Shown here one piece after another: positions 1-64,000 of a DNA stretch of 64,000 nt. Position 1 is the stretch's first letter, and the number at the start of each line of letters is the position of its first letter. Source of the DNA: Candidatus Avelusimicrobium aviculae (GTDB taxonomy: Bacteria > Elusimicrobiota > Elusimicrobia > Elusimicrobiales > Elusimicrobiaceae); the NCBI GenBank assembly GCA_944324655.1, contig CALUXF010000006.1, forward strand, positions 1 through 64,000, read 5' to 3'. The translations under genes and the position numbers were made by a program. The notes under the pieces are model-generated. The model was not told the DNA's origin. It ran no database searches and saw only the letters and a list, made by a program, of their open reading frames with translations.

Positions 1-209
1 AATAACTTCACTACCCCTTTTACCTCCGCCACCTTGTCCGCTACCGCAAATTTGCCGTTGCGTACACGCGCGCGCTCTACCGCATGCTCTATACCGCTGG
101 ATACTTGAGCACGGGTTTTGGCAACAGCATCAGCCGCTTGAGCGTAAGAAGGAGCTACGCTAGCAAAAATTAAAGAAAAACTCAAAACGACGGAGAGAAA
201 TTTTGTCAT
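1..209 (-). CDS. Exported protein, N-terminal fragment (runs off the window)
   Basis: The reading frame runs leftward from an ATG at 209 and leaves the window at base 1 without a stop, so only about 69 residues are visible. The N-terminus is a clear Sec signal peptide: MTKF, a hydrophobic stretch (LSVVLSFSLIFASVAPS) and an AYA-Q-type cleavage site. The mature part begins AADAVAKTRAQ and is rich in Ala, Val and Lys, suggesting a helical periplasmic or surface protein. A GAGG-type ribosome site lies about 9 bases upstream. No family can be assigned from this much sequence. Confidence 0.6.
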   Translation of the reverse strand, partial: MTKFLSVVLSFSLIFASVAPSYAQAADAVAKTRAQVSSGIEHAVERARVRNGKFAVADKVAEVKGVVKL

Positions 210-417
210 ATTCAAAGGCCTCTTTTTTAAAAATAGGAATACGCAATACGTCCTTATACTTATGTTATAACACCAACTTCACCGAAAAACAAGGGAAAAA
301 AGGCCCAAAAAGGCAGTGGGTCTTTTGGGTAAAAAAAAGCACGTAGGACGGGGATAAATCCCGCTATACGCGCTAATGAGGCGAACCCGCCGCCTCTATT
401 TGTATTGTAACATAAAA

Positions 418-452
418 AACCCGCTTTAAAAAGAGAGAAGCGGGTTTTTTGT
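418..452 (-). terminator. Intrinsic terminator ending the aryl polyene operon
   Basis: Arms AACCCGCTT and AAGCGGGTT (418-426 and 438-446) flank a short purine loop. T-runs lie on both sides, so it could work in either direction. It sits just past the stop codon of the last minus-strand cluster gene. Confidence 0.85.
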
Positions 453-454
453 TT

Positions 455-1588
455 TTACCAATCGCAATCCTTGCCTATTTCGTTTACAGGCAGTCGGCTG
501 CCAAATGTAAAGGAACGGGGCATTTCATGCACGGAAAGTTTTTGGCTTAAATAAGTGCGGATAATGCCCAAATGCGCCTCGCTATACCCCTCGTTGGGTA
601 CAATAAAGGCTTTTAAGCGTTCACCCTCTTCCGGGCGCATCAAGCGGACTTTGCACTCTTTCACCGCCGGATGTTGGGATAAAACCTCTTCCACGTGCCC
701 GGGATACACATTTATACCGGCCACCTGGACACAGCGGTCCGTTCTGCCGATGGGGCGGATAAAACGGGCGTTTTCCATATTGGCTTGGTCAGGCAGGACT
801 TGCCACTCCTGCTGAGATTTGCGTTTCAGGCGGATTTGGTCTTTTAAATCCAAATCCCAAAACTCAAAAATTTCAAACGCTTCCCCGGCATTATGGCGAA
901 AAGCAATAGCGCCGGTTTCACTGGAACCGTATATTTCGGTAAATTTTTCTATGCCCAAATCATATAATGCGGATATCGTTTCATCTTTCATGGGGGACGT
1001 GGAGGACATGCCTCTTACCCCTTTAGGAAACTTATTTCCCAGTTTTACCCAGTATTGCCAAAAGAGGGGGAAAGCCACCACTAAATCACCCTCTTTTAAT
1101 AACGCCTGCCAATTGGCCGTTGGCAAAGCGGGAAGCCAAAACACCTCCGCCGGTAAAACGCGCGGGAGCATAAGCGTAAAGGTAAACCCGTATAAATGGT
1201 GTACGGGAACTAGGCCCACTACCCGTTTTACACCCTCAAACTCCGGCTTAACGCCCCAGGCTTCTTCTTCTATCATAACCGTCGTATGCGGGCATTTTTT
1301 ATAAGCACCCGTACTGCCGGACGTTAAAAAGTTAACTTGTCCGTAATATAAATAAACGGCGTAATAGTAATTAATCATGTTTTCCAATGAAGAAAAACGT
1401 TTTGCCGGCTGATTAAACATATCTCCGGCAACTTCTTCAAAGCGGGTGCGCTGTTCCACGGTTAAACCGTCAAACAAGGCGGAAAAATTTTGCTTGTCAA
1501 ATACAGACAAAGCATCCGCTTTGCTTCTGGCCAACTGGGCGCGCAAAGCGTCGGTCAACATATGTTGGACATCATTTCTGGTAAGCAT
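455..1588 (-). CDS. AMP-dependent acyl/aryl ligase (acyl-ACP synthetase) of the aryl polyene cluster
   Basis: This 377-residue adenylate-forming enzyme probably activates the aromatic or acyl starter and loads it on an ACP. The phosphate-binding loop FLTSGSTGAYK (about 87-97) and the adenine motif EIYGSSETGA (about 218-227) are present. The GRTDRCVQVAG hinge and a C-terminal catalytic-type Lys in NEIGKDCDW, four residues before the end, are also seen. The protein is shorter than free-standing acyl-CoA synthetases, as in aryl polyene clusters. The start at 1588 has AAAGGAG six bases upstream and overlaps the previous gene by 17 bases. It is the last gene of the operon. Substrate is inferred from context: 4-hydroxybenzoate is used by the described systems, but neither a chorismate lyase nor an ammonia lyase is in this window. 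Confidence 0.85.
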   Translation of the reverse strand: MLTRNDVQHMLTDALRAQLARSKADALSVFDKQNFSALFDGLTVEQRTRFEEVAGDMFNQPAKRFSSLENMINYYYAVYLYYGQVNFLTSGSTGAYKKCPHTTVMIEEEAWGVKPEFEGVKRVVGLVPVHHLYGFTFTLMLPRVLPAEVFWLPALPTANWQALLKEGDLVVAFPLFWQYWVKLGNKFPKGVRGMSSTSPMKDETISALYDLGIEKFTEIYGSSETGAIAFRHNAGEAFEIFEFWDLDLKDQIRLKRKSQQEWQVLPDQANMENARFIRPIGRTDRCVQVAGINVYPGHVEEVLSQHPAVKECKVRLMRPEEGERLKAFIVPNEGYSEAHLGIIRTYLSQKLSVHEMPRSFTFGSRLPVNEIGKDCDW

Positions 1589-2369
1589 AAAAAGTTTCTC
1601 CTTTCAAGAAAGAACAAACCCCCAAAGAAGAGGCTGTTAAATCAAAATGGTTCCCCGGCTGCTCAAGCAGGGTGCATAATTGTATGGCGGGGGCAGCCGC
1701 CAACGGAGCCCACGCCTCTCCCACGGAGGGGCAATAGGCGGGGTGGACAAAAGAAAAATCAAAATTGGTTATTCTCGCTTTGGATGCCGGTGTTTTTTGC
1801 GGACTTAATAAAAAAGCCGCCGTCTGCATAGACGCAATATCCTGCGCCAAAGGATATTCTACCCGGGCGGGATATTGCCCATTTAACGCCTGGGCCACCG
1901 GGTTTAAACTGTCTCCCACCGCTACCAATACATACGGGGCCATGCCGCTATGCAAAAACGACCGAGCCGTAAGCAAAGCCGCCCCAAAAGATGTATTAAA
2001 CTGGCCGGAAGTTACACACGGCCCGCGTAAATTTAAAAATAAAGATAAAGTAAGCCCCGGCGCATTGTGCACACTGCCCGCAAAAGCGGTGGGGGAGGAT
2101 AATTCGTCCCCGTCTTGCAAAATACTGTCCATAAATTTACAGGTATTTTGCAAACTGCCCGGCCCAATCCCCAAAGAAAGGCCAAAAGGCTTTTCCTGCG
2201 TTACCGGCTGGCCGGCCATTTCCAACGCCCGGCAGGCCGATAAAAGAAGCCGGGCCGATAAACCGTCCACGCGGCGCAGGCGGCGCGCCTCAAACCAGGG
2301 GGAAAAGTCCTCCGGTTTGGGCTCTTGCGCGCAAGAGGCAAAGCCTTCTATATACAAATCAAGCGCCAT
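1572..2369 (-). CDS. Beta-ketoacyl synthase-like protein, probable chain-length factor
   Basis: This 265-residue protein resembles only the N-terminal half of ketosynthases (the Ketoacyl-synt_2 type found in aryl polyene clusters). Where true ketosynthases have the active-site Cys, it reads CVTSGQFNTSFGAA, with Gln123 aligned to the nucleophile. Replacement of Cys by Gln is the hallmark of type II PKS chain-length factors, so a non-catalytic partner role for a neighbouring ketosynthase is inferred. It overlaps the upstream ketosynthase by 11 bases and the downstream ligase by 17 bases, which implies coupled translation. Heterodimer formation with either ketosynthase cannot be judged from sequence alone. 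Confidence 0.75.
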   Translation of the reverse strand: MALDLYIEGFASCAQEPKPEDFSPWFEARRLRRVDGLSARLLLSACRALEMAGQPVTQEKPFGLSLGIGPGSLQNTCKFMDSILQDGDELSSPTAFAGSVHNAPGLTLSLFLNLRGPCVTSGQFNTSFGAALLTARSFLHSGMAPYVLVAVGDSLNPVAQALNGQYPARVEYPLAQDIASMQTAAFLLSPQKTPASKARITNFDFSFVHPAYCPSVGEAWAPLAAAPAIQLCTLLEQPGNHFDLTASSLGVCSFLKGETFYAYQK

Positions 2370-3552
2370 AATGCCGGCCCCCCAATATTAAAGCGGCGTT
2401 GCACCCGCCAAACGCTAGCGAACACGAAACCGCACAAGTTTTGGAAATCACCTCGCTTTGGGTAACGGGAACCAAGTGCAAGGCAGGGTCTTCTTCCTCA
2501 AAACCCCAGGTGGGGGTAACCTGCCCATGATTTAAGCATAACAAACTAATGACCGCTTCCACCGCGCCCGCCGCGCCCAGCGTATGCCCCGTAACCCCCT
2601 TGGTGGCGCATACCGGCACCCCCGCAAGCAACTGGTTAAAAACAAACGCTTCCGCCGCGTCATTAGCCTGGCTGGCGGTGGCGTGCGCGTTAATAAAAGC
2701 CATATCCGCCGCGTGCAGACCGCTTTGTTTAAGCGCGCCGGAAATTGCTCTGGCAAGGCCTTTGCCCTGCGGGTCCGGCGCGGTGGGGTGGTAACCGTCG
2801 CAAGCGTTGGCGTACCCCAACACAAAACCCGCCGGGGATACCCCCAATTTTTCCGCCGCGGACCGGCTTAACAATAAAAGAGCGGCGGCCCCTTCGCCAA
2901 TATTAATGCCCGCGCGGTTTTTAGAAAAAGGTTTGCATTTTTCCTTAGAAGATATCAGCAAGCGGATAAACCCGTCATACGGGATTAGGTTTATTTCATC
3001 CGTACCGCCGCATAAAACCGCGTCACACACGCCCATGTTAATCCAGCTGGCCGCCAAGCCGATAGCGTCCGTACCGCTGGCGCAAGCGGTAACCACCGTC
3101 TGCACCGGGCCGGTAAAACCGTATTCTTTCGCCACCGCCATTGCCGTGGAAGAGGAAAAATAATCCTGCAAGATATCCACGTCTTTTTCTTCCAATGCGT
3201 TTTTGGTCCAGCGGGCGTACGAGTCAAAACAATGAAAAGACGCGTCTACCGAAGTGCCCACGCAAACCCCCGCACAAAGCCCAGCCAGCTGCTGCGGCGT
3301 TACTCCCGCCTGAGAAAAAGCTTCTTGCGCGGCCGTTAAAAAATACCGTAAACTTAAACTGCCCCGCCCGGCGGGAATATCTTCTTTAGGAATTAAAAAC
3401 ACGGGGTAACGGTCCGCCAACGCGCTGTTTACCCGGCCCGCCGGCAACGCAAAACAAGAACGGCCCGTTTGTAAACCGTTCCATAAAGCGTCTTTTCCGG
3501 CTCCGCAGGCGCAAATAACGCCCGCGCCGCCAATACAGCAGGCTGGTTTCAT
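2359..3552 (-). CDS. 3-oxoacyl-ACP synthase (FabF-like ketosynthase), second of the cluster
   Basis: A full-length 397-residue condensing enzyme. The Cys-His-His triad is visible: Cys157 in TACASGTDAIG, His290 in NAHATAS, and His323 in GVTGHTLGAAGA. It should catalyse decarboxylative condensation of malonyl-ACP during polyene extension or initiation. It directly follows the ACP gene at 3556-3813 (three-base gap) and overlaps the chain-length-factor-like gene, giving an ACP-KS-CLF-ligase cassette typical of type II PKS loci. Which ketosynthase extends the polyene and which makes another component cannot be told from sequence. Confidence 0.9.
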   Translation of the reverse strand: MKPACCIGGAGVICACGAGKDALWNGLQTGRSCFALPAGRVNSALADRYPVFLIPKEDIPAGRGSLSLRYFLTAAQEAFSQAGVTPQQLAGLCAGVCVGTSVDASFHCFDSYARWTKNALEEKDVDILQDYFSSSTAMAVAKEYGFTGPVQTVVTACASGTDAIGLAASWINMGVCDAVLCGGTDEINLIPYDGFIRLLISSKEKCKPFSKNRAGINIGEGAAALLLLSRSAAEKLGVSPAGFVLGYANACDGYHPTAPDPQGKGLARAISGALKQSGLHAADMAFINAHATASQANDAAEAFVFNQLLAGVPVCATKGVTGHTLGAAGAVEAVISLLCLNHGQVTPTWGFEEEDPALHLVPVTQSEVISKTCAVSCSLAFGGCNAALILGGRHYGA

Positions 3553-3555
3553 AAA

Positions 3556-3813
3556 CTATTTTTTGCGGTTTGCGTCCACATAAGCGGCCAAGGTGCCCAA
3601 ATCTTTAAAGATTTCACGCCCCTGCTGCATATTTTCTATGGTAATGCCGTACTTTTTTTGCAAAAGCATAATTAGTTCTACGGCGTCTAAACTGTCCAGC
3701 CCCAGGCCTTTTTCGCCAAAAATGGGGGAAGCCGCGTCAAAGCCGGACAAATCCGCCCCGCCCAAATCAATATTGGCGGAAATAAGCTGTTTCAATTCTT
3801 CAATAGTTTGCAT
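3556..3813 (-). CDS. Acyl carrier protein (second ACP)
   Basis: An 85-residue carrier protein with the phosphopantetheine attachment motif GLDSLDAVELIMLL; the Ser of DSL is the attachment residue. Helix II and the acidic surface typical of ACPs are apparent. It sits immediately before a ketosynthase and one base after the acyltransferase stop region. Aryl polyene clusters usually carry two ACPs with separate jobs (starter loading and chain extension), and this window also has two, about 8 kb apart. Which is which is unknown. Confidence 0.9.
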   Translation of the reverse strand: MQTIEELKQLISANIDLGGADLSGFDAASPIFGEKGLGLDSLDAVELIMLLQKKYGITIENMQQGREIFKDLGTLAAYVDANRKK

Positions 3814-4707
3814 TTAGTTAGTCTCCCAAAAGTTGTAATAATTAAAAAACTGATATGGATATTTTACACAAAAGGCTTCCAGTGCGTCAGCGAATTTTTG
3901 CGCGTAAGGGGCATAGTTTTGCTTATCGGGCCCTAAATCCGGCACGGTAAAAACCTCCGCAATCTCCGCCCCAAAACGCCCTTCCCCAAGCCAGGGGAAA
4001 AACATCACCGCCACCGGCGCCCCCGTACACGCCGCCAAACGGTAAAAACTGTAAGGCAAGGCTACGCTTCCACCCAAAAAACGGGCCCGCAGGCTGTTGC
4101 CGGCGGCGCCAAAGGTTCTGTCCCCCATGGCGCAAAGCACGCCGCCGTGCCGCAGGGCCGCCATCATTTCCACAACGCCCCCCAAAGGGCCCGCCGGGTT
4201 AATAAACGTAAAGGGAGCTTTTGCGGAACGGTGCTCATGCACCATTTTGTCATTATCTTTAGGGTTTCTATAGTACACAATGTATTTGGGGGAGTTAAAA
4301 AAATGAATGCTGGCGGCGGCCTGCTGCCAGCAGCCGCAATGACCGCTAAGCATAATGACGCCTTTGTGTTCGTCCGCCAGGCGTTGGCAAAGGGCCCGGT
4401 CCTCTCGGCTGGATACAATATCCACGCGCCCCAAAATACCCAATGCGGCACGGTCCGTCAGCGTACGGGCAAAGGTTAAATTAAGCCGGTAGGCGTGTTT
4501 AAAAAACTGCCAGGCGCTGCGGGGGGAAAACCGCCTTTGTATATAAGCCCGGCTTTTGCGGCGCATGGAGGGGGAAAGCGTATACGCCAACACCAGCGGA
4601 TACAAAAACAAATACGCCAAAAAACGCCCGCCTATAAAAATAAGCGCGTATACAAAACGGTGTTTAAAACGGGAAGCCAAACTGGCGCCCGTCCAGCTTT
4701 GGGTCAT
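3814..4707 (-). CDS. LpxL/HtrB-family lysophospholipid or lipid acyltransferase
   Basis: The start is taken as the ATG at 4707 (protein MTQSWTGAS...), which overlaps the upstream stop as ATGA and has CAGGAG before it. An in-frame extension to 4809 would run into the neighbour and encode a Gly/Val-rich tract. The 297-residue product has an N-terminal hydrophobic anchor (LIFIGGRFLAYLFLYPLVLAY), the acyltransferase signature SGHCGCWQQAA (an H-x4/5-type catalytic His) and AMGDRTFG. The family acylates lipid A or, in aryl polyene loci, probably a lipid anchor for the pigment. It acts at the inner membrane. Confidence 0.8.
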   Translation of the reverse strand: MTQSWTGASLASRFKHRFVYALIFIGGRFLAYLFLYPLVLAYTLSPSMRRKSRAYIQRRFSPRSAWQFFKHAYRLNLTFARTLTDRAALGILGRVDIVSSREDRALCQRLADEHKGVIMLSGHCGCWQQAAASIHFFNSPKYIVYYRNPKDNDKMVHEHRSAKAPFTFINPAGPLGGVVEMMAALRHGGVLCAMGDRTFGAAGNSLRARFLGGSVALPYSFYRLAACTGAPVAVMFFPWLGEGRFGAEIAEVFTVPDLGPDKQNYAPYAQKFADALEAFCVKYPYQFFNYYNFWETN

Positions 4708-5849
4708 TTCAAACTCCTGTGCAAAAAGTAGCCGATAATCCAAACAATCAAAAAAGCCGCCGCCGCCAACAAAGGCGCCACCACCAAAGACCCCAACACC
4801 CACTCCCACACCCGCTGCAAGAACTGGCGGCCTAAAGTTTGGAGGGTAAACTCCGTCAAAAAGCGGCCGTTGCGCATAAAAAACCCGGCTTCAATGCACA
4901 AAGCGGGCACAAAAGGGCCAATGCAGAGTTTTTCAAAAGAAATACTTAAAATCTTATTTAAATTCCACCAGCCGGCCCCCCAAAACAGCATAACCTGCCT
5001 GACGCCTGGCAACGCAATAGACCCGCAAAAAATACCCCACGCGCTGGAAAAAGCATTGCGGGTAATGCTGTCTTTTTGGCGTAAGTTTTCAAGCATTACT
5101 TCCCAATAGCCGCGTTTTTTTACGCCGGCGGCTGAACCTGCCGGGCAGGCATATTGCCGGTGGGGAAAAGGCAGCATGGAGCGCATGGTAAGGTGCGTAT
5201 TAATAAGGGTAAGGCGCAGGTTGTCGGCCAGCTTATGAAAGTGGGAAACCCTTTTTCCGGCCGGCGGATAAAAGACGGAAACTTGCACCTCGTTTACGCC
5301 AAACCCCGCCCATAAGGCGCGCACCACAATTTCCACTTCAAAAGCGTAACGGCGGCACCAGCATTTTACAACTTCCAGCAGTTGAACGGGGTAACACCTA
5401 AGGCCGCTTTGCATATCGGAAACGGCTTTACCCGTCTGCAAATGCACCCAAAAACCCGCAAACTTACGCCCAAATTTGGAAGAAGCCGGCACATCCGGCC
5501 CCTCAAAACGCCTTGCGCCTATGATAATGCTTTGCGGGTATTGGCGCGCGCTTTGGGCCAAAAGAGCCAAATCCTGCGGGTTGTGCTGGCCGTCCGCGTC
5601 CAGCGTAAGAATATGGGTAAACCCGTTTTCACGCGCCCAAGCGGCGGCCTGCAAAACAGCTTCGCCTTTGCCGCGGTTAGTAGGCAGCCTAAGCACAGTA
5701 ACCTGCAAAGAACGCAGAGAGAGGGGGCCTTCGTCCGTGCTGCCGTCATCCACCACCAAAACGGGCCAGCCGCACCGCAAACAGCCTTGGACCACTTGCC
5801 GTACGGTTTTACCGTGGTTATAAAGGGGGATAACAGCCAGAAACCTCAT
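4704..5849 (-). CDS. GT2 glycosyltransferase fused to a DUF2062 membrane domain
   Basis: The start is the ATG at 5849, which overlaps the preceding stop as ATGA, with GGAAAG upstream. Residues 1-230 form a family 2 glycosyltransferase: AVIPLYNHGKTV at the N-terminus, VVDDGSTD for the nucleotide, and LDADGQHNP as the DxD-type metal site. This resembles dolichyl-phosphate mannosyltransferases. After a linker, a hydrophobic DUF2062-type domain follows (AWGIFCGSIALPGVRQVMLF and a C-terminal TM pair). The enzyme probably transfers a sugar to the lipid anchor or polyene precursor at the inner membrane. The fusion places both functions in one polypeptide. Confidence 0.85.
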   Translation of the reverse strand: MRFLAVIPLYNHGKTVRQVVQGCLRCGWPVLVVDDGSTDEGPLSLRSLQVTVLRLPTNRGKGEAVLQAAAWARENGFTHILTLDADGQHNPQDLALLAQSARQYPQSIIIGARRFEGPDVPASSKFGRKFAGFWVHLQTGKAVSDMQSGLRCYPVQLLEVVKCWCRRYAFEVEIVVRALWAGFGVNEVQVSVFYPPAGKRVSHFHKLADNLRLTLINTHLTMRSMLPFPHRQYACPAGSAAGVKKRGYWEVMLENLRQKDSITRNAFSSAWGIFCGSIALPGVRQVMLFWGAGWWNLNKILSISFEKLCIGPFVPALCIEAGFFMRNGRFLTEFTLQTLGRQFLQRVWEWVLGSLVVAPLLAAAAFLIVWIIGYFLHRSLK

Positions 5850-6307
5850 AACTTTCCGCCGCGCCATTTTTGGCAAAACGCCTCAAAAAAAGCGGGTTTG
5901 GCCAACAATAAATTTTGTTCTTTATCCAAAATAAGCTGTACGGTGCATCCGCGCGCGTGAACGGATCCGGTTTCATCCAAAACCGTAAAATCATAATCCA
6001 GGCGGGCGGCCTCGGTATAAAACAGGCGGGCCTTTATTTCATATTCCCGGCCGAACTGCAGGGGGGACAAATAGTCTATCTGCATGCGCCGAACGGGGAT
6101 AATAAAACCATGGCGGTAAAAATCCTGATAGCCTATGCCGTATGCGTCCCCCAGCGCGATGCGGGCGTCTTCAAAAAAAGACGCGTAATGCCCATGCCAC
6201 ATGATGTTCATGGGGTCCACCTCATTAAAACGCACCACGCGGCGGACGGATTTTTCCAGCGGGGCCGGCTCCCCCGCGCAGCGGGTAAAATATTCAATGC
6301 GTTTCAT
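5846..6307 (-). CDS. Hot-dog acyl thioesterase (YbgC / 4-hydroxybenzoyl-CoA thioesterase type)
   Basis: A 153-residue hot-dog protein. RFNEVDPMNIMWHGHYASFF matches the family signature, with the Asp of EVDP as the usual catalytic acid and the HGHY motif after it. The middle DYLSPLQFGREYEIK is also typical. It most likely releases or proof-reads acyl chains on ACP in the aryl polyene pathway. The final TGA overlaps the start of the glycosyltransferase, and the gene overlaps the dehydratase gene upstream by 14 bases, so it belongs to the same transcript. Confidence 0.85.
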   Translation of the reverse strand: MKRIEYFTRCAGEPAPLEKSVRRVVRFNEVDPMNIMWHGHYASFFEDARIALGDAYGIGYQDFYRHGFIIPVRRMQIDYLSPLQFGREYEIKARLFYTEAARLDYDFTVLDETGSVHARGCTVQLILDKEQNLLLAKPAFFEAFCQKWRGGKL

Positions 6308-6653
6308 GGGTTGTTACCTCAAATAAAATTTGCCCGCATTTTTGCTGTCCGTCTAACAAAAGCTGGGCGGCAAAAACATTACCCCCTTTGGGGAGTATTT
6401 CCACCGTCAGGCGGCTCTCAGGCCCCACCGGGCGGTTAAATTTGGCTTTAGAAACGGCTTTTAAAGCGCAATGTTTCTGCTCTATCCGAGAAAGAGCGTC
6501 CAACACAAACAGCAGCTGTACTACGGCGGGCAGCAAAGGCCGGGAGGGAAAATGCCCCTCAAAAGCCGGGAAATCAGCTCCTATTTCATAGCGGCATTTT
6601 TGGCCCTCACGCCCTTTAAAACAAAGGGCAATGGCGTCTTGCAAATTAGTCAT
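6294..6653 (-). CDS. FabZ-like hot-dog protein (probable 3-hydroxyacyl-ACP dehydratase)
   Basis: The start is taken at the ATG at 6653 (MTNLQDAIALCF), which overlaps the upstream lipoprotein gene by eight bases. A farther upstream start would overlap it more. The 119-residue product has the FabZ-type segment FEGHFPSRPLLPAVVQ; the His is the catalytic residue in FabA/FabZ enzymes. It is smaller than housekeeping FabZ and lacks an obvious second catalytic Glu near the centre, so catalysis is likely but not certain. The cluster has a second hot-dog dehydratase at 9916-10368, matching the two dehydratases of described aryl polyene systems. Confidence 0.75.
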   Translation of the reverse strand: MTNLQDAIALCFKGREGQKCRYEIGADFPAFEGHFPSRPLLPAVVQLLFVLDALSRIEQKHCALKAVSKAKFNRPVGPESRLTVEILPKGGNVFAAQLLLDGQQKCGQILFEVTTHETH

Positions 6654-7059
6654 GGGCGTCGTCTCCCCGTTCGGCCTCAAACACAAGGCGGGTTTGGGCG
6701 TCTTTATACACCACCCGCCGGGCCGGTTCCGTTAACAATTCACTTTTGGCCATGCGGGTAAAAGCTTGGGCAAAATAATCGGGTATGCGGGGCATTTTAT
6801 AATAAACTTCCGCTTTGCCCTTGGGGGTAACCTGAAAATCCAGCAATTTAATGCCCATATCCCCCAGTACAATCACCCGGGTTTTGTCTTTCGCAAAAAG
6901 CGTAACGGCGGTAAAATACAAATCCACCGGGCTGACGTTTCCGCGCAGCTGCACCACTTTTTGCGGCTTAAAAGCTTGGGAAGGCGCTTCTTTATACACC
7001 ACGCCCGACGAACAACCGGCCACTAACACCATACAAGCCAATAAAGAAAAAAACCTCAT
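6646..7059 (-). CDS. Small lipoprotein, probable DUF3261 family
   Basis: A 137-residue lipoprotein with signal sequence MRFFSLLACMVLVAGC ending in a lipobox (VAGC, Cys16). The mature protein has alternating hydrophobic strands (RVIVLGDMGIKLLDFQV) and fits the DUF3261 lipoproteins seen in aryl polyene clusters; that match is from memory of the family layout and should be verified. It overlaps the MMPL exporter stop-start by four bases. A role in moving or anchoring the polyene lipid at the outer membrane is inferred from its place between exporter, LolA and biosynthetic genes. Confidence 0.65.
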   Translation of the reverse strand: MRFFSLLACMVLVAGCSSGVVYKEAPSQAFKPQKVVQLRGNVSPVDLYFTAVTLFAKDKTRVIVLGDMGIKLLDFQVTPKGKAEVYYKMPRIPDYFAQAFTRMAKSELLTEPARRVVYKDAQTRLVFEAERGDDAHD

Positions 7060-9329
7060 TCAGCCTCCAACAGCGGGGGGAGCAGAAACAAGGCCGACAA
7101 CGCCGCCCCGGCTATTCCCAAACAGGCGGAAAGCCCTATAATAAACAGCACATTATGCTCAGCCAGCGCCAGCACCCCAAACCCGATGAACGTGGATAAA
7201 GACGCCGCCACCAACGCATTTTGCGGATACAATACGCTGTTATTCCCCGCCCGGTGTTTGATTACTTGAAAAAGCCCGTAGTCCACCCCCAGCCCCGTCA
7301 GTAACGGCAAGAAGGCCAGAATAAATAAATTAACCTGTATTCCCGCCAGCCAAAACACCAAAAACGTAAAAGAAAACGCTCCCGCCACAGGTATAAAGGT
7401 TAACAGCGTATCGCGCAAATTTTTAAAGAAATAAAGTATCAGCCCGCCCACCAAAAATAAAGTAACCAGCAAAATTTTTACCGCTTCCGTACGCACGCCG
7501 GCAATTAAGTCTTGGCGGATAGCCTCGGCAGACACAAACACCGTTTTTACGCCGGGTACGTCCAATTGGTTAAAAGCAGGGCTGTCCGGCACCATATTCA
7601 CCACCGCATAACCTCCGGAAATTTGTGTAAACGGATTATAAAAAGCGGAAAAATCAAAAGAGTCCGGGTCCTGCACCAAACTGGTTAAATATTCAAACGG
7701 TTTAAAAGCGCCCGGTTTGAGTCCCCAATGAAGCGCGTTTTGGCGCACCAACTCGCGCGTTTTTTCCCCGTTTTGGGCCCAAAACTTCCGCCAGCGGACC
7801 AGGTTTTCATCTTTGGCGTATTCCGAAGGATACACCAGGCTGACGGCTAAGTCCCTACCTAAATGGCGGGAAACTTTTTCATTATTTTTAAGCGCCAGGT
7901 CTTGATTGTCACCAAATACAAATAATAAGCCGGAGGCCGCCGTTTGCTGTGAAAAGGCCTTATCAAACAGCGCTTTATCTTGAGTAAATGCGTCAGAAAC
8001 GGAATTTAAAGAGTCTAAATTCCCGCTGATTTGCAACCGTAACGCTCCCGCCATGCCGCCCCATAATAAAATACACAATATCACGGCGGCGGCTGTTCTG
8101 CTTAACGGGGGAACTTTTTTTAACGTAACAATCGGCGCGGGGGGAAGTTTTTTCCAAAACGCGGGAAAAACAAACACCGCCAACAGCAGCGCAAACGTCA
8201 GCCCCGCTATGGAGAAAACCGCAATCTGTTTAAACAATTCAATGGATGAAAACAACAACGCCGCAAAACACGCCACGGAAGTGGCATAACTGTACAGCAA
8301 ATGAGGCAACAGCTTACGCGCCGTTTTCAGCACCGCCTTGGAAGATCCGCACAAAGCAAAATACATATAAATGGAATAGTCCACCGCTAGCCCGGCAACC
8401 ACCGAACCAAACCCCAGCGTAATGCCGGATATTTCACCAAACACCAAATACGTAACCAAGGCGGAAGGAGCCAACACAAAAAACGGAAGGGCAAAAATCC
8501 ACAGCGCCCGCTTACGGCGGAAAAACTCCATAAACAACGCCCCAAGCCCCACTAAAGCCAGAACGGATATCACTTTTAAATCATGACGGACAATAAAAGA
8601 ATTTTCTTGCGTATAACGGGCCGCCCCCAGGTAAAAAGCGCGGGAAGAATGGGGAATTACATTTTCCTGCCGCGCCTGTTGGAAAGCTTGCTTAAAGCGG
8701 GTGGAAGCGGAAATATCCGCCGGGTTAAAAGCCGCTTCATATATGCCTATCACCGCGGTGTGGTCTTTGGAAATTAAAAATCCGTCGGCATATTCCATAG
8801 AGGAGGTAACATCAAACGCTTTTAATTTTTCTCCCATCAGTTTGGAAAGCCCCAGCGGATCCAGCAAAATCATCTCTTTTAAAAACGAGCCCTGAAAAGA
8901 CATTAAATTTTGGAAATTATCCCGCATTTGGGCGGAAATGACCTGCGGGGTAATAAATTTTAAGGCTTCCTGCGAGTCTTTCTCCGTAAAACGATACGGC
9001 AGGGCTTTTGCCAAAGAAAGCCCGAACTGCGCCCCTTGTACCGGCGGAAGCGAAATGAACTTTTTCTGCGCCAAGTACTCACGCAGGCGGCGGGCGCCTT
9101 CCAACGCCAAGGCCGGGTCTTTATCCGTTACCACCACAAAGGTTTTGGAATTAAAAGGCGAAGATTGAAACAACCCCACCCGTTCCTGCACGCTGGCGGG
9201 AATCATGACCGCTATGCTTTCCTTAAATTTAATATGAAACAATCCCCACAAACACAATAAGGAAAATACGGCCAACCCCGCCATGGCGGCGGTACGGTAA
9301 GTTTTTATCCAGTGAAACCATTTGCTCAT
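7056..9329 (-). CDS. MMPL/RND-family lipid exporter
   Basis: A 757-residue membrane transporter with two similar halves. Each half has one TM helix, a large periplasmic loop and a block of five TM helices (starting near residues 15, 240, 400 and 615). The segments GSVVAGLAVDYSIYMYFA and LPLLTGLGVDYGLFQVI are the paired TM4 motifs of MMPL proteins, with the Asp expected for proton relay. Such exporters carry lipids or lipid-linked pigments out of the inner membrane. It lies between LolA and the DUF3261-like lipoprotein, four-base overlaps on both sides, so exporter and carrier are probably made in fixed proportion. Confidence 0.9.
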   Translation of the reverse strand: MSKWFHWIKTYRTAAMAGLAVFSLLCLWGLFHIKFKESIAVMIPASVQERVGLFQSSPFNSKTFVVVTDKDPALALEGARRLREYLAQKKFISLPPVQGAQFGLSLAKALPYRFTEKDSQEALKFITPQVISAQMRDNFQNLMSFQGSFLKEMILLDPLGLSKLMGEKLKAFDVTSSMEYADGFLISKDHTAVIGIYEAAFNPADISASTRFKQAFQQARQENVIPHSSRAFYLGAARYTQENSFIVRHDLKVISVLALVGLGALFMEFFRRKRALWIFALPFFVLAPSALVTYLVFGEISGITLGFGSVVAGLAVDYSIYMYFALCGSSKAVLKTARKLLPHLLYSYATSVACFAALLFSSIELFKQIAVFSIAGLTFALLLAVFVFPAFWKKLPPAPIVTLKKVPPLSRTAAAVILCILLWGGMAGALRLQISGNLDSLNSVSDAFTQDKALFDKAFSQQTAASGLLFVFGDNQDLALKNNEKVSRHLGRDLAVSLVYPSEYAKDENLVRWRKFWAQNGEKTRELVRQNALHWGLKPGAFKPFEYLTSLVQDPDSFDFSAFYNPFTQISGGYAVVNMVPDSPAFNQLDVPGVKTVFVSAEAIRQDLIAGVRTEAVKILLVTLFLVGGLILYFFKNLRDTLLTFIPVAGAFSFTFLVFWLAGIQVNLFILAFLPLLTGLGVDYGLFQVIKHRAGNNSVLYPQNALVAASLSTFIGFGVLALAEHNVLFIIGLSACLGIAGAALSALFLLPPLLEAE

Positions 9330-9919
9330 TGGAAAGCCTCCGCGGGAAGTTTTTGATTGGTTTTGGGGTGAGTAAACCGTAAAACGGTTTTATCTCCGCC
9401 GTTTTCCAGTATTTCCACTCTGGAAAGGGCCTGCTTGTTTTGGGCGGAGAATGTAACCGTTATTTGATTAATCAACCCTTTTTTAAGCGGGGTCAAAATA
9501 ACGCCGTCCGCGGTAAATTCCACCGCATATTGCTTGGAAAGAGCCTCCAAATCAAACGTAAGCCAAGCCAGCAGCTGCGCCGCTATATTATGCGCTAGCG
9601 GATTTTTTTGTTCTTCTTTTTTATCCTTTTCCAACCTGTAAGTAACGCCATCGGCAATTAAAAACCCGTTTTGAAACGGTTTGGTGTACTGCCAGCGGAT
9701 GCGGGAGGGTTTTTCAAAATAAAAAACGCCTTCGCTGGTTACGGGTTCTTCCAACAACGCCATAAATTTTTGCTGGGTAAAGCGGCTTTCAATGGTGTTT
9801 ACCGCCGCAAAACGGGCGGTGACGGCCTCTTTATCCGGCACGGAGGAACCCGCCGCCGGCTGGGCAAAAGCCAAAGCCACGGTGAAACAAAATAAAAATA
9901 AACTCAAAGCAAATTTCAT
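9326..9919 (-). CDS. LolA-like outer-membrane lipoprotein carrier
   Basis: The start is the ATG at 9919 (overlapping the upstream TGA as ATGA) with CAGGAGG upstream. The 197-residue product begins with a signal peptide (MKFALSLFLFCFTVALAFA) and continues as a LolA/LolB half-barrel: ARFAAVNTIESRFTQQKFM, then FYFEKPSRIRWQYTKPF and FLIADG. LolA ferries lipidated cargo across the periplasm. A cluster-specific LolA beside an MMPL exporter is standard in aryl polyene loci and probably carries the pigment lipid or its lipoproteins to the outer membrane. Housekeeping LolA is presumably elsewhere. Confidence 0.88.
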   Translation of the reverse strand: MKFALSLFLFCFTVALAFAQPAAGSSVPDKEAVTARFAAVNTIESRFTQQKFMALLEEPVTSEGVFYFEKPSRIRWQYTKPFQNGFLIADGVTYRLEKDKKEEQKNPLAHNIAAQLLAWLTFDLEALSKQYAVEFTADGVILTPLKKGLINQITVTFSAQNKQALSRVEILENGGDKTVLRFTHPKTNQKLPAEAFQ

Positions 9920-10368
9920 TTTTCCTCCTGCGGGGAAGTTTTTTCCCACACAAAAACATACACCTGCCCTTGGGCCGCTTTTTTACCGTCCGCCCATACC
10001 GTGCCTTCTATAATCCGGGTATCAAAAAAGCGGGCTTTAATCGTTACGTCCACATACACTTCCTGCCCGGCGCGCACTGAGTTTAAAAAAACAAAATCCC
10101 GCACATTGACCAAAAAACCGCCGCCATCTTCCGGCAATGTGCCTTCCAAAAAACGTTTTGCTCCGTCAAAAGCGGCGTAAGACTGGGCCGTCATTTCTAT
10201 CAACGCGGCAGGCAATAAAAAGCCCTCTTTGTCGGCAAATAAACCGTCCGGCGGGTTCACCGCGCGCACCCGGGCGGAGTTTTGCCCCATATCTAAAATT
10301 TCCTCCACCAACAGCATGGGGGGGCGGTGCGGCATGATTTTATTTAAGTCAATACGCGGGGCGGGCAT
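9916..10368 (-). CDS. 3-hydroxyacyl-ACP dehydratase-like hot-dog protein
   Basis: A 150-residue hot-dog enzyme opening with IMPHRPPMLLVEEILDM, the FabZ-type N-terminal signature including the catalytic His, and LPAALIEMTAQSYAAFDG, where the Glu occupies the second catalytic position. It should dehydrate 3-hydroxyacyl-ACP to give the conjugated double bonds of the polyene. It is longer than the other cluster dehydratase and retains both catalytic positions, so it is the better candidate for the main dehydratase. It is separated from the upstream lipoprotein gene by four bases. Confidence 0.85.
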   Translation of the reverse strand: MPAPRIDLNKIMPHRPPMLLVEEILDMGQNSARVRAVNPPDGLFADKEGFLLPAALIEMTAQSYAAFDGAKRFLEGTLPEDGGGFLVNVRDFVFLNSVRAGQEVYVDVTIKARFFDTRIIEGTVWADGKKAAQGQVYVFVWEKTSPQEEK

Positions 10369-10372
10369 AGGC

Positions 10373-10747
10373 TTACCTTTGTGCGAAACGGGTTATGTCC
10401 ACTTCCAAATTACGCACCCATTGGGTGTATTTGGGGTGGATGCGGTTTTTTTCCGGGTTATAGTTCATGTTTTCACTGCTGACGTATTCTATGGAAAAAC
10501 TGTCCTGCGTATACGGAATGTTTACCACCACCTCGTGCCCGCGCACCTTTAAATGAGCTTGGATGAGGCCGGGTTCTTTTTCATACATCACCCAGCGGCG
10601 GCCCTTTCCCGCCTGAAAAATGGCCTGACGCAAAGTTTGCCCTTCCGATACGGTTACAAAACAATCTTTTACTTCATATACGGCGGGATAAGAACGGCAC
10701 GCCGCCGCGAACAGACAAACACTCAAAATAAATAAGTATTTTTTCAT
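10373..10747 (-). CDS. Small lipoprotein (paralog of the next gene)
   Basis: The start is the ATG at 10747 (MKKYLFILSVCLFAAAC), which gives a complete lipoprotein signal with lipobox AAAC. An upstream in-frame start would bury this signal and overlap the neighbour. AAGGAG lies 12 bases upstream. The 124-residue product ends YTQWVRNLEVDITR, matching YNRWVKRLSAQIDQ of the adjacent lipoprotein; both also share a central segment around VNIPYTQDSFSIEYV / VDIAYSPRSYAIVYK. They are tandem paralogs. Function is unknown; context suggests a periplasmic or outer-membrane helper for the polyene lipid. Confidence 0.75.
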   Translation of the reverse strand: MKKYLFILSVCLFAAACRSYPAVYEVKDCFVTVSEGQTLRQAIFQAGKGRRWVMYEKEPGLIQAHLKVRGHEVVVNIPYTQDSFSIEYVSSENMNYNPEKNRIHPKYTQWVRNLEVDITRFAQR

Positions 10748-10754
10748 AACTGGT

Positions 10755-11174
10755 TTATACTCCTTGGGAAGGGGCTTGAAGACCGGCCTGATTGATTTTT
10801 TGCAATTCTTGGTCAATCTGCGCGCTTAAACGCTTTACCCACCGGTTATAAATGGGGTCAATTAGAACGTCTTGTCCTTTTTGCGTATCGTGAAGCCCCG
10901 TACTGTGTTTATAAACAATCGCATAAGAGCGGGGGGAATAGGCAATATCCACCCATACTTGCCGTCCGTCCCGCGCAAAGGCCGCTTCGGCGGAATCGGG
11001 CGTTACGGGCGAGCATTTCCAACCCTGCTTTGCGCAGGCGCGAAACACCGCCACTTTCACTTGCTGCGCGTTTGATACGGCAGGGAAAGAAAAATCTTTT
11101 TCTACGCGCAACGCCGGCGCCGCCGCGCACGCCCACAACCCAGCCGCTAAACAAAGGGCCAAAATCCGCTTCAT
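10755..11174 (-). CDS. Small lipoprotein of the aryl polyene cluster
   Basis: A 139-residue lipoprotein: signal MKRILALCLAAGLWAC with lipobox ending at Cys16, then a folded domain with VKVAVFRACAKQGWKCSPV (two further Cys) and VWVDIAYSPRSYAIVYK. It is a paralog of the gene at 10373-10747. The first bases overlap the acyltransferase gene upstream by four. No named family is recognised. Its place in the operon suggests a role in assembly or transport of the pigment. Confidence 0.75.
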   Translation of the reverse strand: MKRILALCLAAGLWACAAAPALRVEKDFSFPAVSNAQQVKVAVFRACAKQGWKCSPVTPDSAEAAFARDGRQVWVDIAYSPRSYAIVYKHSTGLHDTQKGQDVLIDPIYNRWVKRLSAQIDQELQKINQAGLQAPSQGV

Positions 11175-11896
11175 AGCATGTGCTCCTTTTGCAAATAATC
11201 CATAATGCGTTTTTTTACCTCACGCGCCATTTCCAAATGGTCCAGCGGGCCGGTAAAATCGGCCGGATAAACGGCCCCCAGCGTGGCAAGCAGAATATCC
11301 GCCGGGCGCGGCCACATTGATCCGCTGGGAAGCATCTTTCCCGTACCGCCTATGGCTAACGGAATAACCGGAAGCCCCAACTCTATTGCCAAATAAAACG
11401 CTCCGCTTTTAAAACGGGCTAACGGGTTTTTGCGCGAGCCCTGCGGAAAAAGCACAATATCACACCCGTCTTTTACGGCTTGGCGGCAGCGGTCCAACAT
11501 TTGATGGGGGGGTGTTGTTTCGGCGTCAATATATCCGGCGGCGCGCATCACCTTGCCAAAAAACGGCAGTTTAAACACCCAGCCTTTGGTAATATAGAGC
11601 ACATTATCATACCCAAACGCCGCCACCGTATATAAATCCAACGCGGAAGCATGGTTTGCCGCCACCACGCAAGGCCCCTGGGGCCGCGGCCTCCGTTCCA
11701 CCCGCCACGAACGGGAACACAAACGCATAAAAAATAAAATTCCTTTTGCTTGGATATACACAAAACGGCGCGCGTTACACCCGTTTTTACCGGGCCACAA
11801 ATACAAAAACGGCCCGGCAACCAACCCCGTTACGACCAGCCACAGCACCGCTCCCACCCCAAACAACACCGTATTTAAAAAAGTACGCACGCACAT
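11171..11896 (-). CDS. PlsC-type 1-acyl-glycerol-phosphate acyltransferase family protein
   Basis: A 241-residue acyltransferase with an N-terminal membrane anchor (FLNTVLFGVGAVLWLVVTGL), the catalytic block NHASALD (the NHxxxxD motif) and the substrate motif FPQGSRKNPL (an EGTR-type motif with Gln-Gly-Ser in place of Glu-Gly-Thr). It probably acylates a lipid or lysolipid acceptor as part of building the polyene lipid. It lies directly after the ACP gene (six-base gap), from which it could draw acyl chains. The cluster also has an LpxL-like acyltransferase, so two acyl transfers are expected. Confidence 0.88.
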   Translation of the reverse strand: MCVRTFLNTVLFGVGAVLWLVVTGLVAGPFLYLWPGKNGCNARRFVYIQAKGILFFMRLCSRSWRVERRPRPQGPCVVAANHASALDLYTVAAFGYDNVLYITKGWVFKLPFFGKVMRAAGYIDAETTPPHQMLDRCRQAVKDGCDIVLFPQGSRKNPLARFKSGAFYLAIELGLPVIPLAIGGTGKMLPSGSMWPRPADILLATLGAVYPADFTGPLDHLEMAREVKKRIMDYLQKEHML

Positions 11897-11902
11897 AAGC
11901 TG

Positions 11903-12172
11903 CTATTTGTTTTGCATGCTTTCTTGGGCAATTTTTTCTATAAAATTATATAAGTCCTGCAATGTAACAATAGAGCGCAAATCATACCCTTGGCGGATAT
12001 TCATGCCAAATTTTTGCTCCAATACCACCACCATGTCCACAGCGTCTAAACTGTCCAGGCCGATGTCATCTTTTAAATTAGCTTGGGGGGTTAGCTGGGC
12101 GTCCGTCAATTCAAATTCTTTTTTTAAAGCCTCATTTGTTTGGCGAATGATTTCCTCTTTGCTAATATTCAC
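11903..12172 (-). CDS. Acyl carrier protein (first ACP)
   Basis: An 89-residue ACP with the phosphopantetheine motif IGLDSLDAVDMVVVLE. The start is placed at GTG 12172 because AGGAGGT lies six bases upstream on the minus strand. A possible TTG start at 12190 would put this strong ribosome site inside the gene. It sits between the ketosynthase and the PlsC-like acyltransferase. The protein continues FGMNIRQGYDLRSIVTLQDLY, a typical helix III region. Confidence 0.88.
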   Translation of the reverse strand: MNISKEEIIRQTNEALKKEFELTDAQLTPQANLKDDIGLDSLDAVDMVVVLEQKFGMNIRQGYDLRSIVTLQDLYNFIEKIAQESMQNK

Positions 12173-12176
12173 GGGG

Positions 12177-13400
12177 TTACCTCCTGACAATAAGAGAACA
12201 ATTGTTGCCTCCTATGGCAAAACTGTTTTTAAGTAAAGTACGAATTGTAAAATTTTCTTTTTGGCGCACATAATCCAGCGGGGCGCAATCCGGCGCCGGG
12301 GTTTGCAGGTTTTTGGTGGGCAAGGCCACGCCGTCCTGCATCATATGCAGGCAGGCTATCAACTCAAGCGCGCCGGCGGCCCCCATGGTATGCCCCAAAT
12401 GCCCCTTAAAACTGTTTACTTTTACCGAAGAACCAAACACCTGGTGTATGGCGGACGATTCCGCCGCGTCCCCCGCCAAAGTAGCCGTGGCATGGGCGTT
12501 TACAAAATCAATATCTTTAGCAGTTAGGCCGGCTTTATCCAGCGCGCTTTGCATGCAAAAGCGCATGGTTTGGGCGGAAGGGTTAGCGATGTTTTCCGTT
12601 TCCGTATTGGAAGAAAATGACACGACCTCTCCTAATATGCGCGCCCCGCGGGCAAGGGCCAGGTCCTCCCGCTCCAAGAATAAAAGCCCGCAGCCTTCAC
12701 TGCAGACCAGGCCGTCGCGCTGCGCGTCAAAAGGGCGGCAGGACAGAGCCGGCTGGTCATTAAAGCGGTGGCTGGTGGCTTGCATAATGTCAAAACAGGC
12801 GCTGAACATAGGGTGGTATTCTTCCGTTCCGCCGCATAATGCCTGGGCGGTTAACCCGCTTTGTATGGCTGAGGCCGCCAAACCAATGTTAAACAGCCCC
12901 GTGGCGCAGGCGGCCGCGCCCGCAAAAGACGGGCCGTTAATTTTTAACGCCTGCCCTACCACCGCCTGGGGGGAATGATTCATAATTTGCAGGAAAGAAG
13001 AGGTTTTTACCAACTCCGCATGCCCACCCAAACACTGGGTGCACACGTCCAGCCAAACGGAAATGCTGTTTAAGGTGGACCCCATAAAAAAGCCCAATCC
13101 TTCAGGGGCTTGGGCGTACCCGGCTTGGGCCAGTGCTTCCTGCGCGGCGTAATAGGCGTAAACGGACATGCGGCTCATGGAGCGGCGGCGCTGGCGGGGA
13201 ATAGAAGAATAGTCAATTTCTTGCACCGTAGCCGCCACTTTGGTTTTCACCAAAGAAAGCTTTTCCAGCTCTTCCACCCTGTGAATACAGTCCGCCCCCT
13301 CATACAAGCCGTTTTTAAGCGTGCCAACCCCCACACCGTAGGGGGAAACGGCACCCAACCCGGTGATGACCACTTTGGGGAAATTCGCTCGTATATCCAT
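12177..13400 (-). CDS. 3-oxoacyl-ACP synthase (FabF-like ketosynthase), first of the cluster
   Basis: A 407-residue condensing enzyme with the full triad: Cys165 in GAAACATGLFN, His303 in NAHATATLAG and His337 in KGHLGHTMGAAGA. It is the second gene of the operon after the ketoreductase. Beside the ACP at 11903 it forms a KR-KS-ACP start to the cluster. It is clearly diverged from the other ketosynthase (2359-3552), for example in the segment before the active Cys, so separate roles are likely. Confidence 0.9.
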   Translation of the reverse strand: MDIRANFPKVVITGLGAVSPYGVGVGTLKNGLYEGADCIHRVEELEKLSLVKTKVAATVQEIDYSSIPRQRRRSMSRMSVYAYYAAQEALAQAGYAQAPEGLGFFMGSTLNSISVWLDVCTQCLGGHAELVKTSSFLQIMNHSPQAVVGQALKINGPSFAGAAACATGLFNIGLAASAIQSGLTAQALCGGTEEYHPMFSACFDIMQATSHRFNDQPALSCRPFDAQRDGLVCSEGCGLLFLEREDLALARGARILGEVVSFSSNTETENIANPSAQTMRFCMQSALDKAGLTAKDIDFVNAHATATLAGDAAESSAIHQVFGSSVKVNSFKGHLGHTMGAAGALELIACLHMMQDGVALPTKNLQTPAPDCAPLDYVRQKENFTIRTLLKNSFAIGGNNCSLIVRR

Positions 13401-13429
13401 AGTTAAACCATTATATCAATTTGGGGCTT

Positions 13430-14167
13430 TTACATACATACGCCGCCGTTAACCCCAAACGCTTGGCCGGTGATATAAGAAGCCTTGTCTGAGCATAAAA
13501 AAGCCACCAAATCCGCCACTTCTTGGGGGGTTCCCAAGCGGCGAAGGGGAATAAGCGGCAGTATCTTATCCATGGGTAAACCGTCCAGCATATCGGTTTC
13601 AATAAACCCGGGAGAAACGACGTTTACCAAAATATTGCGTTTGGCCACTTCCAACGCCAGCGAACGCGTGGCCCCCACTATACCCGCTTTGGCGGCGGAA
13701 TAGTTGGTCTGCCCTGGAACGGGCGCATGGGCCGCGGCGGAGGCTATATTCACAATACGCCCTTCTTTGGCGTGTATCATGGCCCCCAACACCGTTTTGG
13801 TTACATTATGAAACCCGCCCAAAACCGTACTAATGACGCTGGTCCATTCCTCGTCTTTCATCCAAATAAGCAAATTATCTTTGCGCACCCCGGCGTTGTT
13901 TACCAAAATATACGGGGTTTGGGTTTTAAGCATAGGCTCCAGCGCGCGGCGTACGGCCTGCGCGTCCGCCACGTCAAAAGGCAAAAGCGTGCAGCTAACG
14001 CCTAACGCTTCTATTTGCTCTTTGGCGGACTGGGCGGCCGCATGGTTGGAGTGGTAATTCAGCCAAATATGGCAGCCTTCCCGCGCCAAGGTTTTGGCTA
14101 CGGCTAAACCTATTCCGCGGCTGGCGCCGGTAATAAGGGCGATGCGGTTTTCCAAGGGTTTTGTCAT
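13430..14167 (-). CDS. FabG-type 3-oxoacyl-ACP reductase, first gene of the aryl polyene operon
   Basis: The start is taken at ATG 14167 (MTKPLENRIALITGASRG). In-frame codons further upstream encode a hydrophobic tract that overlaps the divergent promoter region. The 245-residue short-chain dehydrogenase has GASRGIG (14-20), NNAG (90-93), Ser143, Tyr156 and Lys160 of the catalytic set, and ends GQAFGVNGGVCM. It would reduce the 3-oxo group in each extension cycle. The ribosome site is weak (GAGTG). Only 40 bases separate it from the divergent methyltransferase. Confidence 0.92.
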   Translation of the reverse strand: MTKPLENRIALITGASRGIGLAVAKTLAREGCHIWLNYHSNHAAAQSAKEQIEALGVSCTLLPFDVADAQAVRRALEPMLKTQTPYILVNNAGVRKDNLLIWMKDEEWTSVISTVLGGFHNVTKTVLGAMIHAKEGRIVNIASAAAHAPVPGQTNYSAAKAGIVGATRSLALEVAKRNILVNVVSPGFIETDMLDGLPMDKILPLIPLRRLGTPQEVADLVAFLCSDKASYITGQAFGVNGGVCM

Positions 14168-14207
14168 TGTAAAAACACTCAAAAATAAGATAAAATTTAA
14201 TAAATAT
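14167..14207 (+). promoter_or_regulatory. Divergent promoter region of the aryl polyene operon and methyltransferase
   Basis: On the plus strand TTGTAA (14167-14172) and TAAAAT (14191-14196) are 18 bases apart. This puts the predicted start only about 5 bases before the methyltransferase ATG at 14208. The minus-strand operon promoter must share this 40-base interval or lie inside the methyltransferase gene; no clear minus-strand pair is visible. Confidence 0.45.
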
Positions 14208-15302
14208 ATGATAGCTAAAAACAGTGCAAAACTCAACCCGAAATATCGCCGTAAACGCACCAACGCGCGCACCATGGCGGACGTGGCTTTTGACGCTCAA
14301 AAACTTGCCTTTGCGCCTTTTTCTTTCCAAGCGGCGCTGTCCTTGCGGGATTTAGGCATTTTAAACCTCTTAAACCAAGCCCCGGCCGCGGATAAAGAAC
14401 TGGCCCAAAAAACCAAGCTTTCTTTATACGCCGTGCAAACCTTGCTGGAAAACGGCGTATGCCTGGGTTTGGTGCAAAAAACGCCCGCCGGGCTGTATGA
14501 CATCACTAAAACAGGCTGGTTTTGGCTGTGCGACCCGATGACCCGCGCCAACGCAGATTTTGTAAACGACGTATGCTATTTGGGTATGCATTCGCTTCAA
14601 AAATCGCTCAAAACGGGCAAACCCACGGGCTTAAAAGTATTTGGAAAATGGAAAACCGTTTACGAAGGCCTTTCCAAACTGCCGCCCAAAGCCCGCAAAA
14701 GCTGGTTTACGTTTGACCATTTCTATTCGGATATCGCTTTTCCTGAAATACTGCCCCTGGTGTTCAGCCGCGGCCCCCGGCAAATTGTGGACATTGGGGC
14801 CAATACCGGCAAATGGGCCAAAAAATGCCTGGAATACTCGCCGGACGTAAAAATAACGTTGGTGGATTTGCCCGGGCAATTGGCCGTGGCTAAGAAAAAC
14901 CTTAAAAAATTTGGTGCGCGCGCGGCATTTTGGCCGGCAAACGTGCTGGACCCCAACGCCGCGCTGCCCCCTAAGGCTGACGCCGTGCTGATGAGCCAGT
15001 TTTTAGACTGTTTCAGCGAAAAACAAATCACCGACATCTTAAAAAAAGTAAAAAAAGCGGCCGGCCCCCATACGGATATTTATATTTTGGAGCCGCTGTG
15101 GGACCGCCAAGAATTTGCCGCCGCCGCGTATTGTTTAAACCATACCTCGCTGTATTTTACCAACATTGCCAACGGCAACAGCAAAATGTATGCCTTTGAA
15201 CAATTAAAAAACTGCATAGAAAACGCGGGCCTCACCTTAAAAGAAACCTTTAACGGCGTGGGACGTTTTGCCTATACGCTGCTGCGCTGCGGTAAGAAAT
15301 AA
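14208..15302 (+). CDS. SAM-dependent methyltransferase of the aryl polyene cluster
   Basis: The start at 14208 (MIAKNSAKLNPKYRRKR) is the first ATG after the promoter-like boxes and gives 364 residues; no ribosome site is visible, so translation may be near-leaderless. Residues about 20-110 form a small helical, winged-helix-like dimerisation region (SFQAALSLRDLGILNLLNQ). The catalytic half has SAM motif I VDIGANTGKW (194-203) and VDLPGQL. This layout is that of O-methyltransferase family 2 enzymes. It probably methylates the aromatic head group, a known modification in aryl polyenes. It is divergent from the operon. Confidence 0.8.
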   Translation: MIAKNSAKLNPKYRRKRTNARTMADVAFDAQKLAFAPFSFQAALSLRDLGILNLLNQAPAADKELAQKTKLSLYAVQTLLENGVCLGLVQKTPAGLYDITKTGWFWLCDPMTRANADFVNDVCYLGMHSLQKSLKTGKPTGLKVFGKWKTVYEGLSKLPPKARKSWFTFDHFYSDIAFPEILPLVFSRGPRQIVDIGANTGKWAKKCLEYSPDVKITLVDLPGQLAVAKKNLKKFGARAAFWPANVLDPNAALPPKADAVLMSQFLDCFSEKQITDILKKVKKAAGPHTDIYILEPLWDRQEFAAAAYCLNHTSLYFTNIANGNSKMYAFEQLKNCIENAGLTLKETFNGVGRFAYTLLRCGKK

Positions 15303-15306
15303 CAAT

Positions 15307-16746
15307 ATGTCTAAACCTCATTTTCACATCGCCTATAAATGGCTGATATTTTCCGTCACGGCTATCGGGGTGTTTATGTCCACGCTGGACGGGGGCATCG
15401 TCAACATCGCCCTACCCGTTATGGCTAAAGACCTAGGCGTTACGCTGGAACGCATCCAATGGGTGGTAACCGTCTATTTGCTTACCACCACCTGCTTTTT
15501 GCCCGTTTTTGGAAAATTAAGCGATATGTACAGCCGCAAATACCTGTATTTAACGGGGTTTTTGCTGTTTGGGGTGGGCTCTTTGCTGGCGGCGTTTGCG
15601 CACAGTTTGGCGTGGATGATTTTTTCCCGCGCGGTGCAGGGACTGGGCGCTTCAGCCATGATTTCCAACTGCCAGGCCATTATCGCCAAAGCCTTCCACG
15701 GCAAAGACCGCGGGCGCGCCCTGGGCGGCATTGGCGCCATGGTGGCTATTGGATTCTTGGCGGGGCCTACTTTAGGCGGGCTTTTGATTGAGCAGTGGGG
15801 TTGGCAGTCTGTATTTTGGATAAACGTGCCCATTAGTTTATTTGGCATTTGGCGGGGGATACAAATTATCCCGCTGTTTATGTCCCACCAAAAAGTAAAA
15901 ATGGATTTTACGGGCGCCGTATGCTTTATTTTATTTTCCTTTTGTTTCTTGTACGCGCTGGATGAAGGAAGCACCCAAAGCTGGACCTCGGCCCTGATTA
16001 TGGGCGCGTTTGCTTTGTCCGCCCTTTTTTTTGTGGGTTTTTACATGCGCGAGCAAAAAAGCCCCGCGCCGTTTATCGGCCTGTCTATTTTTAAAATACA
16101 GGCTATTTCTTACGGGTGTATCGTATCCGTGCTGGGGTTTATTGCTTTAAACTGCAATTCTATTTTATTTCCGTTTTACATGGCGGACATTTTGCATCTG
16201 ACCCCCGTGCAAATGAGCCTGCTCATGCTGCCCTTCCCGGCGGCTTTGGCGGTGTGTTCGCCTCTATCGGGCTGGCTGTCTGAAAGATATTCGGCGCGTT
16301 TAATCACCACCGTGGGGTTTGGGTTTTTAATTATAGGGGCCAGCATGTTTGTATGCATAGGCACGCACCCCTCGTTTGCCTATATTGTGGCCGCCCAAAT
16401 GATTATGGGCTGCGGAAGCGGCACCTTTCAAGCCCCCAACAATAACACCATTATCAGCGCCGCTCCGGCGGACCGGCTGGGCATGGTGGTAAGCTTAAGC
16501 GCCTTGGCGCGCAATATGGGGGCCGTGATGGGGATTGCCCTGTCCGTGTTGATATTTTCCACCATGAAACGCTATCTGCTCGCGCACGCCGCCCCGCAGC
16601 AGGAAGCGTTTATGAGCGCGTATCAAGCTTCCATGACATTCTGCATTTGCTGCTGCGTGCTGGCGGGGTATTTCTCCGCCGCGCGGGAAAAACGCAAGAA
16701 AAGAAAAAAACAACCCCGTGGATTTTATGAAACTACCACCGCTTAA
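15307..16746 (+). CDS. 14-TM MFS transporter (DHA2 / EmrB-QacA type), first copy
   Basis: A 479-residue drug:proton antiporter-like protein. It has the N-terminal motif TLDGGIVNIALPVMAKDLG (a D-x3/4-N-VALP-type motif 1 of the DHA2 family), GKLSDMYSRKYLYL after TM2 and about 14 hydrophobic segments. The start at ATG 15307 is chosen over codons upstream that overlap the methyltransferase. It is nearly a duplicate in layout of the next gene: long segments such as KWLIFSVTA, FGKLSDMYSRK and FIGLSIFKI are shared. The substrate is unknown. Position next to the cluster suggests export or resistance linked to the pathway, but it may be independent. Confidence 0.85.
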   Translation: MSKPHFHIAYKWLIFSVTAIGVFMSTLDGGIVNIALPVMAKDLGVTLERIQWVVTVYLLTTTCFLPVFGKLSDMYSRKYLYLTGFLLFGVGSLLAAFAHSLAWMIFSRAVQGLGASAMISNCQAIIAKAFHGKDRGRALGGIGAMVAIGFLAGPTLGGLLIEQWGWQSVFWINVPISLFGIWRGIQIIPLFMSHQKVKMDFTGAVCFILFSFCFLYALDEGSTQSWTSALIMGAFALSALFFVGFYMREQKSPAPFIGLSIFKIQAISYGCIVSVLGFIALNCNSILFPFYMADILHLTPVQMSLLMLPFPAALAVCSPLSGWLSERYSARLITTVGFGFLIIGASMFVCIGTHPSFAYIVAAQMIMGCGSGTFQAPNNNTIISAAPADRLGMVVSLSALARNMGAVMGIALSVLIFSTMKRYLLAHAAPQQEAFMSAYQASMTFCICCCVLAGYFSAAREKRKKRKKQPRGFYETTTA

Positions 16747-18109
16747 ACTCTCACGCAAATGGCTGATATTTTCCGTTACCGCCACCGGCACCTTTATGGG
16801 CACGCTGGACGGGGGGATTGTAAACATCGCCCTGCCCTCCATGGCAAAGCAGTTTGGAGCCAATATTGAAAATATCCAAAGCGTGGTAAGCATTTACCTG
16901 CTGGCGGTTACCTGCTTTTTGCCCGTTTTTGGCAAATTAAGCGATATGTACAGCCGCAAAAAAATGTATTTGGGCGGGTTTGCGCTGTTTGGGGTGGGGT
17001 CGGTATTATGCTCGCTGGCGGGCAATTTGCCATTTATGGTTTTTGCCCGGGCGCTGCAGGGGTTAGGCTCTTCGGCCATGATGGCAAATTCCCAGGCGAT
17101 TATCGCCAAAGCCTTTAGCGGAAAAACCCGCGGGCGCGCCTTGGGGGGGATAGGCGCTGTGGTGGCGCTGGGCTCTTTGGCGGGGCCGGCCGTAGGCGGT
17201 TTTTTAATACAGCATTTTGGCTGGCCCTCCGTATTCTGGGTAAACGTGCCCGTGTGCCTGATAGGCATTTGGCGCGGACTGCAAATTATACCCCGTTTTG
17301 AGCCTATTCAAAAAATGCGCATGGATATATGGGGGGCCGTATGTTTTATTTTAGCCAGCTTTGCTTTTTTATACGCCTTAAACGAGGGCCCGGGCAAAGG
17401 CTGGAGCTCTGCCACTATTCTAGGCGCGTTTGCCGCGGCCATATTGTTTTTCGGCGGATTTTTTATGCGGGAAAAAACGGCCAAAACGCCGTTTATCGGC
17501 CTGTCTATTTTTAAAATACCGGCTATTTCTTACGGATACGCCGTAGCCGTGCTGGGGTTTATGGCTATTTTTTGCAATTCCGTGCTGTTTCCTTTCTACA
17601 CCACGGATATTTTGCATATAGACGCCGTACAAACCGGCCTGCTGATTTTGCCTTTCCCCATTGCGCTGGCTGTTACCTCTACCGTAAGCGGGGTGCTTTC
17701 TGAGCGTTACCCCGCCCGCATTATCACCACCGTAGGGTTAGGATTTATAATTACCGGTACGCTGATGTTTGCGTTTATCGGCACAAGTCCGTCTTTCTTT
17801 TATATCGGCCTAGCGCAATTTATTATAGGTTCCGGCTCCGGCACGTTTCAAGTGCCCAACAACAACACCGTTATCAGCGCGGCGCCTAAAAACAAATTGG
17901 GCATTGTATCCAGCGTAAACGCGCTGGCGCGCAACGCGGGCATGATTATGGGCATTGCCCTTTCCGTAGCCGTATACGCCGCCGTACAAAGTTATTTTGA
18001 AAGCGCCGGCCTGCCGCATACCCAAGCCTTTATGCACGGCTACCAAGCCGCCATGCTGTTTGGCGCGGGAGCGGCGTTTATAGGGGGAATTATATCCACC
18101 GCCAGGTAA
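16727..18109 (+). CDS. 14-TM MFS transporter (DHA2 type), second tandem copy
   Basis: This 460-residue transporter overlaps the end of its paralog by 20 bases. The ATG at 16727 is preferred; an in-frame GTG at 16718 is possible and neither has a strong ribosome site. It has the same landmarks as the first copy: TLDGGIVNIALPSMAKQFG, GKLSDMYSRKKMYL, RGRALGGIGA and a QVPNNNTVISAAP segment. Compact overlap implies co-expression, perhaps as a hetero-oligomer or after a recent duplication. The transcript ends at the terminator at 18145-18176. Confidence 0.85.
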   Translation: MKLPPLKLSRKWLIFSVTATGTFMGTLDGGIVNIALPSMAKQFGANIENIQSVVSIYLLAVTCFLPVFGKLSDMYSRKKMYLGGFALFGVGSVLCSLAGNLPFMVFARALQGLGSSAMMANSQAIIAKAFSGKTRGRALGGIGAVVALGSLAGPAVGGFLIQHFGWPSVFWVNVPVCLIGIWRGLQIIPRFEPIQKMRMDIWGAVCFILASFAFLYALNEGPGKGWSSATILGAFAAAILFFGGFFMREKTAKTPFIGLSIFKIPAISYGYAVAVLGFMAIFCNSVLFPFYTTDILHIDAVQTGLLILPFPIALAVTSTVSGVLSERYPARIITTVGLGFIITGTLMFAFIGTSPSFFYIGLAQFIIGSGSGTFQVPNNNTVISAAPKNKLGIVSSVNALARNAGMIMGIALSVAVYAAVQSYFESAGLPHTQAFMHGYQAAMLFGAGAAFIGGIISTAR

Positions 18110-18144
18110 ATATTTCATAGCACGCCTGGATTTACCAACTTACA

Positions 18145-18176
18145 AAAAACGCCCCGTTTTGCAACGGGGCGTTTTT
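18145..18176. terminator. Bidirectional terminator between MFS pair and rubrerythrin
   Basis: Near-perfect arms AAAACGCCCCGTT and AACGGGGCGTTTT meet around TTGC and give T-runs on both strands. It lies between converging transcripts. Confidence 0.9.
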
Positions 18177-18197
18177 ATCAGGCTAAATACGCGGAAA

Positions 18198-18737
18198 TTA
18201 GAAGTTTTCCGGGTGAACCATAAAGTAAGCCTGCGGGTGGGCGCATACGGGGCACACTTCGGGGGCTTTTTCACCCACGTGGATGTGTCCGCAGTTGGCG
18301 CATTCCCACATGACAATGCCGGTTTTGGCAAACACTTGTTTGGTGTCTACGTTTTTGAGCAGTTTGCGGTAGCGTTCTTCGTGCATTTTTTCAATTTTGC
18401 CCACGGCTTCAAACAAATAGGCCAATTTGTCAAAGCCTTCTTCTTTGGCTTCTTTGGCAAAAGTGGCGTACATATCGGTCCATTCATAGTTTTCGCCTTC
18501 GGCGGCGTCTAACAAGTTGGCGGCCGTGTCGGCGATTTCACCGCCGTGCAAGGCTTTAAACCACAATTTGGCGTGTTCTTTTTCGTTGTTGGCGGTTTCT
18601 TCAAACAATTTGGCGATTTGAACAAACCCTTCTTTTTTGGCTTTGGAAGCGTAATACGTATATTTGTTGCGGGCCTGAGATTCGCCGGCAAAAGCGGTCA
18701 TCAGGTTTTTTTCAGTCTTAGATCCTTTGAGTTCCAT
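18198..18737 (-). CDS. Rubrerythrin
   Basis: A 179-residue non-haem iron peroxidase. The N-terminal four-helix bundle carries the di-iron ligands in [28 protein letters not shown] and [19 protein letters not shown]...EKMHEERY. The C-terminal rubredoxin-like domain has CANCGH and [11 protein letters not shown] as the Fe(Cys)4 site. It reduces hydrogen peroxide in anaerobes. It lies just downstream of a Fur/PerR-type regulator (24-base gap), so peroxide-responsive control is likely. Confidence 0.95.
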
Positions 18738-18761
18738 AAAGTAAGTCTCCTTATTTTATAA

Positions 18762-19226
18762 TTACAAATCTTTTTTTGTTTCTTTTTGGCAGCGGGCGCA
18801 TAAACCGCTAAACTGCAGGTTGATTTTATGCACGCGGCCATACTCTTCCACTTCCGGCGGGACTTCCAAACGTTCCCCCGGAGCGGGAAAAACATCATAC
18901 ACTTCCCCGCACTGGGTGCAGACAAAGTGGTAATGCTCGTCAAAATCGGCATCAAAACGGGCCTTGCTGGAAAAACCAACCCGAAACACCAGCCCTAATT
19001 CTTCCAAAGAAGATAAAGTGCGGTACACCGTATCCAAAGACACATTGGGCATGGTTTTGCGCACCGCCTCAAAAACGCGCTCCGCGTCCGGGTGTTCTTT
19101 GGACTGGGCCACCATTTTAAAAATTTCCACCCGTTGGGGCGTTACGCGCAAACCGTGGGCTTTGCAGATTGTTTTAAAATTTTCCAATTGCTCGGCCGTT
19201 ACGCCGCAAGATGTTTGTGTATTCAT
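18762..19226 (-). CDS. Fur-family regulator, PerR-like
   Basis: A 154-residue metalloregulator. The winged helix includes GLRVTPQRVEIF and the recognition helix NVSLDTVYRTLSSLEELG. The sensor part has FDEHYHFVCTQCGEVYDV and CARC near the end, giving two CxxC pairs for the structural zinc. The single-zinc layout and the partner rubrerythrin gene point to a PerR-like peroxide sensor, but Fur or Zur-like action cannot be excluded. It is followed at once by rubrerythrin, with which it is probably co-transcribed. Confidence 0.88.
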   Translation of the reverse strand: MNTQTSCGVTAEQLENFKTICKAHGLRVTPQRVEIFKMVAQSKEHPDAERVFEAVRKTMPNVSLDTVYRTLSSLEELGLVFRVGFSSKARFDADFDEHYHFVCTQCGEVYDVFPAPGERLEVPPEVEEYGRVHKINLQFSGLCARCQKETKKDL

Positions 19227-19235
19227 AAAAACCGC

Positions 19236-19289
19236 TTATTAATAATTTTTCTTAAGTAAGTATAGCATATTTTTTATACTTTATGTCAA
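19236..19289 (-). promoter_or_regulatory. Promoter of the regulator-rubrerythrin unit with a palindrome
   Basis: On the minus strand TTGACA (19289-19284) and TATACT (19264-19259) are 19 bases apart. Just downstream, 19236-19245 is the perfect palindrome TTATTAATAA, followed by TTAAGTAAG-like sequence. The palindrome lies between promoter and start codon and could be the operator for autoregulation. It is not a textbook PerR box. Confidence 0.5.
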
Positions 19290-19300
19290 CAAAAAAATAA

Positions 19301-19329
19301 TTACCTCTTTTCACGCTAAATTGTATAAT
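19301..19329 (+). promoter_or_regulatory. Promoter of the iron alcohol dehydrogenase gene
   Basis: TTACCT (19301-19306) and a perfect TATAAT (19324-19329) are separated by 17 bases. The gene start follows at 19369 after AGGAGG. Confidence 0.6.
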
Positions 19330-19368
19330 AAAAACGCCGGAAGCACCGGTTTGATTACAGGAGGTTTT

Positions 19369-20544
19369 ATGAAATTTGATTTTTATCTTCCCACCCGCAT
19401 TTTGTTTGGCGCGGGCCGTTTAAACGACCTGGGCACCGCCAAACTGCCTGGAAAAAAGGCGTTGATCGTCATTTCGGCGGGGACGTCCATGCGCAAAATG
19501 GGGTATTTGGACCGCGTAACCGCCCTGCTTAAAAAACAAGGGGTGGAAAGCGTCGTGTTTGATAAAATTTTGCCTAACCCCATTTTGGAACACGTCACCC
19601 AAGGGGCCCAGCTGGCCCGCCAGGAAGGGTGTGATTTTGTGATAGGCTTGGGCGGAGGCAGCAGCATTGACAGCGCCAAAGCCATTGCCGTTATGGCTAA
19701 AAACCCGGGCAATTATTGGGATTATATTTCCTCCGGCACCGGCAAGGGTTTAATCCCCAAAGAAGGGGCCCTGCCGTTAGTGGCCATCACCACCACGGCC
19801 GGCACCGGCACCGAGGCCGATCCGTGGACCGTTATCACCAACAAAGAAGAAAAAACCGGCACCGGCTGGGAGTGTACCTTCCCGGTACTATCCATTGTAG
19901 ACCCGGAATTGATGACCTCCGTCCCGCCGCATTTGACCGCTTACCAAGGGTTTGATACGCTTTTCCACTGTACAGAAGGGTTTATAGCCAATATCGCCAC
20001 CCCGGTTTCTGACGCGTTAGCCTTAAAAACCATTGAGCTCATCGCCCGTTATTTGCCGCGCGCCGTGAAAGACGGAAAAGACCTGGAAGCCCGCCAGCAA
20101 GTGGCTGTGGCTAATACGCTGGGGGGCATGGTGGAAACTTTTTCTTCCTGCACCAGCGAACACTCTTTGGAGCACGCCATGAGCGCCTATTACCCCAAAC
20201 TGCCGCACGGGGCGGGGCTGATTATGCTTTCTTTGGCGTATTATGATTTCTTTAAAGACAAAGGCCCCGCAAAACGCTACGGCCTGATGGCGCAGGCGAT
20301 GGGAGAAAATATCTCCGGTCTGGACGAAGCCGCCCAAGCCCAAGCCTTTTTAACCGCGCTAAAGAAATTACAGCAAGCCTGCCAAGTGGATCAGTTAAAA
20401 ATGAGCGACTACGGCCTCAAACCCGAAGATTTAGAGCCTATGGCAAAAACCGCCTGGGATACCATGGGCGGCCTGTTTGAGCTGGACCCATACAAATTAA
20501 ACCTGCAGGAAACGCTGTCTATTTACAAAGCGGCTTATAAATAA
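19369..20544 (+). CDS. Iron-containing alcohol dehydrogenase (butanol dehydrogenase-like)
   Basis: The ATG at 19369 follows AGGAGG by five bases. The 391-residue enzyme has the NAD(P) motif GLGGGSSIDSAKAIAV, then TTTAGTGTEADPWTVI, and metal ligands of the type III alcohol dehydrogenases: an Asp/His set in DTLFHCTEG and EHSLEHAMSAYYPKLPHGAG. It reduces aldehydes to alcohols, useful for redox balance during fermentation. The gene stands alone between its own promoter and a terminator. The physiological substrate is not evident. Confidence 0.9.
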   Translation: MKFDFYLPTRILFGAGRLNDLGTAKLPGKKALIVISAGTSMRKMGYLDRVTALLKKQGVESVVFDKILPNPILEHVTQGAQLARQEGCDFVIGLGGGSSIDSAKAIAVMAKNPGNYWDYISSGTGKGLIPKEGALPLVAITTTAGTGTEADPWTVITNKEEKTGTGWECTFPVLSIVDPELMTSVPPHLTAYQGFDTLFHCTEGFIANIATPVSDALALKTIELIARYLPRAVKDGKDLEARQQVAVANTLGGMVETFSSCTSEHSLEHAMSAYYPKLPHGAGLIMLSLAYYDFFKDKGPAKRYGLMAQAMGENISGLDEAAQAQAFLTALKKLQQACQVDQLKMSDYGLKPEDLEPMAKTAWDTMGGLFELDPYKLNLQETLSIYKAAYK

Positions 20545-20551
20545 TAAAAAA

Positions 20552-20576
20552 GGGCTCCTTACCGGAGCCCTTTTTT
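20552..20576 (+). terminator. Terminator of the iron alcohol dehydrogenase gene
   Basis: GGGCTCC and GGAGCCC around TTACC, followed by six T residues. Confidence 0.9.
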
Positions 20577-20623
20577 AAACCCCGCCAAGAAATAACCCCC
20601 GTTTTTTTGTATCCTATTTGTAT

Positions 20624-21808
20624 ATGGCGCAAAGCTATCCAGACATTTACCATACCATTATCATCGGCGCGGGCGCTTCCGGCCTGATGTGCGCCGGCTC
20701 ATTTAACGTGCGCAAACTGGTTATTGACCACAACCCCGCCCCCGGCGCCAAAGTGAAAGTTTCCGGCGGGGGAAAGTGTAATTTTTCCAACACCCGTATT
20801 TCCGCCGCCAATTATTTTTCCCAAAACAAACATTTTTGCAAAAACGCATTGGCCGCCTATAAAAATGCGGATTTTTTAAAATTGTTAGATGATAACCATA
20901 TCCCTTGGACGAAAACTCCCTCCGGTCAATTATTTGCCCATAGCGCCCAAGACATCGTGCACCTGCTTACCCGCCGCGCCCAACAAGCAAACAGCCGCTT
21001 ATGGCTAAACACCCAAGTTTTGCGGGTACGGCAGGAAACAACCGGCTTATATACGGTGCAAACGTCCCGCGGCAAACTAAGCGCGCAGAACGTCGTGCTG
21101 GCGACGGGGGGGCTTTCTTACCCGGCGTTGGGGGCCAGCGCTTTTGGCATAAAAACCGCGCGGGAAATGGGGCTTAATATTATAGAGCAAACCCCGGCGC
21201 TGGCGGGCCTCTGCTTTACGCGGGACTTGCGCCGGCAAACCGCCCATTTGGCGGGAAACAGCCTGCCTGCGCACATACAGTGCGGCAAATTTTCTTACCG
21301 CGGGCCGCTGTTGTTTACGCATGAAGGCATAAGCGGCCCCGCCGTATTGCAGGCCTCTTTATTTTGGAACGAGGGGGAAAACATAACGGTTAATTTCCTG
21401 CCGGATACGGACGCCTTGGCCTTTTTAAAAGAGCATAAAAATTCCCCCAAACTATTTTCCTCTTTACTGGCTGAAAAAATATCCCCCAAAATAACCAAAG
21501 CGCTTTTGGGGGAGGGGGACGTATCGGCCGCCAACGCTTCGGCGGCCTGCCTGCAGCAGGCCGCCCAACGGCTAAACCATTTTGTATTTATCCCGCAAAG
21601 CACCAGCGGCTGGACCAAGGCCGAAGTCACCCGCGGCGGAGTGGACACCAAAGAAATAAACCCTTCCACCATGCAATGCCGCCGCTTGCCGGGGCTGTTT
21701 ATCACCGGGGAACTGTTGGACGTAACCGGCATGCTGGGGGGATACAATTTACAATGGGCTTGGAGCAGCGGCTGGGCCGCGGCAAAAGCGTTGGAAAAAA
21801 TCTTTTAA
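20624..21808 (+). CDS. HI0933/BaiN-like FAD-dependent oxidoreductase
   Basis: A 394-residue flavoprotein. It has the FAD Rossmann motif IIIGAGASGLMCAG near the start, the family stretch VKVSGGGKCNFSNT, VVLATGGLSYPALGASAFG, and the C-terminal ELLDVTGMLGGYNLQWAWSSG. These match the HI0933/YhiN family that includes BaiN. Substrate is unknown. The ATG at 20624 is eight bases after TATCCT and has no ribosome site, so the message may be leaderless. A TTG at 20618 is a weaker alternative. Confidence 0.88.
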   Translation: MAQSYPDIYHTIIIGAGASGLMCAGSFNVRKLVIDHNPAPGAKVKVSGGGKCNFSNTRISAANYFSQNKHFCKNALAAYKNADFLKLLDDNHIPWTKTPSGQLFAHSAQDIVHLLTRRAQQANSRLWLNTQVLRVRQETTGLYTVQTSRGKLSAQNVVLATGGLSYPALGASAFGIKTAREMGLNIIEQTPALAGLCFTRDLRRQTAHLAGNSLPAHIQCGKFSYRGPLLFTHEGISGPAVLQASLFWNEGENITVNFLPDTDALAFLKEHKNSPKLFSSLLAEKISPKITKALLGEGDVSAANASAACLQQAAQRLNHFVFIPQSTSGWTKAEVTRGGVDTKEINPSTMQCRRLPGLFITGELLDVTGMLGGYNLQWAWSSGWAAAKALEKIF

Positions 21809-21888
21809 ATACAAAAAAATTTCCGTGAATTAAAAGCCCTTTATTGCTATAATATTTCTAGCTGTTACAGGCTTTCTTCGGAGAATAT

Positions 21889-23076
21889 ATGGATTTTAAG
21901 AAAAAACCGTTTAATCTGTTTACTTTATGGATAGAATCTTTTAAGCTGGCCAATAAAACTTTTGGCGCGTTGGTTTTGCTTCTCTTTCTGTTGGTTGTCT
22001 TTATCGCAGCCGCCCTTACGGCTATTGTCATTGTAGCTACCAAAATGGTGCTTCCCGGCGCCATGACGGGCCCTTTCCTGGCCGGTATCAGCACCGCCAC
22101 CCTTATGCTTATAGCCAGCTATATCGTGTATTTTATTTTCCCGTGTACGTTAATTAATATGATTTCCGCCCGCGCCAATAAAGTGGGAACCGCCCTTCCG
22201 GAATGTTTCTGGAAAGCGCTGCTTCCTTCTTTTTATTTGCTTTTAGCCAGCATTGTAATCGGCATACCTACATTAATAGTAAATTGGGTGGTGCAAAGCG
22301 CGGGATCCTCTAACTTAAGCCTGTTGGTTTCGGCCGCGTTGGTTTTTGGGCTGTATATCCCCGCCGCGTTTACCGCGCCCGCCATTACGCTGCGGGGGGA
22401 AAACCCCGTTTCCGCCATCAGATACAGTATGGATTTGGTATTCCGCCGTTATTTCCGTACCGCCATTTTGCTTTTCAGTATTTGGCTGTCCCCGTTTATA
22501 GGGTTTGTAATCATAGCAGGCGCTTTGATAATAGGCATACCGCTGTTCTTTGCCAACAGTTTTGACATCACCAATTTGACCATAGGCTGGTATATTGTAT
22601 TTTTAGCCGCCTTATTAGCTTACGCTTTTTCTTTATATTTTGCGTTTACGGCAAATACGCTTTTGTTTTTAAACCTAGACCACGGCTTCAACCGGGACGG
22701 GTTTGAAATTTCCGACGCGGAAAAGTTGGCCGGGATGTCTTCTTCCACAGCGTTGCCCGCTACAGCCGGCATGCCGGTACAACGGCCCGAAAACGATATT
22801 TTAAGCCCCAACGAACAGGTGGGCATGCTTACCACGGTTTCCCCGGAAACAAACGAAATGAATGTAGACGAGCATTTAAACCAGGTTTATTCACCGGATA
22901 ATATTAAAGTACAGCAATATATGCACCAAGAAGAAGACCGTATGCCCACTATTCTTTTTGACGATGATATGGCGCAGGATATTGCAAAAAACCAAGAAAT
23001 GATGTCCGCCAAAAAAGAAAAAAACAATCAGCCCGAGGACAACGGGCCGGAAAATATTAAACTTTCCAAGAGGTAA
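21889..23076 (+). CDS. Multi-TM membrane protein with a long hydrophilic C-terminus
   Basis: A 395-residue protein with about six TM helices in residues 25-265 (LVLLLFLLVVFIAAALTAIV, then SIVIGIPTLIVNWVV and others). A polar, acidic tail of about 130 residues follows and is likely cytoplasmic. It resembles the next gene in helix number and in sequences around the middle helices, so the two are probably diverged paralogs. A TATAAT lies at 21848-21853 and GGAG five bases before the ATG. No named family is recognised with confidence; glycerophosphodiester-phosphodiesterase-type membrane domains look similar. Confidence 0.75.
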   Translation: MDFKKKPFNLFTLWIESFKLANKTFGALVLLLFLLVVFIAAALTAIVIVATKMVLPGAMTGPFLAGISTATLMLIASYIVYFIFPCTLINMISARANKVGTALPECFWKALLPSFYLLLASIVIGIPTLIVNWVVQSAGSSNLSLLVSAALVFGLYIPAAFTAPAITLRGENPVSAIRYSMDLVFRRYFRTAILLFSIWLSPFIGFVIIAGALIIGIPLFFANSFDITNLTIGWYIVFLAALLAYAFSLYFAFTANTLLFLNLDHGFNRDGFEISDAEKLAGMSSSTALPATAGMPVQRPENDILSPNEQVGMLTTVSPETNEMNVDEHLNQVYSPDNIKVQQYMHQEEDRMPTILFDDDMAQDIAKNQEMMSAKKEKNNQPEDNGPENIKLSKR

Positions 23077-23082
23077 TTCTTT

Positions 23083-23916
23083 ATGAGTAACCATACACGG
23101 TATTCTGTATCCTCTTATATTAAAAACGCGGTAAAAACCGTGGAAAAAAGCGGTTTGCCCCTTGTGCAAATTTTATTGGGCGGACAGGCGGGCATTATTT
23201 TAGTCAGCTTGCTATGCCAACAATACGACCCTTTTAATAGCACCCCGGAAGAACACCCTTTTCTGTATATTCTTTGGGCGCTGGCAACCGGCGTGATTAG
23301 TTTATTTATGATGACGTCTTGTCTAAACATTTTAAAAAACGCCCGGGAAGGGAAACTAATTACTTGGAAAGAAGCCCTGCATATAGCTGCCGGCCGGTTT
23401 TGGAAGGTGGCCGGAGCAAGCATATGGTATATAGTGCTAATGTGGCTGGTTTTCTTGTTGTTCGCGTTTATCGCTTTAGCCCTGGTGGTGGTTATCTATT
23501 CCATATATTCCACAGCCAGTATTTTAGTGGGGGTTATCGCCTCTGTGGCGGCAATATGGCTGTTTTTCACCACCTTGCTGGGTTCCGTTTTCAGTATATA
23601 CGCCGTAGCAACGGGGGAGAAAAACGTTTTTAACGCTTTGCCTTATGCTTATAATTTACTTAAACAAGACTATTGGCATCTGTTTAAATTAGGGATTATA
23701 GCTGGGTTGATTGTACTGGTGTTCTCTACCCTTATTGGGGTTATACAGCTGTTTATTATGCCTTTATATATGATAAATACGTTGCTTGGCATAGCGGGCA
23801 CGTGGCTATTATCGCTGCCATGTACGGTCATTAACTCGGTGGTGGGTTTGGGCTTAATATACGAGCTATACGCCGGTGCCAAACGTACGCAAAGCACACA
23901 ACCCGCAGAAAACTGA
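23083..23916 (+). CDS. Multi-TM membrane protein (likely partner of the preceding gene)
   Basis: A 277-residue protein with about six TM helices (ILLGGQAGIILVSLLC near residue 28, then FLYILWALATGVISLFMM and onward). It follows the related membrane protein with only six bases between, with AAGAGG before its ATG, so the two are co-transcribed and may form one complex. The short C-terminus lacks the polar tail of its neighbour. Function is unknown. Confidence 0.75.
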   Translation: MSNHTRYSVSSYIKNAVKTVEKSGLPLVQILLGGQAGIILVSLLCQQYDPFNSTPEEHPFLYILWALATGVISLFMMTSCLNILKNAREGKLITWKEALHIAAGRFWKVAGASIWYIVLMWLVFLLFAFIALALVVVIYSIYSTASILVGVIASVAAIWLFFTTLLGSVFSIYAVATGEKNVFNALPYAYNLLKQDYWHLFKLGIIAGLIVLVFSTLIGVIQLFIMPLYMINTLLGIAGTWLLSLPCTVINSVVGLGLIYELYAGAKRTQSTQPAEN

Positions 23917-23922
23917 TTTTGC

Positions 23923-23952
23923 AAGAGGGCTCTTATATACGCCCTCTTTTTT
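23923..23952 (+). terminator. Terminator after the membrane protein pair
   Basis: AAGAGGGC and GCCCTCTT (23923-23930 and 23941-23948) with a T-run after. Confidence 0.85.
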
Positions 23953-23991
23953 GTTATGGTTATATAGGATATTACTACACACGGAGGATTC

Positions 23992-25770
23992 ATGCATACC
24001 GCACTGACTATATTAAATTTGCTGGGAGGGCTGGCCATCTTTTTAACTGGCATGAAAATGATGAGCGACGGACTGCAAAAAGTGTCCGGCGATAAGATGC
24101 GCCAATTATTGGGCATCGCCACCACCAACCGTTTTGCCGCCACCGCCTGCGGGCTATTGGTTACCTCTATCATTCAATCCTCCAGCGCCACCACGGTAAT
24201 GGTAGTGGGGTTTGCCAGCGCGGGGCTGCTTAATTTATACCAATCCTTAGGCGTTATTTTTGGGGCCAATATCGGTACCACCATGACAGCCTGGATTGTA
24301 AGCTTGTTTGGGTTTAAAATACAAATATCCCTCTTTGCTTTGCCAGTAATAGCAGTAGGTTTCTTTGCCCAGTTTATACCGCGCGTGCCGGCTATCAGAA
24401 GGACGGGTGAAGCTTTACTGGGCTTTGGGTTGTTGTTCTTGGGGTTGGACCTCATGAAAAACACCATACCGGCCGATTTTGCCCAAAATCCGCAGGTAAT
24501 GGAGTGGATTTCAAAATTCCGCCCGGACAATTTACTTAACCTCTTAACGCTTATCGCCACCGGCACGGTGCTTACCGTGATATTGCAGTCTTCCAGCGCC
24601 GTTATGGCCATGACGCTTACCTGCGCCGCCGCCGGAATTATTGATTTTCCCACCTCATGCGCCCTTGTGCTGGGGGAGAACATCGGCACCACTATTACGG
24701 CTAATTTGGCCGCCATTGGCGCCAATAAAACAGCCAGAAGGGCGGCGGTAGGCCACTCACTATTTAATATTTTAGGCGTGGTGTGGGCTGTTATTTTATT
24801 CCGCCATTTTATTAGTTTGGTGGATTGGGTGGTTCCGGGCAGCCCTTATGTGAAAGATCCTAATGCCTTAACGGCGGTGTTGCCTTACCACATTTCAGCT
24901 TTCCATTCTATTTTCAACGTACTCAACACCCTTATCATGCTGCCGTTGCTTAAACAATTGGCCGCATTAACCTTGCTGATCTTCCCCAAAACCAAACGCG
25001 AAGACAACAAACAAACCGAACTTATTTATTTGTCCACCCGGTTTGCCAATACGCCGGAATTGGCGTTGGTTGCCGTACGCAATGAAGTAGAACGCATGAT
25101 GAGCTTTGTTACCAAAATTACAGACAAAGTAATGCACGCCGTAAAAGTGGAAGATGAAAAAATGTTCGTGCGGCTGGTGGAAGACGTAAAAGAAGCCGAA
25201 AAAACAACCGACGTGTTGGAACACAAAATAAATATCTATTTAACCCAGCTTTCCCACGGCAACTTATCGCGCGATGCCGTGGCGCATGTATGGTCTTTAT
25301 TTGACGTGATAAACAGCATTGAGCGCATGGGAGACTGCGGGGAGAAAATCGCCCGCATATTGGAAAAATTCCACACCAAGCAGGCTTTCTCTCAAGCGGA
25401 TATAGACAATATAGAAGAAATTGCCAAGCTGACCAAAGAAATCACCCGTGAAACCCGCAAAGCCATTGTGTTTGTGCAACACCCCACGGGAGAATCCGCC
25501 AAAGAAGCCAACGAAATTTTGGCTCAGGCCGCCGCGCGGGAAGAAGAGTTAAACGCGCTGCGCAAAAAATTGCTTAAAGACCGCAGCACCCGCTATTATG
25601 AGGGGGAAGAAGCCAGCCCGGACTTTATCACCGCCTATTCCGATATATTAAGCAATTTTGAAAGAATAGGGGATTACGCCCTGCGCGTAACGGAAAACAT
25701 TTTGGGGGCGCGTTCCCCGGAACACGGCACCAAATACATCACCGTGCCCAGTAAGGAGAAACACGCATGA
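23992..25770 (+). CDS. Na/Pi cotransporter family protein with PhoU-like C-terminus
   Basis: A 592-residue membrane protein. The two inverted repeats of the NptA/PNaS family each hold the signature Gln-Ser-Ser-Ser: VTSIIQSSSATTVMV and LTVILQSSSAVMAMT. About nine TM helices lie in residues 1-330. Residues about 350-560 are helical and PhoU-like (ERMMSFVTKITDKV, RIGDYALRVTENILG). It probably imports phosphate with sodium. CGGAGG precedes the ATG. The next gene overlaps by four bases. Confidence 0.92.
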   Translation: MHTALTILNLLGGLAIFLTGMKMMSDGLQKVSGDKMRQLLGIATTNRFAATACGLLVTSIIQSSSATTVMVVGFASAGLLNLYQSLGVIFGANIGTTMTAWIVSLFGFKIQISLFALPVIAVGFFAQFIPRVPAIRRTGEALLGFGLLFLGLDLMKNTIPADFAQNPQVMEWISKFRPDNLLNLLTLIATGTVLTVILQSSSAVMAMTLTCAAAGIIDFPTSCALVLGENIGTTITANLAAIGANKTARRAAVGHSLFNILGVVWAVILFRHFISLVDWVVPGSPYVKDPNALTAVLPYHISAFHSIFNVLNTLIMLPLLKQLAALTLLIFPKTKREDNKQTELIYLSTRFANTPELALVAVRNEVERMMSFVTKITDKVMHAVKVEDEKMFVRLVEDVKEAEKTTDVLEHKINIYLTQLSHGNLSRDAVAHVWSLFDVINSIERMGDCGEKIARILEKFHTKQAFSQADIDNIEEIAKLTKEITRETRKAIVFVQHPTGESAKEANEILAQAAAREEELNALRKKLLKDRSTRYYEGEEASPDFITAYSDILSNFERIGDYALRVTENILGARSPEHGTKYITVPSKEKHA

Positions 25771-26102
25771 ACTTCCGCCCAGCCGATTTTCTGCAAGACG
25801 TAAAAACCCTGTTCGCCATGCTGTGGGCGTCCGTTAAAGGGAAGTATAAATTTCCTTGGGGGCCGGTTTTGCTGACCCTTGTGTGTGCGGTATACGTAAT
25901 CAGCCCCGTAGACATACTGCCGGAAGTCATGCCCCTGCTAGGCATTACAGATGACGGAGCTTTCATCGTGCTGGTACTGGCCCTGTGGCAAAAAAGCATT
26001 AAAGCGTACCGCCAAAGCCTGGCCCAACCCACAGACAAAGACCAAGTGATAGACACCCAGGCGTACAAAACGGACAGCGCCCCTGAAAAAAAAGACCAAT
26101 AA
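25767..26102 (+). CDS. DUF1232 (YkvA-type) membrane protein
   Basis: A 111-residue protein starting in an ATGA overlap with the Na/Pi cotransporter. The core VYVISPVDILPEVMPLLGITDD followed by a hydrophobic helix is the DUF1232 signature. The polar tail ends in a Lys/Asp-rich stretch. Function of the family is unknown; translational coupling suggests a link to the transporter or envelope. Confidence 0.85.
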   Translation: MNFRPADFLQDVKTLFAMLWASVKGKYKFPWGPVLLTLVCAVYVISPVDILPEVMPLLGITDDGAFIVLVLALWQKSIKAYRQSLAQPTDKDQVIDTQAYKTDSAPEKKDQ

Positions 26103-26121
26103 TACCGCTTCTCTATCCTTA

Positions 26122-26152
26122 AAAACCGCCGGAAAATAACGGTGGTTTTTTT
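26122..26152 (+). terminator. Terminator after the DUF1232 gene
   Basis: AAAACCGCC and GGTGGTTTT with a T-run. The AsmA promoter starts directly afterwards. Confidence 0.8.
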
Positions 26153-26168
26153 CGTTTTTTCAAAGTGA

Positions 26169-26174
26169 TATAAT
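26169..26174 (+). promoter_or_regulatory. Extended -10 box of the AsmA gene, leaderless start
   Basis: TGATATAAT is an extended -10 with consensus TATAAT at 26169-26174. Eight bases separate it from the ATG at 26183 and no ribosome site exists, so transcription should start at or next to the ATG. Confidence 0.6.
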
Positions 26175-26182
26175 AAACGTAT

Positions 26183-28498
26183 ATGAAAAAACTAATCAAA
26201 ATCTTGCTTGTGTGCGGGATAACGTTGGTTGTCCTGCTGGCGGCGGGTTTGGTGACGTTAAAAGTCATGTTCCCGCCGGAAAAGCTCAAAGCCATGGCCG
26301 AGAGCTACACAAAAGAGAATTTCCACCGGGAAATATCTTTTGACGGCGTTTCTTTCAATTTGATTGGGGTAACGTTAGACAATTTCGCTTTGTCAGAAGA
26401 AAGCACCTTTGAACAGGGCACCTTCGTAAAAGCGGACAAATTGCAGGTAAAAGTGGCGTTAAGACCGCTTTTCCAAAAGAAAATAGAAGTCCGCCGGGTG
26501 ATTTTGGACGGGCTGGAAGTAAACGTGGTAAAACAGGCGGACGGCAGCTTTAATTTTGATTCGCTGGTTGCCGGCTCTTCCTCTTCCGCCGAGGAGCAGC
26601 CCCAAGCCGCCCAGGAAGCTTCCGCTCCTGCAAACTTGGACCTAACCATAGAAAAAATCAGCATTACCGATTGCGCCTTCTCCTACAAAGACCTGCAAAC
26701 GGGGATGAACGCCTCCGTAGACAAATTAAACCTGGAAATACGGGATTTTGATTTGGCTAACCCGTTCTCTTTTAAGCTGGATTTCACCATGGGTTATCAA
26801 GACGCGGCCTCCGGTATGGATATGACTATTCCCGTAACGGTAGACACGGTGGTGTCTTTGGCCAATTTAGACATGCAGCAAGCCTATATTACCGTAAAGG
26901 GGATTAGCGCTTCTTACAAAACCGTCCGGTTCCTGTTAACCGGGGGGGTAAAAAATTTTATGGCCCCGGTGGTGGATTTGACCGGCTCTCTTACCGGCAT
27001 TAATAACACCACGTTTGAGGAATTCCTGCCGGATTTGCCCTCTTTTAATCTGCCGCAAATTACGGTAAACGTGCAAGCCTCGGCCGATATAGAAAAAAGC
27101 CAGGCCGTTATCCAGCAAATTAAGCTGGGGATATTAAACTCCGGCATTACGGCTTCCGGCAATGCCTCCTGGGCAAGCGCCACGCCTACCTATAACATTA
27201 CCGGCAATATGGCCATTGCCTTGGCTGAAGCCGTGCAAATGACCGATACCGTGGCGGACTTTAAACCGCAAGGCCAAATTTTAGGCACCTTTACCGCTAC
27301 GGATAAGTTAGACGGCAAAGACGTGCGCGGCAATATTACGTTAAAAGACGTAAGCGTCATGTATGAACCGGTAACCGCGTCCGCCTTAAACGGGGTCATC
27401 AATATCGCCTCGGTGGACGATATTTCCTGCGCGTCTTTAACCGGGCTTTTAAACGGTGAAAAATTCACCTCTTCCTTCTCTTACAAAAATATTCAGGAAG
27501 TAATGAATATTGTGTTTAATTTGGATTTATCCAAATTTAAATTAGACAGCCTGCCGGCCGCCCAAACCTCCGCCGTACAGGAAGAAGGAACCCAAACCGA
27601 AGCGGCACCCGCTGAGCAAAACGCGGCGGAGACGGCACCGGCTCCAACCGAGGAACCCCAACCGGCCGCCACCGCCCAAGCGGACGGCCCGGAAACCTAT
27701 ATGAATATCCAGGCCAACGTAAAAGTGGGGGAAGTGCAAGTTCCGTTCTTCACCACCCAGGGCTTTGCCATTAACGCTAACTTAACTTCCGTAAGCCCCA
27801 GCATGAAGAAAGCCAACGGACAGGTTTCTTTTACCTTGCAGCCCGGCGCCATTACGGATTTGGACTCTTTCGTAAAAGAAAACAAAATAGTCAAAATCCT
27901 GCTGCTGCCTATTAACATCATCAACCGGGTGGCCAAAGTGTTAAATATTGACTTGTTCCCGGCGGAAAACTCCGCCCAGAAGGGTCAAATTTCTTACGAC
28001 GCGGCCGAAGGCGTATACAACTTTGTAAACGGTGTGATGACGGTGGAAAAAACGACCTTAACCTCTAAATTAACCAACATCAATGGTTCCGGTAAGGTAG
28101 ATTTTCCGCAAGATAACATTGATATGAAAGTATCCGCCACCGTGCTGACCAGCCAGACCCCCATTGTGATTAAAATTACGGGGCCGGTGGAAAATCCGTC
28201 CGGTAAATTGGACGTGTTAAATACCGTAGGCTCCCTGGTGGGGGGGTTGTTAAGCACACAAACGCCCGGAAACCTCGTTAGCGGGGCCGCCAGCACCGCC
28301 GGGGCCGTTGCCACCGGCGCGGTAAAAACTACCGGCAAAGTGGCCGAAACGGCCGTTAAAACCGGTACCACCGTAGTAAAAGGCACCGTTGGGGTGGCCA
28401 GTGATACTGTAAAAGGCACTGTAAACACCGCCAAAGATGCTTTAAAAGGCATTGGTTCTTTGTTTAAAAAGAAGGACGATAAAGAAGAAAAGAAATAA
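26183..28498 (+). CDS. AsmA-family envelope protein with LEA-like amphipathic tail
   Basis: A 771-residue protein with one N-terminal TM helix (LIKILLVCGITLVVLLAAGLV) and a long beta-rich periplasmic part of AsmA/DUF748 type, which in related proteins forms bridges carrying lipids between the two membranes. DVSVMYEPVTASALNGVI and the C-terminal INGSGKVDFPQDNIDMKVSA fit the AsmA C-terminal region. Residues about 520-550 are Ala/Glu/Pro-rich. The last 70 residues contain alternating Ala, Val, Thr and Lys steps (VKTTGKVAETAVKTGTTVV) like 11-residue LEA repeats, then a Lys-rich end. It is a single-gene unit between two terminators. Confidence 0.85.
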   Translation: MKKLIKILLVCGITLVVLLAAGLVTLKVMFPPEKLKAMAESYTKENFHREISFDGVSFNLIGVTLDNFALSEESTFEQGTFVKADKLQVKVALRPLFQKKIEVRRVILDGLEVNVVKQADGSFNFDSLVAGSSSSAEEQPQAAQEASAPANLDLTIEKISITDCAFSYKDLQTGMNASVDKLNLEIRDFDLANPFSFKLDFTMGYQDAASGMDMTIPVTVDTVVSLANLDMQQAYITVKGISASYKTVRFLLTGGVKNFMAPVVDLTGSLTGINNTTFEEFLPDLPSFNLPQITVNVQASADIEKSQAVIQQIKLGILNSGITASGNASWASATPTYNITGNMAIALAEAVQMTDTVADFKPQGQILGTFTATDKLDGKDVRGNITLKDVSVMYEPVTASALNGVINIASVDDISCASLTGLLNGEKFTSSFSYKNIQEVMNIVFNLDLSKFKLDSLPAAQTSAVQEEGTQTEAAPAEQNAAETAPAPTEEPQPAATAQADGPETYMNIQANVKVGEVQVPFFTTQGFAINANLTSVSPSMKKANGQVSFTLQPGAITDLDSFVKENKIVKILLLPINIINRVAKVLNIDLFPAENSAQKGQISYDAAEGVYNFVNGVMTVEKTTLTSKLTNINGSGKVDFPQDNIDMKVSATVLTSQTPIVIKITGPVENPSGKLDVLNTVGSLVGGLLSTQTPGNLVSGAASTAGAVATGAVKTTGKVAETAVKTGTTVVKGTVGVASDTVKGTVNTAKDALKGIGSLFKKKDDKEEKK

Positions 28499-28521
28499 AA
28501 CTTAGGCCTTTGATTGTACAC

Positions 28522-28556
28522 AAAACCCCCGTTTGAAAACTCTCAAACGGGGGTTT
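28522..28556 (+). terminator. Terminator of the AsmA gene
   Basis: Long arms AAACCCCCGTTTGA and TCAAACGGGGGTTT with a short loop. Confidence 0.9.
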
Positions 28557-28790
28557 ATTAAAAATAGATATATATTAATCTACCCAATAGTTTTAAAATA
28601 AAACAACCGATACCTTCCTAGAGAAAATAAATTATCAATTTTCTTTCATCTGACACCCCTAAATTTCTCTAAGTTCTCCATTAATTAATATCATAGCATC
28701 CCGATGTATTCCATACATCTCATTAAACTTTAATTAATAAAAACACATAGAATTCCTTAATAGTCTTCTTTTCCAATATTTTTATCATAC

Positions 28791-28826
28791 AAAAAGGCCT
28801 CAGCTTTTTACGGCTGAGGCCTTTTA
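28791..28826 (-). terminator. Terminator of the Cys-rich repeat protein gene
   Basis: AAAAGGCCTCAGC and GGCTGAGGCCTTTT form a long hairpin; the minus strand then runs into T residues. Confidence 0.9.
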
Positions 28827-28850
28827 AGCTTTCAAACACTATGCAAGATG

Positions 28851-30692
28851 TTAGTTAGCTACAGCACATTTCAAGCCACTTCTTTCAACATGACACCAGC
28901 TATCAGTACTAGCGGCTACAGGCCCACAACTGCTCCAACATGTCCTTCCTTTGCTCGAGCAACTACCACCAGAGCGGGCGCCTAACTCAGAACAAGTCAT
29001 ATCACTGCTCATAAAGATATCAGTCAAGCATTTCGAAGTACCACTAGGGATTTCAGCGCATTTTTTATTCACAACCTTCTTTTCGGAATTGGACTGCCAA
29101 ACCAATTTCTCTTCTTCCTTACAGGTATCAGAGGTCAATTCCCAAGTGCATTTATCTAAGCTGGTGTTATATTTATACGTCTTCGAACCCGTATACCCGG
29201 CAGGGCAGCTTTCTGTTCTCGTTAAGTTAGAAGGCTGGCCCGCACATCTGCAGCTACTCGTGCTTCCATAGCTCCAAGAGCAAGTATCGTGGTTGTACGT
29301 ATCCGTTATTGTTCCAGTCCATTTACTGTTCTCACTAGAGCAGTAACGCGTCTTCGTGCTGGTCCCGCTGTATTGTTTCTTTGGTGCCCCCGCACTGGAA
29401 CCGCAGTAGCAGTCTTCATCATAATACTGGTCCCAATAGCAGTTCCCTTTGCCATAATAGTAACGGGCCGTAATCGTTCCGTCATATTTGCTGCCCCATT
29501 TGCTGTCCGTAGAGCAGCTTCTCGTTTTATCCTCATAACCGCTCGTGCGCCCACTGGAAGGAGCGTCCGCTCTCGTTGTGCTGCAATAGCAGTTGGCGCT
29601 TTCATTCCATTTGCAGTTGGCAAAATCATACGTGCCGCTTATCGTCCCGTCATATTTGTTGCCGTAACCCAATATCTTGTCATACCGGCAGCTGCGGCTG
29701 CGGCTGGCACTCGCCTCGTTTACCATGTTCCCGTTTATGGCACCGCTCTTAAAACGCGGGTTACCATATTTCTGGTCAAACGTAGTCGCCGTGCTGTCAT
29801 TATAACTCCCGCTGCTGTACCCTTCGCACTGGCAATTGTGGTGGGACGGAATAGACGTCCATTTCACCCATTTCTCCCAATTGCTCGTATTCTCATACCC
29901 TTTCGGGTCCGCTTCATACCATTTGCACGTGTCATAATTAAAACGCCAAAAAATAGTGCCTACTCTGCGCTCGCTAGGGCTTTCCTGAGAAGAACACGTC
30001 TGCGTGTTCCATTCATTGGTACAATGCCGCGAACTAAACGGACTTACCGAGTTCCCGCAGCGGCATTCCCCACCACGTTTGTCCGTACGTATCGGATAAG
30101 AAGTAAATTCCGTTGTCCCGTCCTTAATAACCCCTTTGTTCTCATCCACTTTAAAATTATAACGATAATCGTCTGTGGAGCCTCTCCAGTGCACATCCGA
30201 CCCTACCAAGCTCTGCGCAGGATACACAATGTGCGTGCTCCCGCCTATCGTCATGCTCGGTATGTCCGCCGCTATAAAAGTGCTCCCCGCGTTAATATTC
30301 GTAGACGCGGCTACCGTTATATCCTGCGGATTGGCGCTGTTGGCTAATAAACGCCCTCCTAACAAACTGCCACCAGACCCTACTTCCAAACCGTCCGCTT
30401 CCGTTATCTGGTAATTCAGTTTATTAGTGGCGCTTCCCGCTCGCGCGTCAGACCCGGTAAGACGAAGCTCGTTCATCTTTACCATCCCCTGCACGTCTAT
30501 CTTACCCGTGCTCACGGATGTATTACAAAAGTTAACAAAAAGCGTCTTAGAGGCACGCTCTTCATTTAACGATTCCACCTGCGCAAACGCACCGATGGGT
30601 TGTGACAGTACCGTCACGAATTTCAACTCTTCCGCTTGTATTACTGCCACTCCAAGCGAAATCAGTGCCATACTGGTTAATATTTTTTTCAT
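28851..30692 (-). CDS. Exported Cys-rich protein with five CxC...CxW repeats
   Basis: Not a family I recognise. The 613-residue product has a signal peptide (MKKILTSMALISLGVAVIQA) and a Ser/Thr/Gly-rich, strand-rich region to about residue 205. Five diverged repeats follow. Each opens with CxC (Cys210/212, 287/289, 368/370, 428/430, 481/483), has an internal Arg-x-Cys and Gly-x-Ile step, and closes with CxW (Cys256, 360, 418, 471, 515 with Trp two residues on). Repeats shorten from about 77 to about 50 residues. A Cys-rich end domain (residues 545-613) with at least ten Cys follows. Many disulfides suggest a surface or extracellular protein, perhaps an adhesin or pilus-associated subunit. It is a single gene with its own structured leader and a strong terminator. 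Confidence 0.8.
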   Translation of the reverse strand: MKKILTSMALISLGVAVIQAEELKFVTVLSQPIGAFAQVESLNEERASKTLFVNFCNTSVSTGKIDVQGMVKMNELRLTGSDARAGSATNKLNYQITEADGLEVGSGGSLLGGRLLANSANPQDITVAASTNINAGSTFIAADIPSMTIGGSTHIVYPAQSLVGSDVHWRGSTDDYRYNFKVDENKGVIKDGTTEFTSYPIRTDKRGGECRCGNSVSPFSSRHCTNEWNTQTCSSQESPSERRVGTIFWRFNYDTCKWYEADPKGYENTSNWEKWVKWTSIPSHHNCQCEGYSSGSYNDSTATTFDQKYGNPRFKSGAINGNMVNEASASRSRSCRYDKILGYGNKYDGTISGTYDFANCKWNESANCYCSTTRADAPSSGRTSGYEDKTRSCSTDSKWGSKYDGTITARYYYGKGNCYWDQYYDEDCYCGSSAGAPKKQYSGTSTKTRYCSSENSKWTGTITDTYNHDTCSWSYGSTSSCRCAGQPSNLTRTESCPAGYTGSKTYKYNTSLDKCTWELTSDTCKEEEKLVWQSNSEKKVVNKKCAEIPSGTSKCLTDIFMSSDMTCSELGARSGGSCSSKGRTCWSSCGPVAASTDSWCHVERSGLKCAVAN

Positions 30693-30710
30693 GGTTGTAT
30701 ACGCCCCTTT

Positions 30711-30777
30711 GAGAATTTAACGGTTAAACCGTCTAAACGGCCATACAAAAAAGCATGGCAGAGTTGCACAAATTCTC
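30711..30777 (-). promoter_or_regulatory. Foldable 5' leader element of the Cys-rich protein gene
   Basis: On the minus strand, perfect 8-base outer arms GAGAATTT and AAATTCTC (30777-30770 and 30718-30711) enclose two hairpins. One is GCCATGC/GTATGGC around six T residues (30759-30740). The other lies in the CCGT-TTAG-ACGG / CGGTTTAACCG region (30740-30721). This is a three-way-junction fold. A ribosome site (AAAGGGG) follows directly. Function is unknown. Confidence 0.5.
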
Positions 30778-30784
30778 GTAGTTT

Positions 30785-30814
30785 ATGCTATCAAAAAAAC
30801 AAACATAATGTAAA
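30785..30814 (-). promoter_or_regulatory. Promoter of the Cys-rich protein gene
   Basis: TTTACA (30814-30809) and TAGCAT (30790-30785) are 18 bases apart on the minus strand. The predicted start at about 30778 coincides with the beginning of the foldable leader. Confidence 0.45.
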
Positions 30815-30939
30815 GAGTTTTCTATTTATAAAACCCTCCCGGCATCTTAAACAGCTGCATTACTTAATAATATAACAAAAAGAAAGAAAATTTCTAGTCC
30901 TTAATTATAAAATTTTTTATTTCCCGCTTTAAACAAAAT

Positions 30940-30964
30940 AAAAACTCCCCGGTGAGGGGAGTTT
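30940..30964 (-). terminator. Terminator of the proline-rich protein gene
   Basis: AAACTCCCC and GGGGAGTTT around a five-base loop; the minus strand continues as TTTTATTTTG. Confidence 0.85.
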
Positions 30965-30970
30965 GAAAAC

Positions 30971-31870
30971 TTATTTTTCCGGTGCTTCTTCCGGTTTTTC
31001 TTCGGGATTATCCGGCTGATTTCCGGTAGGGCCTAATTGCGTGCCGGACTCGTCAGAACTTCCCTCCGGGTTAGAAGAATCAGCAGAGGAATCTCCGGCC
31101 GGAGGCGGATTAGAGGCATCCGAACCGCCGGTAGGAGCTTTGTCCCCAGGTTTAGCGGAAGGACGCGCCGGCCCCGGGCGATGATGCGGCACAGACGGGC
31201 CGGGACGTTTGCCTGGAAACGCAGCCGGAGGAGCGGGCGGCGGGGGCGGCGGCGGAGGCGGAGGCATCATGCTCATTCCTCTAGACGAAAACAACGGATC
31301 TCCCGCAAAGAAAACTTTCATGTCCCCATTGAACTTAATGGCGGCCACCGTTTTGCGCGCTACCCAGCGGGCACGTCTGGAAGAACGGGATTCCTTCTTA
31401 ATGGTTCTTTCCAAATCAGCCACTTGCATTCTAAAAGCATTCAATGAGTGGCGTCTCATATTAATTTGATGAGCAAAAATCGCGCGGGCGCGGGCATTTA
31501 AAAATACCCAGCGGCGGCGGTAGACACGTTGGTCATGCGCAATGCCTTCCTGCAGCTCTTTCAAATCTTTTTTAAAGGTGCGCAGATTTTCTTTCGCCAT
31601 CGCCAACTGGTCTTTACGCAAGCGGGCCACTTGTTTAGACAAGTCCTTTTTAGCCTCTCCTGCTTTATAAGAACCGGGTTTGGCTTTTTTATATTTCCGC
31701 ACAAAGCGTTTAATCTTTGCTTCATGGCGTTTAAAACGCACGTCCCAATCCGCATCCATCATCACGGGTTTAGCCGGAAAAGGCGGGGGAGGGGGCATCT
31801 TCGGGCCGGGAGCGGCAAAGACGGGCCCAAACACCCCAACAGACAATACAAACAGAAATAACTTCTTCAT
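30971..31870 (-). CDS. Exported coiled-coil, proline-rich protein of unknown function
   Basis: A 299-residue protein, family unrecognised. The signal peptide is MKKLFLFVLSVGVFGPVFA, followed by a Pro-rich stretch (PKMPPPPPFP). Residues about 40-180 are strongly basic and helical (VARLRKDQLAMAKENLRTF), probably a coiled coil. A run of ten Pro residues near position 205 is followed by a disordered Pro/Gly/Ser tail that turns acidic (NPEEKPEEAPEK). AGGAGG lies ten bases before the ATG. The basic helical part with an extended tail suggests binding to a polyanion (LPS, peptidoglycan or DNA), but this is only inference. Confidence 0.7.
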   Translation of the reverse strand: MKKLFLFVLSVGVFGPVFAAPGPKMPPPPPFPAKPVMMDADWDVRFKRHEAKIKRFVRKYKKAKPGSYKAGEAKKDLSKQVARLRKDQLAMAKENLRTFKKDLKELQEGIAHDQRVYRRRWVFLNARARAIFAHQINMRRHSLNAFRMQVADLERTIKKESRSSRRARWVARKTVAAIKFNGDMKVFFAGDPLFSSRGMSMMPPPPPPPPPPAPPAAFPGKRPGPSVPHHRPGPARPSAKPGDKAPTGGSDASNPPPAGDSSADSSNPEGSSDESGTQLGPTGNQPDNPEEKPEEAPEK

Positions 31871-32054
31871 TTGAGCGTCCCTCCTGTAAGAGCGTTAAAC
31901 ATAAATAAATACGCATCCTCTGCCACGGCGGATGACTATTTATTTTAGTTTCTAACCACAACATCTTTTTTACAAACTAACACGCAATCCCTCCTCTTTT
32001 ACTCAATAAAGAGGAAGAGCAACTTCCGTATCAATAATATAATATAATAAAGAT

Positions 32055-33329
32055 ATGGCAAAATTTCTACTGTTTTTTACTAACTTGGCTTTTCCCTTCG
32101 CCGCTTTAGGCGTATTTTTCGGCTTTTTATTTTCCGCACGCCGTAAATTACTGGCCAATATTATACAGGAATTAAAAGAACGGTTCGCGCGGGAAACCCC
32201 TGCGGACCTGCCCCAAAACGCGTTATGGATACACTGTGCCAGCGTGGGGGAGGTAATGTCTGTAAAAGAACTCATTACCCGTCTAAAAGAATATTATAAA
32301 AAACCCATTTTGGTAACCACTTCTACCGCCGCCGGGCAGGAAACAGCCCAAAAAAATCCCGCCATAGACAAAGCGGTGCTGGCCCCGCTGGATTTTTATC
32401 CCTTCACGCGCAGTTTTATACGCAAAGCAAAACCTTACCGTTTATTTATAGTAGAAAGAGAAATTTGGCCCAATATGCTGGCTGCCGCCAAAAATGAAGG
32501 GGTACCCTATGCGCTGGTCAATGCGCGTATTTCCCGCAAAAGCACCCGCGCATACTGTTACGTAAAACCGCTTTTTGAATATATTTTACAAGGAGTTTCT
32601 TTTGCCGCCCTGCAATCTCACGACGATAAACGCCGTTATGAGCGCATCGGACTGCCGGAAGAAAAAGCTTTCGTCTGCGGAAATGTAAAATATGATACCT
32701 TGTCCGATACTCCTTCCAAAGTAGAAGAAACCCAACAACTAATTAAAAAACTAGGCTGGGAAGGCAAAAATATTTTTGTCTGCGGCAGCACCCACCCGTT
32801 AGAAGAAGAAATTCTATTAAAATCCGCGCCGGAACTTATTGAAAAAGACATTAAAATTATTTTTGCCCCGCGCCACTTGGAACGCCGGGAAGAAATAGAG
32901 CAAAACCTGCGCCAAAGCGGTTTAAACTACGCTATGATGAGCAAAAAACCCGCCGCCTGCGATATTTTATGCGCTGACCAAATGGGCTTTTTACAGTCTT
33001 TATACACGTGCGCGGCCATTACGTTTGTGGGGGGATCTATCGCCCCGAAAGGCGCACATAATTTGCTGGAGCCCGCCATTGTGGGTAAAGTGGTGTTGTT
33101 TGGCAAAAGTTATCATAATACGCCGGACACCGCCCACGCGCTGCTTACCCGCGGCGGAGGCATATTAGTAGATGAAACCAATTTGAAAGAAACCGTTTTA
33201 AGATTGCTGGGGGACAAAACCCAGCTGCTGGATATGAGCGAAAAAGCCCGCAAAACCGCTCTGGGTTTTAAAGGAGCAACGGACAAAATTATGAAAGTGG
33301 TGGAAGATTATGAACGAAAATCAGCCTAA
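32055..33329 (+). CDS. waaA: 3-deoxy-D-manno-octulosonic acid (Kdo) transferase
   Basis: A 424-residue GT30 enzyme that adds Kdo to lipid A at the inner membrane. Seen are the N-terminal anchor (LFFTNLAFPFAALGVFFGFLF), LWIHCASVGEVMSVKELITR (the acceptor Glu region), VNARISRKSTRAYCYVKP and the donor-side FVGGSIAPKGAHNLLEPA with GKVVLFGKSYHNT. Length is normal for the family. The ATG is six bases after a TATAAT (32043-32048) without a ribosome site, so it is likely leaderless. The next gene overlaps by 20 bases, an LPS core pair. Confidence 0.95.
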   Translation: MAKFLLFFTNLAFPFAALGVFFGFLFSARRKLLANIIQELKERFARETPADLPQNALWIHCASVGEVMSVKELITRLKEYYKKPILVTTSTAAGQETAQKNPAIDKAVLAPLDFYPFTRSFIRKAKPYRLFIVEREIWPNMLAAAKNEGVPYALVNARISRKSTRAYCYVKPLFEYILQGVSFAALQSHDDKRRYERIGLPEEKAFVCGNVKYDTLSDTPSKVEETQQLIKKLGWEGKNIFVCGSTHPLEEEILLKSAPELIEKDIKIIFAPRHLERREEIEQNLRQSGLNYAMMSKKPAACDILCADQMGFLQSLYTCAAITFVGGSIAPKGAHNLLEPAIVGKVVLFGKSYHNTPDTAHALLTRGGGILVDETNLKETVLRLLGDKTQLLDMSEKARKTALGFKGATDKIMKVVEDYERKSA

Positions 33330-34848
33330 TATTTTAGTAGTCAGACTGTCATCTTTGGGGGATATTGTATTGTCCTCCCCCGTATACAAAAATTTAAAAG
33401 CCAAATGGCCCAACTGCCGTATTACGCTTTTGGTAAAGCCGCAATTTGCCCAAGTGCTGGCCGGCCACCCGGATATTGATGAAATTATGGTAGCCAAAAA
33501 AAGCCTGTGGGGAAACATACGCCAAATCCGGGCGGGGCATTTCACACACTTTTTAGATATACACTCTACGTTCAAAACCATGCTGATGGGGTTATTCTGC
33601 AATGTGCCAAACCGCCTTCGCTACAACAAAAATTCCGTAGCGCGCAGAATGTATGTTAAATTTCGCAAAAATTCCCCCGTGTTGGAAAAACACACGCTGG
33701 AACGTTACTTGGCGGTATTAAACGGCTGGAACGTTCCGCTTAAATATACCCAGCCGCAGCTGGGGGACTGGGCTTACAAAAAAGCCAATATGGACGGCAA
33801 AAAAATAGGGAAAATAGGTATTTTCCAAACCTCTTTTATAGGCGACAGCGTGCTTACCACCCCGCTTATCAAAAAAACCGCGCATTTATTTCCGGACAGT
33901 AAAATAGTGGTTATCACCCGCCCGCAAACTGAAGACATATTCCGCCCGATGAAAGAAGTATCCAAAGTAATCTTAAACGACAAAAAAGGGTGGAACAAAA
34001 TCTTCGGCGTATGGAAAACCGCCAAAGCCATCAAACAAGAACACATGGATATTTTACTGGTTCCGCACCGCAGCTTTAGAAGCGCCTTAATCGCTTGGCT
34101 TTCCCGCGTGCCGATACGCATCGGATTTACTTCCAGCGAAGGGTGGTTCTTGTACACCAAAACCGTTCCTTTCTCTTGGATGATACATGACGCGGAAAGA
34201 AACCTTTCCTTATTGCAAGGCATCGCCAAAGAACAATTTAAGGCTGAACAACTAAGCCTGCGCTATGCCCCATCCGCCGAGGAAAATGTAGCCCGTTTAA
34301 TGACTGATTTTAATTTAAACGGAAAAACGTTGGTAGGTTTACACCCCGGTTCCGCCTGGCCCACCAAATGCTGGCCGATGGACTATTTTGTAAAACTGAT
34401 CAGCCGTTTGGAAACGGAACTGCCTGTACAAACGGTTATTGTGGGAGGGGGGAAGAAAGACGCCGATTTGGGAGAAAAAATCTGCCAGCTTTCCCAAGGG
34501 CACTGCGCCAACTTATGCGGCAAAACCAGCCTGGCTGATTTAATGGCGTTAATGACGCATTTTAAATTGTTTATTACAAATGACTCCGGCCCTATGCACA
34601 TAGCCACCGCATTTAACGTGCCCACACTAGCCATTTTCGGCCCCACCACCAAAGAATTGGGCTTCTTCCCATACGGGCAGGGGCACCGGGTAATGGAAGT
34701 AAAAGGGCTGGAATGCCGCCCCTGCGCCTTGCACGGAGGGAAAAAATGCCCGCTGGGACATTTTAAATGCATGCGTGATATCCCGCCGGATGTGGTTTTC
34801 CAAAACGCCAAAGAAATGCTGGAACAAAGCGGCGTGATAAAAGTTTAA
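33310..34848 (+). CDS. GT9 heptosyltransferase-like enzyme with duplicated N-terminal domain
   Basis: A 512-residue ADP-heptose:LPS heptosyltransferase-family protein, about 150 residues longer than usual. The first GT-B N-terminal domain starts ILVVRLSSLGDIVLSSPVYK (8-27). A second, similar one starts at residue 168 (IGIFQTSFIGDSVLTTPL) and keeps the Gly-Asp-x-Val-Leu step and following beta-alpha pattern. A single C-terminal donor domain follows: GLHPGSAWPTKCWPMDYF (about 343-360) and TNDSGPMHIATAFNVP (about 423-438). The order is N-N-C. The end has several Cys (CRPCALHGGKKCPLGHFKC). It overlaps waaA, so LPS inner-core assembly is the likely role. Confidence 0.85.
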   Translation: MNENQPNILVVRLSSLGDIVLSSPVYKNLKAKWPNCRITLLVKPQFAQVLAGHPDIDEIMVAKKSLWGNIRQIRAGHFTHFLDIHSTFKTMLMGLFCNVPNRLRYNKNSVARRMYVKFRKNSPVLEKHTLERYLAVLNGWNVPLKYTQPQLGDWAYKKANMDGKKIGKIGIFQTSFIGDSVLTTPLIKKTAHLFPDSKIVVITRPQTEDIFRPMKEVSKVILNDKKGWNKIFGVWKTAKAIKQEHMDILLVPHRSFRSALIAWLSRVPIRIGFTSSEGWFLYTKTVPFSWMIHDAERNLSLLQGIAKEQFKAEQLSLRYAPSAEENVARLMTDFNLNGKTLVGLHPGSAWPTKCWPMDYFVKLISRLETELPVQTVIVGGGKKDADLGEKICQLSQGHCANLCGKTSLADLMALMTHFKLFITNDSGPMHIATAFNVPTLAIFGPTTKELGFFPYGQGHRVMEVKGLECRPCALHGGKKCPLGHFKCMRDIPPDVVFQNAKEMLEQSGVIKV

Positions 34849-34853
34849 CACAA

Positions 34854-34881
34854 AAAACCCCGGTTTAAACCGGGGTTTTTT
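34854..34881. terminator. Bidirectional terminator between LPS pair and PC4-like gene
   Basis: AAAACCCCGG and CCGGGGTTTT around TTTAAA, with T-runs on both strands. Confidence 0.9.
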
Positions 34882-34898
34882 GTACCGTTTATCCAAAA

Positions 34899-35366
34899 TT
34901 AAAATTCCAAGGGTTTTTCGTCCAAAGCCTCTTTCATACGGGCAAACAGGCTTTTGATTTCTTTTATTTTAGCGTACGGCAAACGGATGCCCTTTTTGGT
35001 CCAGCCGGTGTAAGTCTCGTCTTCCTGCCATTGGCGCAAATCCAACCCTTTTACCCCTTGGAAAGTGCTTACCCGGGCCACGACGGACATTCCCGGACGT
35101 TTGGCAAACTTGCCCAAATCTTTATCCGGGCCGGGAGTGTTGTCCTCCGGCAAGGAGGCTATCAGCGGGGCTAAAGCACGTACGATATCCGGCGTCATAG
35201 TAATGCCCGCACGCGTTGCGCCAAAAAAGCCGTCTGTCTTTAAATATTTTCGGATGGACGCGTAACGATAATTGCGGTACGCGTCTATGGAAAACTTCAC
35301 TTCACAGCCGTCTTCCAGCTCCAAAACGCCCACATTGCAAAGTACGGTAAAGCTGCTTTCGCTCAT
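34899..35366 (-). CDS. PC4-like protein with two tandem PC4-type motifs
   Basis: The ATG at 35366 (MSESSFTVLC) has GGGGGAT five bases upstream; an in-frame start at 35393 is less likely. The 155-residue product has two stretches that look like the PC4/p15 ssDNA-binding fold: SIRKYLKTDGFFGATRAGITMTP and LRQWQEDETYTGWTKKGIRLP. In each, an Arg-aromatic strand leads to a Thr/Lys-x-x-Gly-Ile-x-Leu/Met step. Bacterial PC4-like proteins bind single-stranded DNA and are found in many phyla. A role in transcription or repair is inferred from the family. Confidence 0.6.
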   Translation of the reverse strand: MSESSFTVLCNVGVLELEDGCEVKFSIDAYRNYRYASIRKYLKTDGFFGATRAGITMTPDIVRALAPLIASLPEDNTPGPDKDLGKFAKRPGMSVVARVSTFQGVKGLDLRQWQEDETYTGWTKKGIRLPYAKIKEIKSLFARMKEALDEKPLEF

Positions 35367-35466
35367 AGAATCCCCCAAATACGCCCTACACAATATAGCA
35401 AAATATGATATGATAAGCGTTAGTTATATTCTAGTGTTTGTTTAAGCTAAAAGCAAGCAGTTTTTG

Positions 35467-35472
35467 TATAAT
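35467..35472 (+). promoter_or_regulatory. -10 box of the kinase-phosphatase operon
   Basis: A perfect TATAAT, 48 bases before the kinase ATG. No convincing -35 is visible at 17-18 bases. Confidence 0.45.
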
Positions 35473-35519
35473 AATAGAGGTATTTCTTTTCCACACTTTT
35501 TATATCTTTAAGGACGGCT

Positions 35520-37847
35520 ATGAGCGACAAAAACCCCAAAGAATCATTAATAGGAACCGATATTTCCGGTTGTGAGATTCTGCAAAAAGTTGCCGAAGGC
35601 GGCATGGGTGCCGTATATAAAGCGCGCCACAAAGCATTAAACCGCATTGTTTGTGTTAAAATTTTAAGCCCGGCATTAGCCAATGACAAAAAAGCCGTTG
35701 AGCTGTTTTTAAGCGAAGCCCGCGCCGTGGCCGAGCTGGACCATCCCAACATCGTAAACGTTTATAACGTAGGCAAAGAAAGAGGTTATTATTTCATCGT
35801 TATGTCCTTTATTGAAGGGCAGACTCTTTCCATTATGTTAAAACGGCGCAAAGTGCTGCCTGTGAATTTAGTGCTGGACTTGTTTGACGGCATTTTAAAA
35901 GGCTTAAACGTCGCCCATGAAAAAGGCATTATTCACCGCGACATTAAACCTTCCAACATTTTAATCAATTCAGAGATGCACCCTAAAATTGTGGATTTTG
36001 GCATCGCCAAAAAAGTAGATAAAGACAAAGGCACCACCAAAACCACCGAACTGGCCGGAACCGCTTATTTTATCGCCCCGGAACAAGCCTTGGGACGGGA
36101 TTTGGATACCCGGGCGGATTTATATTCTATCGGCGCCAGTATGTATTATGTATTGACGGGGCAATTTCCGTACAACGGCAAAAACACCATTGACATTATT
36201 CAAAAACACATCAATGACCCTGTGCCGGACCCGTCAAAAATACGCAAAGATTTACCGCCTTGGCTGGCCCAAGCCATTCAAAAATTAATGAGTAAAGACC
36301 CGGATAAACGATTCCAAACCGCTAAGGAAACCTACTTGTTTTTTCAAAAAATGCGTGCGGAAGACCAACTTCGTTTAAAATCCGGCGCCAGCGGTTCTGT
36401 TATTGATTTGGAAACGGATTCTTCTCTTAAGATTATAAAGGAATCTCCCGTTACCAATACCGAAAGCATCAAAAAGAAACGCCACGAGGCTTTATTAAAA
36501 GATACTGCCAAATCTTTTAATCAGAGCAAGCCCGTGCTGTTGCCTGGTTTGAACGAAAGCCCGGCGGCCCCAGTACGCAGCGAGGCGCCCAAACGGCAAA
36601 CGCCTCCGCCTCCGCCGCCTATACCGGGGAACTACCCTTCGCAAAACGCCGCTATTAATGCCGAAGTTTCTCCTTTAGGGGACACTCCAAAAGAACCTTT
36701 CAGATGGCGTAATTTGATAGATTTTGCTTGGCTGCCAGTGTTGATGCTATTCTCTTTACTGGTGTCATATACGTTCTTTTTATTTGGAAAGATATGCTCC
36801 GTACACGTCAGCCCCAATTTAGGGTTTATCGCCAACTTGGTTTCCCCGCTGACGGCCTCTCAAAACGCCCCTTATCAATTACCGGTAGCAGGCGTATGTT
36901 TAATTATGCTGGCGGCGGTATTTGCATCCTCTTCCATAAGGGCTTTTGCGCGCAGCACCATGGGGCTGTTGGTAATCGCTTTCATTTCCTATATGGCCGG
37001 TTTGTTTACGCCGCAGGTGCCGTATTGGGATATAAAAGGCATTGGGCAGTTTATTTTCTCCCCTGAATATTCCTTATGCTACTTTGTAATAGCGGGAATG
37101 TGGGCCTTGTCTTTATGTTGGAGAACCACCCTGACAAAGGCGGAAGCCTTTTTAGGCACGGCTTTGGTGGTTTTAACCGTTGTGCTGGCCTATACGGCTA
37201 CCGGGCTTTCTATCGCGCCCTACACAGAAGGAGCCTTTATTAAATGGCTGGCGTTTTTAGGTTTATTATTCACCTTATGTACTGTCTATTACTTAACAAC
37301 ACAAAAAGGGGTACATTCCAGCATTGTGGCCCCTACCTTGTGCTTGCTTGCGGCGGTAGCCTGCGTATGGACGTACAACATATCCGGCTTGGCCAATACC
37401 ATGAACACGACATTAAAAGTATTGGCCTCTAAAATAAACGCGGGGGAAGTATCCCACCCCTCCACCCAAATTGATAAAGAAGATGACGTAGGATATGTTT
37501 CCGTGTTTCAGTCGGACGCGTTTTCCCATTTAAATACATTTAAACGGATCAATTTACTTTCTCCGGAAGAAAAATACAAGTATTTAGACAAACAAATTAC
37601 TATTTTTACAAAAGACGCTATACCGCAATCCTATCGGCCGTTAATGATAGAAATGCTTTCGGCGTATTATTTGTCAGGTCCCAGCAGAATGACTTTGCTG
37701 GCGTGGGACTACGCTTTAGGCTATCCAATACAAAATTTTAACCAAAACGCACAAAACAATAACGCTTATTACTTTTTGTTAACTTTGCTGTATTGGTTTG
37801 GTATATTGGGTTGTGCGGCAAACATTGTTTTTAGAGAGGACGCATGA
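35520..37847 (+). CDS. Ser/Thr protein kinase with multi-TM C-terminal domain
   Basis: A 775-residue Hanks-type kinase. The kinase domain (about 15-285) has GGMGAVYK, Lys47 in VCVKIL, HRDIKPSN (139-146, catalytic Asp141), DFG (159-161) and APE (186-188). A Pro-rich linker (TPPPPPPIPG) follows. The C-terminal half has about ten TM helices and is unlike the PASTA or single-TM forms of most bacterial kinases. AAGGA precedes the ATG. The PP2C gene overlaps by four bases, giving an opposing pair. What the membrane part senses is not known. Confidence 0.92.
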   Translation: MSDKNPKESLIGTDISGCEILQKVAEGGMGAVYKARHKALNRIVCVKILSPALANDKKAVELFLSEARAVAELDHPNIVNVYNVGKERGYYFIVMSFIEGQTLSIMLKRRKVLPVNLVLDLFDGILKGLNVAHEKGIIHRDIKPSNILINSEMHPKIVDFGIAKKVDKDKGTTKTTELAGTAYFIAPEQALGRDLDTRADLYSIGASMYYVLTGQFPYNGKNTIDIIQKHINDPVPDPSKIRKDLPPWLAQAIQKLMSKDPDKRFQTAKETYLFFQKMRAEDQLRLKSGASGSVIDLETDSSLKIIKESPVTNTESIKKKRHEALLKDTAKSFNQSKPVLLPGLNESPAAPVRSEAPKRQTPPPPPPIPGNYPSQNAAINAEVSPLGDTPKEPFRWRNLIDFAWLPVLMLFSLLVSYTFFLFGKICSVHVSPNLGFIANLVSPLTASQNAPYQLPVAGVCLIMLAAVFASSSIRAFARSTMGLLVIAFISYMAGLFTPQVPYWDIKGIGQFIFSPEYSLCYFVIAGMWALSLCWRTTLTKAEAFLGTALVVLTVVLAYTATGLSIAPYTEGAFIKWLAFLGLLFTLCTVYYLTTQKGVHSSIVAPTLCLLAAVACVWTYNISGLANTMNTTLKVLASKINAGEVSHPSTQIDKEDDVGYVSVFQSDAFSHLNTFKRINLLSPEEKYKYLDKQITIFTKDAIPQSYRPLMIEMLSAYYLSGPSRMTLLAWDYALGYPIQNFNQNAQNNNAYYFLLTLLYWFGILGCAANIVFREDA

Positions 37848-38668
37848 GCACCTTTGATATAGAATTTGCAGCCGTTACTGACATTGGAAAAATCCGCGAG
37901 AAAAACGAGGATAGCGTCCTGATTTCTTCTGAACTGGGCCTGGGCGTAGTGGCAGACGGCATGGGAGGGCATTCCGCCGGAGAAATTGCCAGCAATATTG
38001 CCGTACACGTGCTGGAAGAAACCATCCGCAAAGTAAATGCCGGCTCTTTAAAAATGCCGGATACTTTCCTGCCCAAACTGGATAAAATAGAGCGCAAACT
38101 GCTTATGGCAGCCAACTTAGCTAATGCCGCCATTTATACCACGGCCCAAGCTTCCGCCATTTATAAAATGATGGGAACCACCCTTACCGGCGTTACTTTT
38201 GACGGAGACAACGCGGTGGCGGTGCACGTGGGGGACTCCCGCATTTATTTATACCGGGACAAAAAACTAGTCCAAGTAACTACCGACCATTCCTTGGCGA
38301 TGGAACACGTCCGCCGTGGGTTATTAACCAAGGCGGAGGCGGATAAATCCAAAATACAAAACGTGCTTACCCGCGCCATGGGCATTAAGAAAAACGTAGA
38401 ATTTGATTTACTTAAATTCCCCGTAAAAATAGGGGATATTATGGTATTGTGCTCAGACGGCCTATACAAAGGCTTGACCGAAAAACAAATGCAGGAATTA
38501 TTGGAAAAAGGGCAAAATACCCCATTAGTAAAACTCTGCAAACAACTTGTACGCGTATCTAACGACAATGACGGCCAGGATAATATCTCCACCGTGATGA
38601 TAAAAATCCTTCCCGCCCAGCCATTAACTTTGCGTCAAAAAATAAAACGTTTTTTTAGCAAAAGTTAA
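37844..38668 (+). CDS. PP2C-family Ser/Thr phosphatase
   Basis: A 274-residue metal-dependent phosphatase. The PP2C motifs are complete: REKNEDS at the N-terminus, VVADGMGGHSAGE, VAVHVGDSRIYLYRD, LCSDGLYKGL and DNDGQDNIS. The Asp residues of DGMGG, SDGL and DNDGQDN are metal ligands. It starts in an ATGA overlap with the kinase gene, so it probably reverses that kinase's phosphorylations. Confidence 0.95.
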   Translation: MSTFDIEFAAVTDIGKIREKNEDSVLISSELGLGVVADGMGGHSAGEIASNIAVHVLEETIRKVNAGSLKMPDTFLPKLDKIERKLLMAANLANAAIYTTAQASAIYKMMGTTLTGVTFDGDNAVAVHVGDSRIYLYRDKKLVQVTTDHSLAMEHVRRGLLTKAEADKSKIQNVLTRAMGIKKNVEFDLLKFPVKIGDIMVLCSDGLYKGLTEKQMQELLEKGQNTPLVKLCKQLVRVSNDNDGQDNISTVMIKILPAQPLTLRQKIKRFFSKS

Positions 38669-38703
38669 CCATTCTGCTTGTAAATAAAAACTATCTTAGA
38701 CGA

Positions 38704-38741
38704 CAACCCTCTTCTTTTTTAGCAATCAAAGAAGGGGGTTG
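38704..38741. terminator. Hairpin after the phosphatase gene
   Basis: AACCCTCTTCTTT and AAAGAAGGGGGTT flank a ten-base loop. It probably ends the kinase-phosphatase message, although no T-run follows. Its right arm runs into the -35 box of the groE promoter. Confidence 0.55.
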
Positions 38742-38767
38742 ACAATTATGTTGAATATATGATAAAT
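38739..38767 (+). promoter_or_regulatory. groESL promoter
   Basis: A perfect TTGACA lies at 38739-38744. A -10 of GATAAA/ATAAAT type lies about 16-17 bases on (38761-38767), ending next to the CIRCE element. Confidence 0.6.
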
Positions 38768-38793
38768 TAGCATTAAGCCAAAGGGAGTGCTAA
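38767..38793 (+). promoter_or_regulatory. CIRCE operator (HrcA site)
   Basis: TTAGCATTA, nine bases, then GAGTGCTAA. The right arm is perfect CIRCE; the left arm has TTA in place of CTC at its inner end, leaving six paired positions. It lies directly after the -10 box, where HrcA would block transcription. Confidence 0.85.
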
Positions 38794-38847
38794 AAACAGT
38801 CCTCCGGCAAAAGCAGTTTTAAGAACTTAAAGGAGTGAGACAGAACT

Positions 38848-39141
38848 ATGAAAGAAGTAAAAATTAAACCGTTGGGTGACCGCATTATCGTTAAACCCAT
38901 CGAAAGAGAAACCATGAAAGGGGGAATCATCATTCCTGATACCGCCAAAGAAAAGCCGATGGAAGGGGAAGTATTGGCGGTAGGCGCCGGTAAGCTGGAC
39001 GATAAAGGCGGCCGCATTGCCATGGACGTAAAAGTGGGGGACCGCGTACTTTACGGCAAATATTCCGGAACCGAAGTAAAACTGGACGACGAAACCTATT
39101 TAATCATCCACCAAGACGAAGTTTTGGGGATTTTGGGGTAA
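38848..39141 (+). CDS. groES: Co-chaperonin GroES
   Basis: A 97-residue ring co-chaperone. The start [17 protein letters not shown] and the mobile loop [15 protein letters not shown] are standard, as is the end [24 protein letters not shown] lies 12 bases before the ATG. It caps GroEL (21 bases downstream). It is controlled by the CIRCE site. Confidence 0.98.
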
Positions 39142-39161
39142 TTACAGGAGGAATTTAATTT

Positions 39162-40796
39162 ATGGCTAAACAAGTAATTTACGGTGATCAGGCCCGCGCC
39201 AAGATGAAAGCGGGTATTGAAAAAGTAGCAAACGCAGTAAAAGTAACGTTGGGGCCCAAGGGCCGCAGCGTAGTGCTGGAAAAGAAATTTGGCTCCCCGC
39301 TTATTATTGACGACGGCGTAACCATTGCCAAAGACATTGAACTGGAAGATAAATTTGAAAACATGGGCGCCCAGCTCATCCGTGAAGTGGCCTCTAAGAC
39401 CAACGACGTGGCGGGCGACGGCACCACCACCGCCACCGTCTTGGCGGATGCCATGCTGACCGAAGGCATCAAAAACATTACCGCCGGCGCCAACCCCACG
39501 TTGGTTAAAAAAGGCATTGAAATGGCCGTAGAAGCCACCAAAAAAGAATTGGAAAAAATGCACAAACCGGTAAAAACCAAAGAAGAAAAAGCCCAAATCG
39601 CCACTATTTCTTCCAATGACCGCGAAATCGGCAATATGATTGCCGAAGCCATTGAAAAAGTGGGTGCGGAAGGCGTTATTACCGTAGAGGAAGGCAAAAC
39701 GGCCACCACGCAGTTAGACGTAGTGGAAGGGATGCAGTTTGACCGCGGCTATATTTCCCCGTATTTTGTAACGGATTCTGAACGCATGGAATGCGTATTG
39801 GAAAACCCGTACATCATTATCACCGACAAGAAAATCTCCAGCATGAATGAGCTTTTGCCCGTATTGGAAAAAATTGTACAAAGCGGCAAACAATTCTTAA
39901 TCATCGCCGAAGACGTAGACGGCGAAGCGCTGGCCACCTTGGTGGTGAACAAATTGCGCGGCACCTTAAAAGGCTGCGCCGTAAAAGCCCCCGGCTTTGG
40001 GGACCGCCGCAAAGAAATGCTGGAAGACATCGCCATCTTAACCGGCGGAGACGTGCTGAGCGAAGAACGCGGCATTAAATTAGACAAAGCCGAACTGGCT
40101 ATGTTAGGCCAAGCCGCCCGCGTGGTAATTGATAAAGAAAACACCACCATCGTCAGCGGGAAAGGCAGCAAAGAAGCCATTGCCGCCCGCTCTGAACAAA
40201 TCCGCAAACAGATTGAAAATTCCAAGAGCGAATACGACAAAGAAAAATTGCAGGAACGTTTGGCTAAATTGTCCGGCGGGGTAGCCGTCATCAGCGTAGG
40301 CGCCGCCACCGAAACGGAACTGAAAGCCAAAAAAGCCAAAGTAGAAGACGCCAAAAACGCCACCAAAGCCGGCGTAGAAGAAGGCATTGTGCCCGGCGGC
40401 GGCGTAGCTTTGGCCCGCAGCCAAGCCGCTTTGGACGCTTTAACAACCGATAACGAAGATGTACGCACCGGTATCAACATTGTGAAAAAAGCCTTGGTGG
40501 CTCCGCTTAAACAAATTGCCGTAAACGCCGGGTTAGACGGCGCCGTAGTGGCTGACAACGTCCTAAAAATGAAAGGCGCGGCGGACGGCTACAACGCCGA
40601 TGACAACACCTATGGCGATCTGCTTAAAGCCGGCGTGGTGGACCCGGCCAAAGTGGTACGCACCGCGTTGGAAAATGCGGCTTCCATCACCGGCACGGTA
40701 TTGTTGACCGAAGCCCTGGTGGCGGACGCCCCTGAAAAAGAAGGTGCTCACGCCCCGGCCGCTATGCCCGGTATGGGCGGAATGGGAATGATGTAA
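39162..40796 (+). CDS. groEL: Chaperonin GroEL
   Basis: A 544-residue group I chaperonin of normal length. It has [14 protein letters not shown], the ATP motif [12 protein letters not shown] with its catalytic Asp in AGDGTT, the apical-domain segment, and a GGM-rich tail (PGMGGMGMM). CAGGAGG precedes the ATG. It is the second gene of the CIRCE-controlled operon, ended by the terminator at 40820-40850. Confidence 0.98.
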
Positions 40797-40819
40797 TCTT
40801 TCCCGCTAAACAGTTTAAA

Positions 40820-40850
40820 ACACCCGGATAAAAAATATCCGGGTGTTTTT
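40820..40850 (+). terminator. Terminator of groESL
   Basis: ACACCCGGATA and TATCCGGGTGT around five A residues, then T-run. Confidence 0.92.
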
Positions 40851-40939
40851 ATTTTAAATGTTCTTTACAAGAAAGAACCTTTTTGGTTAAAATAAAAAAG
40901 TAGCTCTTTAATCTAAATCTAAACAACGAGGTTTTGTCT

Positions 40940-41647
40940 ATGGAAAAAAAATGGATTTTTGCTTTAGTAATTGCTATATTAGGAGCCCAGCCGCTATTTG
41001 CGCAAGAAAAATTCTCTTGGAAAAACATTTTAATCAGCCCCGCTTTCCGGGAAACCCAGACCGACGTTGAAAAAAAACTTAAACAAGCCGTTATCCGCAA
41101 ACTGCAAGCCAAAGACACTACTCCGCATGAAGAAGACCAAATGCGGGCTTACCAAATCAATCCGCAAGCTATCTTGCATATCCAATTTGAGCCCCAATCC
41201 TATAAAGCCATAAACTATAACAAAGAATATGCTGAAAATTGCCGCGCCATGTTACTGGACAAGAAGGGCACGGTTTTACTTAACGACACCTGCCGCAAAG
41301 CCTTATTTCATACCAAAGAAAAGATTGCCTTCCAAGTGGATTTTAGCAGCATATTGCCCGGATACACCTTAAAAGTGAGCAATTACCCCAGAAGAAGCAT
41401 CGTTTTTAAGGATAATTACGCTTTGGCTAATATTCCCTTAACGGAAAACCTAAAGGAACGCCTCCCTGCCATAAAAGCCCCCGTATTTATAGCTAAAAGA
41501 GACCGCTGGTTAATGGAGGGGGAGAAGTATATTGTTCCTTTCTCCTTGGATAAAATATTTGACAGCCGCCAGCCCCAAGATATCCGCAGACGGATGAGCA
41601 AATCCCTGCCGGATTATTTCTGTGCCAAATTGGAAGGATTTCATTAA
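40940..41647 (+). CDS. Exported protein of the Cys-module array, member 1
   Basis: The ATG at 40940 gives 235 residues; a TTG six bases earlier is a poorer start. The signal peptide is MEKKWIFALVIAILGAQPLFA. Residues 101-118 read CRAMLLDKKGTVLLNDTC, a Cys-x16-Cys pair shared with members 5 and 6, followed by a strand (IAFQVDFSSILPG) aligned with IVLFVDLKTLGN of member 5. A basic C-terminal part follows. No known family is recognised. It is the first of six consecutive exported genes. Confidence 0.75.
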   Translation: MEKKWIFALVIAILGAQPLFAQEKFSWKNILISPAFRETQTDVEKKLKQAVIRKLQAKDTTPHEEDQMRAYQINPQAILHIQFEPQSYKAINYNKEYAENCRAMLLDKKGTVLLNDTCRKALFHTKEKIAFQVDFSSILPGYTLKVSNYPRRSIVFKDNYALANIPLTENLKERLPAIKAPVFIAKRDRWLMEGEKYIVPFSLDKIFDSRQPQDIRRRMSKSLPDYFCAKLEGFH

Positions 41648-41714
41648 CCCCTTGAAAGCACGCATTTATTTTCTATAATATACTATAGAGAATATTTTAC
41701 TTGGGAGATTTCAT

Positions 41715-42251
41715 ATGAAAAAAATATTGTTACTAGCCTTAGTGCTCAGCACCTGTGCGTTCTTAAATGCAGAGCCTAAATATCCGAACGTAAAACAACC
41801 AGAAACCAAATTACCGGAAGTGGACTCTTTAAGCCGCAAAATACAAGCGCAGGCAGACAAATTTGACGCCTTGCGCAAAGTGCCGGTAGTGGTATCTGCC
41901 AAGGGGTTGGAACCCGTCCACGCTTTTGGCGTCTTGCTGCGCGTGAACAGCAACTACACCCAGGCGGATATTTTGCTGGACGAGGATGCCAGCCGGGCAG
42001 TGGATATTGTAGGCGAAGGAGATTATGAAGGAACAGCCGCGCCGGTCTCTGTTTATATAGACTTAAGCGCTTTTGGTAAAGGCTTTTTCTCTGACAATAA
42101 AAACGCGAATAGAGATTTTTACGCCTCCCATGAAGAAAAACAGGCCCCTTTGTACGTATACAGAATGAAAGTAAACCCTAAGGGGAACTTCGCCAAATCC
42201 ATTAAGGGCCTGCATCCCGTGTCAGAACACGCGGCGCGTCAGATGCTGTAA
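41715..42251 (+). CDS. Exported protein of the Cys-module array, member 2 (lacks the Cys pair)
   Basis: A 178-residue protein with signal peptide MKKILLLALVLSTCAFLNA. The part FGVLLRVNSNYTQADILLD corresponds to the Cys module of its neighbours but both Cys are gone. The strand VSVYIDLSAFGKGFF matches VSILVDMSPLG of member 4. The end YVYRMKVNPKGNFAKSIKGL matches the C-terminal motif of members 4 and 5. GGGAG precedes the ATG. It is the shortest member. Confidence 0.75.
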   Translation: MKKILLLALVLSTCAFLNAEPKYPNVKQPETKLPEVDSLSRKIQAQADKFDALRKVPVVVSAKGLEPVHAFGVLLRVNSNYTQADILLDEDASRAVDIVGEGDYEGTAAPVSVYIDLSAFGKGFFSDNKNANRDFYASHEEKQAPLYVYRMKVNPKGNFAKSIKGLHPVSEHAARQML

Positions 42252-42268
42252 ACGGACACAAACTATTT

Positions 42269-42296
42269 AAAAGCCCGCTTAAAAAGCGGGCTTTTT
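42269..42296 (+). terminator. Terminator after array member 2
   Basis: AAAAGCCCGCTT and AAGCGGGCTTTTT form a long hairpin with T-run. Confidence 0.9.
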
Positions 42297-42321
42297 GTTT
42301 ACCAGCCTTTGTTAAAATGAC

Positions 42322-42380
42322 AGGGCCAAAAGACCTATGCAACACTAGGTACAACGGCCCTTGCCGCGTGGGCCGTTTTT
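42322..42380 (+). promoter_or_regulatory. Conserved intergenic element, copy 1, with riboswitch-like alternative folds
   Basis: GGGCC (42323-42327) can pair with GGCCC (42356-42360), enclosing CCTA...TAGG. The same GGCCC arm can instead form the hairpin ACGGCCC/GGGCCGT (42354-42360 and 42370-42376), which is followed by T residues like a terminator. A TAAAAT at 42313-42318 would start transcripts at the element. The sequence from CCTATG to GGCCCTTG is largely shared with 44475-44520. Function is not known. Confidence 0.5.
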
Positions 42381-42418
42381 AGTTAGCATAATGTAGAAAT
42401 ATGAAGGAGCGCAAACAC

Positions 42419-43234
42419 ATGATGAAACTATGCCCCTGTTTACTGTTATTAGCCGCGCTTTGTTCGCCAGCATATGCCGAACCATGGCAAGCCGCTTTGC
42501 GGCAAAAAGCCAAAGAGGCGCTTGTTCTTTCCACGCGTGCCCATAAAGAATCCGTATTTGAAATATCCTTGCGGGTACGTACCCGTTTTCAAGACCAGTC
42601 AAAAACAGATGTCGTAAGCAATCATGCCTGCACCGCTGTTCTTATTGACCCGAACTACCTGCTGGCCTCTCAAAATTGCAAAGGGAGCTACCCCGGCGCG
42701 CACCACGGCAAAAACAGAGAAAAATCTCGCCAAATTGAAGCTATTTTAATCAATGGACAGCCTGCCCAGGCTTTTTACGAAGACCCGGTATCCCAAACAA
42801 TTCTTATTCAAACCGACACCCGCAACACCCAAACTATGCAAATGTTAGCCGGCAAACCCACCGCGCACCTGTTTATTATGACTAGACCCGATATCACCCA
42901 CTTTAACCAGGCGGCAGTCAATAAAAAAGCCATTTTATGGGGGCGGGAAAGCAAAAAATTTTATATAAAAAAGATAACCAATAAAAACGGCCGTTTCTTC
43001 CTTCCCAAAACGGCGAACACCGCGGACCCGGCCTTCTTGTTCAGCGAAAAAAAACCGGGAATGGAATTTTTAGCCGGGTTTAATCTAGCCGAGCCGGAGA
43101 GGGATTCCCCGGGAGAGGGCTTCTTTTACCATCCGCTGGAAAAAGAGTTCATTTCTTTCTTAGAACAACATGTTTCCAAAGAGGGCTGGCAACGCCTGCA
43201 AAAAAAGATAAAGGACGAAAGCTTTTTCAAATAA
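42419..43234 (+). CDS. Exported trypsin-fold pseudoprotease-like protein, array member 3
   Basis: The ATG at 42419 is chosen because AAGGAG ends nine bases before it; an ATG at 42401 overlaps this site and would spoil the signal peptide. The 271-residue product has signal LCPCLLLLAALCSPAYA. CTAVLIDPNYLLASQNC (71-87) aligns with the chymotrypsin segment CGGSLINENWVVTAAHC: same Cys42-Cys58 spacing, but Asn86 in place of catalytic His57. About 40 residues on, SQTILIQTD corresponds to the NDIMLIKL strand with Gln126 in place of Asp102. No GDSGGP motif exists; a distant DSPGEGFF is the only candidate. It is therefore probably not a protease. Confidence 0.7.
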   Translation: MMKLCPCLLLLAALCSPAYAEPWQAALRQKAKEALVLSTRAHKESVFEISLRVRTRFQDQSKTDVVSNHACTAVLIDPNYLLASQNCKGSYPGAHHGKNREKSRQIEAILINGQPAQAFYEDPVSQTILIQTDTRNTQTMQMLAGKPTAHLFIMTRPDITHFNQAAVNKKAILWGRESKKFYIKKITNKNGRFFLPKTANTADPAFLFSEKKPGMEFLAGFNLAEPERDSPGEGFFYHPLEKEFISFLEQHVSKEGWQRLQKKIKDESFFK

Positions 43235-43245
43235 ACCATACACCT

Positions 43246-43271
43246 AACCCCCGCCGCAAACGGGGGTTTTT
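43246..43271 (+). terminator. Terminator after array member 3
   Basis: AACCCCCG and CGGGGGTT with T-run. Confidence 0.88.
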
Positions 43272-43304
43272 GATTTTTACATAAAAACCAATATAATATT
43301 AGAT

Positions 43305-44450
43305 ATGCATACAACAACCATTTCCAATACTTGTAAAAAAATAATGGGGTTGTTACTGTTGTTTTCAGCCCCTGTTTGTTTTGCGGCCTCTGCAGATGGA
43401 GAAATATCCCTTGCCCTGCAACAAGCCGTACAAAAACAAACGCCCACAAACCAAACTCTTTCGGCAAATGATATATTAAATGAGCATAAAAACCGCCTTG
43501 TGTGGGTAACCTTATCTTCTAATCTGCCAGACCGTTATTGGGTTGTAACCTGCAGCGCGTTATTAACGGGAAAAAACACTTTGGTTTTAGATAACCCCGG
43601 TACCGAGCTTTTAGCCACCGCATTTACGGAAAGCGCCCCTGTATCTATTTTGGTGGATATGAGCCCGTTGGGAGCGTTTAATCAAGGGGCATATCAAGGC
43701 AAAGGCTTTTTTTATTATGGCAAAGCCTATCCCGGAAATTTTAAAGTGCTAAAAAACGGGTATGCCGTCTACCAAGTACCCGTAAAAGAGCCGCAAGCCG
43801 TAAACGCCCTGCAAAATTTACAGCCAATTACCTTGGAGCCGGAAGAATTATCGGCCCTGTTTCACCACATGCCCGTTCCAACCAGCCAGGTTTTTTCCCC
43901 GCGGGAAGAAAATCCCATTAAATATAATTCCGCGCAAACCGCTCCATATAAAACGTTCTTAAAACAATTGGAACAAGATATAACAAACTATCTTACCCAC
44001 TTTCACGTACAGGCGGAAGTAAGAGACTGTATTGAATTTTTGGACCAACCTTTCCCGGCAAAAGGTTTTATAACCGCGCCAAATGGTACCGTCATTCTGG
44101 CTGACAACGGCGTCACCCCGGAAGGTTCCGCCTTTTGGTATATTGAAGATATAAAACGCTCCGGCAATAAAGAGGAGCAAGTCTGCCTATACATTACCAT
44201 GCCCGGTTTAGGAGAATATGAAAACGGACACTCCTTTTTTTCCGTACAGCCTCCTTTACCGGCCAAAGACTTTCAGCTCACCGGAGTGAAAGCTTTTCGC
44301 TTTATTATGCGTCTGCCCGCTCAAAAACCAGTAGCTCAAAAACTAAACAGCCCCCAAGTAAAGAAGCTGTTTAGCCAACACGTAATAACAGACTTATGGT
44401 TGCAGAACTATCCCCCGCGCATACAAAGAGCGTTGGATTTAATGCCTTAA
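43305..44450 (+). CDS. Exported protein of the Cys-module array, member 4 (internally duplicated)
   Basis: A 381-residue protein with a signal peptide (KKIMGLLLLFSAPVCFA). The first module, about 66-195, has CSALLTGKNTLVLDNPG (Cys83, second Cys lost), VSILVDMSPLG and NGYAVYQVPVKEPQAVNAL. A second module, about 238-365, repeats the order in a diverged form: GFITAPNGTVILADNG, CLYITMPGLGEYENG and AFRFIMRLPAQKPVAQKL. It is thus a two-domain member. The ATG lies seven bases after a TATAAT (43292-43297) with no ribosome site, so it is probably leaderless. Confidence 0.75.
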   Translation: MHTTTISNTCKKIMGLLLLFSAPVCFAASADGEISLALQQAVQKQTPTNQTLSANDILNEHKNRLVWVTLSSNLPDRYWVVTCSALLTGKNTLVLDNPGTELLATAFTESAPVSILVDMSPLGAFNQGAYQGKGFFYYGKAYPGNFKVLKNGYAVYQVPVKEPQAVNALQNLQPITLEPEELSALFHHMPVPTSQVFSPREENPIKYNSAQTAPYKTFLKQLEQDITNYLTHFHVQAEVRDCIEFLDQPFPAKGFITAPNGTVILADNGVTPEGSAFWYIEDIKRSGNKEEQVCLYITMPGLGEYENGHSFFSVQPPLPAKDFQLTGVKAFRFIMRLPAQKPVAQKLNSPQVKKLFSQHVITDLWLQNYPPRIQRALDLMP

Positions 44451-44474
44451 AACCGCCGCCAAGGCGGTTTTTTT
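44448..44474 (+). terminator. Terminator after array member 4
   Basis: AAAACCGCC and GGCGGTTTTTTT, overlapping the stop codon. Confidence 0.85.
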
Positions 44475-44520
44475 AGGCCCAAAGGCCTATGAAAAAATAG
44501 GAACAAAGGCCCTTGTTCCT
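44475..44520 (+). promoter_or_regulatory. Conserved intergenic element, copy 2
   Basis: AGGCCCAAAGGCCTATG then AAAAAATAGGAACAAAGG and CCCTTG, matching copy 1 at 19 of 24 positions in the right half. The inner arms CCTAT and ATAGG pair, and GGCC arms pair outside. An alternative hairpin AGGAACAA / TTGTTCCT (44499-44506 and 44513-44520) uses the right strand instead. It lies just after a terminator T-run, before member 5. Confidence 0.5.
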
Positions 44521-44576
44521 GCAATACAAAACCGATAGAATAAAATTAAATAAGTAGCACCCCAAAAGGAGACATT

Positions 44577-45191
44577 ATGAAAAAACTGTTTATGTTGTGC
44601 TTAGCCGTAGCCGTATGCGCCCCCGTATCTTGGGCCCAACAGGATTTGAATAAAACATTATCCAACAAAGTCGCCGCCGCGCGCAGCGCCTCTGCATACC
44701 AAAAAGCGCAAATCAGACTGACTGTTACCCACTACCAGCATGAAGATTACGTGAATCCGTCCGTGTCCAAACAAATACACTCCGGCACCTTGCAGGTACA
44801 AACCACCTGTTCTGCCCTGTTGTTAAATGCACAAGGCGCGGTAGCCATTAAAAAGGATTGTCTCCCGGCCATCAATGACGCCGCCAAACACAATCAAATT
44901 GTTTTATTTGTAGATTTAAAAACCTTAGGCAATTATGAAGATTGGGAAGAAACCGTAAAACCCGAAGACATTGGCTTTCCCTTATATTACGCCACAGAAA
45001 ACGCTTCCCGCAAAGAGTTTGTAAGCCAAGATGATTTTGTCTTATTCTCCTTGCCTGTACGCTCTAATGCCGTAAAAACCGCTTTAAACGGTCTGTTCCC
45101 CAACGGGAAAGAAATCACCGCAGAAAAAGCCTCCGTGTTGTTGCGCAATATGCCTGCGGCTAAAACGGTAAAAGCTTTCCATATGAATTAA
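44577..45191 (+). CDS. Exported protein of the Cys-module array, member 5
   Basis: A 204-residue protein with signal MKKLFMLCLAVAVCAPVSWA. Residues 78-95 are CSALLLNAQGAVAIKKDC, the Cys-x16-Cys module, then NQIVLFVDLKTLG. The C-terminal part DDFVLFSLPVRSNAVKTALN matches NGYAVYQVPVKEPQAVNALQ of member 4, and EITAEKASVLLRNMP matches ITLEPEELSALFHHMP. AAAGGAG precedes the ATG. Family not recognised beyond this array. Confidence 0.78.
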   Translation: MKKLFMLCLAVAVCAPVSWAQQDLNKTLSNKVAAARSASAYQKAQIRLTVTHYQHEDYVNPSVSKQIHSGTLQVQTTCSALLLNAQGAVAIKKDCLPAINDAAKHNQIVLFVDLKTLGNYEDWEETVKPEDIGFPLYYATENASRKEFVSQDDFVLFSLPVRSNAVKTALNGLFPNGKEITAEKASVLLRNMPAAKTVKAFHMN

Positions 45192-45203
45192 GAGGAGTTT
45201 TTA

Positions 45204-45896
45204 GTGAAGAAATCCGTCTCTATCGCTTTAGCAAGTATATGCTGTTTGGCCTGCACGGTTTCCGCCGCGGGCCAAACATTTTCTTCCCCAAAGCAGTTAC
45301 AAGATACGCTGCGGCATAAAACGGCCCAAGCCCGGCAAAAACAGCTGCCTTGGCATATAGACCAAAGAGCCGTTGTGGATGTTTTTATCTCTTATGCCAC
45401 GGGCAGATATGTGGGGCTCAGAGAACTTGTGGAACAAGCCCACTGCAAGGCCTTAGCGTTAAATAAAAAAGGATTACTTTTGCTGGGCAAAGATTGCGCC
45501 CAAGCGTTACAAGGCCCGGCCCAAAATTTCCGCGTTATCATTTCTTTGCCTTATAAAAACAAAGAAATTATGTACAAACATCAAGACTTCTTTGCTAAAA
45601 ACTTTAAACGCAAAGGGGATTTTGCCCTCTATCAAATGCTTGCGCAAGTAGAATACCATTCACAATCCCAGGCAACCCGCGGGGTTACCGCCCCGCGCGT
45701 TTTAAGCGCGCCGGTAACGGAAATATTCAAAAATATAACCATCCCCACCCTGTTTGGCCTTACCGAGCAGGACGATACCTTTATTTTGGAAGATTTTTCC
45801 AAACTATTCCCCGGGCAGCAGCCGGATCAAAAACTGGCTTCTTGGCTGAAAAAAAAGCTTCCGCCGGAAGAATTCAAGCTTCTTGAGGCCCATTAA
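45204..45896 (+). CDS. Exported protein of the Cys-module array, member 6
   Basis: Starts at GTG 45204, which has AAGAGGAG seven bases upstream. The 230-residue product has a signal peptide (KKSVSIALASICCLACTVSA), and CKALALNKKGLLLLGKDC at 81-98, the same Cys-x16-Cys spacing as members 1 and 5. GDFALYQMLAQ matches the GYAVYQVPV strand of member 4. It is 12 bases after member 5 and likely co-transcribed with it. No family match outside the array is recognised. Confidence 0.78.
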   Translation: MKKSVSIALASICCLACTVSAAGQTFSSPKQLQDTLRHKTAQARQKQLPWHIDQRAVVDVFISYATGRYVGLRELVEQAHCKALALNKKGLLLLGKDCAQALQGPAQNFRVIISLPYKNKEIMYKHQDFFAKNFKRKGDFALYQMLAQVEYHSQSQATRGVTAPRVLSAPVTEIFKNITIPTLFGLTEQDDTFILEDFSKLFPGQQPDQKLASWLKKKLPPEEFKLLEAH

Positions 45897-45915
45897 CCGG
45901 CCCGTTCTAAATGTT

Positions 45916-45948
45916 AAAAAACCTCTCTGCCACCAAGAGAGGTTTTTT
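45916..45948 (+). terminator. Terminator after array member 6
   Basis: AAAAAACCTCTCT and AGAGAGGTTTTTT. Confidence 0.9.
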
Positions 45949-46006
45949 ATTGGAAGCGGGCTTAATTTTTAATATAATACTTATATCTTAACATGAGGGG
46001 GAATAT

Positions 46007-46729
46007 ATGGCAACAAACCCAGTATTTAATGAATCTGCCTTCCGCCGCGCGCAGGAAAGCGCCTCCGTTGGGCAGCAAATGACTTTGCAGGGAACCATCA
46101 ACAAAACGTTTTTCCTGCTTTTACTATGTGTTGTAGGCGCGTTTTTAACGTGGGGCAGCGCGCAGGCGGCCGCTTTAATTACGCCGTGCGCCATTGGCGC
46201 GCTAGTAGTAGGGCTGATTATCAGCTTTAAACCGCAAACGGCCCCTTTTTTGGCCCCGGTTTACGCTTTTGCGGAAGGCCTTTTGCTGGGAACCATATCC
46301 AGCGCGTTTAACCAGCAAATGCCCGGCATTGTCATGCAGGCAGTGTCCGTTACCCTGCTGGTATTTTTTACCATGCTGGTACTGTACAGAACCGGCATTA
46401 TCAAACCCACCCGCGGGCTGTTAATTGGCATTTTAAGCGCCACGATAGGCATCAGCTTGTTTTACGTCATTTCTCTGGTACTGATGTTATTTGGCGTAAA
46501 CGTAAGCTATTTTACCAGCGCCGCCCCGTGGGCCATTGCGGTAAACGTGCTTATCTGCGCAGTAGCCGCGTTTAACTTTATTTTTGATTTTCACTTTATA
46601 GACCAAATGACCAGCACGTACAGCGCCCCCAAATACATGGAATGGTACGCCGGATTTGGGCTGCTTGTCACGCTGATTTGGCTGTATATTGAAATCTTAC
46701 GCCTGCTTGGCCGCACGCGCAACAATTAA
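46007..46729 (+). CDS. Bax inhibitor-1 / YccA-family membrane protein
   Basis: A 240-residue protein with seven TM helices after a short N-terminal tail (NESAFRRAQESASVGQQMTLQG). AYAFAEGLLLGTISSAF and DFHFIDQMTSTYSAPKYMEWYAGFGLLVTLIWLYIEILRLL-type C-terminal features are those of the YccA/BI-1 family (DUF4117 subtype is possible). Family members affect membrane protease activity or calcium leak. GAGGGGG precedes the ATG. Single-gene unit. Confidence 0.88.
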   Translation: MATNPVFNESAFRRAQESASVGQQMTLQGTINKTFFLLLLCVVGAFLTWGSAQAAALITPCAIGALVVGLIISFKPQTAPFLAPVYAFAEGLLLGTISSAFNQQMPGIVMQAVSVTLLVFFTMLVLYRTGIIKPTRGLLIGILSATIGISLFYVISLVLMLFGVNVSYFTSAAPWAIAVNVLICAVAAFNFIFDFHFIDQMTSTYSAPKYMEWYAGFGLLVTLIWLYIEILRLLGRTRNN

Positions 46730-46822
46730 ACGAGCGGTTTTAAATTTTGTAAAATAAAATAGTAAGCAGTATGGACGTGCAAACGCCCTTTGATTTATTT
46801 TAGGAAAGGAGCCAGTAAAAGT

Positions 46823-48022
46823 ATGAATTTTGACAGCATCAAAAAAATTCAGGACATGGACCTGAAAGACAAAAAAGTGCTGGTGCGTGTAGACTATAAC
46901 GTACCGCTTAAAGACGGGAAAGTAGATAATAACAAACGCATCGTAGCTACCGAAAAAACCATCAAACATCTTTTAGAAAATAACTGCCGCATCGTATTAA
47001 TGGCGCACTTGGGCCGCCCGAAAGGCAAAGTTTGCCCGGAATTCAGCCTGGCCCCGGTTGCCGCTGAAGTGGAAAAACTCTTTGGCGTAAAAGTACACTT
47101 CGCCAAAGACTGCATTGGCCCGGAAGCCGATAAAGTGGTAGAAGCCGCCAAAAACGGTGAAATTGTGCTTTTGGAAAACCTCCGCTTCCACCCGGAAGAA
47201 GAAAAGAACGATGCCGAATTTGCCAAACAACTGGCCAAACACGGTGAAATTTTTGTGCAGGAAGCTTTCGGCACCGTACACCGCGCCCACGCTTCCACCA
47301 GCGCCGTAGCCCAGTTCCTGCCCGGCTGCGCCGGCTATTTGGTACAAAAAGAAGTGGAATTTTTAGGCAAAGCGTTGGAAAACCCCGCCCGCCCGTTCGC
47401 GGCCGTAGTAGGGGGGGCCAAAGTGTCCGACAAAATCATGCTGCTTAACAATTTAATGGACAAAGTAAACGTGCTCGTTATCGGCGGCGGTATGGCGTAC
47501 ACCTTCTTAAAGGTACAAGGGGCGGAAATCGGCAAATCCCTCTTTGACGCCGAAAAAGAAGCCGAAGCCAAAGCCGTTTTGGCCAAAGCCCAGGAAAAAG
47601 GCGTAAAAATCTTGCTGCCGGTGGACCACATCTGCGGTAAAGAATTTGCCGAAACCACCGAACCCGTAGCCGTGGACAATGTAAATATTCCGGCGGATTT
47701 AATGGGGTTGGACATCGGGCCTAAAACCATTGCCCTGTTCCGCGAAGAACTGCTCAAATGCAAAACCATTTTCTGGAACGGACCTATGGGCGTGTTTGAA
47801 TTCCCGAATTTTGCCAAAGGCAGCTTTGCCATCGCCCAAGCCATGATTGACGCCACCAAAGCCGGCGCCACCACTATCATCGGCGGCGGAGACAGCGTCA
47901 ACGTGCTGAAAAAAGGCAAATTCAACCAAAAAGAACTCTCCCACGTTTCCACCGGCGGCGGCGCCAGCATGGAATTTGTGGAAGGCAAAGAATTGCCCGG
48001 CTTAGTGGCGTTAGCCAAATAA
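46823..48022 (+). CDS. pgk: Phosphoglycerate kinase
   Basis: The start at 46823 (MNFDSIKKIQDMDL) has AAAGGAG upstream; a further upstream frame is non-homologous. The 399-residue enzyme makes ATP from 1,3-bisphosphoglycerate in glycolysis. It has the N-terminal substrate motif VLVRVDYNVPLKDG, HLGRPKG, ENLRFHPEEEKND, VVGGAKVSDK and the C-terminal GGGDSVNVL with STGGGASMEF. The last ten codons and the following terminator recur twice more downstream. Confidence 0.97.
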   Translation: MNFDSIKKIQDMDLKDKKVLVRVDYNVPLKDGKVDNNKRIVATEKTIKHLLENNCRIVLMAHLGRPKGKVCPEFSLAPVAAEVEKLFGVKVHFAKDCIGPEADKVVEAAKNGEIVLLENLRFHPEEEKNDAEFAKQLAKHGEIFVQEAFGTVHRAHASTSAVAQFLPGCAGYLVQKEVEFLGKALENPARPFAAVVGGAKVSDKIMLLNNLMDKVNVLVIGGGMAYTFLKVQGAEIGKSLFDAEKEAEAKAVLAKAQEKGVKILLPVDHICGKEFAETTEPVAVDNVNIPADLMGLDIGPKTIALFREELLKCKTIFWNGPMGVFEFPNFAKGSFAIAQAMIDATKAGATTIIGGGDSVNVLKKGKFNQKELSHVSTGGGASMEFVEGKELPGLVALAK

Positions 48023-48325
48023 GGCGGAAAATTCTTGTACAAACCACTTTGTACTAACACAAACCGGGTCTGCGCAAGCAGGCCCGGTCTATTTTATACA
48101 GAAAGAATTGCCCGGCTTAGTGGCGTTAGCCAAATAAGGCGGCAAGTCCTGTACAACTTATTTTGTACCACACAAACCGGGCCTGCGTAAGCGGGCCCGG
48201 TCTATTTTATACAGAAAGAATTGCCCGGCTTAGTGGCATTAGCCAAATAAGGCGGCAAATTCCGTACAATTCATTTTGTACCACACAAACCGGGCCTGCG
48301 TAAGCGGGCCCGGTCTATTTTATTA
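47987..48325 (+). repeat. Triplicated pgk 3' end plus terminator
   Basis: Three tandem units start at 47987, 48102 and 48215 (115, 113 and about 110 bases). Each holds the end of pgk encoding ELPGLVALAK and its TAA, then a GTACAA/TTGTAC hairpin, then an ACCGGGYCTGC/GCRGGCCCGGT hairpin with TCTATTTTAT. The first unit is part of the gene; the other two are out-of-context copies with no start codon. Stem bases vary in step (T-C/A-G changes keep pairing), while loops vary freely. Confidence 0.9.
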
Positions 48326-48391
48326 AAAAGAAAAAACAGCCAAAAAATAGTATAATATTAATGTTATTTTTACAGGAGATTTTTAAACAGA
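48023..48391 (+). other. Gene-free stretch between pgk and secG
   Basis: Holds the rest of the first repeat unit, the two further units, and then the secG upstream region (AAATAGTATAATATT at about 48346-48360, with TATAAT and a CAGGAG ribosome site). No gene is seen. Confidence 0.8.
48061..48096 (+). terminator. pgk terminator, first copy
   Basis: ACCGGGTCTGC and GCAGGCCCGGT around GCAA, then TCTATTTTAT. Equivalent hairpins occur near 48175-48208 and 48286-48322. Confidence 0.85.
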
Positions 48392-48703
48392 ATGCAAACA
48401 CTCATCACCATTATTCATTTTGTAACGTGTATTTTACTAATCCTCTTGGTCCTTTTGCAGAGCGGGAAAGGTTCCGCCGCCGGTATTTTTGGCGCTTCCG
48501 GCGCGGACAATATTTTTGCCAGCCCCACCGCTTTTAACTTTATCAACAAACTTACCGCCGCTTTGGCCGTTTTATTGTTCTGCACGTCTATTTTGCTTAC
48601 CATGGCCACCAACAAAAAAGCCTCTTCTTCCGTAACGGATAAGGTGCAAATTCCCGCAGCGGCCACGGCCCCGGCTGAACCGGCCCAGCCCGCTTCCAAA
48701 TAA
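48392..48703 (+). CDS. secG: Preprotein translocase subunit SecG
   Basis: A 103-residue SecG with two TM helices: TIIHFVTCILLILLVLLQ, then the conserved GKGSAAGIFGASGADNIFAS loop and LTAALAVLLFCTSILL. SecG assists SecYE during export. The C-terminal tail is Ala/Pro-rich. CAGGAG precedes the ATG. Two terminators follow. Confidence 0.95.
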   Translation: MQTLITIIHFVTCILLILLVLLQSGKGSAAGIFGASGADNIFASPTAFNFINKLTAALAVLLFCTSILLTMATNKKASSSVTDKVQIPAAATAPAEPAQPASK

Positions 48704-48708
48704 TTTAA

Positions 48709-48771
48709 ACCCCGCGCAAATTGCGGGGTTCTTTTTACCCGGCGTTTGTTGCGCCGGGTTATTTTTTTTGC
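48709..48771 (+). terminator. Two consecutive terminators after secG
   Basis: CCCCGC/GCGGGG (about 48709-48736) and ACCCGGCG/CGCCGGGT (about 48737-48771), each with a T-run. Confidence 0.85.
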
Positions 48772-48824
48772 TAAAATATACTGGAAGACAGTTCTTTATA
48801 TCCCTCGTTGGAAATAGATTTTTC

Positions 48825-48906
48825 GCGCAGGTGGCGGAATTGGTATACGCGTGCGTTTGAGGGGCGCATGCCGCAAGGCTTGAGGGTTCGAGTCCCTCTC
48901 TGCGCA
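48825..48906 (+). tRNA. tRNA-Leu (anticodon GAG)
   Basis: An 82-base tRNA. Acceptor GCGCAGG pairs with TCTGCGC. The D arm has GGCGGAATTGGTATACGC, the anticodon arm is TGCGT-TTGAGGG-GCGCA with GAG at the anticodon, a long variable arm GCCGCAAGGC follows, and the T arm is GAGGG-TTCGAGT-CCCTC. The long variable arm is typical of tRNA-Leu. CCA is not encoded; the discriminator is A. Confidence 0.95.
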
Positions 48907-49217
48907 TTCTTTTATACCCGGGTTTTTGGCCCGGGTTTTTTTATTGCTAGAGAGACTGGCAAACCGCTTGCCCGCGCAGCAACGAAAAAGGCTCAGCGTT
49001 TTACAAATTTGGGCTTGCGAAAGCCAAAAAAGACAAATACCGCAAACCCGCACCACAGGCATTTTCCGTCAGGGAAGAGAGCAGCTGGACACTACCTCTC
49101 GGCACAAAATTTTATGCCCCGGGCAAAACACAGCTTGGGCTTTTTATTTGTTTTTAAGCGTATAGAATGCCCTAAATGCTATAATATATTTTTACCTTTT
49201 TACCGACGGAGAATTTC
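48907..49217. other. Gene-free stretch after tRNA-Leu
   Basis: A terminator at 48914-48943 (ACCCGGG/CCCGGGT then T-run) ends the tRNA. From 48950 to 49200 no convincing gene is seen on either strand. Hairpins GGCTTGCGAAAGCC (about 49013) and GGCAT...ATGCC (about 49060-49115) hint at a structured RNA, but no known family is recognised. Confidence 0.55.
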
Positions 49218-50093
49218 ATGAACCCTTTAGCCGCAACCTGGCTTTGCTGGGCCATTATCGGCCTATCCCCCATAGCGGGGAAATATGCCGTGGGAGTAAT
49301 CAGCCCGGTACTGCTGGTCTTTTTAGGCACGTTGATAGGGGTACTGTATTTTACCCCGTGGATAACCAAAAACCATAAATGGGGGGAACTGCTGGCTAAA
49401 GAAACCCGCTGGAAATTTTTGTTCATCGGCACGTTCGGCACGGCGCTTCCGTTTACCATATCGCTGCTGGCCTTGCATTATACCACGCCGGGAAACGCGG
49501 CTATATTACAACAGTCGGAACTGCTTTATTCCCTGTTGTTTGCCGCTTTGTTTCTAAAAGAATATCCCACCAAATCCCAGTTGGCGGGAAGCGCGCTGAT
49601 TGTGCTGGGGGTGGCCTTTATACTCATTAAAGAACATTACACCCCGCGCTGGACGGGAGATTTGTTAATAGTAGGCTCCACCTGGATGCTGCAAGCCGGC
49701 TCCACCTTGGCTAAAAAACTGCCCGCGCATTTGGATTACCGCCTTATCGGCATGGCGCGCAATTTATACGCCATTCCCGCTTTACTGATTATCGTGGCGG
49801 TACTGGCCTGGTGCGATACGCTGGTGTTAAAACCCAATTTACAAATGTTTAGCGTGCTTACTTATACCGGCGTATTAAAATACGGTTTAGCCATGGTATT
49901 GTGGTATAAAGCCATACGCATGCTGGATTTAAGCCGGGTAACCGCTATTTATTTATCTTATCCGGTGCTGTCTTTAATCGGCTCGGTCTTACTTGGGTTG
50001 GAAAGAGTCACCCCTTACCAAATATTAGGGTTATTGCTTACACTGTCCGGCGCGTATTGGGTAAGTTTTTTGGTTAAGAAACAAGGGCACTAA
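49218..50093 (+). CDS. EamA/DMT-family transporter, first copy
   Basis: A 291-residue, ten-TM transporter. TFGTALPFTISLLALHYTTP and NAAILQQSELLYSLLFAALF mark the EamA repeat, and a second EamA half covers residues about 150-285. The next gene is a clear paralog: FGTALPMTIFMIALNYTTP is almost the same. Substrate is unknown; such proteins export metabolites or amino acids. CGGAG precedes the ATG. Confidence 0.85.
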   Translation: MNPLAATWLCWAIIGLSPIAGKYAVGVISPVLLVFLGTLIGVLYFTPWITKNHKWGELLAKETRWKFLFIGTFGTALPFTISLLALHYTTPGNAAILQQSELLYSLLFAALFLKEYPTKSQLAGSALIVLGVAFILIKEHYTPRWTGDLLIVGSTWMLQAGSTLAKKLPAHLDYRLIGMARNLYAIPALLIIVAVLAWCDTLVLKPNLQMFSVLTYTGVLKYGLAMVLWYKAIRMLDLSRVTAIYLSYPVLSLIGSVLLGLERVTPYQILGLLLTLSGAYWVSFLVKKQGH

Positions 50094-50136
50094 GCCGTCA
50101 AATTAAGTAAAATATAAAGTATGTTTAAGGGGTTAT

Positions 50137-51024
50137 ATGTTTAACGTCGCGCCTGTGTTTGCCATATGGCTGGCGTGGTTTTTTACGGCCGCCAACGTAG
50201 TGGTGGCTAAATTTGCCACGCCGTATGCGGCATCGGCTTTGTTTATGCTGGCCAGCTGTACGGGGGCCACGCTGTGCTTTAGCCCGTATTTAATTAAAAA
50301 TAACGGCTGGAAACAGCTTTTTAAACGCCGGGTATGGTGGCAATGCTTGCTGATGGCCACCTTTGGCACCGCCCTGCCAATGACCATTTTTATGATAGCC
50401 CTCAATTACACCACCCCTACCAACGCGGCTATCTTAAACCAGTTTGAAATTGTTTATTCCCTGCTGCTGGCGTATTTTTTGCTGGGGGAAAAACCTACTT
50501 TAAAGCAGGTTTTTGGTTCCGCCGTGATTGTGTTGGGGGTGGGGATATTATTGTGGCAGGCGGGGATGTCCATGCAGTTAAAGGGGGATTTGCTGATTTT
50601 AGGCTGTTTATGGATGTTTCAGCTTAGCCATATTTTTGCCAAAAAATTGCCCGCGGATATGCCGCCGGTGCTTATTTCCGCCGCGCGCGCGATGTTTGCC
50701 ATTCCGGTGCTGGCCATATTAACGGCTTCTTTATGGGCTATCCAGGGCCCGCAGCTCTTTGTGCCGGGGCCCGTATTATTCAGCACGCTGGCTTTCAGCG
50801 CGGTATGCAATTATTTTATAGGCAATACGTTTTGGTATACCGCCATACGCAATATGGATTTGGGTAAAGCAACCGCTATTATTTTGTCTTACCCGGTGTG
50901 CACATTTCTTTTGTCCGTCCTGCTAAAGCAGGATACAATTAACATCTATAAAGTGCTGGGCATGGCGCTTGCCATAGGCGGCGCCTATATTGTAACCGGC
51001 ATTATTAAAGGAGAACGTAAATGA
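50137..51024 (+). CDS. EamA/DMT-family transporter, second copy
   Basis: A 295-residue, ten-TM paralog of the preceding gene. Landmarks are GTALPMTIFMIALNYTTPTN, NAAILNQFEIVYSLLLAYFLL and the second-half SYPVCTFLLSVLLKQDTINI. AAGGGG lies before the ATG. It overlaps the HAD gene by four bases, so the two are translationally coupled. Confidence 0.85.
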   Translation: MFNVAPVFAIWLAWFFTAANVVVAKFATPYAASALFMLASCTGATLCFSPYLIKNNGWKQLFKRRVWWQCLLMATFGTALPMTIFMIALNYTTPTNAAILNQFEIVYSLLLAYFLLGEKPTLKQVFGSAVIVLGVGILLWQAGMSMQLKGDLLILGCLWMFQLSHIFAKKLPADMPPVLISAARAMFAIPVLAILTASLWAIQGPQLFVPGPVLFSTLAFSAVCNYFIGNTFWYTAIRNMDLGKATAIILSYPVCTFLLSVLLKQDTINIYKVLGMALAIGGAYIVTGIIKGERK

Positions 51025-51872
51025 AAAAACTCGTTTTATTTGATTTGGACGGTACTTTAGTCAACGCCGGGGGAGCCGGCCGCACCGCCCTTAAAAAAGC
51101 GTTTGAGGAATTATACGGTTCCTGCCCGGAGTTTGAACATTCCCTTATTTCCGGCCGAACGGATACGGACAATTTTACCCTGGTATACGGTTTATTGAAA
51201 AAAGGCAAAAAACCCACCGCCGCGGAAATGAAAAAAATGACCGCCAAATACCTGGAACTTTTGCCCCAGGAAGTACACGCCGCCGTACGCGCCAAACACT
51301 ATGATTTGGTAACCGGCGTGGAGAAATTTTTGAAACTCTTAGCCAAAGACCCGGACGTTATTTTAGCCCTGGGCACCGGCAATTTGCAGCAAGGAGCCCG
51401 CATAAAGCTGGAGCCTTCCGGCTTAAACAAATATTTTGAAATTGGCGGCTGGGGGGAAGACGGCCACACCCGGGAAGAAATGCTCCAAGCGGCCGTAAAA
51501 CGGGCGGAGAAAAAATTTAAAACCAAAATTCTGCCTGAAAACGTGTTTGTAGTCGGCGACACGCACCGCGATATTGTAGCCGCCAAAAACTGCGGTTTTC
51601 ACAGCGCGGTAATTACCGGCGGGTTTGGAGACCAAGCCAAAATACAGCGCGCCGCCGCTGAGCTGGAAGAGAAAGATTTTAAAGACATCACCACTTTTTG
51701 CGTATGGCTTGGCCTCAAAACGGACCCCAAAGGCGTAAAACGCGGCAGTTATATCATGCCCGCCAGCGCCATAGAACACGTATTTTTCAGCCGTACCGGC
51801 ATTGACGAAGACCGCCTGAAAATGCTGCGTATTAAAAAATATTCGGATTTGGAATCCGGAACCATTATGTAA
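51021..51872 (+). CDS. HAD-family hydrolase (phosphatase)
   Basis: A 283-residue haloacid dehalogenase-like phosphatase. Motif I is FDLDGTLVN (nucleophile Asp), motif II region LALGTGN, and motif IV VVGDTHRDIVAAK. A helical cap is present between I and II. The C-terminal extension of about 50 residues is unusual (EHVFFSRTGIDEDRLKMLRI). Substrate is unknown. Starts in an ATGA overlap with the transporter gene. Confidence 0.88.
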   Translation: MKKLVLFDLDGTLVNAGGAGRTALKKAFEELYGSCPEFEHSLISGRTDTDNFTLVYGLLKKGKKPTAAEMKKMTAKYLELLPQEVHAAVRAKHYDLVTGVEKFLKLLAKDPDVILALGTGNLQQGARIKLEPSGLNKYFEIGGWGEDGHTREEMLQAAVKRAEKKFKTKILPENVFVVGDTHRDIVAAKNCGFHSAVITGGFGDQAKIQRAAAELEEKDFKDITTFCVWLGLKTDPKGVKRGSYIMPASAIEHVFFSRTGIDEDRLKMLRIKKYSDLESGTIM

Positions 51873-51890
51873 GGAGATTTAATAAACAAT

Positions 51891-52460
51891 ATGGAATGGG
51901 ACAAAGCTGCTGCAAAATTTGCCGACGCCTTAGCCAATAGCGAGCCGACCCCCGGCGGCGGCGCCGCCGCCGCCATGAGCGGCGCTATGGGCTGCGGACT
52001 CATTATGATGGCTATACACACCACCGCCAAACAAAAAAACACGCCGCCGGCAATCAAAGCCAAGCTGGAACAAAGCCTTAAAAAGCTGGGTTCCTTAAAA
52101 GAAGAGCTGAAAAACTATATCCGCAAAGACGGGGAAGCCTATACCGCGTATTTGATTACAAAAAAACTCCCCAAGGAAAACCCCAACCGGGAACAAGCCA
52201 TGCAAGACGCCCTGCTGCTGGCCGCGCGCGTACCTACGGATACCGCCACCACCGCCATACAATGCCTGCGGGAGACCGATTTAATAAAAAGCGACATTGC
52301 CCCGGTGATTATGTCTGACATTTTATGCGGGCAGTATTTGTTAAAAACCTGTGTGAAATGCTCGGTAGAAAGCATAAAAGCCAATTTGGCGTTTATTAAA
52401 AATAACGATTGGGTAAATAAATTTGAACAACATATTCTTATTTTTCTAAAATCTTGTTAG
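51891..52460 (+). CDS. Cyclodeaminase/cyclohydrolase family protein (FtcD C-terminal type)
   Basis: A 189-residue protein of the formiminotransferase-cyclodeaminase family. SEPTPGGGAAAAMSGAMGCGL is the hallmark of the cyclodeaminase domain, and the rest is helical (ARVPTDTATTAIQCLRE). It acts on folate one-carbon units: formimino-THF to methenyl-THF or methenyl-THF hydrolysis. The FtcD N-terminal half is absent, as in stand-alone FchA-like proteins. AAGGAG lies 14 bases upstream, a wide gap. Confidence 0.88.
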   Translation: MEWDKAAAKFADALANSEPTPGGGAAAAMSGAMGCGLIMMAIHTTAKQKNTPPAIKAKLEQSLKKLGSLKEELKNYIRKDGEAYTAYLITKKLPKENPNREQAMQDALLLAARVPTDTATTAIQCLRETDLIKSDIAPVIMSDILCGQYLLKTCVKCSVESIKANLAFIKNNDWVNKFEQHILIFLKSC

Positions 52461-52489
52461 AATAAATAAGCCAACGCAAAAGGAAAGAT

Positions 52490-54049
52490 ATGAGCGAAAA
52501 AGTAAATAAACGCAGCGGAATGCTGGGCACCATTTATAACATGCTGCCCGTGATTGACGATGACTACGCCGCCAAGTTAGTATATACGCTGGAAAATAAA
52601 AAATCGTTGGAAGAACTTCAGCAGGATATAGCCAATATTGCCGCGCAATTAGGGTCAGACTCCCCGGTAACGGATACGGTGGTAGCCAAAATTCTGCTGG
52701 ATGAAATTACGCTTTCCGCCGCGCTGCGCCAGCTGCGCATTTACAATAACGCCATGTCTATTGTGGAGCTTTCCAAAGCATTGGAGCTGGAAAAAGAAGA
52801 TACGGATTTACTGCTTCAGGTATATTCTTCTTTTTCTTCCCACAAATATTTTGACGCGGAATTTTCCGCCGCCTTAAAATCTGTTTCCACGGACGCGGAA
52901 CTGGACAATTCCCAAACCGCTTTAGAAGCGGTAAACTCCCTGTTGGAGAACGCGCGGGAACTGCTGGCGGAAAACAACCAAACCCCTAAAAATAACCGCC
53001 GTTATATTTTAGAAATGGCAGACACGTACCATCTGCCCGTTACCATGACGGCCGAACTTTTACGCGTATATACGCAAGACGAAACGATATCCTTCCAGCC
53101 GGAATTTAACAAATTATTTACCCAGTTGGAGAAAATTAATAAAGATCCCCAGCTAAACGCTTCTTTATGCGCCCGGGTTTTGCTGTGCACCATCACCGCA
53201 AAAGACGCGCAAGACATAACGCTTCTATCCAAAATGTTAAATAAAAGAATACTGGAAGAAGATTTAATGATTATCGCTTGCCGGTATTTAAAAGCCAAAA
53301 CGCCAAAAGATATTTTAGATACGTTTGAAGCGGTGCTTCAAAAACTGCCGCACGTGAAACAAAAAGAAGAAAACCTGGGCCTGGCCGTAAAAGTATTGTT
53401 AGACGGCACCCCCCAAACTTTTGAGGCCGCCCAACAAAAAGCCGCCCAACGCCGGGACCGCATTGTTTTGCGCGACAAGCTGTCTAAAAACGCAAAATAC
53501 AGCAGCTATGAATACGACATAGCGGAAAAATTTGGCGGCAAAAAAACGTTTGAACAAATTGAGGGGGAAATGGCGGATATTTTGCGTCAGCTTCCTTACT
53601 GCAGCGAAGAAAGTGAAAATAAAGAACTGGCCTGTAAGGTATTATTAGGCACGCTGAGCCAAAGCGAAGCCAAAGAACAAGCCCAATACCTGCGTGATTT
53701 AAAAGCCAAAACGGTTACCCAGGGGTTGGCCCCTGAAGTAATGAAAAATTATCTAGGAACCAAACCCGCCGAAGAAATTTTGCAATTTTTTGAAGAGGCG
53801 TTGTCTCCTTATACTTTTTGGAAATCCGACCGGGAAAAACACCTTTTCGCCCTCCAGACGCTGGTGGCGGAATTAAACGGAAATTCCAACGCGCAGATTT
53901 CTCAATTTGTATTGGAAATGCTGGAAAACGGATCATCGCTGGAACTGATGGCGGATATGATGTCTAATATTCAAGCCAAAAAGACCAGTCCGGAAGAGTT
54001 GGATAATTTATTAAATATGTATAAACAGGCGCGGGCTTCTTCTAAATAA
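52490..54049 (+). CDS. Alpha-helical repeat protein of unknown function
   Basis: A 519-residue cytoplasmic protein (no signal or TM helix), family unrecognised. It is built of about six helical repeats of roughly 75-90 residues. The clearest are 258-314, 340-394 and 416-462, with shared spacing: TFEAVLQKLPHV...LAVKVLLDGTPQTFEAA, then IEGEMADILRQLPY...LACKVLLGTLSQSEA, then LQFFEEALSPYTF...FALQTLVAELNG. Earlier copies (26-80, 107-155, 186-240) are weaker. Such arrays usually bind proteins. It precedes the GYF_2 membrane protein by 137 bases. AAAGGAAAG precedes the ATG. Confidence 0.75.
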   Translation: MSEKVNKRSGMLGTIYNMLPVIDDDYAAKLVYTLENKKSLEELQQDIANIAAQLGSDSPVTDTVVAKILLDEITLSAALRQLRIYNNAMSIVELSKALELEKEDTDLLLQVYSSFSSHKYFDAEFSAALKSVSTDAELDNSQTALEAVNSLLENARELLAENNQTPKNNRRYILEMADTYHLPVTMTAELLRVYTQDETISFQPEFNKLFTQLEKINKDPQLNASLCARVLLCTITAKDAQDITLLSKMLNKRILEEDLMIIACRYLKAKTPKDILDTFEAVLQKLPHVKQKEENLGLAVKVLLDGTPQTFEAAQQKAAQRRDRIVLRDKLSKNAKYSSYEYDIAEKFGGKKTFEQIEGEMADILRQLPYCSEESENKELACKVLLGTLSQSEAKEQAQYLRDLKAKTVTQGLAPEVMKNYLGTKPAEEILQFFEEALSPYTFWKSDREKHLFALQTLVAELNGNSNAQISQFVLEMLENGSSLELMADMMSNIQAKKTSPEELDNLLNMYKQARASSK

Positions 54050-54185
54050 GAGGCCCGTTTTGCCATTTATACGCGTGGGGATAGCCACCCCGCGCAAAAC
54101 ACGTTAAAAAGGACTGTTAAATTTAACAATAATTTGCTATCCTGTTAGCGTGCCAGTTTATTTTATTATGAAAGGGTGATAAACA

Positions 54186-57119
54186 ATGAGATATTGGGTC
54201 TATATAAATGATAAAGTGGAAGGTCCTTTTGAAGAGGACAAACTTGTAACATTAGAGGGTTTTACCCCAGACACGCTGATTTGCTCGGAAACAACCGAAG
54301 CCGGAGCCAACCAGGAATGGGTAAAGGCATCAGCCATGTTTGAGTTTGATCCATTGGAATCCACCATAACCAGGGCTCTGCCCACGCCGGAAGAATTAAA
54401 CACGGCGGTTAACCCCGGGACAACGGATCCCAACCTCACCCAAGCCCTCAAAGAAGCCCATTTTGCTTCTCAAAGCCCTGCACAAGAAGCCGCCCCGGTA
54501 TCCACAGACGCTACCCAGCTGATTTTGGAAAAACTGGACTCTCTTACCCGGGAAATTGAAAATTTAAAACAAAAAATGGAAGAGGTTATCACCGCCTCAT
54601 CCCATGCCCAGGCACTTTCGCTAAATACGCAGCATGCGGCCAACACGCAGCCGGAAGTAGACATGTCCGCCAACACCATCACGCTTACAAACCGTGATAT
54701 GAGCCACACCGCCTCAACGATAGAAGATTCCACCGCCAATACGGACAGCTTAGTCACCCAAGCGGAATCTTTAGTGGCACAAGCTAACCAGCCGGAAAAT
54801 AAAAACGCGGATTTCCTGCACGGTATTGATTTATCTTCTGAAGACTCTTCTGCCAATCCCGCCGAATTGCCTTTAGGCGGAAAAGGGGAAGAAGAAGTGG
54901 TTCTCCGTTCCGCCTTGGATTCCCTGTACGGGGCAAAAGTGCAAGAAGAACAAACCGAAAAAGAAAAAGAATCCACTTTCCAAGACTTATTGCGCCCCCA
55001 CAATGCAGTGCAAAACGCCCAAAACGCGGAAAAAACCAAACCTACGTTGGAAGACGCCTTGAAAGAAACGCAAAACGCAGGCGATACGGAACAGCAAAAA
55101 GAAGAAGTTTTACAACAATTTGCCCCCACTGAGCAAAAAGATTTTATTGCGGAAGCCTTGGCCGAAGCGGAAAAAGAAAACCAAGCAAAACAAAGCGCAC
55201 AAGCTTCTTCCGCTGTGAAGGAAGAACAACCGGCTGCCCAACCGTTGGAAGGCTTAACCCCGGTCACCCCGGAACAAGAAGCCGCCATTAAACAGGATCT
55301 TCCCCAACCGGAAAATGAAGTACCTGTACTTTCTATTTCCGGATCTAAGGAAGAAGATTCCGCTTCCAAACCGGAACAAGAAGAGGCTCCCGCCGCTATG
55401 GCAGATTTGCCGCAAATGCCGCAATCTGAAGCCCAACCGGAAGAAGCTTCCCGCGACATGGGAGAAGAAGTTCCTTTAAAAACCGTCTCTTCCATGCTGC
55501 CTGGTTTGGCTTCTTTAGGAGGGGAAGAGCCCGCCGCTGAACCGGCCCCCGCCCCGCAACAAGAAGAACAAGCCACTCCGCAGGCGGCCCAAGAAGAGCA
55601 AACCGAAACCATTCAAGAATTAGTACCCGGCGCCACATTGGATAAAACAGTTCCTCCCGTAACGGTGGCTAAAGAAAAAAAAGAAGACAAAAATGAAAAC
55701 GCTGACTTGCTTTCCGCCGATGATTTAAAAAATACGGAAGCGGCTCCGTTTACCGCAGAAGAAGAAGCGCTGATGGAATCTCCCGTTCCCCGCGCGGCCC
55801 AAGACCCCGCTGTCAGCCAACCGCAGCCTTCTCAGCCAGCGCAAGAAGAGCCGCAAGGCCTTGCCTCTTTGGAACCGGTTGTTGAACAACCCGCGGAGCA
55901 ACAAGCCCCCGCGCCCGCTACCCAAACGGTGGAAGAACAGTTAGACGCCGCCGCCCCCGCCAATGAGCTGGAAAAAACAACCACGCAGGCGGAATACACC
56001 CCCAATGATTTAACAGAAATTGAATTAAAAGAGGGCTCCACCTATTTGATTTCTGACTTTGTGCCTCCGGCTCAAGCGGAAGATTTTGCCGCCGCCGCCC
56101 AAGCAGCTATGGCTAAGACCCAAGCAGAGCTGAAAGGGGAAAACAAAACTGAACAAAAATCGGAAGAATTGGCGGTGGAAGAAGTAGTTCCCGCCAACAA
56201 CAATAATCAAGCGGCGCAAGCCCAAACGGCGCCGGAATCACCTCTGCCGGGTGCAGATGTCACCGTGTCTCAAATTATTTTGGAAAACACCATTAAAACA
56301 AAACGCGGCGCCGCGTTGGATATCAAAACGGTGCCTATGGTGAAAGATCCGGCCGAATCTCAACGTTTGGATTTAAGTGATACGGAACTGCAGGACGTAA
56401 CCATGCAGCATGACTTAAAAGCAGCAGATCTTCCGTCTTCTCCTAAAAAGGCAAAAACGCTTGTTATGGCTGTAATGCTGTTGGTATTGATAGGGGCTAT
56501 TTATGCCGGGGTAGCCTATTTGCAATTAATCCCGGACAACATAAACTTTATTAATCCCAAACCGGCGGTCTCTGATCAAACGCAAGACCAATTGGATGAA
56601 ATGCTCCCGGCTGATCCGGTACAACCGGCCGCGGCTCAAGTGTCCCCCACGGACAGAGTCTTGGCGGAAGTAAAGAATTACGCCTTGCCTAACGGAATGA
56701 CGCTGGAACAACTAATTGTTTCCCGCCATCCCAATGCCGCAAATATGATTGAGTGGACTATTTCCTCCGCCGTTGATCCGGACAATTACTCTGTAATGGC
56801 CAAAGTTCCGCCGGAAAATCCGCAAAGTTTCAAAATTTCCTACCGTTTTAATTACAACACGGTAACGAGAGCGTTGGAACCGACCATTTCCGATTCTAAA
56901 AACCTGCTTATGTCCGTAGGAGTAGGGAACGCCCAGCAGGCCCCGGCGGCTAACGTTCAACAACCCGCGCAGCAGCAGGCCATGCAAATGACCGCCGCTC
57001 AACAGCAAGCGTTGAGACAACAACAATTGGCTATGCAGCAAGCGCAGCAACGCGCTTCCGCGCAGGCTGTACCTCCGGCGCCTCGCCAAGCGGCCGTTGC
57101 CCAACGCCCGGTGCGCTAA
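54186..57119 (+). CDS. Giant GYF_2-domain, disordered, single-TM protein
   Basis: A 977-residue protein. Residues 1-56 form a GYF_2 domain (RYWVYINDKVEGPFEEDKL), a peptide-binding domain known from GYF_2 proteins of bacteria. Residues about 60-750 are almost free of order: long Glu/Ala/Pro/Gln-rich stretches with many diverged acidic repeats. One TM helix (LVMAVMLLVLIGAIYAGVAYL) lies at about 758-780. The C-terminal periplasmic part has a small folded segment (NYALPNGMTLEQLIVSRHP) and a Gln/Pro-rich tail. AAAGGGTG precedes the ATG. Function is not known; a cytoplasmic scaffold linked to the membrane is plausible. Confidence 0.75.
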   Translation: MRYWVYINDKVEGPFEEDKLVTLEGFTPDTLICSETTEAGANQEWVKASAMFEFDPLESTITRALPTPEELNTAVNPGTTDPNLTQALKEAHFASQSPAQEAAPVSTDATQLILEKLDSLTREIENLKQKMEEVITASSHAQALSLNTQHAANTQPEVDMSANTITLTNRDMSHTASTIEDSTANTDSLVTQAESLVAQANQPENKNADFLHGIDLSSEDSSANPAELPLGGKGEEEVVLRSALDSLYGAKVQEEQTEKEKESTFQDLLRPHNAVQNAQNAEKTKPTLEDALKETQNAGDTEQQKEEVLQQFAPTEQKDFIAEALAEAEKENQAKQSAQASSAVKEEQPAAQPLEGLTPVTPEQEAAIKQDLPQPENEVPVLSISGSKEEDSASKPEQEEAPAAMADLPQMPQSEAQPEEASRDMGEEVPLKTVSSMLPGLASLGGEEPAAEPAPAPQQEEQATPQAAQEEQTETIQELVPGATLDKTVPPVTVAKEKKEDKNENADLLSADDLKNTEAAPFTAEEEALMESPVPRAAQDPAVSQPQPSQPAQEEPQGLASLEPVVEQPAEQQAPAPATQTVEEQLDAAAPANELEKTTTQAEYTPNDLTEIELKEGSTYLISDFVPPAQAEDFAAAAQAAMAKTQAELKGENKTEQKSEELAVEEVVPANNNNQAAQAQTAPESPLPGADVTVSQIILENTIKTKRGAALDIKTVPMVKDPAESQRLDLSDTELQDVTMQHDLKAADLPSSPKKAKTLVMAVMLLVLIGAIYAGVAYLQLIPDNINFINPKPAVSDQTQDQLDEMLPADPVQPAAAQVSPTDRVLAEVKNYALPNGMTLEQLIVSRHPNAANMIEWTISSAVDPDNYSVMAKVPPENPQSFKISYRFNYNTVTRALEPTISDSKNLLMSVGVGNAQQAPAANVQQPAQQQAMQMTAAQQQALRQQQLAMQQAQQRASAQAVPPAPRQAAVAQRPVR

Positions 57120-57143
57120 TTGCTACATTGCTACGCTCTTTTA

Positions 57144-57172
57144 AAAACCGCCCTATAAAGGGCGGTTTTTTT
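57144..57172 (+). terminator. Terminator of the GYF_2 protein gene
   Basis: AAAACCGCCC and GGGCGGTTTTTTT. Confidence 0.9.
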
Positions 57173-57438
57173 ATATATTCAACATACACATGCTAGAAAC
57201 CACATATCCCAGCCAAAATACACAGCCGCCTCTTAAAAAAATCGGGCTATTATTCTAAAGATGTTTTTTAATATCTTTACCCAAAACGCTAAACGACCTG
57301 CCAGCGTCTTTGCCGTGCCTTTAGGGGGAGGGGAAGGATAACGCTTTTAATCTTTATATACAGCCATTATAGACCGTTTACAAAGCAATTCAGCGTTTTA
57401 TAACTTGGTTTATAATTTATAAGAATTTAAGAATGAAA

Positions 57439-57459
57439 AACCCCGCTTTCAGCGGGGTG
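57439..57459 (-). terminator. Terminator of pepT
   Basis: AACCCCGCT and AGCGGGGT with TTTTT on the minus strand. Confidence 0.85.
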
Positions 57460-57473
57460 AAAAGAACAGGCTT

Positions 57474-58712
57474 TTATTTATTTACCAATTCCGTTACAAT
57501 ATGCTTCATAATATGAAAAACCTTTTCCGTCCAGTCTAAGCTAAGCCATTCATAGGGGCCGTGGGGGTTTTCATACCCGGCAAATATATTGGGAGTAGGC
57601 AGCCCCCTAAAAGTAAGCTGCGCCCCATCGGTACCGCCGCGCACTTGGGCCAGTTTATAATCTATTCCGGCCGCCACCAGCGCATTTTTAAGCACGGTTA
57701 ACGCTTGGGGATGCGCTTCCAGCACGTCTTTCATATTGCGGTATTGCTTGGTAAACGTAACCGATATTTTGGCATTAGGATATTTTTCCAGTTTTTGGTT
57801 AATAATTTCCTGCAGCTCTTTTTTGGAACTTTCAAATTTATTTAAATCATGGTCACGGACGAGCCCGCGCAGCACGGCCTGTTCCAAATTTCCTTCCATT
57901 CCCATAAACAAAATAAAGCCGTCTTCTTTATCGGTAGTTTCCGGCAGTCGGTTTTCCGGCCAAGAGGATACAATATCCGCCGCAATACGCACCGGGTTGG
58001 CCATAAAATCTTTGGCTGAACCGGGATGGCAGTTTTTACCCACTATGGAAATGGCAAATTTGTCTGCGTTAAAATTGCCATAATCAATCTCGCCCAAAGT
58101 TCCGCCGTCAATCGTGTAGGCAAAGTCCGCCCCAAAACGGTCTACATCAAAGAAAGCAATCCCGGTGCCGGTTTCCTCATCCACCGTGAAAGCTACGCGG
58201 ATTTTGCCGTGTTTTACTTCCGGGTGGTCTTTCAAATAGCGGGCAAAAGTCATAATTACGGAAATACCTATTTTATCATCTCCGCCTAAAATAGTGGTTC
58301 CGTCCGAAGTCACCAAATCATTCCCTATGCATAATTTGAGGTTGGGGGTGGTGTCCGGGGAAAGGTACATCTTTTTGTCCTCGTTAATTACCAAACGACC
58401 GCCGTCATAATTAGGATGAAGTTTGGGGCAAATGCCTTTGCCGTTAAAATCACTTACCGTATCCATATGGGCAAAAAAACCAACCACCGGGGCCGGCGTG
58501 TCCGTATTAGCGGCAATGGTGGCGGTAACAAAACCGTATTCATCCATTTCCACTTCGGTAAATCCCACAGAAGGCATCTCATCGGCCAGCATTTTGGCAA
58601 ACATCATTTGAGAGGCCGTCGTAGGCGTGGTTTTTTGAGTAGGGTCACTGGTAGTATCTATGGATACATATTTAATAAAACGGTCATATAATTCTTGTTT
58701 AATCTCATTCAT
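57474..58712 (-). CDS. pepT: Peptidase T (tripeptide aminopeptidase)
   Basis: A 412-residue M20B metallopeptidase that removes the N-terminal residue of tripeptides. Zinc-site features are VVGFFAHMDTVSDFNGKG (His and Asp ligands), LGGDDKIGISVIM (bridging Asp), VDEETGTGI (catalytic Glu) and DGGTLGEIDY. The end RGGTDGAQLTFRGLPTPNIF is standard. Length is normal. It stands alone; a good start is ATG 58712 with GGGAG upstream. Confidence 0.97.
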   Translation of the reverse strand: MNEIKQELYDRFIKYVSIDTTSDPTQKTTPTTASQMMFAKMLADEMPSVGFTEVEMDEYGFVTATIAANTDTPAPVVGFFAHMDTVSDFNGKGICPKLHPNYDGGRLVINEDKKMYLSPDTTPNLKLCIGNDLVTSDGTTILGGDDKIGISVIMTFARYLKDHPEVKHGKIRVAFTVDEETGTGIAFFDVDRFGADFAYTIDGGTLGEIDYGNFNADKFAISIVGKNCHPGSAKDFMANPVRIAADIVSSWPENRLPETTDKEDGFILFMGMEGNLEQAVLRGLVRDHDLNKFESSKKELQEIINQKLEKYPNAKISVTFTKQYRNMKDVLEAHPQALTVLKNALVAAGIDYKLAQVRGGTDGAQLTFRGLPTPNIFAGYENPHGPYEWLSLDWTEKVFHIMKHIVTELVNK

Positions 58713-58780
58713 ATAAAAAGTCTCCCAAACAGTTTCATTTTATTATACAATTTATTAAATCAGGTTCCTAAGGAGGAGGA

Positions 58781-59251
58781 ATGAAAAAACTATTTTTACT
58801 ATTATCCGCCGCCGCTCTTCTTACCGGCTGCGCCACCGCAAAAAGCGAAACGGACAAGCTGGCTAATTGCAAATACGCGTTAAGAAGTGTGGAAATTTCG
58901 GACTATAATGTTAATTCTTTATCTTTTGATATCATGATTGCCATTACCAATTTAAACCGTAAAGATCCGGCTAAATTAAAACGTTTTGAGGGGGAACTGG
59001 CAATGAATGATACGCCTGTTTCCAAAATTAATTTAGAAGAAGCCACCATTCCGCCCAACGCCACCTATAACGCTAAAACGCATATTACGGTGCCCATGTC
59101 CGCCTTTAGCAGCAAGCTGTTGGGGTTGGTAAGTATGAACAGCGGCACCATTGATTACCACCTTACCGGAACCATGTATTTTGAAGGCCCGCTGGGAGCG
59201 GAAATCCCCGTACCGGTAGATGTGGGCCGTATCGGCGGATACAATACTTAG
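58781..59251 (+). CDS. LEA14-like (WHy domain) lipoprotein
   Basis: A 156-residue lipoprotein with signal MKKLFLLLSAAALLTGC (lipobox LTGC). The mature part is a single beta-sandwich resembling LEA type 2/WHy domains: LRSVEISDYNVNSLSFDIMI and NATYNAKTHITVPMSAF. Such proteins occur in stress tolerance and secretion contexts, but a role is not established here. AAGGAGGAGG precedes the ATG. Confidence 0.75.
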   Translation: MKKLFLLLSAAALLTGCATAKSETDKLANCKYALRSVEISDYNVNSLSFDIMIAITNLNRKDPAKLKRFEGELAMNDTPVSKINLEEATIPPNATYNAKTHITVPMSAFSSKLLGLVSMNSGTIDYHLTGTMYFEGPLGAEIPVPVDVGRIGGYNT

Positions 59252-59257
59252 TTTTAA

Positions 59258-59285
59258 AAAACCCGCTTTAAAGGCGGGTTTTTTA
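59258..59285 (+). terminator. Terminator of the LEA14-like gene
   Basis: AAACCCGC and GCGGGTTTTTT around TTTAAAG. Confidence 0.85.
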
Positions 59286-59314
59286 TATAACACGGCGTTT
59301 TTTACTGGCTATTA

Positions 59315-59815
59315 TTAATTTTGATACCAAACGCCGTTCTCATATTTCCAGCCCAAAGATTGGCAAACTTTACGCCCCATATCTTCATTGCAGGAATGAT
59401 CCGTACCTTTTGCCACATAACACCAGGAACGCCCTTCGTCTGTACCGCCAGAATGGTCCAACTTGATTTCATAATTATTACACAAATATTTATAATTATA
59501 CGCCGCTACACGGTTATTTTGATGTAATAGAACAAAAGAATTTCCGTTATCTTCATAAATAATCCAGCCCCCATCGCCCGTGTAACCGGACGGCATTTCT
59601 ATATCCAGCTCATCAAAACGGGTGGCATATTTGCCATTAGCCAAGTAATAAACTTCCTGAGCGTTTTTAATGCTTCGTGCCATTGTCACTAACTCGGAAT
59701 AACGCGCCTTGGCCACAGCCACTTGATATTGCGGCAAAGCAAGACTGGCTAAAATACCTATTATTAAAACGACAACCAATAGCTCTATAAGCGTAAATCC
59801 AGCATTTTTTATCAT
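59315..59815 (-). CDS. Type IV pilin-like protein (pseudopilin)
   Basis: A 166-residue prepilin. The leader MIKNAG precedes FTLIELLVVVLIIGILASL, the type III signal cut by PilD before Phe with Glu5. The next part (VAKARYSELVTMARSIKNAQ) is the N-terminal pilin helix. The C-terminus is Cys-rich (WCYVAKGTDHSCNEDMGRK, VCQSLGWKYENG), a pattern common in Elusimicrobiota pilin-like proteins. No other pilus genes are in the window. Whether it is a major pilin or pseudopilin cannot be told. Confidence 0.88.
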   Translation of the reverse strand: MIKNAGFTLIELLVVVLIIGILASLALPQYQVAVAKARYSELVTMARSIKNAQEVYYLANGKYATRFDELDIEMPSGYTGDGGWIIYEDNGNSFVLLHQNNRVAAYNYKYLCNNYEIKLDHSGGTDEGRSWCYVAKGTDHSCNEDMGRKVCQSLGWKYENGVWYQN

Positions 59816-60038
59816 AAACAGTATCCCTCCATATTCCTAAAGGCAAAACTCACTATATCAAAAAAAAAAAACAAAACAAGCCCTATATATAAACGGATGA
59901 AAAAAACAGATATAAATAAAGAGTAAACAGCCTTGTGGAGTATTCTTAATTAACAAATATTTACTGTTTTGAGGCCTTGATAAAAGCTGAAAGTATTAAA
60001 ACGGTTTCATTGCCAAAGTATTTGGCTTTTTCCAACAA

Positions 60039-60065
60039 AAAAACCGCCTGTAAACAGGCGGTTTT
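60039..60065 (-). terminator. Terminator of the FeoA-FeoB gene
   Basis: AAAACCGCCTG and CAGGCGGTTTT around TAAA, T-run on the minus strand. Confidence 0.88.
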
Positions 60066-60085
60066 CAAAAAATGATAAATTTAGT

Positions 60086-62032
60086 TTACAGCAAAACCAA
60101 ACTCAACACCCACGCCGCAGCCGTGGCTAAAGCAAACGTAAGGGTTACCACGCGCAAAGTGTCTTTGATGCCGCTCTCGCGCAACATAACAAAAAACGTA
60201 GCCACGCAAGGCAGGTACATTGTCATAAACACACAGCATACCACCAACTGCTCTGCAGACAAATGATACGGCTCCAACAAGGCAATGGATATATCTTTAC
60301 GCAGTACACCCAATAGTAAAACCGGCGTAATTTCCCCGGGTAAAGAAAGCAAATGTTCCACCGGGAAACGAAACACCTTTGTCAGCCAGTCTGTTAATCC
60401 GGAAAGCTGCATTAAATCCACAATAAACACGCCGGTTAAAATAAGCGGGAGCGCGTCGGACAAATACTCCTTCATGCGTATCCACAGTTTGCGCGCCAGC
60501 GGCCGCAGCTGAGGCACCTGCCAAGAGGGAATTTCCATAAACAGTTCCGGCGTTTCCCCACGCATTATTTTATTAAGCACCGTTCCGGCTAAAATACCGC
60601 TGGCAAACAAAATACCAAATACCAAAAGCAAATATTTTACCCCGTACGGCGCCAGCACGGATATGACCATAGCCGTTTGGGAAATACACGGCACCAGCAC
60701 CAAAATAAGCGCCAACGCAATAATACGCTCCCGCCTGGTTTCCAGCACGCGCACGCCCATTACGGCGGGCACTTTGCACCCAAACCCCAGCATAATGGGG
60801 ATAGCCCCATACCCATGCAGTCCTATTTTATGGAGCAGGCTGTCCAACAATACCGCCAAGCGGGGCAGATACCCCAAATCCCCCAAAAAACCCAACAAAG
60901 CGTAAAAAGCCAATACGTAGGACATCACATCCACCAAAGCTATTTTTAACCCGTCTGTAAGAATGCCAAAATATTGTTCGCCGCCGTCTCCCACTAAAAT
61001 ATGGGTTAACCAATGGCTGTCCCCCAAGCCGGCAAACAAATGCTGCATAAACGGGAAATAATAATTATCGTAGTAAGGGGAAACAAAATCAATAATATGC
61101 TCTCCCACAAAACGCACTAAAAAGAAAGAAATTACCAACACAATAAACGCCAGCGGGATGCCCGTAAGCGGGGTGGTGGCCCAATTTTGCAGATGTTCCC
61201 AAAAAGAAGGGTGTTTGTGTTTAACCGTTTGTACTTTGCTGATAATGTGGCCGATGGCGTGCCACTTCCCCTCGGAGGTGGGGGGAACGTGAAACGGCGT
61301 AGGCGGCGTTTTTTGGCTGGACAAACGGGCCGCTTGGTAAGACAGTTCCTTTAAACCTTCCCCCGTGGTTGCCACCGCGGGAATAACGGGTATGCCCAAT
61401 ATTTTTTCCAGCTCTTTTACATTAATTTGTATGCCTTTGCGCTGGGCTTCGTCAAACTTATTTAAAAGCAGGATAACCGGCTTTTTAAGCTGCATGATTT
61501 CCAACAAAAAATACAGGTTGCGTTCCAGGTGGGAAGAATCGGCCACGCATACAATAAAATCATATTCCAGCTCTTTAAATAAATTGCGTTTTCTGCCTTC
61601 TATCGTCCACTCTTCTTCCAAACGGTACAAACCGGGAATATCTATAATATCGTATGAATCCCCGTCAAAAACCGTTTGCCCGTAATTTAAACCCACCGTT
61701 GTGCCCGGAAAGTTAGAAGAAATAATGCCAATACCCGTTAAGCGGGAAAAGATTAAACTCTTGCCCACGTTGGGGTTTCCGGCTAACAAAAAAGTATGTT
61801 TTTTGGCCGTCACCATAATTTTTTTGGCGGTTTCTCGTCCGATGGCGACTTCCGTTCCGGATACGCTTACCACCACCGGGCTTCTGCCGGGCAGGCGGGT
61901 GACAAACTGGCCTTTTACCAGCCCCATAGCCGCCAGTTTTTCAGCGGTTTTAGCGTCTAAATTAATAGATTTAATTTGGGCCGTATTGCCTGTTTTTAAC
62001 TGTTGAAGAGTGCGGGTAAAATCTTTTTCCAT
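60086..62032 (-). CDS. feoB: Ferrous iron transporter FeoB with N-terminal FeoA domain
   Basis: A 648-residue fusion. Residues about 8-75 form a FeoA-like SH3 domain (KLAAMGLVKGQFVTRL). The G domain has GNPNVGKS (G1), SSNFPGTTV (G2), DIPGLY (G3) and NKFD (G4, versus NMMD or NAID in many FeoB). A FeoB membrane domain follows with two gate repeats around GYGAIPIMLGFGCKVPAVMG and the C-terminal YLPCVATFFVMLRESG. It imports Fe(II) across the inner membrane with GTP hydrolysis. It is a single-gene unit; no FeoC or separate FeoA is nearby. Confidence 0.92.
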   Translation of the reverse strand: MEKDFTRTLQQLKTGNTAQIKSINLDAKTAEKLAAMGLVKGQFVTRLPGRSPVVVSVSGTEVAIGRETAKKIMVTAKKHTFLLAGNPNVGKSLIFSRLTGIGIISSNFPGTTVGLNYGQTVFDGDSYDIIDIPGLYRLEEEWTIEGRKRNLFKELEYDFIVCVADSSHLERNLYFLLEIMQLKKPVILLLNKFDEAQRKGIQINVKELEKILGIPVIPAVATTGEGLKELSYQAARLSSQKTPPTPFHVPPTSEGKWHAIGHIISKVQTVKHKHPSFWEHLQNWATTPLTGIPLAFIVLVISFFLVRFVGEHIIDFVSPYYDNYYFPFMQHLFAGLGDSHWLTHILVGDGGEQYFGILTDGLKIALVDVMSYVLAFYALLGFLGDLGYLPRLAVLLDSLLHKIGLHGYGAIPIMLGFGCKVPAVMGVRVLETRRERIIALALILVLVPCISQTAMVISVLAPYGVKYLLLVFGILFASGILAGTVLNKIMRGETPELFMEIPSWQVPQLRPLARKLWIRMKEYLSDALPLILTGVFIVDLMQLSGLTDWLTKVFRFPVEHLLSLPGEITPVLLLGVLRKDISIALLEPYHLSAEQLVVCCVFMTMYLPCVATFFVMLRESGIKDTLRVVTLTFALATAAAWVLSLVLL

Positions 62033-62102
62033 AATTATTTATTTAAAGTTAGTTTATCCTTACTTTTATTATACCATTACACCGCTTTCTTAGCAAGAAA
62101 AA

Positions 62103-62131
62103 CTCCGGTCTGTCTTTTAGGCAGGCCGGAG
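62103..62131 (-). terminator. Terminator of the second pilin-like gene
   Basis: CTCCGGTCTG and CAGGCCGGAG (one G-T pair), then TTTTTC on the minus strand. Confidence 0.85.
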
Positions 62132-62157
62132 CAGATGTTTTTTGAAGTGTAAAAAAG

Positions 62158-62637
62158 CTAAAAACCGTCTGTATCCGCGTAATTCCGCCCGGCCACCACA
62201 CGGCAGAGCTCCTGCCCCTTTGCGGTATTGGGTACACAGTTACGCACAAAAGTGCCGTCACTGCGGCGTTTTCTACCCACAATGGAATAATCTTTATCGG
62301 GGTTATTACGCTCAAACTGTACACCATAATAAAAATTCGCGTCCCCAGGCAATCTGGTTACATTATAACTTTCCGTTCTAATTAACTCCGACGTGGCGCC
62401 AGAAATATTGGCTTCCAAATTGGTGAAAGTGCATTTGGCGTCAAATTGGTTTTGATAGGTGGAATAACAAATGGCCATAGAATCTTTTAACACGCCCATC
62501 AGCTGCAAAGCTTCGGCCGAACGGGCTTTTTCCACCGCTCTTAAATACTGAGGAACCCCTACTGAGGTCAAAATCCCGATAATAAGCACCACTACCAACA
62601 ATTCAATTAAAGTAAAACCCTGGTTGTTTAAACGCAT
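62158..62637 (-). CDS. Type IV pilin-like protein, second
   Basis: A 159-residue prepilin with leader MRLNNQG, then FTLIELLVVVLIIGILTSVG and VPQYLRAVEKARSAEALQLM. The Glu5 of the mature form and the hydrophobic helix are complete. The C-terminal half has Cys in CYSTYQNQFDAKC and NCVPNTAKGQELC. It resembles the gene at 59315-59815 only in the N-terminal third. GGAGG lies before the ATG. The genes flank feoB. Confidence 0.88.
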   Translation of the reverse strand: MRLNNQGFTLIELLVVVLIIGILTSVGVPQYLRAVEKARSAEALQLMGVLKDSMAICYSTYQNQFDAKCTFTNLEANISGATSELIRTESYNVTRLPGDANFYYGVQFERNNPDKDYSIVGRKRRSDGTFVRNCVPNTAKGQELCRVVAGRNYADTDGF

Positions 62638-62789
62638 ACACCCTCCTAAAATAAAACCTTTTAATAATCATAGCATATTAACTGTTAATAGGGGGGAAAA
62701 AACACGGGGTAACTATCCCGCAATGATTTTTTGTATAATAAATAGGCAAGACTTACAGATCTGTAATTTCATTTAGGAGAACTAAAACC

Positions 62790-62960
62790 ATGGCTTATAA
62801 AGTAAATCCGGATGTTTGCATTAACTGCGGCGCTTGCGAATCCGCTTGCCCCGTTGGAGCTATTTCCGAACAAAACGGAAAAAGAGCGATTAACGAATCC
62901 GCCTGCATTGAATGCGGCGCCTGCGCTTCCACCTGCCCGGTAAGCGCTATTGCCAAATAA
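62790..62960 (+). CDS. 2[4Fe-4S] ferredoxin
   Basis: A 56-residue ferredoxin with two CxxCxxCxxxCP clusters: CINCGACESACP and CIECGACASTCP. It carries low-potential electrons in the cytoplasm and fits a fermenting anaerobe. The gene is small, has AGGAG ten bases before the ATG, and TATAAT at 62734-62739. Two terminators follow (62978-63049). Confidence 0.97.
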   Translation: MAYKVNPDVCINCGACESACPVGAISEQNGKRAINESACIECGACASTCPVSAIAK

Positions 62961-63299
62961 AAATTGCATTTACACCAAAACCGCGGCTTATCAGGCTGCG
63001 GTTTTTTTATGCAAATAAAAGCACCGGGGGATGTGCCCGGTGCTTTTTTCAGAACCGTTCGGGGGGTAAATCGAAGGTTCTGGGGGATAAAATCTGTTTA
63101 AAATATAAATCAAATATATATTAAATATCATAACAAGCTTAACAAAAAAAAGCAAGTTTTTTATTAAAATTCTTGAAAAAATAATTATTTATTTTAAGCT
63201 AATGGTTACGGGTTACCCTATTTTGTTTTACTATTTTTAATAATTTTGTAAAAAAAACCTTTCCTATTTGTATAATATATGTACCGGAGGATTATTATA
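62961..63299. other. Gene-free stretch between ferredoxin and ankyrin-repeat gene
   Basis: Two terminators: AACCGCGGCT/AGGCTGCGGTT (about 62978-63009) and GCACCGGG/CCCGGTGC (63021-63049). A further hairpin AGAACC-TTCG/CGAA-GGTTCT lies at 63051-63081. The rest is AT-rich. TATAAT at 63271-63276 with TTGTAA 19 bases before it is the likely promoter of the next gene. Confidence 0.7.
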
Positions 63300-64000
63300 A
63301 TGAAAAAAATATATATGCTTTTTGTTTTAACGCTTCTGTCCGCTCCGGCTTTTTGTCAGGCGAATAGAAGTGCCATAGGGTTACAAAATGACTCCGCGGC
63401 CCAGCCGTCCGGCACCGAAGCCTTGGCCGCCAAAGTGACAGACAATGTTCCTGGAGATATTTACCGCGGGACGGTATTTGGCGCCGAGAAAAAAGATTAC
63501 GCCAGCACCACTCTGGGAAAACGGGAAAGAGCCAAAACTAAATTTGTATATGATACGTCTTTAATCCGCGCCGTAAAAGTAGGCGACGCGGACCGCGTAC
63601 GTATTCTGTTATTTGCCAACGTAAACGTAAATGAAAGAAACTATGCGGGTATCACTCCTTTAGCCATTGCCGCTGAAAAGGGCAACATGGACATTATTAA
63701 AATGTTGGTAGAAGAAGGAGATGCCAAAGTCAATGAAGTTTCCAGCTACGGCGTAACCCCGCTGATTGCCGCCGCGGCCGCCGGTAATGATGAAGTGGTT
63801 TCCTATTTAATTGCCCACGGCGCCAATGTAACAGCAAAGGACGATTTAGGCAAAACGGCTTTATTGCACGCCGCCGCAAAAAATAATCCCCAATTAATTC
63901 GCAGTTTAATTAAATTAAACTCCAAGGCCACCAACTTGCCGGATATAACCGGAAATACGCCGTTAATTTACGCCGCCCAGGCCGGAGCCTTGGGAAACGT
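63300..64000 (+). CDS. Exported ankyrin-repeat protein, N-terminal part (runs off the window)
   Basis: The ATG at 63300 has GGAGG ten bases upstream. The visible 233 residues start with a signal peptide (MKKIYMLFVLTLLSAPAFC). After a spacer, ankyrin repeats follow from about residue 85: DTSLIRAVKVGDADRVRILL, YAGITPLAIAAEKGNMDIIK, YGVTPLIAAAAAGNDEVVSY and LGKTALLHAAAKNNPQLIR, then TGNTPLIYAAQAGALGN at the edge. The repeats bind proteins. Periplasmic or extracellular ankyrin proteins are rare, so location is of note. Confidence 0.9.
   Translation, partial: MKKIYMLFVLTLLSAPAFCQANRSAIGLQNDSAAQPSGTEALAAKVTDNVPGDIYRGTVFGAEKKDYASTTLGKRERAKTKFVYDTSLIRAVKVGDADRVRILLFANVNVNERNYAGITPLAIAAEKGNMDIIKMLVEEGDAKVNEVSSYGVTPLIAAAAAGNDEVVSYLIAHGANVTAKDDLGKTALLHAAAKNNPQLIRSLIKLNSKATNLPDITGNTPLIYAAQAGALGN

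What the first reader, a model, noticed from the sequence alone, without database searches (positions are those of the whole stretch)
28851..30692. Exported protein with five CxC...CxW disulfide-type repeats, apparently a new repeat family
Each repeat has two Cys at its start, an Arg-x-Cys in the middle and Cys-x-Trp near its end, in the same order five times. The repeats differ in length and have low identity outside these points. A separate C-terminal domain has at least ten more Cys. The protein is secreted and its N-terminal third is Ser/Thr/Gly-rich. The pattern suggests small, disulfide-tied beta units on the cell surface.
Basis: seen in the sequence. Interest (0 to 1): 0.7.

Follow-up and report, generated by a model that had tools for sequence, protein, structure and literature searches.

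The report
Surface proteins with swappable cysteine-rich tips
This gut bacterium carries a family of secreted proteins with a constant front half, small four-cysteine repeats and a tail that is swapped between gene copies, and the same kinds of tail also sit on its pilus-type proteins, so it probably reshuffles what its surface binds or shows to its surroundings.

Summary
The 613-aa ORF (minus strand) has a signal peptide, a ~185-aa N-domain, five CxC...[R/E]xC...CxW units and an 8-Cys tail. The unit is better read as a four-Cys module, C...xC...G[TS]I...Y...CxW...C. It matches no Pfam, NCBIfam, PHROG or PDB entry, and two units fold confidently as beta-meanders.

The larger finding lies outside the coordinates. 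The gene belongs to a genus-restricted, multi-locus family in gut Elusimicrobiales. Copies within one genome are 98.7-99.7% identical in the N-terminal part, against 81-90% between species, yet end in unrelated tails. At the window's own locus a close relative (97.6% identical neighbour gene) has a different tail and terminator. A second family and a multi-copy prepilin family show the same plan, each with its own conserved two-hairpin 3' element. One tail type is 98% identical between species at different loci, while the constant part beside it is 75% and flanking genes 81-90%. Three tail types recur on both secreted and prepilin carriers. Many of these genes share a TTGACT-T(11-13)-GATACAGT promoter.

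Best reading: surface adhesin-type tips, diversified by homologous-recombination exchange and possibly phase-variable. Exchange is well supported by sequence; binding function and phase variation are inferred.

The parts
28851..30692 (-). Family-1 gene at locus A: secreted protein, 613 aa, constant N-domain + five 4-Cys units + variable tail
30633..30692 (-). Signal peptide (residues 1-20, ...AVIQA/EEL); no lipobox, no prepilin motif
   Evidence: sequence; conserved in 26-row alignment
30075..30632 (-). Constant N-domain (residues 21-206), probably beta-helical; homologs in most congeners; invariant columns incl. F25, T27, L29, S30, P32, G34, F36, N54, F55, W169
   Evidence: weak member hits to Bactofilin, DUF2807 and LiaG
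29832..30059 (-). Unit R1 (C212-C287; carries an extra Cys)
29589..29828 (-). Unit R2 (C289-C368)
29409..29585 (-). Unit R3 (C370-C428); whole unit absent from the two horse-gut paralogs
29250..29405 (-). Unit R4 (C430-C481)
29121..29246 (-). Unit R5 (C483-C524); last sequence shared with paralogs before the tail
28854..29120 (-). Variable tail, 89 aa, 8 Cys (type I: W...C...C...GxxC...C...C)
   Evidence: unrelated tail at the same locus in the close relative L058
30785..30814 (-). Promoter-like TTTACA-N18(incl. T7)-TAGCAT, short-tract form of the poly-T promoter class
28792..28825 (-). Single terminator hairpin after the stop; this locus lacks the 83-bp two-hairpin 3' element carried by sister loci

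Best explanation
The gene encodes a secreted, surface-displayed carrier: a constant beta-helical N-domain, a stalk of disulfide-tied four-Cys beta units, and a Cys-rich C-terminal tip. It is one copy of a small dispersed family (3 loci here; two more carrier families use the same plan). Constant parts of copies in one genome are kept alike by gene conversion or recent duplication. The tips are exchanged between loci, species and, over longer times, carrier families by homologous recombination. The exchanged block begins in the conserved repeat region and ends at or beyond the conserved 3' element, or in the downstream flank at locus A. The bacterium can thus change its tip while keeping the carrier. 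Many of these genes share with prepilin genes a promoter with an 11-13 T spacer, so expression may switch by slippage. Shown from sequence: the architecture, the within-genome homogeneity, the tip replacement and the shared promoter form. Inferred: surface display, binding by the tip, recombination (RecA-type) as the route, and phase variation.
For: (1) Paralogs at other loci share the 5' part and repeats but not the tail. (2) First 300 nt: 98.7% (G005) and 99.7% (horse-gut genome) between copies in one genome; 80.7-84.3% between species. (3) Locus A, window against L058: neighbour AsmA gene 97.6% identical, gene 84.5%, tail and terminator unrelated. (4) Family 2: tail III 97.8-98.2% nt between species at different loci, constant part 74.8-75.7%, flanking genes 80.7-90.5%. 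(5) Conserved 3' elements: 83 bp after family-1 tails, 99-100% across three species (z -7.0); 68 bp after family-2 tails, 94-100% (z -5.6); 58 bp after two prepilins, 91%. (6) Tail homologies across carriers: prepilin C1 with family-1 G005 E=5.6e-19; prepilin C12 with L010 6e-13; prepilin C5 with C43 5e-8; best of 100 shuffles 8e-4. (7) Locus C filled only in G000, locus D only in G005, empty in relatives. (8) Poly-T promoter upstream of prepilins and families 1-3. (9) No reverse transcriptase in the genome.
Against: All data are MAGs of different species; no two isolates of one strain were compared, so rate and within-strain switching are unseen. The window copy lacks the conserved 3' element, so that element is not obligatory for tail replacement. 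Cross-carrier tail homology shows at protein level only. No silent cassettes were found. Binding activity is not shown. Poly-T lengths of 11-13 vary between loci, but variation at one locus was not measured; the 24-T contig end (C40) may be an assembly artefact.
Confidence: 0.66

Rival explanations
1. Polymorphic toxin-like carrier: the swapped C-terminal tail is an effector delivered to neighbouring bacteria, as in Rhs or CdiA tip exchange.
For: Constant N-part with exchanged C-terminal modules; tails occur on several carrier types.
Against: A terminator or two-hairpin element follows the stop within tens of bases and no small immunity-like gene follows the tail. No Pfam hit in four family-1 tails. 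Disulfide-rich tails on prepilins fit display better than delivery.
Confidence: 0.1
2. Ordinary paralogs that diverged under diversifying selection, with no active module exchange; the 3' elements are only conserved terminators.
For: Two-hairpin elements end in good intrinsic terminators. Some tails are remote homologs of each other.
Against: Tail III is 98% identical between species at different loci beside a 75% identical constant part; divergence alone cannot produce that. Locus A tail and terminator are wholly replaced between genomes with a 97.6% identical neighbour.
Confidence: 0.15
3. Site-specific recombination (shufflon or invertase) or a diversity-generating retroelement makes the variable tails.
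For: Constant N / variable C layout as in PilV shufflons.
Against: No reverse transcriptase. Five tyrosine-recombinase hits: two full-length XerC/D-size, one partial, and one broken gene giving two hits; none lies at these loci. Variants lie at dispersed loci, not as an inverted cassette array, and tail changes are whole-module, not adenine-directed.
Confidence: 0.05

Closest known systems
Neisseria pilE/pilS antigenic variation with the 66-bp Sma/Cla repeat (PMC4023411)
   Same: Constant N-part and variable Cys-bearing C-part; a conserved short element just after the stop in the varying copies; loci that lack the element also exist.
   Different: No silent partial cassettes found; several full-length loci, most with a recognisable promoter; element sequence unrelated; several carrier families; no G4 tested.
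Neisseria Opa family (from memory)
   Same: Small dispersed set of complete, individually switchable genes that recombine with each other.
   Different: Opa are outer-membrane barrels with coding-repeat slippage; here soluble Cys-repeat proteins and a promoter T-tract.
R64/IncI PilV shufflon adhesin tips (PMC5430464, PMC9045228)
   Same: Type IV pilus-linked proteins with a constant N-part and exchangeable C-terminal tips.
   Different: Shufflon uses the Rci invertase on one cassette array; here dispersed loci and no such recombinase at them.
Homopolymer-spacer promoters, e.g. nspA poly-A tract (PMC6389960); Mycoplasma hyorhinis vlp poly-A (from memory)
   Same: Homopolymer in or near the promoter of surface-protein genes; here between -35 and -10.
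   Different: Here poly-T, shared by prepilin and tip-protein genes; switching not tested.
Bactofilin / DUF2807 / LiaG beta-helices
   Same: Weak hits of single family members suggest a beta-helix in the N-domain.
   Different: Hits are weak and confined to one or two of 26 members; exported with a signal peptide; not filed as members.

Membership tests
Named Cys-rich repeat family (any Pfam/NCBIfam/PHROG) | Profile match above the curated cut-off | tested here: not met
Neisseria-type pilin antigenic variation | Varying gene is a prepilin | tested here: not met
   Window gene has a signal peptide and no N-methyl motif; the related big prepilins do have it
Neisseria-type pilin antigenic variation | Conserved element 3' of the varying copies | tested here: inconclusive
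   Analogous, non-homologous elements at sister loci and sister families; absent at the window locus
Neisseria-type pilin antigenic variation | Silent donor cassettes | tested here: not met
   The elements found sit after ORFs that are complete or run off contig ends
Diversity-generating retroelement | Reverse transcriptase in the genome | tested here: not met
Shufflon | Dedicated recombinase next to inverted cassettes | tested here: not met
   and neighbour lists
Phase-variable promoter | Tract length differs between cells or strains at one locus and changes expression | not testable with these tools
   T11-T13 across loci and species only
Bactofilin / beta-helix N-domain | Right-handed beta-helix fold | tested here: inconclusive
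   AF2 with 6 rows gave pLDDT of about 20-35 there; weak profile hits only

The most novel reading that the evidence does not exclude
A genus-wide combinatorial display system: a shared pool of Cys-rich tip modules moves by recombination, framed by a conserved carrier sequence and conserved stem-loop 3' elements, among both type IV prepilins and signal-peptide-secreted beta-helix carriers, under one poly-T-spacer promoter class that may phase-vary the set.
Probability: 0.45. Interest if true: 0.82.

Novelty: new variant of a known kind. Interest (0 to 1): 0.7.

Why it matters
Recombinational tip exchange is known best from pathogens and plasmids. Here it appears in a little-studied gut commensal phylum, on two unrelated carrier types that share tip classes, which would make the tips a transferable binding module. 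It offers a testable account of how gut Elusimicrobia might vary attachment, phage receptors or immune targets. It also explains why these genomes break at the same genes in short-read assemblies.

Tried and rejected
Pfam, NCBIfam, PHROGs and PDB searches with the protein, the family alignment and the repeat alignment gave nothing above cut-offs. Rfam on the 83-bp element: only a sub-threshold Thr-leader match. Phage, plasmid and IMG/VR searches: no relatives. The full-length AF2 model was poor (mean pLDDT 42.7) and its fold search meaningless. DGR and shufflon readings were rejected. Adjacency to pilin genes was considered as evidence of function but given little weight, because the genome has 36 prepilin-like genes. 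A target-site duplication could not be read, because the intergenic sequence around empty sites is too diverged. Some genomes seen through two routes (G061/G122 and probably G062/G169) appear to be the same assemblies and were not counted twice.

Full report
OBSERVATION. The feature is a 613-aa ORF on the minus strand, 30692 to 28851. Five CxC and five CxW motifs alternate without exception; no shuffle of the region in 20,000 gave two ordered units. Read from the second Cys of one CxC to the first Cys of the next, the unit is a four-Cys module, about 42-80 aa, consensus C..(P)...T.T..C...YTGTIT..YN...C.W..TS..C, with three invariant columns in 16 units. Single-copy relatives carry one such unit. 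The tail has 8 Cys, fewer than stated; the N-terminal third is not especially Ser/Thr/Gly-rich.

FOLD. AlphaFold2 on R4-R5 gives mean pLDDT 84 with a repeated three-strand pattern; Foldseek finds no PDB relative. The full-length model is unreliable outside R3-R5, so the N-domain fold rests on weak member hits to bactofilin, DUF2807 and LiaG and is an inference.

FAMILY. The window lies in a 1.62-Mb, 53-contig genome. Relatives found by another route are named uncultured Elusimicrobiales MAGs. Matches to P0001 were found in 28 of 61 genomes (own genome included), all of the same genus. Most congeners have one copy with the conserved N-domain and a different C-terminal part. The four-Cys unit was found only in this genus, in 14 of 295 genomes sampled from the phylum.

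MULTI-LOCUS, CONSTANT PART HOMOGENISED. In this genome the family sits at three loci. A is the window. B is the C40/C43 contig pair, C is the C5/C4 pair. B and C are split at contig ends because the constant parts are nearly identical. Pairing of contig ends is supported by synteny: the flanks are adjacent in relatives. Over the first 300 nt, copies within a genome are 98.7-99.7% identical while species differ by 16-19%. Locus C is filled only in G000, and locus D only in G005; relatives have the bare intergenic region.

TAILS REPLACED. At locus A the close relative L058 has a 97.6% identical AsmA neighbour, but the gene is 84.5% identical and its tail and terminator are unrelated. EQ and G005 also have their own tails and terminators there. 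In a second family (N-domain AAQTKNTMKMV...) one tail type lies at the MATE locus in G000 and B32 but at the acyltransferase locus in EQ and G005. B32 against EQ/G005 is 97.8-98.2% identical in the tail, 74.8-75.7% in the constant part, and flanking genes differ by 10-19%. Divergence of whole genes cannot give this; movement of the tail as a module can.

3' ELEMENTS. Family-1 tails at loci B, C and D are followed within about 5-65 bp of the stop by an 83-bp element, 99-100% identical in three species, folding into a hairpin plus a terminator (z -7.0). Family-2 tails have their own 68-bp two-hairpin element (z -5.6). Two prepilins of 516-517 aa share a third, 58-bp element. In each family the tail lies between a conserved carrier and a conserved element. 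This recalls the 66-bp Sma/Cla repeat 3' of pilE, which enhances pilin variation (PMC4023411). It is an analogy, not homology, and the window copy lacks the element.

SHARED TIP POOL. Three large prepilins in this genome (C5, C12, C1; 506-517 aa) carry the N-methyl motif, a constant part (94.4% nt between C5 and C12) and different tails. Each tail is homologous to a tail on a secreted family-1 protein: 60% over 53 aa, E=5.6e-19 (C1 with G005 locus A); E=6e-13 (C12 with L010); E=5e-8 (C5 with C43). The best E in 100 shuffles was 8e-4. This links the secreted carriers to type IV pili more firmly than gene adjacency does.

PROMOTER CLASS. Of 23 distinct A/T runs of 11 or more in 770 kb of fetched sequence (overlapping loci included), most lie in one context, (C)TTGAC-TTG-T11..13-GATACAGTGG or close variants, upstream of prepilin genes and of families 1-3. 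In this genome T11GATA occurs 10 times, and among the 13 hits with up to one mismatch are the family-3 gene and the window gene itself; the reversed pattern gave 3. Three contig ends carrying the family-2-type promoter in this genome have T12, T12 and T11. A tract between -35 and -10 is a classic site of slippage switching, but switching is not shown.

MECHANISM AND LIMITS. Best reading: secreted or pilus-borne stalks with interchangeable disulfide-rich tips, diversified by homologous recombination. Steps shown by sequence: architecture, homogenisation, tail replacement, shared tail types, shared promoter form. Steps inferred: surface display, ligand binding, RecA-type route, phase variation. 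The data are MAGs of different species, so rates are unknown. Paper searches of the held library found no report of this system in Elusimicrobia; the library is incomplete, so this is weak evidence of novelty.

Noticed in passing
G000:C5:62737, C12:45443, C1:48347 (L088, L087, L090): Three large Cys-rich prepilins (506-517 aa, 36-49 Cys) with constant N-part and unrelated tails; weak similarity to ComP just below its cut-off.
   Followed up: partly
window 59735-59870 (-): A prepilin gene preceded by a poly-T-spacer promoter lies in this window; another prepilin is at 62560-62628 (-).
   Followed up: partly
whole genome G000: 36 prepilin-like genes in 1.6 Mb, apparently many for this size.
   Followed up: no
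L037:7680-7735, L056, L059, L158, L218-L220: The -35 half of the poly-T promoter of families 1 and 2 is one arm of a conserved 10-17 bp inverted repeat (GTCAAG...CTTGAC) whose arms change together between species.
   Followed up: partly
L156 (G000:C40 end): Contig ends in a 24-T run at the locus-B promoter, where other copies have T12; may be mixed tract lengths or an assembly artefact.
   Followed up: no
L185:2914-7767 (G025:C107): ORF of at least 1617 aa with 199 Cys that contains at least two four-Cys units; a giant relative.
   Followed up: no
L049 (G035:C1, about 105550): A second family-1 copy with an in-frame TAA near its start, a likely decayed duplicate.
   Followed up: no

Follow-up and report, generated by a model that had tools for sequence, protein, structure and literature searches.

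A gut bacterium of the Elusimicrobiota, together with many of its relatives, appears to have merged into one protein the two enzymes responsible for the first two heptoses on the outer-membrane lipid. The protein is a 512-residue member of glycosyltransferase family GT9 encoded in the window (the whole stretch of 64,000 nucleotides analyzed here), and in it two acceptor-side Rossmann domains, N1 and N2, are followed by a single ADP-heptose donor domain, C. From its domains and from the genes found in related genomes, we consider it likely, at a probability of roughly two in three (0.66), that we are dealing with a bifunctional heptosyltransferase of the inner core, in which two acceptor domains would share the donor domain and carry out both the HepI and the HepII steps. 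The strongest support for this function is a pattern of gene complementation, by which a separate HepI or HepII gene is found where one of the domains is missing.

Domain Architecture of the 512-Residue Protein

NCBIfam models recognized two GT9 stretches within the protein. Over its full length it scored 200.4 bits with the HepII model TIGR02195 (cut-off 134.6) and 121.9 bits with the HepI model TIGR02193, below the cut-off of 185.3, N1 corresponding to the N half only. When the chain was divided, residues 1-155 alone had TIGR02193 as their best NCBIfam match (5e-12) and residues 156-512 alone reached 170.6 bits with TIGR02195 versus the same cut-off of 134.6. There was one match to PF01075 (residues 234-472, 148.1 bits vs. 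a gathering score of 22), and N1 alone had no match in Pfam; the single GT9 model of that database begins too far inside the fold to reveal it.

As modeled by AlphaFold2 (mean pLDDT 84, pTM 0.71), the complete protein contains three alpha/beta units, with N2, not N1, docked on C and with lower confidence (mean pLDDT 59) in the linker joining N1 to N2 (residues 151-160). Modeled alone (pLDDT 85, pTM 0.81), N1 matched the N domains of GT9 enzymes (3tov, Z 15.8; 1psw, Z 13.5; WaaC 2gt1, Z 13.0), and unrelated proteins started only at Z 8.6 in the structure search. Residues 157-511 form the normal two-domain GT9 fold (3tov, Z 37.1; 1psw, Z 33.1; WaaC, Z 30.5). As N2-C matches an ordinary two-domain enzyme and N1 matches GT9 N domains, the domain order is N1-N2-C, with N1 as the addition. 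The initial annotation had described a GT9 heptosyltransferase of N-N-C order, which the NCBIfam, AlphaFold2 and structure matches bear out, and the structure prediction that it had proposed does contain a second Rossmann domain. It had, however, taken the second N-domain to be the inserted part, and this did not hold, because N2-C is the ordinary enzyme and it is the first N-domain that is extra. The protein thus departs from the usual GT9 layout of one acceptor-side and one donor domain by having a part added and none missing. Coordinates of the domains and of the features discussed below are given in Table 1.

Table 1. Features of the waaA and N1-N2-C genes, by position in the window.
Feature	Position	Strand	Residues	Basis or remarks
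waaA, Kdo transferase	32055..33329	+		PF04413, 1.1e-51; NCBIfam Kdo transferase models match below cut-offs
Gene for the N1-N2-C GT9 protein, 512 aa	33310..34848	+		ATG start; internal stops absent
N1, first acceptor-side Rossmann domain, HepI-like (WaaC-type)	33328..33774	+	~7-155	Signature RLSSLGD; TIGR02193; own fold
N2, second acceptor-side Rossmann domain, HepII-type (WaaF-type)	33808..34239	+	~167-310	Signature QTSFIGD
C, single ADP-heptose donor domain	34321..34845	+	~338-512	PF01075; structure match together with N2
Asp18 codon, N1 equivalent of HepI catalytic base D13	33361..33363	+	18	Alignment to E. coli WaaC; D in 127/127
Asp179 codon, N2 equivalent of D13	33844..33846	+	179	WaaC alignment; D in 127/127
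Lys353 codon, equivalent of HepI K192	34366..34368	+	353	WaaC alignment; K in 126/127, 1 gap
Asp425 codon, equivalent of HepI D261	34582..34584	+	425	WaaC alignment; D in 126/127, 1 gap
Four-cysteine stretch in C	34714..34770	+	C469, C472, C480, C487	
Terminator-like element, inverted repeat then T run	34855..34882	+		Just past the N1-N2-C stop codon; sequence reading

Catalytic Residues and Selection

In HepI, D13 is the proposed catalytic base, and K192 and D261 are important for the chemistry, according to the available part of one report (PMC5713226). The initial annotation had proposed comparing the catalytic Asp of the two N-domains, and we found it kept in each of them throughout 127 distinct N-N-C proteins (out of 181 N1-N2-C ORFs, a number that includes repeats of the same gene across loci); the structure alignments took in 50 of the 77 N-N-C ORFs that were read from named loci. 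In N1 the HepI-type Asp (D18) lies in an SS-GD motif. Further invariant residues are R12, S14, S15, H85, Y105, K107, and R112 in N1 and Q173, R254, W290, R297, and N298 in N2, and the difference between the two sets fits two different acceptors. R112 falls at the position of WaaC R120 when aligned by eye, the automatic alignment being a few columns off; R120 is an arginine near the acceptor phosphate, as stated in the accessible portion of a second report (PMC9068772). The R-x-S-S-x-G-D motif of N1 was also present in all eight of eight N1-C enzymes, in which N1 is the only acceptor domain.

N1 is under purifying selection. Median dN/dS within the genus was 0.088 for N1, 0.065 for N2, and 0.080 for C, based on the 109, 206, and 141 usable pairs, respectively, of 435, many being saturated. 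By median dN, N1 evolves somewhat faster (0.152 vs. 0.086 for N2). The possibility that N1 is a decaying remnant was rejected on the basis of its invariant residues and dN/dS. In the C domain, the four cysteines listed in Table 1 are kept in 122-123 of the 127 N-N-C proteins, the others mostly having gaps there, and also in the N1-C and N2-C rows of the alignment, and a metal or redox role for them is possible.

The waaA Neighborhood and the Heptose Genes of the Genome

An overlap with waaA had been claimed in the initial annotation, and this was correct: by ORF coordinates, the 3′ end of waaA and the start of the N-N-C gene overlap by 20 nt, and both PF04413 and NCBIfam identify the upstream ORF as a Kdo transferase. 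With this overlap and the terminator-like repeat past the stop codon, waaA and the N-N-C gene appear to form a unit of two genes, which the repeat would close. Adjoining the N-N-C gene on the opposite strand is a gene (34899-35393, -) whose product of 164 aa contains two stretches matching PC4 (PF02229). Another gene of the window encodes a serine/threonine kinase-like protein, the second half of which is long and hydrophobic (35520-38668, +), and a PP2C-type phosphatase gene overlaps and follows it. ORFs of 613 (28851-30692, -), 299 (30971-31870, -), and 977 aa (54186-57119, +) elsewhere in the window had no Pfam match at 0.001.

A waaA on the same strand was visible in 123 N-N-C loci, many of them close relatives or repeats, and in 102 of these it was directly upstream. 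It was also adjacent in eight of the ten N1-C loci, the remaining two lying at contig ends, and in none of the five loci with a stand-alone N2-C gene, two of which have short flanks only. As waaA is found beside N1-C and not beside stand-alone N2-C, it is N1 that stays linked to the enzyme producing the acceptor for HepI.

The genome to which the window belongs (95% complete) probably can make ADP-heptose, judging by its matches to the rfaE domain II (184 vs. a cut-off of 181.5 bits) and hldD models (312 vs. 274.6), both above cut-off, and to gmhA, which was below it (190 vs. 209 bits). Its single PF01075 match is the N-N-C protein, and hence any GT9-type heptose transfer in this genome falls to one GT9. 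No match to the HepI model was found in it at E 1e-25. One or more weak GT9-like ORFs occur in most genomes of the same genus, and no such additional ORFs were seen in the genome of the window.

Distribution in the Elusimicrobiota

A profile search of 294 genomes drawn from the Elusimicrobiota, counting one contiguous N1-N2 match at E 1e-90 or better, identified the arrangement in 157 genomes and 37 of 90 genera. The same layout was read from the ORFs of eight further genomes (loci L180, L181, L184, L187, L189, L190, L193, and L194), where profile matches were fragmentary or too weak and one locus was cut by a contig end. An N1-type domain is present in 187 of the 294 genomes, and among the matches listed only G099, G105, G144, and G085 had more than one. 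Within the best 80 of 551 relatives, most were titled Elusimicrobia, Elusimicrobiales, Elusimicrobium, or Elusimicrobiota and some only "uncultured bacterium" or "bacterium"; the named relatives are records of uncultured Elusimicrobium and Candidatus Avelusimicrobium. Being common within the phylum, the N-N-C layout is not a one-off, and the conservation of the full layout far beyond one genome indicates that it is due neither to chance nor to mis-assembly. In several cases the gene was broken into two frames (L160:5992-7481, in CP096137.1; L138:5895-7476; G009:C88; and L191), and these are probably sequencing errors or natural splits.

Split Forms and Reciprocal HepI and HepII Genes

With three domain profiles, four states of the architecture could be told apart across the phylum. 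N1-C and N2-C occur as two genes (state A) at L206/L207 and L208/L209 (family f16) and L210/L211 (family f18); state B is the fused N1-N2-C form. State C, N1-C without N2, was found in seven genomes of families f3, f6, and f9 (G088, G158, G286, G256, G197, G116, and G226), a count that leaves out G262, for which the evidence is an N1-type match; among these N1-C copies, the one in G226 is truncated at the end of its contig and the one in G116 was translated from a late start codon. State D, N2-C without N1, was found in G190 and G214, which had no N1-type match at E 1e-20.

A profile built from the WaaF-like genes of N1-C-only genomes identified canonical WaaF (>380 bits) in only six of the 294 genomes (G256, G158, G088, G197, G226, and G116), and these are six of the seven N1-C-only genomes. 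The remaining matches listed were at or below 239 bits, most of them in the N2-C part of N-N-C genes or in N2-C genes. The seventh N1-C-only genome, G286, which is 85% complete, was without a canonical WaaF match. Conversely, none of the 294 genomes had a protein at or above the cut-off of the HepI model TIGR02193, and the two highest scores, 162 and 158 bits, belonged to G190 and G214, the N2-C-only genomes, whose separate HepI-like proteins have HepI as their best match. Where N2 is absent there is thus a separate HepII, and where N1 is absent a separate HepI. The WaaF search was set up after four of the six genes were known as rows of our trees; the outcome of the HepI search was not foreseen.

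Further GT9 genes in G241, G227, G237, and G137 scored 107-114 bits with the HepI model, approximately the level of the stand-alone N1-C of G088 (111 bits), and in G088 the same kind of further GT9 sits alongside N1-C and WaaF. Order-level relatives (family f2) and some genomes of the same class possess such an extra GT9, which could do one heptose step, and for this reason the reciprocal pattern is cleanest in the genome of the window and in states C and D. Whole N1-C proteins had their best NCBIfam score with HepII.

A second kind of heptosyltransferase fusion is also present in the phylum. A 571-aa protein of G196, in family f15 (L238:1339-3054, -), joins a DUF374 domain (PF04028), which we take to be acyltransferase-like, to a HepI-like GT9, and ORFs of about this length that match HepI recur in many f15 genomes.

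Trees of the Separate Domains

Of the 181 ORFs, 21 N-N-C proteins entered the domain trees, together with 30 two-domain proteins. The C domains of the N-N-C, N1-C, and N2-C rows formed one clade (support 96/94) apart from 19 other GT9 rows, which include E. coli WaaC, WaaF, and WaaQ, in a tree that left out the N2-C-only proteins of G190 and G214. This single clade indicates that one C lineage has been combined with N1 in some proteins, with N2 in others, and with the two together in the N-N-C form. The three E. coli proteins, used as yardsticks, all had long branches. In the free tree N1 and N2 were separate; an AU test did not reject N1 and N2 as one clade (p 0.233), the arrangement that a recent internal duplication of the N domain would give, nor was a position of the f16/f18 N1-C proteins outside the remaining C clade rejected (p 0.425). 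The AU tests are compatible with either ancestral state, fused or split.

Discussion

In the mechanism we propose, N1 would take the product of WaaA, Kdo-lipid A, as the acceptor for the first heptose (the HepI step) and N2 would take the heptosylated product for addition of the second (the HepII step), with ADP-heptose presented to both by the same C domain. N2-C is predicted to pack like an ordinary GT-B enzyme while N1 hangs on the weakly ordered linker, and for N1 to act, either N2 would have to leave C or N1 would have to work with the C domain of a partner chain. We infer that N1 is catalytic, and likewise infer its exact acceptor and the exchange of N1 and N2 on C. On balance, we lean slightly toward a scheme in which the one donor domain alternates between the two acceptor domains, which would differ in specificity, within one chain or between the chains of a dimer, in two consecutive steps of the LPS core, and in which the GT9 halves would be exchangeable modules across the phylum.

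The initial annotation had offered three possible roles for the layout: a two-acceptor enzyme, a docking domain, or control of product length. A two-acceptor enzyme is favored by the retention of both aspartates, by the reciprocal genes, and by the N1 part being the one that adjoins waaA when the protein is split; nothing speaks for product-length control. Docking is, in our judgment, unlikely. A non-catalytic N1 would in that case bind either WaaA or its product and hand the latter over to N2-C, which alone would transfer heptose, once or twice, and this agrees with the packing of N2 rather than N1 on C in the AlphaFold2 model, with the somewhat faster evolution of N1, and with waaA being the neighboring gene. 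Against it stand the invariant catalytic Asp of N1 (127/127), the R-x-S-S-x-G-D motif kept where N1 is the sole acceptor domain (8/8), and the separate HepI-like gene of the N2-C-only genomes G190 and G214.

We give still less credence to the protein being a HepII enzyme only, with N1 vestigial or regulatory and the first heptose added by another enzyme, or with a core that starts differently. NCBIfam does assign the whole protein to HepII and f2 genomes do possess a further GT9, but the HepI cut-off was reached in 0 of 294 genomes, the genome of the window offers neither a HepI match at E 1e-25 nor a second PF01075 match, and the dN/dS of N1 (0.088) speaks against a vestige. That a fusion, frameshift, or assembly artefact created the layout is scarcely conceivable; a few copies are frame-broken (G009, L138, L160, and G275), yet the identical layout in 157 genomes and 37 genera, that is, its conservation across the phylum, rules out such an origin.

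GT-B glycosyltransferases are described as pairing a single acceptor domain with a single donor domain, the active site lying in the intervening cleft. We found no report in the open-access literature of a natural GT-B enzyme that combines two acceptor domains with a single donor domain; known enzymes of the same layout, which the initial annotation had considered as counter-evidence, were thus not encountered there, and within the Elusimicrobiota the layout is common. The N2-C part is like HepII/WaaF (E. coli 1psw; TIGR02195) and the Veillonella protein 3tov in sequence, fold (Z 33-37), and catalytic residues, and the N-N-C protein differs from them by the additional HepI-like acceptor domain that precedes this part; the N2 signature QTSFIGD also differs from the RAPNWLGD of canonical WaaF in the N1-C-only relatives. 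With HepI/WaaC (E. coli 2gt1 and 6dfe; TIGR02193), N1 shares the fold of the N-domain and the SS-GD motif that includes D13, but it lacks its own C domain and scores below the TIGR02193 cut-off. In many bacteria WaaA adds two Kdo residues using one acceptor domain. It is therefore another LPS enzyme making two successive transfers, as proposed here for the N-N-C protein, which differs in having two acceptor domains.

A man-made parallel is provided by GT-B chimeras that auto-assemble from swapped N and C domains, so that an acceptor domain of one enzyme cooperates with a donor domain of another, as described in the available part of that report (PMC10937113). As far as that part goes, the donor domain of these chimeras works with foreign acceptor domains, as we propose for the N-N-C protein; the chimeras are man-made and two-part, whereas the N-N-C protein is a natural chain with two acceptor domains.

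If our reading is true, the halves of GT-B enzymes would be recombinable by evolution and exchangeable during catalysis, and the N-N-C protein would represent a compact route to two successive sugar transfers. For such a system the phylum holds its own natural controls, in genomes with N1-C alone, N2-C alone, both as split genes, and both fused.
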